A stretch of DNA of 24,940 bases, from the NCBI GenBank assembly GCA_002686135.1, contig NZAO01000027.1, forward strand, positions 8,784-33,723. The letters are read 5' to 3'. This document shows, piece by piece, positions 1 through 24,940 of this stretch (the first letter of the stretch is position 1; each line of letters begins with the position of its first letter). This DNA is from Rhodospirillaceae bacterium. Its GTDB lineage: Bacteria; Pseudomonadota; Alphaproteobacteria; UBA11136. A program made the position numbers and the translations under genes. Under the pieces are notes generated by a model that was given only the letters and a program-made list of their open reading frames with translations, had not been told where the DNA came from and searched no databases.

Positions 1-342
1 GCGCAGCCCGGTGAGGATCGCACGCTTCACGTCGGGGGAGGTGACGTGGCCGGCATCGTCGGCCCGCATGGCGAGCAGGTCCCACGGCACGGCGTGGCGC
101 TCCATCCACGCCACGGTCGTGTCGGCCAGTCTTGCCGGGCGGGCGGTCAGCAGCACGATGGTGCGGCCGTCACAGAACCGCTCGACCAGTCGGATGCCCT
201 CGGGGATCGGCGGATCGTCGACGGAGGCCTCGAAGAACGCCGCCCAGTCGCGCACCGGGCCGTCCAGGTGGTGCTGGCGGCCCGAGGCGTCCGAGAGCAC
301 CCCGTCGACGTCGACGATTACCACCGGGCCAGGGCCCGGCAC
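1..342 (-). CDS. HAD-superfamily phosphatase-like protein (3' end outside window)
   Basis: Partial gene: 114 codons are visible and it runs off the low-coordinate edge. From a GTG at 342 the protein shows the HAD nucleophile motif DVDGVLSD (Asp11, Asp13), motif II LTARP (Thr66) and a motif III lysine in PDVKR (Lys106), with MRADD just before it. This order and the MR.D signature resemble the phosphatase domain of polynucleotide kinase 3'-phosphatase-like proteins. The substrate cannot be told from the sequence. No signal peptide or membrane segment is visible, so it is probably cytoplasmic. The frame is open back to the acsA stop, and a second GTG at 324 is an equally possible start. It lies 33 bases after acsA on the same strand, so co-transcription with acsA is likely. 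The HAD call is firm; the subfamily is an inference. Confidence 0.75.
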   Translation of the reverse strand, partial: MPGPGPVVIVDVDGVLSDASGRQHHLDGPVRDWAAFFEASVDDPPIPEGIRLVERFCDGRTIVLLTARPARLADTTVAWMERHAVPWDLLAMRADDAGHVTSPDVKRAILTGLR

Positions 343-375
343 CCCGTCCCGGGCGATACGGACCCCGGAGACGGT

Positions 376-2370
<1,995 letters not shown>

Positions 2371-2377
2371 GACGCGA

Positions 2378-2389
2378 CCTTGTTCCTTC
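2378..2389 (-). promoter_or_regulatory. Ribosome binding site that fixes the acsA start
   Basis: Purine-rich GAAGGAACAAGG on the minus strand. Its last AAGG sits 7 bases before the ATG at 2370. The in-frame GTG at 2430 has no comparable site, so the shorter protein is chosen. Confidence 0.7.
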
Positions 2390-2411
2390 GTCTCGACGTT
2401 GCGACCCGTCG

Positions 2412-2440
2412 ACCCTAGCGAACGCGACACGACCCGTCAG
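2412..2440 (-). promoter_or_regulatory. Probable sigma-70-type promoter for acsA
   Basis: On the minus strand, CTGACG (-35 like, 2440-2435) is followed after exactly 17 bases by TAGGGT (-10 like, 2417-2412). The -35 box overlaps the midA stop codon. The predicted transcript would start near 2405 and have a leader of about 35 bases carrying the acsA ribosome binding site. This is a motif match only. In G+C-rich DNA such matches can occur by chance, but position and spacing are both right. Confidence 0.45.
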
Positions 2441-3465
2441 GAGGCGGTGGCCTCCACCGTCCACTCGAGTGCTGCGAACCCGCCGAGGCCCGTTTCGTCG
2501 AGGAGGGCCTCGGATTCGGTGATGCGGCTGCGGGCCCCCATGGCGGCCAGGTCGCCGGTGGCGGCGCCTTCCTGCCAGAGTCGGCGGCCCTCGTCGACGA
2601 GGTCGTCGATGCCGTTGGCCAGCAGGAATGCCACCTGTGTGGTGACGGTCGGTGTGCCTGGGAGCTGGTCGATGGCGACCTCCACGGTCACGTCCTGGCT
2701 GCCGGGGGCGTCGAGCGGGTGGCCGCCGCGCTCGTGGCCCCGGTAGGTGCGCAGCCACTCGCCCCACGGACGTTGGGCCAGGTCGGCCGTCGTCGAGGCG
2801 TAGTCGAACGCCAGCAGCACGCCCCGGTCGAGCAGGCCCAGGGCCCGGCCCACCCAGGCGGCGGCGTCATCCTGCAGCGGGATCCGGGCGCCGTCGACCG
2901 GGTCGGGCAGGCCGACCACGTCGACCGCCTCCCCCACCACCTCGACGAAGCCCTCATCTCCGACACCGACCCGGACCTCGTGCCAGGCGCCGTCGAACGC
3001 CGCGAGCATACGGAAGGCCAGGTTGTCGAGCAGTTCGTTGGCCACGACCACCCCCGTGACCGGACCGTCCGGCAGGTCGGAGAGTTGCTCGACACCAGAA
3101 GGAAGGCCCTCACGTAGGGCGTCGGACCGCTCGACAGCCATGTACCGGCCGTCGGCCAGACAGGCGGGGGCTGTGGCCAGCACCGAGCGGGCCAGCGTGC
3201 CCCGTCCCGCACCGGCCTCGACCACGGTGAAGTCGACCGGTCGGCCGAGCCGCTCCCAGACGCCGTCCATCCAGCGGGCCAGCACGGCACCGAACAGCGG
3301 CCCGACCTCGGGGCTCGTGATGAAGTCCCCCCGACGGCCGGCAGCACCACCCGATGCGTAGAAGCCTTCGGCAGGGTCGTAGAGGCAGGCGTCGACGTAC
3401 TCATCGAAGCACAGCGGACCCTGTCCGCGGACCAGCGCCGTCAGCCGGTCGACGGGACCGGCGAT
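2437..3465 (-). CDS. midA: MidA/NDUFAF7-family SAM-dependent methyltransferase, complex I assembly factor; start uncertain
   Basis: The family member NDUFAF7 dimethylates an arginine of the NuoD homologue NDUFS2 during complex I assembly. The core shows the SAM-binding motif VVEAGAGRGTLARS, then YMAVERS, and the family stretch VVVANELLDNLAFRML. The first ordinary start codon is a GTG at 3285 (282 residues), but clear family sequence continues upstream in frame: GPLCFDEYVDACLYDP, then GFYASGG, then RRGDFITSPEVGPLFGAVL. That N-terminal block forms part of the fold, so translation probably begins further up. No ATG, GTG or TTG exists between the block and the nearest upstream in-frame stop. Candidates are ATC at 3465, one base after the nuoN stop, or CTG at 3444 or 3435. 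The end given here assumes ATC (342 residues). Linkage directly behind nuoN supports the assembly role. Family call strong, start weak. Confidence 0.85.
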   Translation of the reverse strand: MAGPVDRLTALVRGQGPLCFDEYVDACLYDPAEGFYASGGAAGRRGDFITSPEVGPLFGAVLARWMDGVWERLGRPVDFTVVEAGAGRGTLARSVLATAPACLADGRYMAVERSDALREGLPSGVEQLSDLPDGPVTGVVVANELLDNLAFRMLAAFDGAWHEVRVGVGDEGFVEVVGEAVDVVGLPDPVDGARIPLQDDAAAWVGRALGLLDRGVLLAFDYASTTADLAQRPWGEWLRTYRGHERGGHPLDAPGSQDVTVEVAIDQLPGTPTVTTQVAFLLANGIDDLVDEGRRLWQEGAATGDLAAMGARSRITESEALLDETGLGGFAALEWTVEATAS

Positions 3466-3466
3466 G

Positions 3467-4975
3467 TCAGCCCCCGAGGGCCAGCAGGCTGACGTCGGTG
3501 AAGCGTGCCACCACCTGGGGCACGACCCCGAACAGCAGCGTCACGCCGCCGCAGATGACCAGCGCCGAGGTCAGCGACGGGGTGAACGGCACCGGGCGGT
3601 GGTCGCCCTCGGGCGCATCCTCGGCCCACATCTTCAGGAGCACGGCGGCGTAGTAGTACAGCGCGATCACGGCGTTGACGGCGGCGATCACCGCCAGGGC
3701 GTAGCCCCACGGCTCGCCGGCGGTCGCCAGCACCCGGAAGACCTCGAACTTGGCGAACCAGCCGCCCAGTGGCGGGATGCCGGCCAGCGACCCGAAGAAG
3801 ATCGTCATGGCTACCGTCATCGCCGGGGCGTAGTGGAAGGCGCCCGAGAACGACCCGATCTCGGTGGAACCGCTGCGGCGGGCCAGCGTGATGATGACGG
3901 CGAAGGCGCCCAGGTTCATGGCGGCGTAGACGGCCAGATAGGTGACCACCGCCGACAGGGCCTGGTCGCCGATTGCGCCGCTGTGCCCGGCCACCGCAAG
4001 CGGGGCGATGATGAAGCCGGTCTGGGCGATGCCCGAGTAGGCCATGAGCCGCACCAGGTCGGTCTGGCGCAGGGCGATCAGGTTGCCGACCGTCATGGAC
4101 ACGGCGGCGAGGATCCAGACCAGCGGCTCGAACACCTCGGGCCGCGCATAGAAGCCGACGTAGACGAGCTGCAGCAGGGCGACGAAGCCCGCGGCCTTCG
4201 AGGCGACCGCCAGGAACGCCGTGACCGGGGTGGGGGCACCCACGTAGACGTCGGGCGCCCAGGTGTGGAACGGCGCCGCCGAGACCTTGAAGGCGAACCC
4301 GGCCACGACGAACACGATGCCCATGGTGATGACCGCCACCGACGGTCCGGCGCCGACCAGGGCGTCGGCGATGTGCGACAGTTGCGTCGAGCCGGCCACG
4401 CCGAACAGCAGCGACATGCCGTAGAGCATCACTGCCGAGGCGAACACGCCCATCAGGTAGTACTTGAGCCCCGCCTCGTTGGAACGCAGGTCGCGCTTGC
4501 GCCACGCCACCATCAGGTAGGCCGGGATCGACAGCAGCTCGAGCGCCACGAAGATCGAGATGAGGTCGCGCGACGACGCCATCATCACCATGCCCATGAG
4601 CGATGCCAGCAGCAGGCCGTAGTACTCGTTCTCCCAGTAGTCGCCCTCGGCCACGTAGTTCGTGGACAGCAGGATCACGACGTAGCCGGCCAGCAGGAAG
4701 ATGGCCTTGGTGACGAGCGCGAAGTCGTCGACCACGTAGGCGCCGCCGAACATGGTGCGGTCGGCGCCGTCGAGGGCGAGCGTCAGGATCGGAATGAGCG
4801 TTGCCAGCACCCCGAGTCCGGCCAGCGCCGCCGTGTAGGGCCGGGCCCTTTCGAGGAAGACGATGTCGACCAAAGTGATCAGGACACCGACGCACAGCAG
4901 CGTGATCTCGGGCGCGAAGGCGTGCCAGTCGATCGGCGGGCGCTCGAACGCCAGGGTCAGCAGCTCGACGGACAC
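3467..4975 (-). CDS. nuoN: NADH-quinone oxidoreductase subunit N (set 2, 11-subunit complex)
   Basis: 502-residue antiporter-like membrane subunit, polytopic (about 14 helices expected), the one nearest the quinone module in the proton-pumping arm. Hallmarks: Glu146 in LELLSIPAYLM (TM5), Lys230 in FKVSAAPFHTWAPDVY (TM7), Lys260 on TM8 after GAPTPVTAFLA, and the TM12 lysine in GGWFAKFEVF. All expected charged pump residues are present, so it should be functional. The start is GTG at 4975, leaving 3 bases between it and the nuoM stop. The stop is followed after one base by the midA reading frame. It is the last nuo gene of the second operon. It differs clearly from the set 1 NuoN in sequence, for example by an extended hydrophilic stretch with WENEYYG near residue 115. 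Confidence 0.96.
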   Translation of the reverse strand: MSVELLTLAFERPPIDWHAFAPEITLLCVGVLITLVDIVFLERARPYTAALAGLGVLATLIPILTLALDGADRTMFGGAYVVDDFALVTKAIFLLAGYVVILLSTNYVAEGDYWENEYYGLLLASLMGMVMMASSRDLISIFVALELLSIPAYLMVAWRKRDLRSNEAGLKYYLMGVFASAVMLYGMSLLFGVAGSTQLSHIADALVGAGPSVAVITMGIVFVVAGFAFKVSAAPFHTWAPDVYVGAPTPVTAFLAVASKAAGFVALLQLVYVGFYARPEVFEPLVWILAAVSMTVGNLIALRQTDLVRLMAYSGIAQTGFIIAPLAVAGHSGAIGDQALSAVVTYLAVYAAMNLGAFAVIITLARRSGSTEIGSFSGAFHYAPAMTVAMTIFFGSLAGIPPLGGWFAKFEVFRVLATAGEPWGYALAVIAAVNAVIALYYYAAVLLKMWAEDAPEGDHRPVPFTPSLTSALVICGGVTLLFGVVPQVVARFTDVSLLALGG

Positions 4976-4978
4976 GGG

Positions 4979-6625
4979 TCAGCCCCCAACCGCCGCATGC
5001 TCGTCAACGCCATGTTCGTCGGCGACCGAGATCTCGTAGACGTCGGCACAACCCAGCGCCCTTGCCTGTTCGGCTGTCAGTTCCGAGGCTTCAACCTTGA
5101 GGCACTGGTGCAGCGAGGCATCGACGGCGCCATCGGAGAGCCGGAACACGAGGTTCGGGTAGACGCCGATGGCGACGATCAGGACGAGCATCGGCGCCCA
5201 TGCGATCCACTCTTCACGCGACGTGTCGGTGATGTGCGGATCGTTCGCGAACTCGTCCGGCGGCGTGCCGAAGGCGGCCCGTTGGAGCAGCCAGAGCAGG
5301 TAGCCGGCGGCCAGGACCGTGCCGACCGCTGCGATGACCATGAAGGTGCGGAAGGTCTCGACCGGCACGCCGTTGGCCGGGCTGTAGGCCGACAGGATCG
5401 CCGGGAACTCCCCCCAGAAGCCGGCCAGCCCCGGCAGGCCCAGCGACGCCATCGCACAGAGGCCGAAGATCCAGCCCATGCGGGGTGCCTGTACGAGCAG
5501 GCCGCCCAGGCTGCTGATCTCGAGAGTGTGGTAGCGCTCCTTCATCGAGCCGGCGAGGAAGAAGAGCATCCCGGTGATGAGGCCGTGGGCGACCATGCCC
5601 ATGACGGCGGCGTTGATGCCGAAGTCGGTGAGGGTGGCGATGCCGAGCATCACGAAGCCCATGTGGGCCACCGACGAGAAGGCGATGAGGCGCTTCATGT
5701 CGGTCTGGGCGAGGCAGCCGAGGGCACCGTAGATGATGCCGATGACCGCCAGCAGGCCGATCCAGGGGGCCCACTCGACAGCGGCCTCAGGGAGGATCGG
5801 GATGGCGATGCGGATGAAGCCGTAGGTGCCGAGCTTCAGGAGCACGGCCGCCAGGATCACCGAGCCGACCGTCGGGGCCTCGGTGTGGGCGTCGGGCAGC
5901 CAGGTGTGAAACGGAAACATCGGCACCTTGATGCCGAAGCCGAGGAACATGCCGCCGAAGATCCAGAGTTGGGCCGTGCGCGACACCCCGTGGGATGCCA
6001 CGGCGTCGGCCAGGTCGGTGAACACGAACGACTCGGCGCCCGTCAGGAAGAACAGGGCCAGGAAGCTCACCAGCATCAGCGCCGATCCGAACAGCGTGAA
6101 CAGGAAGAACTTGAGCGAGGCGTAGCGTCTGTTCGGGCCACCCCAGACGGCGATCATGAAGAACATCGGGAGCAGCACGACTTCGAAGAACACGAAGAAC
6201 AGGACCAGGTCCTGGGCGGCGAACGTGCCGACCATCCCGGTCTCGAGGATCAGGATCAGGATCAGGAACGCCTTGGGGTTGTGGGGCTCGGGGAAGTGGT
6301 TCCAGCTGTAGACGATGCACAACGGCACGATCAGCACGGTCAGCAGGATGAGCGGCAACGACATGCCGTCGATCCCCATCGAGTAGTGGCTCGAGATGAC
6401 GTCGATCCAGACCCTGTCGACGGCGAACTGCAGCCGGTCGGTGTGGCCGATGTCGAACTCGATGAGGAGCAGCACGGCGACCAGCGCCACCCACAACGAG
6501 GTGACGAGGGCGACCAGCTTGTGCCGGTCCTCCTGGTAGCGGGGGATGAGCAGCATGAGCGCCACACCCACCAGCGGTGAGAACGTTACGACCGTGAGGC
6601 CCCAACCGTCGAGCAGATTTTCCAT
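4979..6625 (-). CDS. nuoM: NADH-quinone oxidoreductase subunit M (set 2)
   Basis: 548-residue antiporter-like subunit of the membrane arm. Pump residues visible: Glu148 in FFEVVLLPMFF (TM5), Lys233 in GIKVPMFPFHTWLPDAHTEA (TM7), Lys264 in LLKLGTYGF (TM8) and Glu406 in GLAGFWGEF. A glutamate rather than lysine at that last position is typical of NuoM and separates it from NuoL and NuoN. The C-terminal 50 or so residues are hydrophilic and acidic (TAEQARALGCADVYE, then a His/Glu/Asp-containing tail), longer than in most NuoM. Start ATG at 6625, with a strong ribosome binding site, AGGAG, that overlaps the nuoL stop. It is the fourth of the H-N core genes in the family order L-M-N. Confidence 0.96.
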   Translation of the reverse strand: MENLLDGWGLTVVTFSPLVGVALMLLIPRYQEDRHKLVALVTSLWVALVAVLLLIEFDIGHTDRLQFAVDRVWIDVISSHYSMGIDGMSLPLILLTVLIVPLCIVYSWNHFPEPHNPKAFLILILILETGMVGTFAAQDLVLFFVFFEVVLLPMFFMIAVWGGPNRRYASLKFFLFTLFGSALMLVSFLALFFLTGAESFVFTDLADAVASHGVSRTAQLWIFGGMFLGFGIKVPMFPFHTWLPDAHTEAPTVGSVILAAVLLKLGTYGFIRIAIPILPEAAVEWAPWIGLLAVIGIIYGALGCLAQTDMKRLIAFSSVAHMGFVMLGIATLTDFGINAAVMGMVAHGLITGMLFFLAGSMKERYHTLEISSLGGLLVQAPRMGWIFGLCAMASLGLPGLAGFWGEFPAILSAYSPANGVPVETFRTFMVIAAVGTVLAAGYLLWLLQRAAFGTPPDEFANDPHITDTSREEWIAWAPMLVLIVAIGVYPNLVFRLSDGAVDASLHQCLKVEASELTAEQARALGCADVYEISVADEHGVDEHAAVGG

Positions 6626-6634
6626 GTCGGCCGT

Positions 6635-6639
6635 CTCCT
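6635..6639 (-). promoter_or_regulatory. Strong ribosome binding site of nuoM (set 2), overlapping the nuoL stop
   Basis: AGGAG on the minus strand, 9 bases before the ATG at 6625. The TAG stop of nuoL shares its first bases (TAGGAG). This is the clearest Shine-Dalgarno sequence in the block and supports coupled translation of nuoL and nuoM. Confidence 0.65.
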
Positions 6640-8896
6640 AGACGATGACGATGAGTATCCCGGCGAGGACCGTGGCAGCGGCGAAAAGGATCGCCGCATA
6701 GTCCTGGACCTTGCCGGTCTGGATTTTTCGGAGTTCTCCGCCCGCACCCGATGAGGCGCGACCCGAGGTATTGATGATGCCGTCGACGACCAACTGGTCG
6801 AAGCGGTGGTACACGAGGTTGCCCGCCTTGACGGCGTTCTCCCCGGCAGCATTGACGACGCCGTCGATGACGTCCTGGTCGACCTTGTAGGCGGCAGCGG
6901 CGACAGGCCCCTTGGTGCCGCCGGCGATGATGTCGGTGTAGAGGTGGTCCAGGTAGTACTTCTGGACGAGGAAGGTGTGGCCCATCTTCGCCAGCGGGTA
7001 TCTGCTGGTCAGGCCGTCCGGGAGTTCGGTGAGGCTCTCACCGGCGGCCTTCGAGGCTGCCTCGACCTTGACGAAGTAGTACCAGCCGGCCACGGCGATC
7101 CCGGACAGGACCACCAGCGTCGACGCGATCGCCAGCGACCAGCTGGGCGTGCCGTGCGAGATCGACGGGAAGTAGGCGGCGACCGGTTCGACGAAGTGGC
7201 CGAACCGCTCCTGGAGCGACCCGGGTACCAGCGGGAAGCCCTTCGGGAGGTTCAGGAGGCCGGCCACGATGGCGAGTCCGGCGAGGATCCAGAGCGGAAC
7301 GACGATGCGTGGGCCCGACTCGTGGGGGGTGCCGTGGCCGCGGAACTCGCCGAAGAAGGTGAGGTAGATGCAGCGGGTCATATAGGCGGCGGTCAACGCG
7401 GCGGTGGTGACTCCCATGACCAGCATGAACGTGTAGGCGCCGTTGCCGCCGGTGCCGCCGAACAGGCCCCAGCCGCCGGTGCCTACGAGGATCTCGTCCT
7501 TGGACCAGAAGCCGGCCAACGGCGGCAGCCCGGCGAGGGCGATCGATCCGATGACGAACGTCCGGTAGGTGTGCGGCATGTGCTTTCGGAGGCCGCCCAT
7601 GTCTGACTTCATGTCGAACGAGTGCACGGCGTGTGCGGCCGCCCCCGACCCGAGGAACAGGCAGGCCTTGAAGAAGGCGTGCGTGAACAGGTGGAACAGG
7701 GCCGCCGTCCAGGCACCGACGCCGAGGGCCATGACCATGTATCCCAGCTGTGAGATGGTCGAGTAGGCGAGCACCTTCTTGATGTCGCGCTGTACGAACG
7801 CAAGGCAGGCGCCGACCAGGGTCGTGAGCCCGCCGATGAGGGCCATGAGGTTGATCGAGCTGCCGCCGATCGAGAAGCCCTCGAAGAACACGCCGTACAT
7901 GCGGGCGATCATGAACACGCCGGCGACGACCATGGTGGCGGCATGGATGAGCGCCGAGACCGGTGTGGGTCCGGCCATGGCGTCCGGCAGCCAGGTGTGC
8001 AGGAGGAACTGGCCTGACTTCGACATGACGGCGGCCATCAGGCAGCAGGACGCCACCAGCAGCGCCGTGTGCGAGAGCCGGCCGGCGCCCGCCAGGGCAT
8101 TCGTCTCGGCGATCGAGAACGAACCGAACTGACCGGGTAGTGCCGAGCCGACGGTGAAGAACAGGATCGTGACACCGACGATGAGGCCCATGTCGCCGAC
8201 CCGGTTGGTGAGGAACGCCTTGAGCGCTGCGTCGCTGTTGGGTTTCTCCTCCCACCAGTGGCCGATCAGCACGAAGGAGCAGACGCCGACCAACTCCCAC
8301 GAAACCAGGAGCTGCAGCGTGTTCTCGGAGACGACGAGCAGCAGCATCGAGGCGGTGAAGAGCGACAGGAAGGCGAAGAAGTGCGTGTAGCGCTGGTCGC
8401 CGGCGACGTATTCGGTGGAATACACGTGCACCAGCAACGAGACGAGGGTGACGACCACCAGCATCATCACGGCGGGCCCGTCGACGAGGGTGCCGGCGGT
8501 GAACGTGACGTCGTTGAGCTCGAACCAGGTGACGGTGTTGTGAACGGCCAGGGAGGGATGGCCGGCGGCGTGGCCCTCGGTGGCGTGGCCCTCGGCGGCG
8601 TGGCCCTCGGCGGCGGCGACGGCCCGATGAACCTCCTCGCCCTCGAAGTTGTCGCGGTGGTCGATCCACGCGGCGGCGGTCAGCAGCGACAGCACGAAGG
8701 CGATGCCGACGAGGGCGATGCCGAGTTCGGAGCCGCCCCTCGGCATCCGCTTGCCGAAGAACAGGATCCCGAGGAACGACAGCGCCGGCAGCGCCGGGAT
8801 CAGCCAGGCGTTGCGCAGCAGCCAACTCCCGCCCTCGGTGATCCCGAGGGACAGGCCGGATGCCGTCGTGGCGGCCAGGGTGAGCAGATCGGTCAC
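6638..8896 (-). CDS. nuoL: NADH-quinone oxidoreductase subunit L (set 2)
   Basis: 752-residue distal antiporter-like subunit with the long C-terminal lateral helix and last membrane helix typical of NuoL. Pump residues: Glu201 in SWELVGVCSF (TM5), Lys293 in MSKSGQFLLHTWLPDAMAGP (TM7), His318 on TM8, Lys410 in HAFFKACLFLGSG and Lys466 in FWSKDEIL (TM12). The TM13-TM14 loop is short here (GEFRGHGTPHESG), in contrast to set 1. A histidine-rich EGHA repeat at residues 97-113 lies in the hydrophilic loop between the second and third membrane helices. The GTG start at 8896 is one base after the nuoK stop. The first ~20 residues form an extra hydrophilic-to-hydrophobic leader before the usual NuoL N-terminus (AWLIPALPAL). 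Confidence 0.96.
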   Translation of the reverse strand: MTDLLTLAATTASGLSLGITEGGSWLLRNAWLIPALPALSFLGILFFGKRMPRGGSELGIALVGIAFVLSLLTAAAWIDHRDNFEGEEVHRAVAAAEGHAAEGHATEGHAAGHPSLAVHNTVTWFELNDVTFTAGTLVDGPAVMMLVVVTLVSLLVHVYSTEYVAGDQRYTHFFAFLSLFTASMLLLVVSENTLQLLVSWELVGVCSFVLIGHWWEEKPNSDAALKAFLTNRVGDMGLIVGVTILFFTVGSALPGQFGSFSIAETNALAGAGRLSHTALLVASCCLMAAVMSKSGQFLLHTWLPDAMAGPTPVSALIHAATMVVAGVFMIARMYGVFFEGFSIGGSSINLMALIGGLTTLVGACLAFVQRDIKKVLAYSTISQLGYMVMALGVGAWTAALFHLFTHAFFKACLFLGSGAAAHAVHSFDMKSDMGGLRKHMPHTYRTFVIGSIALAGLPPLAGFWSKDEILVGTGGWGLFGGTGGNGAYTFMLVMGVTTAALTAAYMTRCIYLTFFGEFRGHGTPHESGPRIVVPLWILAGLAIVAGLLNLPKGFPLVPGSLQERFGHFVEPVAAYFPSISHGTPSWSLAIASTLVVLSGIAVAGWYYFVKVEAASKAAGESLTELPDGLTSRYPLAKMGHTFLVQKYYLDHLYTDIIAGGTKGPVAAAAYKVDQDVIDGVVNAAGENAVKAGNLVYHRFDQLVVDGIINTSGRASSGAGGELRKIQTGKVQDYAAILFAAATVLAGILIVIV
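8568..8612 (-). repeat. Three tandem 15-bp repeats inside nuoL (set 2), encoding His-containing pentapeptides
   Basis: Plus-strand unit GCGTGGCCCTCGG(C/T)G occurs three times head to tail with one base difference. In the nuoL frame this gives the series AEGHA-AEGHA-TEGHA, with a further related AGH, at residues 96-113. The unit is a multiple of three, so copy-number change would not break the frame. Confidence 0.9.
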
Positions 8897-8897
8897 G

Positions 8898-9197
8898 TCA
8901 GCCCCTCAACTGGTCGATGCCGGCGAGGTCGATGCTGCGGCGGTTCCGGTACAGCAGCAGCACCATGGCCAGCCCCACACCGACCTCGGCGGCGGCCACG
9001 GCGATGATGAACAGGGCGAAGATCTCGCCGCCGACGGTCGCGCGGACCGCCGAGAAGGCAACCAGGTTGATGTTGACGGCGTTGAGGATCAGTTCGATCG
9101 ACATGAGGACGAGCACGCCGTTGCGTCGGGCCAGCACGCCGTAGACGCCGATGGCGAACAGGGCGGCGGCGAGGAGGAGGAACTGGTTGAGCAGCAT
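8898..9197 (-). CDS. nuoK: NADH-quinone oxidoreductase subunit K (set 2)
   Basis: 99 residues, the normal length. Three membrane helices. It carries the two conserved membrane glutamates of NuoK, Glu35 in [15 protein letters not shown] and Glu71 in [12 protein letters not shown], which sit in the half-channel line of the membrane arm. The ATG at 9197 is one base after the nuoJ stop, and [14 protein letters not shown] is a standard NuoK N-terminus. The longer open frame upstream is only the overlap with nuoJ in another frame and is not used. The gene stops one base before the nuoL GTG. Confidence 0.96.
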
Positions 9198-9198
9198 C

Positions 9199-9744
9199 TC
9201 AGTCCTTCCTCGCCACGACGATCGCCCCGATGAGGGCGGCCAGCAGCAGGACGGACACGGCCTCGAACGGGACGATGTACTGGCTGAAGATCGTGTCACC
9301 GATCTCGGCGGTGAGGCTCGGGGCGGCACGGTTCACGGCGGCGTCGCCGAACGAGTCGAGCACTGCACCGCCGGTGACGACCAGTACCAGAACGCCGACC
9401 AGCACGGCCATGCGGCGCTTTTCGGTGTCGGCCTCCTCGTCCTCACCCAGGGCGCCCCGGGTGAGCATGATGCCGAACAGGAACAGCACGACGATCGCCC
9501 CGATGTAGACGAGGACCTGCGTGACGCCGACAAACTCGGCGCCCAGCAGGATGAAGATCCCGGACACGCCGGCCAGCACGATCACGAGGTAGAGCGCAGC
9601 GTGGACCACGTTGCTGGTGGTGACCATGCGCAGGGCCGCCACGATCATCACCAGGGCCAGGATCCCGAACGCGATGTTCTGGGCGACGACGGTGTCGCCG
9701 CTCATCAGCGAATCGAAGCCCTGGAGGGCGGCCAGCACGGTCAC
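9199..9744 (-). CDS. nuoJ: NADH-quinone oxidoreductase subunit J (set 2)
   Basis: 181 residues, five membrane helices expected. The core stretch VVHAALYLV and the TM3 segment [20 protein letters not shown] are the NuoJ signature. Tyr80 is the conserved tyrosine beside the pi-bulge helix that changes shape during turnover in structurally studied complex I. The GTG at 9744 overlaps the nuoI stop (GTGA) and has AAGG 7 bases before it, so I prefer it to an ATG at 9705 that lacks a ribosome binding site. The extra 13 residues are not conserved, so the shorter protein (168 residues) cannot be excluded. Confidence 0.93.
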
Positions 9745-10247
9745 CGGGGCACCTTGGCCTTCTTGGCCTCGCTGCCGGCCTCGTACTCCGTGAAGTCGGG
9801 AACCGTCTCCATCCACTTGCCCAGGAGGGTCTTGTCGTGGAGCAGGTCGGCGATCCTGGGCTCGGAGTACTCGAACTCCGGTGTCCAGAACAGGGCCTCG
9901 AACGGGCACACCTCGACGCAGATGCCGCAGTACATGCACAGCGCATAGTCGATGTCGAAGCGGTCGAGGGCGTTCTTCTTGCGGGGCTTGCCGCCGGGAC
10001 GCCGCGGTGGTGCCAGGTACTTGTGGCCCTCGATGTAGATGCACCAGTCGGGGCACTCCCTGGCGCACAGCATGCACGACGTGCAGTTCTCCTCGTGCAG
10101 GGCGATGACGCCACGCGCCCGGGTCACGGGCGCCTCCTTGACCTTCGGGTACTGGACGGTGTGGGAGCCCCTGGTGAGCGTGCGCACCATGGTCTTCATC
10201 GTGACGCCGAGGCCCTTGATGAGGCCGGGAAGCCCGGGAGCGGGCAT
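9741..10247 (-). CDS. nuoI: NADH-quinone oxidoreductase subunit I, 2x[4Fe-4S] (set 2)
   Basis: 168 residues. Carries the two [4Fe-4S] clusters N6a and N6b that pass electrons to the terminal cluster in NuoB. The ligand sets are Cys55-58-61-65 ([12 protein letters not shown]) and Cys104-107-110-114 ([12 protein letters not shown]). Between them is a basic loop rich in Arg, Lys and Pro (residues 76-92), and after them a tail of about 50 residues that ends in a lysine-rich stretch. In an 11-subunit enzyme NuoI is the most exposed cluster carrier and a plausible docking point for the unknown electron donor (inference). The ATG at 10247 overlaps the nuoH stop by one base (TGATG). Confidence 0.96.
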
Positions 10248-11284
10248 CAGAACACCACCTTCAGCACGCCGGTTGCGATGATGTTGGCGAGCGACAGCGG
10301 GATGAGCACCTTCCAGGCCAGCGTCTGGAGTTGGTCCTCGCGAAAGCGCGGGTAGGTGAACCGGAACCAGAAGATCAGGAAGGCGACCAGGACGATCTTG
10401 CCCAGCAGGACCATCGGGCCGATGACGTTGAACAGGTTGTCAGTCGGGTCCAGGCCCGGCACGTACCAGCCCCCGAGGAACAGGGTTGCGGCCAGGGCCG
10501 AGAAGATGCCGGCGGTGGCGAACTCGCCGATGAAGAACATCAGGAAGCGCATACCGGAGTATTCGGTGAGGTAGCCGGTGACGAGTTCGGACTCGGCGAT
10601 AGGCATGTCGAACGGAGGCTGCGTGAGCTCGGCCTGGACGGCGATCAGGAAGATCGCGAACCCCAGGAACTGCGTGATGATGAAGGGGCTGCCGATGCCG
10701 CCGAAACCGAAGATCTCCCCCTCGGCCTGCGCCATCACGATGCCCTGCATGTTGAGGGTGCCGGCCTGGATGACGACGCCCATGACCGCCAGGACCAGCG
10801 GCAACTCGTAGGCGATGAGCTGTCCCGTGGCCCGCAGGGCACCCAGCAGGGAGTACTTGGAGGCCGATGCCCAACCGGCCATGAGGATCCCGATCACGGA
10901 GATCGACGAGACCGCCAGGGCCAGGAAGATGCCCGTGTCGACGTCGATGAACATCAGGTCCGGTCCGCCGGGTATGACCAGAACAAGCAGGAACGTCGAG
11001 ACCAGCACCACGAACGGCGCCGCCTTGAACACGATCCGGTCGGCGTTTTCCGGGACGATGTCCTCCTTCTGGAGGAACTTGCCGACCTCGGCGAGGAGCT
11101 GCAGCGATCCGTAGGGGCCGGCCTCCATGGGGCCGAGCCGGCTCTGCATGAAGCTCATCATCTTGAACAGGAACAGGTAGACGAGCGTGCCGGCAGGGAG
11201 CAGCACGGCCACGAGGCCGACGACCGCCCGGATGGTGGTCTGCTGCCAGTGGGCCAACTCGACGGCGAGGGTGAGGGTGTTCAT
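10247..11284 (-). CDS. nuoH: NADH-quinone oxidoreductase subunit H (set 2, divergent)
   Basis: 345 residues, eight membrane helices expected. It forms the quinone tunnel and links the quinone module to the pumps. Family features are [20 protein letters not shown] (46-65), [27 protein letters not shown] and [17 protein letters not shown]. Several otherwise conserved NuoH residues differ: the Glu-Arg before the MQxRxGP stretch is replaced (FLFKMM at 38-43), the usual LADG is LAEVG, and the NRxPFD motif reads TQPPFD (Thr221, Gln222). The set 1 copy has the normal residues. The ATG at 11284 overlaps the nuoD stop (ATGA). The longer open frame upstream is a shadow of nuoD. Confidence 0.95.
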
Positions 11285-12444
11285 CGGTCGATGTCCCCGA
11301 GGATGAAGTAGGGGCTGGCGAGGATCGAGATGACGTCGGGGACGTAGACGCCCTCGAGCAGCCACGGCGTGATCGAGACGTTGTTGAACGACGCCGAGCG
11401 GATCTTGACGCGGTACGGGACCAGCTCACCCTTGGAGACGATGTAGTAGCCCATGACGCCGAGCGGGTTCTCGGTCTCCACGTAGGCCTCTCCGGCTGGC
11501 ACCTTGATGATGCGGGGCACCTTGGCCATGACCGGCCCGGAGGGGATGCCGTCGAGGCACTGCTCGACGATGGTGCAGGCCTCGCGGACCTCCTGGAGGC
11601 GCACCCAGTAGCGGGCGAACGAGTCGCCGTCGGGATGGGTCCAGACCTTCCAGTCGAGTTCCCGGTGGGCGAGGCCCATGTCGCTGTCGCGACGTAGGTC
11701 CCAGTCGACGCCGCTGGCCCGGATGTTGGCGCCGGACAGCCCGTAGGCGAGGCCGATGTCGGCCGGGACCACACCGATGTTGCGGGTCCGGGCCTCGAAG
11801 ATCTCGTTGCCGGCGACCAGGTCCTCCATTTCGTCGCAGAAGGTCCGGATGCGGGCGAGAACGCCCCGGGTCTCCTCGATCCAGCCCTTGGGAAGGTCGT
11901 CCTTGAGGCCGCCGATGCGGTCGAAGTTGGGGTGGAAGCGGCCGCCGGTGACCGCCTCGATCTGGTTGAGCACGAACTCGCGGTCGCGAAAAGCGAAGAA
12001 GACGGGGGTGACGGCCCCCAGTTGCACGGCCATGTCTCCGAGGAACAGAATCACGTTGGCGATGCGGGACAGTTCGAACAGGGCGGTGCGGATCCACCTT
12101 GCCCGGGGCGGGGCCTCGACCTCCATGAGCCGCTCGGCGGCGAGGATGAACGGGACCTCGTTGGCGAAGCTGCCCAGCCAGTCGATGCGGTTCACCAGCG
12201 TGGTGACCTGCGGGTAGGTGCGGACCTCGGCCAGCTTCTCGTAGCCGCGGTGCATGTAGCCCATGACAGGTTCGGCGGCGACGACCCGTTCGCCGTCGAG
12301 CCGCACGATGATGCGCAGGGTGCCGTGGGTGGCCGGGTGCTGCGGTCCGATGTTGAGGGTCATGCCCTCGGTTTCGAGTTCGACGTTCACGCGTGCGTCG
12401 GCGGCCTGGGCGGCGATGTAGGCGATCTGCTGGGTGTCGGTCAT
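11281..12444 (-). CDS. nuoD: NADH-quinone oxidoreductase subunit D (set 2)
   Basis: 387-residue 49-kDa homologue, related to the large subunit of [NiFe] hydrogenases but without the nickel cysteines. With NuoB it forms the quinone head-group site. His36 and His40 in GPQHPATHG match the family. His40 corresponds to Thermus Nqo4 His38. The R-x-D-Y motif containing the second quinone ligand reads NRIDW (Arg86, Trp89), so the usual tyrosine is a tryptophan. Arg86 aligns with the arginine that NDUFAF7 methylates in the human protein, by my alignment from memory. The C-terminus [10 protein letters not shown] is a normal NuoD ending. ATG at 12444 overlaps the nuoC stop (ATGA). Confidence 0.96.
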   Translation of the reverse strand: MTDTQQIAYIAAQAADARVNVELETEGMTLNIGPQHPATHGTLRIIVRLDGERVVAAEPVMGYMHRGYEKLAEVRTYPQVTTLVNRIDWLGSFANEVPFILAAERLMEVEAPPRARWIRTALFELSRIANVILFLGDMAVQLGAVTPVFFAFRDREFVLNQIEAVTGGRFHPNFDRIGGLKDDLPKGWIEETRGVLARIRTFCDEMEDLVAGNEIFEARTRNIGVVPADIGLAYGLSGANIRASGVDWDLRRDSDMGLAHRELDWKVWTHPDGDSFARYWVRLQEVREACTIVEQCLDGIPSGPVMAKVPRIIKVPAGEAYVETENPLGVMGYYIVSKGELVPYRVKIRSASFNNVSITPWLLEGVYVPDVISILASPYFILGDIDR

Positions 12445-13100
12445 GCGTCGTCGCCTTCTTCCGACGCCTCGTCGTCGCCCGGCATGAGTTCCACGTCGAC
12501 GATCCCCGGCCACGGCTTGATGCGCCGGGCCAGCAGTGGGTAGTCCTTGCGCAGTGGGTTCCCCTCGAAGGCGCCAGGCAGGTAGAGGTGGACCAGGTTG
12601 GGGTGGCCCCTGAAGCTGATGCCGAACATCTCCCAGGCCTCCCGCTCGTGCCAGTCGGCACCCGCGTAGGCGGGTATCCACGAGTCGACCTCGGGCCGGT
12701 CGTCGGGAAGGTCGGCCTTGACCGTGATGCCGAGGCCCGACACGGGGTCGTGGACACGGGCGAGCACCTGGAAGCGGGTCTCTCCGCCGGTGGTGCCCCA
12801 CTCCATGGGTCCAGGTTCGCTCACCTCGGGGCCATCCACCTGGGCGTCCATGTCGCGCCCGTAGGGCGAGGGCTTCCAGTCGATGGCAGACAGGAAGTTG
12901 AAGTACGACATGCCGCAGCGGTCGCGGAGGGCGACGCCTGCGGCCAGCCAGGAGTCGGCGGCCACCCGCACCCACACATCGACTCCGGGATGCACCTCGC
13001 CGGTTACGAACCCATCGCCCAGGGCTTCGACGAGGGTCGACACGAGGGCGTCGCGTGCAACGTCGACGGTGGGCGCCTCGACGTCGTCGACCGTGTCCAC
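12441..13100 (-). CDS. nuoC: NADH-quinone oxidoreductase subunit C (set 2)
   Basis: About 219 residues, cytoplasmic 30-kDa subunit that braces NuoD. Signature near the C-terminus: HEREAWEMFGISFRGHP (151-167) followed by GNPLRKDYPLLARR (180-193). It is a separate NuoC, not fused to NuoD. The C-terminal tail is acidic. The start is uncertain. GTG at 13100 lies 7 bases after the nuoB stop with GAGGA 4 bases before it. A TTG at 13121 has GGAG 6 bases upstream and would overlap nuoB by 14 bases, adding 7 residues. The region before the core (residues 1-15) is not conserved and does not decide it. Confidence 0.93.
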   Translation of the reverse strand: MDTVDDVEAPTVDVARDALVSTLVEALGDGFVTGEVHPGVDVWVRVAADSWLAAGVALRDRCGMSYFNFLSAIDWKPSPYGRDMDAQVDGPEVSEPGPMEWGTTGGETRFQVLARVHDPVSGLGITVKADLPDDRPEVDSWIPAYAGADWHEREAWEMFGISFRGHPNLVHLYLPGAFEGNPLRKDYPLLARRIKPWPGIVDVELMPGDDEASEEGDDA

Positions 13101-13107
13101 GGATTCC

Positions 13108-13608
13108 TCAGGAGACGACAATGGGGTCTCCGTTCCAGCGTTCGCCCATGTCCTCAGATCGGATTCGCTCCTGGAGAAGCACGATGCCCTCGAGTAGCGC
13201 CTCGGGGCGTGGCGGGCAGCCGGGCACGTACACGTCGACGGGAATGATCTGGTCGACGCCCTTGGTGACCGAGTAGGAGTCCCAGTAGGGGCCGCCGCAG
13301 TTGGCACAGGAGCCCATCGAGATCACGTACTTGGGGTCGGGCATCTGTTCGTAGAGACGCTTGACCGCCGGTGCCATCTTGTCGGTGACGGTGCCCGAGA
13401 CGACGACGAGGTCGGCCTGGCGGGGCGAGGCCGGGAACGGGATCACGCCGAGGCGCATGACGTCGTAGCGGGGCGAGGCGAAGGCGGCACCCATCTCGAT
13501 GGCACAGCAGGCGAGGCCCCACTGGTACACCCAGAGGGAGTACTTGCGGCTGACGTTGAGCAGCGCTGTGAGTGGCTTCGGCAGTTTGCCGTTCTCTACG
13601 AGTCCCAT
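13108..13608 (-). CDS. nuoB: NADH-quinone oxidoreductase subunit B, cluster N2 carrier (set 2)
   Basis: 166 residues, normal length. It binds the terminal [4Fe-4S] cluster N2 that reduces quinone. Ligands: Cys34 and Cys35 in GLACCAIEM, Cys101 in [10 protein letters not shown] and Cys131 in VPGCPPRPE. An additional Cys104 occurs three residues after the third ligand, where E. coli NuoB has Ser. The stretch [20 protein letters not shown] resembles cyanobacterial NdhK and other NuoB from 11-subunit enzymes more than E. coli NuoB (from memory). ATG at 13608, 22 bases after the nuoA stop. Confidence 0.97.
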
Positions 13609-13630
13609 GTCCAGTTCGTTGTCCTGCTCC

Positions 13631-13996
13631 TCAGATCCAACGCAGCAGTCGCTTGCGCCAGGCGTAGAAGAGGCCCAGAGCGAGGATGAAGATGAAGATG
13701 GCCATCTCGACGAGGCCGAACACGCTGTAGGACTCGAGTCGGGCGGCCCACGGGAAGATGAACACTGCCTCCACGTCGAAGAGCACGAACATGAGGGCGA
13801 ACACGTAGTAGCGGATGTTCGACTGGCTCCAGCGGTCGCCCTGCGGGTCGACGCCGCTCTCGTAGTTCATGACCTTCTGGACGGTGGCTCGCTTCGGGCG
13901 GAGCAGGCTGCTGAGCCCGATGAAGATGCCGACCAGCACGACGGCGAGGCCGCCGAAGACAACGACCATCAACCAGTTTCGGAGGAACTCGGACAC
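13631..13996 (-). CDS. nuoA: NADH-quinone oxidoreductase subunit A (set 2), first gene of the 11-subunit operon
   Basis: 121 residues, three membrane helices. The conserved NuoA loop is present: [13 protein letters not shown] (44-56), followed by [20 protein letters not shown] with Asp74 and Glu76. Start GTG at 13996. No good ribosome binding site precedes it. A TAGGTT hexamer 8 bases upstream could be a -10 box, which would make the message leaderless or nearly so. It follows a 144-base gap, the longest in the nuo region, so it is the natural start of a second transcription unit. Confidence 0.95.
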
Positions 13997-14004
13997 GAAG
14001 GGTG

Positions 14005-14010
14005 AACCTA
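14005..14010 (-). promoter_or_regulatory. Candidate -10 box for nuoA (set 2), possibly leaderless
   Basis: TAGGTT on the minus strand fits the actinobacterial -10 consensus TANNNT. The normal distance would place the transcription start at about 13998-13996, at the GTG of nuoA. No convincing -35 box is seen 16-19 bases upstream. Leaderless messages are common in actinobacteria, and this would explain the missing ribosome binding site. Weak evidence. Confidence 0.3.
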
Positions 14011-14126
14011 ACGGATTGCGGGAAGATGGGCGGGCGTGAAGAGTGCCGGACGACGCCGTCGCGGCCCTTCGGGGAGGTTAGCGGGCAGCGTCACCTTCGC
14101 TGTGTGAAACGGCCGCGAACCGGCTG

Positions 14127-14138
14127 TGACCCGGGTCA
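14127..14138. promoter_or_regulatory. Perfect 12-bp palindrome between the operons (possible operator)
   Basis: TGACCCGGGTCA reads the same on both strands. It sits 2 bases beyond the nuoN stop and about 130 bases before nuoA. It has no loop, so it would be a poor hairpin and looks more like a site for a dimeric protein. No regulator gene is in the window. Confidence 0.3.
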
Positions 14139-14140
14139 TC

Positions 14141-15631
14141 TCAACCCCCCACCAGGACGGGGACGGCGTCCCTCGCCAGGTCGACGAGCGGGCCGGGGAC
14201 GACGCCCAGGAACAGCACAAGGGCGACCGACGCGGTGATCACGATGCGGGGTCCCCATGGGGTGGCATCGGTGTCATCTTCCGGGCCTCCGTCCTCGATG
14301 TACATCGCCACGAGGATCCGCAGGTAGACGAAGGCGGCTACGGCGGCGGCCACCATGGCGACCCCGGCGAGGGCATAGGAGCGACCTTCCGCAGCGGCGG
14401 CGATCACGCCGAACTTGGCCACGAAGCCTGCCGTGAACGGCACGCCGGCCTGTCCCAGCAGCAGCACGGCGAATGCACCGGCCAACCATGGCCGACGTGC
14501 GCCGAGTCCCCGGTAGGCATCGAGGCCGTGGCGGTCGTCGCCGGTGCCACCCACGACGGTGACCACGGCGAAGCTGCCGCAGGCCAGAAGCGTGTACGCC
14601 CCGAGGTAGGCGAGCACGGCGGCCGTGCCGCGATCGGATGCGGCCTGCACGCCGACCAGCAGGAACCCGGCGTGGGCGATCGACGAGTACGCCAGCATGC
14701 GCTTGACATCGGTCTGGACGACCGCCACGATCGATCCGCCCAGCACGGTGAGGATGGCGAGGCCCCACACGGCGGGCTGCCACTCCCCCGACCACGAGCC
14801 GAACGTCAGCACGAAGACCCGCAGCAGTGCGGCAAATCCGGCGGCCTTCACGCCGGCGGCCATCCAGGCGACCACCGGGGTCGGGGCACCCTGATAGACG
14901 TCGGGGGCCCAGGCGTGGAACGGCACGGCTGCAACCTTGAAGCCCAAACCGACCAGCAACAGGCCGAAGCCGGCCAGCAGCATCCCGTCCTCGAGCAGGA
15001 TGGTGGTCGACAGGTAGCCGGCGATGCGGGCGAGGCCGGTGGAGCCGGTGGAGCCGTACACGAGTGCGATCCCGTAGAGCAGGAACGCCGAGGCGAACGC
15101 CCCCAGCACGAAGTACTTGAGGGCCGCCTCCTGCGACTGGATGCGGCGCAGGTGTAGTGCGGCCATGACGTAGGCGGCGATCGACAGCAACTCGAGTCCG
15201 AGGAACAGCACGATCAGGTCGTTGGCCGATGCCATGACCACGCCGCCTGCGGCTGAGAGGAGCAGCAGTACGTAGATCTCGACGCCCGGCAGGTCCTCGC
15301 GGGTGAGGTAGGCCCGGGAGAGCAGTGCCGTGGCTACCACGGCGACGGCGAGCAGGGCGGTCACGAACAGCGTCGAACCGTCGATCCCGACTGCGCCGGC
15401 CAGGAACGAGCGGGCACCGTCGTCCTGGACCTCGTTCCAGAGCGGGACGACCGACACGAGCACGGCAAGGCCGGCCACGATCGTCCAGGCGGCAGGCAGC
15501 CACTCGGGCAACCGCCGCACCAGCGAGGCGACGGTCAGCAGCAGCACAGCCGCACCGGCGAGGACCAGCAGCGGGACCAGCGCCCACCAGAGCACCTCGG
15601 GGGTGGCGACGGTTCCGGCCTGGGCGAACAT
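14141..15631 (-). CDS. nuoN: NADH-quinone oxidoreductase subunit N (set 1)
   Basis: 496-residue polytopic antiporter-like subunit. Pump residues: Glu147 in GLELLSIAAYVM (TM5), Lys232 in FKVAAVPFHAWAPDVYQG (TM7), Lys262 on TM8 and the TM12 lysine in GFVAKFGVIAAAAEG. The order and the GAPTPV motif are shared with the set 2 NuoN, but the sequences differ widely, so these are old paralogues rather than a recent duplication. ATG at 15631 overlaps the nuoM stop by one base (TGATG). It ends the first nuo operon; 144 bases follow before nuoA of set 2. Confidence 0.96.
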   Translation of the reverse strand: MFAQAGTVATPEVLWWALVPLLVLAGAAVLLLTVASLVRRLPEWLPAAWTIVAGLAVLVSVVPLWNEVQDDGARSFLAGAVGIDGSTLFVTALLAVAVVATALLSRAYLTREDLPGVEIYVLLLLSAAGGVVMASANDLIVLFLGLELLSIAAYVMAALHLRRIQSQEAALKYFVLGAFASAFLLYGIALVYGSTGSTGLARIAGYLSTTILLEDGMLLAGFGLLLVGLGFKVAAVPFHAWAPDVYQGAPTPVVAWMAAGVKAAGFAALLRVFVLTFGSWSGEWQPAVWGLAILTVLGGSIVAVVQTDVKRMLAYSSIAHAGFLLVGVQAASDRGTAAVLAYLGAYTLLACGSFAVVTVVGGTGDDRHGLDAYRGLGARRPWLAGAFAVLLLGQAGVPFTAGFVAKFGVIAAAAEGRSYALAGVAMVAAAVAAFVYLRILVAMYIEDGGPEDDTDATPWGPRIVITASVALVLFLGVVPGPLVDLARDAVPVLVGG

Positions 15632-17220
15632 CAGCGACCCTCTTCCGAATCCGCGCCACCTTCAGGGACGATGTCGACGCCCATGCGGCTGGTCGGCTCG
15701 TGGAAGCCGTCGACGTGTCGTTCAACGTGTTCGACGAGGGCGTCGACCGCCGGCTCCATGCGCTCGATGACCGGCTTCGGGTAGATGCCGAGCACCACGA
15801 TCAACGCCAGCAGCGGTGTCAGGACCAGGCCCTCGCGCAGGCGCAGGTCGGGCATCTCCGCGTTGTCGCCCTCGGCGGGGCCGTGGAACACCCGCTGGTA
15901 GGCCCACAGCAGGTAGAGGGCGGCCAGCACCACGCCGCCGCCGGCCGCCACGGCATACCAACGGTGGGCGTTGAAGGTCCCGACCAGCACGAGGAACTCG
16001 CCGACGAAGCCGTTCAGGCCGGGAAGGCCGATCGACGACAGCATCACCACGGTGAAGACCGCTGCCAGGATCGGGGCCGACTTCTGGAGTCCACCCAGTT
16101 CGGCGATCTGGTGCGTGTGGCGTCGTTCGTAGATCATCCCGACCAGAAGGAACAGGGCGCCGGTGGAGATGCCGTGGTTGACCATCTGGAGCAGGCCGCC
16201 CTCGATGCCCTCTGTGTTGAGGGCGAACGTGCCCAGGATGATGAACCCGAGGTGCGCCACCGATGAGTAGGCGACCAGGCGCTTGAGGTCCTTCTGCATG
16301 GTGGCGACGACCGCCCCGTAGACGATGCCGACCACTCCGAGCACGAGGAAGACCGGGGCGAAGTGGTGGGTGGCCTCCGGGAACAGGTACAGGCCGAAGC
16401 GCAGGAACCCGTAGGTGCCCAACTTGAGGAGCACGCCCGCGAGGATCACGGAACCTGCGGTGGGTGCCTCGGTGTGGGCGTCGGGAAGCCAGGTGTGCAG
16501 CGGGAAGATCGGCACCTTGACGGCGAAGGCCAGTGCGAAGGCCAGGAACAGCCAGCGGGCGGTCTCGGTGGCGATGCTCTGCGCCTCGGCGATGGCGATC
16601 AGGTCGAATGTGAGCGGCCCGCCGGTGGCGTCGGCATGCAGGAACGCCAGCGACACGATGCCGACGAGCATCAGCGCCGAGCCGGCCATCGTGTAGAGGA
16701 AGAACTTGGTGGCCGCATAGGTGCGGTTGCCGTGGCCCCACCGGCCGATGAGGAAGTACATCGGGACGAGCACGATCTCGAAGCACAGGAAGAAGATGAC
16801 CAGGTCGAGGCTGGTGAACACGCCCATCACGCCGCCTTCGAGGACCAGCATCCAGGCGTAGTAGGCGCGGCTGTCGTGCCCCGGGTCGGTGGCCAGGATG
16901 GCGATCGGGAACAGGATCCCCGTCAGGGCGACGAGGAACAGCGAGATCCCGTCTATGCCGAACAGCCAGGAGATGCCGAGCTCCTCGATCCATGCGTGGC
17001 GGCTGCCGAACTGGAAGCCGTCGACTCCGGGGTCGAAGGCGGAGAGCAGCCACAGCGTGAGCGCTCCGGTCGCCATCGTGGCGAGCACGGCCACCAGCTT
17101 CAACAGTTCCGGGCGGCGGCGGGGTCCGAGGATCACCAACAGGGCGCCGAGCAGGGGCGTGAGGACCAGTGCGGGCAGCACCGGGAAGGAGGGCGAGGCG
17201 GAGGCGAGCACGGGGATCAC
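15631..17220 (-). CDS. nuoM: NADH-quinone oxidoreductase subunit M (set 1)
   Basis: 529-residue antiporter-like subunit. Pump residues: Glu148 in LCFEIVLVPMYF (TM5), Lys235 in AVKVPIFPLHTWLPDAHTEA (TM7), Lys266 in LLKLGTYGF (TM8) and Glu408 in GLNGFVGEF, the NuoM-type glutamate of TM12. The GTG at 17220 overlaps the nuoL stop (GTGA), with GAGGG 7 bases before it; a TTG at 17223 is an alternative. The C-terminus has an acidic, hydrophilic tail of about 40 residues after the last helix. The much longer open frame upstream is the shadow of nuoL. Confidence 0.95.
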   Translation of the reverse strand: MIPVLASASPSFPVLPALVLTPLLGALLVILGPRRRPELLKLVAVLATMATGALTLWLLSAFDPGVDGFQFGSRHAWIEELGISWLFGIDGISLFLVALTGILFPIAILATDPGHDSRAYYAWMLVLEGGVMGVFTSLDLVIFFLCFEIVLVPMYFLIGRWGHGNRTYAATKFFLYTMAGSALMLVGIVSLAFLHADATGGPLTFDLIAIAEAQSIATETARWLFLAFALAFAVKVPIFPLHTWLPDAHTEAPTAGSVILAGVLLKLGTYGFLRFGLYLFPEATHHFAPVFLVLGVVGIVYGAVVATMQKDLKRLVAYSSVAHLGFIILGTFALNTEGIEGGLLQMVNHGISTGALFLLVGMIYERRHTHQIAELGGLQKSAPILAAVFTVVMLSSIGLPGLNGFVGEFLVLVGTFNAHRWYAVAAGGGVVLAALYLLWAYQRVFHGPAEGDNAEMPDLRLREGLVLTPLLALIVVLGIYPKPVIERMEPAVDALVEHVERHVDGFHEPTSRMGVDIVPEGGADSEEGR

Positions 17221-19556
17221 CAACTGGCCCTCGTGAGGAACCACAGCAGCAGTGCGACCGCTCCCAGTGCGGCGCCGGCGGCGTAGGTGCGGACCAGCCC
17301 GTTGTGGAAGCGACGCAGCACGCCGGCCAGGCGGCGAACCGACGTACCGACCCCGTTGACGGCGCCGTCCACGATGCGCTCGTCGAAGGTGGTGGTGGCC
17401 TCGAAGCCGGCCCGTCCCGGGCCGCCCATGAAGTCGCCCACGGCCCGGTCGATGGCCCAGGCATCGGCCAGCAGTGGCTGTTCGAAGACCCGGTGGTCGA
17501 TGCGACGACGCTGGTAGGCGGCGATGGCGACGGCGATTCCGACTAGGCCGCCGGCGATGGCGATGGCCGCCAGCACCCAGAGCATCCCGGCGCCGAGACC
17601 GAGGTGGACCTCGTTGCCGAACAGCGAGGGCTCGAGCCACTGCTCGAGGAACCTGAGCGATGGTGCGAACGGGAGCTGCATGATCCCACCACCGACCGAC
17701 AGGACCGCCAGGACCACGAGCGGCAGGGTCATCGTCCACGGCGACTCGTGCGGGTGGTGGTCGGCACGGGCGGCCACCGCATCGGGCAGGTGGTCTGCGA
17801 CGTCGTCGGTGTCGGGCGCGGCGTCGAGGGCGAGCGCGGGAACCTCCTCACGGCCCTCAGCGGCGGCGATGACGATGGCGTGGTCGGCGGCGGCAACGGT
17901 GTGCGCCGCCTGGGCGACGGCCAGCGATTCCTCGGCCACCTCGACCGCCATGACGGCAGCGGTCACGGCGTCCTCTGCGGCGAGCACCGCCTGGGCGAGC
18001 ACCTCAGGATCGGAGGCGTCGTCCGCCGTGTCTCCGGAGGTCGCCGATCGGGCCGCTTCGATGGCCGAAGCGTGTGCGGACTCCGCCTCTGCACGAACGG
18101 CAACCGCCGACTCGCGGCCCGTGCGCGCCACTTCGACGGTTGCCACGGAGTCGTCAAGGTTGGCCGTCGCAGCGGCCAGGCGGCCGTCCCATGCGGCGAC
18201 CACCTCGTCGGGTCGGGCGTCCGCGTAGCGGTGTCGGCCGAAGAAGGTGAGCACCACCTGGCGGGTCATGTAGAAGGCGGTCAGCACGGCGGTCACCAGG
18301 CCGACCGCCCACAGGGCGGGGCTCTCGTTCCAGGCGTACGCGAGGATCTCGTCCTTCGACCAGAAGCCGGCGAACGGCGGCACGCCGGCAATGGCCAGCC
18401 AGCCGATGATGAAGGTGGAGGCGGTGACCGGCATCCACTTCCGGAGACCCCCGTAGTGGCGTAGGTCCTGGTCGCCGTCCATGCCGTGGATGACCGAGCC
18501 CGATCCGAGGAACAGCAGCGCCTTGAAGAAGGCGTGGGTGACCATGTGGAAGATGGCCGGCACGTAGGCGCCACAGCCCACGGCGAGGAACATGTAACCG
18601 AGTTGGCTGATGGTCGAGTACGCCAGCACCTTCTTTATGTCGGTCTGTGCCATGGCGATGGTCGCTGCGAACAGCGCCGTGCCCACCCCCACCCAGGCGA
18701 TGAGCGAGGGGACCCAGTCGGCTGCGTCGGCGATGATCGGGTTGACGCGGGTCAGGAGGTAGATCCCCGAGGTGACCATCGTGGCGGCGTGGATCAGTGC
18801 CGAAACGGGCGTGGGGCCGGCCATGGCATCGGGAAGCCACAGGTACAGCGGGAACTGCGCCGACTTGCCGATCGCCCCGACGAAGAGCATCACGGCGATG
18901 AAGGTGGCCGTCGACTCGGCGACCTGCCCGGCATCCGTTGCATCGAGCACCTCGACGTACGAGAGCGAGCCGAACGTGAAGAACGTCAGGCACATGGCGA
19001 CGAGGACGCCCCAGTCGCCGATGCGGTTCGTGATGAAGGCCTTCTTGCCGGCGGAGGCGTTGGCGGGGTCGGTGAACCAGAAGGAGATGAGCAGGTATGA
19101 ACACGCCCCGACGCCCTCCCAGCCGAGGAACGTCAACAGCATGTTGTCGCCCAGGACGAGGACGAGCATGGAGAAGGCGAACAGGTTGAGGTAGGCGAAG
19201 AAGCGGCTGAAGTCGGTGTCGCCGTGCATGTAGCCGATCGAGTACAGGTGGATGAGGGCGCCGACGCCGGTGATGAAGAGGCACATCGTCAGCGACAGGG
19301 GGTCGGCGAGGAAGCCGATGTCGACGGACAGGTCGCCGGCCGGCACCCAGGAGAACAGCGTGGTGACCGAGCGGCGGTGGTGCTCATCGTGCGACAGCTG
19401 GTCGACGACCACGCCGACCGTGGCGGCGAACGACCCGATCATGGCGAGGGTCGCCACCCAGCCGGAGCGAGGCTCGCCGAGGCGTCGACCGGCCACCAGC
19501 AGCAGGGCGAAACCGGCCAGCGGGAACGCCGGGATGAGCCAGACGAGGTCGAGCAT
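17217..19556 (-). CDS. nuoL: NADH-quinone oxidoreductase subunit L with a large coiled-coil-like insertion (set 1)
   Basis: 779-residue distal pump subunit, well above the roughly 610-650 residues of most NuoL. The N-terminal core is normal: Glu147 in GWEGVGACSYLL (TM5), Lys231 in GKSAQFPLYLWLPDAMAGP (TM7), His256 on TM8, Lys345 in HAFFKALLFLGSG and Lys401 in FWSKDEIL (TM12). Membrane helix 13 ends at LTFFG (440). The family then normally has a short loop before HESPW...LPLVVLA (603-615), but here about 155 residues are inserted. The C-terminal part has the lateral helix region (IVDGAVNGVG) and a last membrane helix. ATG at 19556, three bases after the nuoK stop. The frame is continuous through the insertion, and codon third positions remain G/C-rich there. 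Confidence 0.95.
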   Translation of the reverse strand: MLDLVWLIPAFPLAGFALLLVAGRRLGEPRSGWVATLAMIGSFAATVGVVVDQLSHDEHHRRSVTTLFSWVPAGDLSVDIGFLADPLSLTMCLFITGVGALIHLYSIGYMHGDTDFSRFFAYLNLFAFSMLVLVLGDNMLLTFLGWEGVGACSYLLISFWFTDPANASAGKKAFITNRIGDWGVLVAMCLTFFTFGSLSYVEVLDATDAGQVAESTATFIAVMLFVGAIGKSAQFPLYLWLPDAMAGPTPVSALIHAATMVTSGIYLLTRVNPIIADAADWVPSLIAWVGVGTALFAATIAMAQTDIKKVLAYSTISQLGYMFLAVGCGAYVPAIFHMVTHAFFKALLFLGSGSVIHGMDGDQDLRHYGGLRKWMPVTASTFIIGWLAIAGVPPFAGFWSKDEILAYAWNESPALWAVGLVTAVLTAFYMTRQVVLTFFGRHRYADARPDEVVAAWDGRLAAATANLDDSVATVEVARTGRESAVAVRAEAESAHASAIEAARSATSGDTADDASDPEVLAQAVLAAEDAVTAAVMAVEVAEESLAVAQAAHTVAAADHAIVIAAAEGREEVPALALDAAPDTDDVADHLPDAVAARADHHPHESPWTMTLPLVVLAVLSVGGGIMQLPFAPSLRFLEQWLEPSLFGNEVHLGLGAGMLWVLAAIAIAGGLVGIAVAIAAYQRRRIDHRVFEQPLLADAWAIDRAVGDFMGGPGRAGFEATTTFDERIVDGAVNGVGTSVRRLAGVLRRFHNGLVRTYAAGAALGAVALLLWFLTRASW
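17228..17232 (-). promoter_or_regulatory. Ribosome binding site supporting the GTG start of nuoM (set 1)
   Basis: GAGGG on the minus strand inside the end of nuoL, 7 bases before the GTG at 17220. It favours this GTG over the TTG three bases upstream. Confidence 0.5.
17754..18227 (-). other. Alanine-rich, probably helical-hairpin insertion in NuoL (set 1), residues about 444-601
   Basis: Between membrane helices 13 and 14 of NuoL. Residues about 449-507 form an unbroken Ala/Glu/Val-rich stretch with charged residues at intervals and no proline. Residues 508-517 (SGDTADDASD) look like a turn. Residues about 518-569 form a second Ala-rich stretch. An acidic linker with prolines follows (570-601). 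By the usual NuoL topology this loop faces the cytoplasm. The set 2 NuoL has only about 14 residues at the same place. No known domain is recognised. Confidence 0.85.
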
Positions 19557-19559
19557 GCC

Positions 19560-19865
19560 CTAGCCCCTCAGTACCGACAGGTCGTCGGCGGTCGCCCCGG
19601 CGCGTCTGCGCATGATCGCAACGATGATCCCTAGGCCCACCACGACCTCTGCTGCCGCCACCACCAGCACGAAGAACACCGATACCTGACCGCCCAGGTC
19701 GCCCAGGTCGTCACCGAGGCTGACGAAGGTGAGGTTGACGGCGTTGAGCATCAACTCGACGCACATGAACATCACGAGCGGGTTGCGACGTACCAGAAGG
19801 CCAACGGCGCCCAGCGTGAACAGGACGGCGCCGAGCGTCAGGTACCAGGCAACGGTGACCTCCAT
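19560..19865 (-). CDS. nuoK: NADH-quinone oxidoreductase subunit K (set 1)
   Basis: 101 residues, three membrane helices. The two membrane glutamates of NuoK are present: Glu37 in [16 protein letters not shown] and Glu73 in [18 protein letters not shown] at 19865 overlaps the nuoJ stop by one base (TGATG). The stop is TAG, three bases before the nuoL ATG. The long open frame upstream is a shadow of nuoJ and nuoI. Confidence 0.96.
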
Positions 19866-20476
19866 CAGGCACCTGCTTCTTCGTCCGGGGCCTCTTCCGT
19901 GTCTTCGGGCTCGTCTTCGGGTTCCGAAGCAACCGCCACGACCGGGAGGGGCTGGAGCGGTCCGGCGAGGCGGCGGACCAGCACGACGGCGCCGACCACG
20001 GCGACCGTGAGCAGCAGGGCGGTCAACTCGACGGCGAAGACGTGGTCGGTGAACAGCGCCTCGCCCAGGCGTCGGGTGTTGTCGCCGGCGTCCCCCAACG
20101 GGGAGTTGGCCGCCGGGGCACCGGTCGGGCCACCGACCGCCACCAGCAGGGCGGAGAGCGTGGTTCCCAGTATTCCGGCACCGATGAGGACGGCGAGCGG
20201 CCGTTGTCCGGCTATGGGCTCGACATCGAGGTTCTCGGCCCGGTCTACGCCGAGCAGCATGATCACGAAGAGGAACAGGATGACGATGGCGCCGGCGTAG
20301 ACGATCACCTGGACGGCGGCGAGGAACGTGGCGTCCAGCAGCAGGAACAGCACGGCCACGCCGAAGACGGACTGGACGAGGAAGAGGGCGGCGTGGACCG
20401 GGTTGCGGGCCAGGAGCACCCCGAAGGCGCCCGAGAGCACGATCACGGCACTGACGATGAACACGGCGGCTTCCAT
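19865..20476 (-). CDS. nuoJ: NADH-quinone oxidoreductase subunit J (set 1)
   Basis: 203 residues, five membrane helices. Signature [12 protein letters not shown] (23-34) and [20 protein letters not shown] with Tyr60 beside the pi-bulge. After the last helix there is a tail of about 30 residues, almost entirely Glu, Asp, Pro and Ala ([20 protein letters not shown]), expected on the cytoplasmic or membrane-surface side. The set 2 NuoJ lacks this tail and ends shortly after its last helix. ATG at 20476 overlaps the nuoI stop by one base. Confidence 0.95.
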
Positions 20477-21099
20477 CAGGCGACGTTCCCCTCGTCGTCC
20501 CCGGCTTCCGGGCCGGACTGGCCCTGCTCCGGGCGTCGCACCCCGTAGCCCAGTTCACCCGACCACGAGACCCTTCCGGCATAGGCGGCGGACCCCGACG
20601 GGGACGTTGCACGCATCCAGCCCGACGTGTCGGCGTCCTCCCCTTCGCGCCAGTCCTCCCATGGCAGATGTTGGGGTCGACCCGTTTCGTCGTCGACCAG
20701 CAACTCGTCCTTGGTGTAGACGGCGTCGGAGCGGTTGGTGAACGAGAACTCGAACAGCTTCGACTCGGTGATTGCCTCGGTCGGGCAGGCCTCGACGCAG
20801 AGGTCGCAGTGGATGCACCGTAGGTAGTTGATCTCGTAGACGTAGCCGAACCGTTCTCCCGGTGACACCGGGTCGTCGGGCCGGTTGTCGGCGCCGCGTA
20901 CGTAGATGCACCTTGCGGGGCACACGCCGGCGCAGAGCTCGCAGCCGATGCACTTCTCCATGCCGTCCTCGTACCGGTTGAGGACGTGGCGACCATGGAG
21001 ACGCTCGGGCTTGTCGCGCTTCTGTTCGGGGTACGGGATGGTGACCCGCTTCTCCCAGAGCTTGCGGAACGTGACGGCGAAGCCGCGGAAGTAGCCCAT
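20476..21099 (-). CDS. nuoI: NADH-quinone oxidoreductase subunit I, 2x[4Fe-4S] (set 1)
   Basis: 207 residues. Two [4Fe-4S] ligand sets: Cys50-53-56-60 ([12 protein letters not shown]) and Cys95-98-101-105 ([12 protein letters not shown]). An N-terminal amphipathic segment ([13 protein letters not shown]) probably lies on the membrane as in other NuoI. About 100 residues follow the last cluster ligand; the final 60 ([14 protein letters not shown] onward) are Gly/Ser/Glu-rich and look disordered, longer than in E. coli NuoI. ATG at 21099 overlaps the nuoH stop by one base (TGATG). Confidence 0.96.
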
Positions 21100-22322
21100 C
21101 AGGCACCGTTCCCGGCGTCGAGCGCCTCGTCGGACCCGAACTCGAGGGCGCGCCGCTCGGCACGGGCCTTGCGCACGGCGCCACCCAGCATGGCGGTGCC
21201 CGCCCACAGCACGGCCACGCTGACGAGCACGACGGGCACCGGCGACCAGCCCCTGTCGCGGCCCACGTTGAGCGCCGCTACCAGGAGGAACCAGCCGAGC
21301 GCCAACGGGATCAGGACCTTCCAGCCCAGGTCCATGAGCTGGTCGTACCGGATCCTGGGCAGGGTCGCCCTGAGCCACACGAAGCTGAAGAGGAAGGCCG
21401 AGAGCTTCAGGGAGAACCACAGGATCGGCCACAGCCAGGCGACACGCTCCACGAGGATCGGGCCGTCGGGGCCACCGAGGAAGAGCGTGACCGCTATCGC
21501 CGACATGGTGATCACGTTCATGAACTCGGCGAGGGAGAACAGGGCGAAGCGGATCGAGCTGTACTCGGTGTGGAACCCACCCACCAGCTCCTGCTCGGCT
21601 TCGACCAGGTCGAACGGCGGCCGGTTCAACTCGGCGGTGCCGGCCACCAGGAAGATCAGGAACGGTACGACGCCGGTGGTGGCAACGTTCCAGTTCCAGT
21701 TCGACTGGCTGGACACGATCTCATGGGTGGAAAGGGAGCCGCCGGTCAGGAAGACCGTGGCGATGGCGAGGCCCAGCGCAGCCTCGTAGCTGATCATCTG
21801 GGCGGACGCCCGGACGGAGCCGAGCAACGGGTACTTCGAGCCCGATGACCAGCCGGCCAGCATCACGCCGTAGACGGCGACCGAGGAGAGGGCGAGGAAC
21901 AGCAGGATGCCCATCGGCGGATCGGCCACCTGCAGGAAGGTGCGGTGGCCGAACCAGCCCACGGTGCCGTCACCGGTGCGGAAGTCGCCGCCGATCGGGA
22001 CGATGGCGAAGACCAGGAAGGCCGGCACCAGCGACAGGTAGGGCGCCAACTTGAACACCGGCCGGTCGGCGTTTTCCGGGATCAGGTCCTCCTTGAAGAA
22101 CAGCTTGATGCCGTCGGCCAGGGTCTGGAGGATGCCCCACGGTCCGGCCACGTCCGGTCCGATGCGGTTCTGCATGTCGCTGATGAGCTTGCGCTCGAAC
22201 CAGACCATCAGCATCACCGACACCATCAGCAGGGCAAACGAGACGACCACCTTGAGCAGGACGATCAGGAATACCTCGAGGTCGACGGGCCCGAGGAGGA
22301 GCGGATCGGCGGCGATGACCAT
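21099..22322 (-). CDS. nuoH: NADH-quinone oxidoreductase subunit H (set 1)
   Basis: 407 residues, longer than usual (about 325-350) because of a C-terminal extension with one more membrane helix (VPVVLVSVAVLWAGTAML) and a charged tail. Canonical motifs of the quinone tunnel are intact: WFERKLISDMQNRIGPDVAG (41-60), LADGIKLFFKED (68-79), AELNRPPFDLVEAEQELVGG (230-249) and HTEYSSIRFA. ATG at 22322 overlaps the nuoG stop by one base. The open frame further upstream is a nuoG shadow. Confidence 0.95.
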   Translation of the reverse strand: MVIAADPLLLGPVDLEVFLIVLLKVVVSFALLMVSVMLMVWFERKLISDMQNRIGPDVAGPWGILQTLADGIKLFFKEDLIPENADRPVFKLAPYLSLVPAFLVFAIVPIGGDFRTGDGTVGWFGHRTFLQVADPPMGILLFLALSSVAVYGVMLAGWSSGSKYPLLGSVRASAQMISYEAALGLAIATVFLTGGSLSTHEIVSSQSNWNWNVATTGVVPFLIFLVAGTAELNRPPFDLVEAEQELVGGFHTEYSSIRFALFSLAEFMNVITMSAIAVTLFLGGPDGPILVERVAWLWPILWFSLKLSAFLFSFVWLRATLPRIRYDQLMDLGWKVLIPLALGWFLLVAALNVGRDRGWSPVPVVLVSVAVLWAGTAMLGGAVRKARAERRALEFGSDEALDAGNGA

Positions 22323-24802
22323 CAGACCGGCACCACCGTCAGGTCGATCACCGCAGCAGTGGCCTCGATGAGGTCGCCGGCCGACACACCCTGCTGGTTG
22401 AACAGGAGGTGGGCGGTGCCCTTGGTGACCCTGGGATCGGGGCCGACGACGACGTCGGCGTTGCCCTTCGGTCCCCGTACCTCGATTCTGCCGCCCTCCG
22501 CCACCCCGAGGGCGGCAAAGTCGGTGGGCTCGAACGCCAGCCGGGTCACGGGGGCCAGGCCTGCCAGCGATCGGCTGTGCGCTGTGAGTACGCCGCAGTC
22601 GTACATCGAGCGCGTCACGACCAGGCGGTAGGAGTTCTTGTCGTGGCTGGGCACCTCGAGGGGCGCCGGGCGGACCAGGGCCGGGCCGCCGCTGATGAGG
22701 ATGCCCTCCCGGGCCTGGCCGACGAGCGCCTCCGGGTCGACGTGGGCGTGGATCGGCGAGACGATGGCGAGTTCGGCCCACACGTCGTCGGGCGAGGAGA
22801 TGCCCAGGTCGGCCCCCAGTCGACGGGCCAGTTCGACGGCGATCATCCAGTCGGGGCGGGCAGTCCCCGGCGGGGTCACCTTGCGGGCCACGATGCTCAC
22901 CCGACCCTCGAGGTTTGTGACGGTGCCGTCGGTCTCGGTCGGGGCGGTGGCGGGCAGGACCACGTCGGCGGCGGCCACGGTCGGTGTGGCGAACAGGTCC
23001 AGGGCGATGACCGTTCCGGCCCCTTCGAGCCCGCGACGCGCCAGGTCGTGGTCGGGGACGTCGGCCAGGACATCGGCGCCGAGCAGCACCAGTACGTCGA
23101 CCTCACCGTCGGCGGCGGCCTGCAACGAGGCGAGGGCATCGCGGCCCCTTCTGGCCGGAGTGGTCGGCCAGGCGTCGGCGAACCGGGACCGGCCCTCGTC
23201 GAGGCCGACCCGCCCGGGAAGTAGGCCGGGGGCCAGCCCGAGGTCGAGGGCGCCGTGGACGTTGCCGCGGCGCAGCATCGACAGGAAGCGGACGTCGGCG
23301 ATCCTGTCGTGCAGGACGAGGGCCGCATCGACGACCGTCCCGGGTGCCTCGGCCAGCGACTGCCGGCCCAGCAACACGGTAACCGGCCGGTTCTGGCCGA
23401 CTGCCGCCTCGGAGATGATCGCGCCGACCGCCTGCGCCTCTTCGACGGTTACCCCACCAATGGGTGCGGTGCCCCCCTCTCCGAACATGGCACGGACGAC
23501 GCCGATCGCCTCTCCGGGGCGCACCCGGAGCGAATGGGAGGCGAATGGCGTGAGGCCCGTCGCCCTGGGCGACAGTTCGATCAGCGTGGCACCGTCGTGG
23601 ACGACCGCATGGCGCAGGCGCAGGTACAACGCCCCCAGTTCCTCCTTGGGGTCGGGGCCGAGCAGCACGATGACGCCGCCGGGGATACAGGCCTCGTCGA
23701 TGGTCGCCCTGGGCAGGCCGAGGACGAAATCGGCGCGAAGACCATCTCCCAACTGGGCGTCGACGTTGTCGGTGCCCAGCACACCCTTTGCCAGCTTGGC
23801 CCAGGTGTATTGCGACTCGTTGGTGAGGCGGGCTCCGCCCAGGACTGCGATCCGGTCGGGGTCGACGTCGGTGAGTGCGGCCGCCGCCGCGGCGAGCGCT
23901 TCGCCCCATCCGGTCGGTGCCAGGTCGCCGTCGTCGCCGCGCAGCAGCGGCGTCCCGAGGCGGTCCTCGTGGTCGTACGCCTCGAAGATGAAACGCTCCT
24001 TGTCGGAGAGCCATCCCCAGTTGACGCCGTCGGCGTCGACCCCCTGGAAGCGCAGCACGCGGTCGCGTGACGACTGCACGGCGATGCGGCTGCCGACGCT
24101 GTCGACGACGCTGGTGGATTCGACCTCCTCGAGGTCCCAGGGGCGGGCCTTGAAGCGGTAGGGCGCTGCAGTCAGTGCGCCGACAGGGCAGACCTGCACG
24201 GTGTTGCCGCTGAAGTAGGAGCTGAAGGGCTCATCGGGGAAGGTGTTGACCTCGGTGCCTGAGCCCCGGCCCTGGAAGTGGATCAGGGCGTCGCCGGCCA
24301 CCTCGCTGGCGAAGCGGGTGCAGCGGTCGCAGAGGATGCAGCGCTCCCGGTCGAGGAAGACATTTTCGTTCACCGGGATGGGCTTTTCGAAGTGGCGCTT
24401 CTCCTCGACGAAGCGGCTTTCGCCCGGTCCGAACGCCACCGTCTGGTCCTGGAGCGGGCACTCGCCGCCCTTGTCGCAGACGGGACAGTCGAGTGGGTGG
24501 TTGACGAGCAGGAATTCGAGCACGCCTTCCTGGGCCTTGCGGGTGCGCTCGGATTTCGTGTCGACCTGCATGCCGGCGCTGCACTCGAGCATGCACGAGG
24601 CCTGCAGCGCCGGGCCCCGACCGGTGTCGACCTCAACGAGGCACGCCCGGCACATGCCCACCGGCTGCATCCGCGGGTGGTGGCAGAACCTCGGGATGTA
24701 GGTGCCGGTGCGTTCGCAGGCGTCGATCAGCAGTTCGCCGGGGTTCGCCACGACGGTGCGACCGTCGACGGTCATCTCCATGGACTGCCCAACGTCGCTC
24801 AT
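22322..24802 (-). CDS. nuoG: NADH-quinone oxidoreductase subunit G (set 1), cluster N7 ligands lost
   Basis: 826-residue largest cytoplasmic subunit that carries electrons from NuoF towards NuoI. In order: [2Fe-2S] N1b with Cys40, Cys51, Cys54 and Cys70; N5 with His102, Cys106, Cys109 and Cys115 (HPLDCPVC, GGEC); N4 with Cys155, Cys158, Cys161 and Cys205 (CILCDRC, VCPVGAL). The rest is the molybdopterin-oxidoreductase-like domain, not expected to bind molybdenum, closing with a molydopterin-binding-like C-terminal fold. The fourth, off-path cluster N7 of bacterial NuoG (C-x2-C-x3-C-x27-C) should use positions 231, 234, 238 and 266. These are Ser, Asp, Ser and Ser here, so N7 is absent. ATG at 24802 overlaps the nuoF stop (ATGA). 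Confidence 0.97.
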   Translation of the reverse strand: MSDVGQSMEMTVDGRTVVANPGELLIDACERTGTYIPRFCHHPRMQPVGMCRACLVEVDTGRGPALQASCMLECSAGMQVDTKSERTRKAQEGVLEFLLVNHPLDCPVCDKGGECPLQDQTVAFGPGESRFVEEKRHFEKPIPVNENVFLDRERCILCDRCTRFASEVAGDALIHFQGRGSGTEVNTFPDEPFSSYFSGNTVQVCPVGALTAAPYRFKARPWDLEEVESTSVVDSVGSRIAVQSSRDRVLRFQGVDADGVNWGWLSDKERFIFEAYDHEDRLGTPLLRGDDGDLAPTGWGEALAAAAAALTDVDPDRIAVLGGARLTNESQYTWAKLAKGVLGTDNVDAQLGDGLRADFVLGLPRATIDEACIPGGVIVLLGPDPKEELGALYLRLRHAVVHDGATLIELSPRATGLTPFASHSLRVRPGEAIGVVRAMFGEGGTAPIGGVTVEEAQAVGAIISEAAVGQNRPVTVLLGRQSLAEAPGTVVDAALVLHDRIADVRFLSMLRRGNVHGALDLGLAPGLLPGRVGLDEGRSRFADAWPTTPARRGRDALASLQAAADGEVDVLVLLGADVLADVPDHDLARRGLEGAGTVIALDLFATPTVAAADVVLPATAPTETDGTVTNLEGRVSIVARKVTPPGTARPDWMIAVELARRLGADLGISSPDDVWAELAIVSPIHAHVDPEALVGQAREGILISGGPALVRPAPLEVPSHDKNSYRLVVTRSMYDCGVLTAHSRSLAGLAPVTRLAFEPTDFAALGVAEGGRIEVRGPKGNADVVVGPDPRVTKGTAHLLFNQQGVSAGDLIEATAAVIDLTVVPV

Positions 24803-24940
24803 GCCGGAGCCCCGTCGGCGACCGGGGCCGACTGGACGGGGATGCCGTCACGGCGCGTGATCTTGGCCTCGAACTCGCTGCGGAAGCGCCGCAGCGCCGA
24901 GGTGATGGGTGCCACCGACGACGGGCCGAGTGGGCAGATG
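24799..24940 (-). CDS. nuoF: NADH-quinone oxidoreductase subunit F, C-terminal end only (set 1)
   Basis: The last 46 codons or so are visible; the gene continues beyond the window. The fragment begins with ICPLGPSSVAPITSALRRF and continues RSEFEAKI. This matches the C-terminus of the NADH- and FMN-binding 51-kDa subunit, where the cysteine of T-I-C-x-L-G is the last ligand of cluster N3. A short proline- and alanine-containing tail follows. It overlaps nuoG by four bases (ATGA). Its presence shows that set 1 includes the NADH-oxidising module. Confidence 0.88.
   Translation of the reverse strand, partial: ICPLGPSSVAPITSALRRFRSEFEAKITRRDGIPVQSAPVADGAPA

Follow-up and report, generated by a model that had tools for sequence, protein, structure and literature searches.

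A predicted helical hairpin inserted into NuoL of complex I in one lineage of Acidimicrobiia

Introduction

Bacterial complex I is often treated as a minimal core of 14 subunits, with NuoL as the distal pump subunit. In solved structures, the loop between transmembrane helices 13 and 14 (TM13 and TM14) of NuoL lies on the cytoplasmic side. The distal tip of a membrane arm like that of complex I can hold a cytoplasmic protein: in cyanobacterial NDH-1MS, CupA sits on NdhF3/NdhD3, where we know of no hairpin like the insert described here. Antiparallel coiled-coil arms, such as that of seryl-tRNA synthetase, combine a fixed base with a variable shaft and a distal contact region.

The NuoL/ND5 chains of complex I from E. 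coli, T. thermophilus and mycobacteria (3rko_L, 4he8_L, 8e9g_L) are like the NuoL studied here outside its insert, including the HPHE(S/A)P motif before TM14 and the Proton_antipo_M and Proton_antipo_N domains. The closest solved chain, the mycobacterial 8e9g_L (629 aa), passes directly from residue 450 to residue 451 where our protein has the insert. PMC3274701 places the lateral helix before the last membrane helix, with the TM13-TM14 loop on the same side. In DAB2, where DabA2 sits on the NuoL-like DabB2, the published description (PMC13144422) has a helical finger of the soluble partner engaging the TM12-TM15 region from the cytoplasm, so this region of a NuoL-like protein can serve as a docking site. 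That finger is part of DabA2 and reaches into the membrane, whereas the arm discussed here is NuoL's own, and the resemblance is one of principle only.

The insert is a new feature of a known subunit. When the window insert was searched alone, as had been proposed when it was first noticed, it matched no Pfam family at E 1 and no NCBIfam family at E 0.01, and the corresponding loop of the related locus L042 matched no PDB chain at E 0.01. No description of such a NuoL insert was found in the open-licence literature, and the word "NADH" does not occur in the main text of PMC5962788, on signature indels of Acidimicrobiia.

Results

The window, meaning the whole stretch of 24,940 nucleotides that was analysed, encodes two NuoL proteins on its minus strand. 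NuoL of set 1, the host of the insert (17217..19556, 779 aa; hereafter the window protein), scores 659 bits against TIGR01974 (NDH_I_L, cut-off 407.5) and 678.9 bits against NF005141 (cut-off 556). It carries the Pfam domains Proton_antipo_N and Proton_antipo_M, the latter ending at residue 426, ahead of the insert. Proton_antipo_C (PF01010) reaches 26.5 bits, just under its gathering score of 26.8, a shortfall that is not decisive because the cut-offs of the NuoL models themselves are exceeded.

Sequence comparison places the insert between TM13 and TM14 at residues 441-600 (17757..18236, minus strand, like its parts below). The first-pass annotation had reported about 155 residues at 17754-18227, equivalent to residues 444-601; the insert stands, and its natural limits make it 160 residues long. 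The frame is read unbroken across it, as claimed, and the third codon positions are G/C-rich (0.825), although less so than in the core (0.943). GC at first codon positions of the insert is 0.856, and alanine makes up 33% of its residues. The insert opens with a base motif, RHRYADARP (residues 441-449, 18210..18236), which is conserved in hairpin-bearing relatives and recognisable in the hairpin-less P0076 and L043. Two alanine-rich stretches had been described, of about 58 and 52 residues; we find predicted helical arm 1 (residues 450-507, 18036..18209; 58 aa, 31% Ala) and predicted helical arm 2 (residues 518-571, 17844..18005; 54 aa, 37% Ala), both with no proline. The short acidic turn between them and the acidic, proline-containing linker behind them are likewise present, the turn as GDTADDASDP (residues 508-517, 18006..18035) and the linker as 29 residues with 3 prolines and a net charge of -6 (residues 572-600, 17757..17843), followed by HPHESPW and TM14. 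The insert ends just before HPHESPWTMTLPL, the start of TM14. NuoL of set 2 (6638..8896) has only about 12 residues at the same place, the short loop that had been noted for this paralogue. A separate gene on the opposite strand was considered and rejected: long open frames do run antisense to the insert (of 305, 236 and 98 codons in the window; 199, 144 and 149 in the related locus L038), but their lengths are not conserved and we attribute them to high-GC codon use.

The insert is real and is inherited within a single branch of Acidimicrobiia, a class of actinobacteria. Each of 34 further proteins about 99% identical to the window protein (P0002-P0035) is 779 residues long, and seven genome records (L038-L042, L044 and L045) have inserts at the same place with base motifs in common with the window protein. 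Where the record of a hairpin locus has a title, it names Acidimicrobiia, Acidimicrobiales, Acidimicrobiaceae or an unplaced Actinomycetota MAG. Because a comparable loop recurs in independent proteins and genome loci, an assembly error or single-contig artefact is excluded. The first-pass annotation had proposed alignment with related NuoL, and had counted absence from resequenced DNA or random variation in close relatives as signs against a structural role. The insert recurs in the 34 near-identical proteins and in independent genome records, and is found beyond the source organism, within one Acidimicrobiia lineage. Changes of length and losses were indeed seen, but the variation is not random: base motifs are kept and the turn stays near the middle.

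Among the matches listed from three homology searches, the loop measures 105 residues or more (flanking motifs included) in 239 of 243 NuoL-type proteins, in protein lists that favour hairpin carriers since the searches started from hairpin-bearing queries. The exceptions are P0076, P0077 and P0219, with short loops, and P0241, a 515-aa entry in which the loop is not measurable. Among the best 80 of at least 581 genome loci, the seven named above have the hairpin, 72 have short loops and one, L083, has another insertion. In this last NuoL, from an Anaerolineae MAG, the TM13-TM14 loop contains some 230-260 residues that are rich in proline, include repeats of EKPRRPRPGQ-like units and are unrelated to the hairpin. 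When other kinds of protein with the insert were sought, the size-limited candidates listed gave 46 hits, all with NuoL-type Pfam domains. P0073, P0074 and P0080 keep 158 residues at the insert site, which are K/E-rich rather than Ala-rich. P0076 is 92% identical to the window protein over 58% of the query and has no arm.

In a core-only tree of 96 rows (a quick LG+G4 tree in which the outgroup does not form one side of a branch and from which 19 loci were left out), all 40 hairpin rows fall inside one clade of 55 rows (SH-aLRT 97). Presence of the hairpin requires 6 changes on this tree, compared with a mean of 31 in shuffles. P0076, L043 and P0219 branch from among hairpin carriers, lack the hairpin and keep both base/flanking motifs, which looks like clean loss. 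We read the distribution as one gain followed by several losses, and favour a single gain because the base motifs are common to all subclades; a few separate gains could also account for it. Since the hairpin was lost in P0076/P0077, L043 and P0219, it is not essential.

The insert is under purifying selection yet evolves faster than the core. Between the window protein and L038, dN/dS is 0.104 for residues 1-440, 0.367 for the insert and 0.147 for the C-terminal part; within the insert it is 0.40 in arm 1, 0.59 in arm 2 and 0.31 in the linker. Across the 35 near-identical proteins, 13 of the 26 variable sites lie in the insert (13/160, against 8/440 in the core and 5/179 in the C-terminal part). 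Conservation is unevenly spread along the hairpin. In 17 relatives of the window protein, column entropies are 0.93 bits in the base, 1.11 in the linker, 1.40 in the first half of arm 2 and 2.04 in the shaft; the values for 71 relatives of L042 are 1.58, 1.39, 1.17 and 2.48 bits. The distal part of arm 2 differs from the shaft in conservation with p 0.0007 (17 relatives) and 5e-8 (71 relatives), values to be read with segment limits drawn after the first conservation profile and columns that are not independent. The first ~26 residues of arm 2 are the most conserved stretch of the arms among relatives. Residues of the turn are not conserved (1.92-1.94 bits), and the turn and distal arm 1 fall below the base, linker and distal arm 2 in conservation. 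The hairpin carries a net charge of -21 in the window protein and averages -21 over the 17 relatives; for relatives of L042 the average is -10.

The insert probably folds as a helical hairpin of the antiparallel coiled-coil type, a prediction supported mostly by relatives of L042 (P0121-P0240). In this subclade, column-mean hydrophobicity repeats every 3.55 and 3.50 residues along the two arms, values that none of 2000 shuffles reaches in the helical band. In a single-arm heptad test of 11 relatives of the window protein, itself included, 9 of 22 arms gave p <0.05; in the window protein alone the heptad signal is not significant in either arm (p 0.23 for arm 1, 0.87 for arm 2). The coiled-coil potential for which a check had been proposed is thus not demonstrable from the window sequence alone, and the earlier reading of a long helical hairpin draws its support mostly from relatives, through periodicity, co-variation and a mid-loop turn.

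Co-variation between the arms, analysed in 116 sequences of relatives of L042 (effective number 66), is highest on the antidiagonal of sum 158-160, as predicted from the turn at loop positions 74-84. This antidiagonal holds 10 of the top 30 pairs by mutual information (MI), against 2.7 expected, and 8 with mean-field DCA, and of 43 centres the one at 158-160 scores highest by either measure, whether 20, 30 or 60 pairs are counted. When inter-arm pairs alone are ranked, 11 of 30 are on the predicted antidiagonal, against 5.2; this count is reached by 8 of 500 arm-swapping permutations, which ignore the relatedness of the sequences. By the first statistic used (mean rank per antidiagonal, 65 sequences), the predicted antidiagonal was not on top. 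We regard this as moderate evidence, applying to the relatives of L042, that the arms co-vary along an antidiagonal set by the turn. The turn lies near mid-loop in 38 of 41 sequences with loops of 112-187 residues (motifs included), as called by a script that slightly favours the middle; the turns of P0062, P0054 and L039 were judged mis-called. In P0121-P0240, distal arm 2 carries a nearly invariant VPKAE with its central proline, preceded by a KLVKALDKA-like stretch. As that proline is nearly invariant, distal arm 2 is probably kinked in this subclade, which speaks against a straight hairpin, and VPKAE is the best candidate for a contact site, or else marks a kink.

Discussion

Our best explanation of the insert, held tentatively, is a docking or tethering arm; even granting the hairpin fold, we would call a docking role plausible, not probable. 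The hairpin would have been acquired in one Acidimicrobiia lineage and afterwards shortened or lost several times. It would project from the TM13-TM14 loop of NuoL into the cytoplasm, a side that follows from the known topology of NuoL, and would be about 80 Å long if fully helical. It would lie outside the proton path, with its base anchored on NuoL and a shaft of changeable length, and the conserved distal half of arm 2 would contact a partner protein where the distal membrane arm faces the cytoplasm. We infer the cytoplasmic projection, the partner and the docking role from the pattern of conservation: a conserved base and distal arm 2 separated by a changeable shaft fit partner binding. 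A hairpin lying on the membrane surface is unlikely because of the net charge of -21. The layout is like that of other antiparallel coiled-coil arms, with no detectable sequence relation. That the hairpin is a dedicated docking arm, by which the membrane-arm tip tethers complex I to another respiratory complex or to one particular partner in the cytoplasm, is rather unlikely; if true, it would be a supercomplex or regulatory contact of a kind not known in bacterial complex I. No partner gene common to the hairpin loci was seen by eye among the ORFs after nuoN in 15 loci.

The main rival is quite possible, if somewhat doubtful: an Ala/Glu-rich helical hairpin that folds by itself, has no partner and, being harmless, persists and drifts as a tolerated ornament. 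The fast evolution of the insert, its excess of variable sites and its repeated changes of length and losses are what such an ornament would show, and the unrelated Pro-rich residues in the same loop of L083 indicate that the site accepts insertions. It explains less well why deep divergence has left base, linker and distal arm 2 conserved, why dN/dS still lies below 1 and why 40 of the 55 rows in the clade keep the hairpin. An internal brace, in which the hairpin runs along the membrane arm over NuoM and NuoN and adds a strut next to the lateral helix, is improbable. A length of ~80 Å would span the neighbouring antiporter-like subunits, and changes to the E. coli lateral helix alter stability and pumping according to PMC3274701, so struts there can matter. 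The net charge (-21 in the window protein and as the mean of the 17 relatives, -10 in relatives of L042) however suits an anionic membrane surface poorly, loops of 102 to 177 residues would end at very different places, and the losses came without visible compensation.

Two further readings dispute the hairpin itself, and even together they leave little chance of its being wrong on their account. The high alanine content, the high GC at first codon positions and the non-significant heptad test of the window protein could reflect a disordered, low-complexity expansion of Ala-rich codon repeats. We consider this very improbable, as proline makes up ~0.4% of the arms against ~10% of the linker in 17 relatives of the window protein, K/E-rich orthologues have equal length, the 35 near-identical proteins are identical in length, and relatives show periodicity, co-variation and the mid-loop turn. 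That the arms are two additional transmembrane helices is scarcely credible: the 19-residue hydropathy maximum of the window arms, 1.57, is near the usual threshold of 1.6, and 8 of the 239 hairpins among the matches listed exceed it, but the other 231 do not, the maximum is as low as 0.26 and 0.23 in P0073 and P0080, both K/E-rich, and charges occur all along the 54-58-residue arms.

Whatever its role, the hairpin is a part of varying length on the distal pump subunit of an enzyme often seen as a minimal core, and would be a handle for asking what binds the membrane-arm tip from the cytoplasm. Close relatives that differ in the arm, the window protein and P0076 among them, make a natural experiment.

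The window (1-24940) has a GC content of 0.682, compared with 0.59-0.60 in pieces taken from six further contigs of its assembly, and its tetranucleotide correlation is 0.76-0.84 with those contigs and 0.993 with L038 (Acidimicrobiaceae). Another NuoL in the assembly, on contig C76, resembles NuoL of the assigned relatives. The window contig looks mis-binned, so the distribution of the hairpin in its assigned taxon is uninformative.

A tandem second nuo set was considered as a correlate of the hairpin and rejected. Set 2 nuoA follows nuoN in the hairpin loci L038, L040 and L041 but also in the hairpin-less L043, and was not seen within ~2 kb after nuoN in the hairpin loci L039, L042, L044 and L045, so there is no strict link between hairpin and tandem. 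Judged from its ORFs, set 2 of the window (3467-13996) comes immediately after the nuoN of set 1 and comprises nuoABCDHIJKLMN, with nuoE, F and G missing, and the start of the same tandem is found in L038, L040, L041 and L043.
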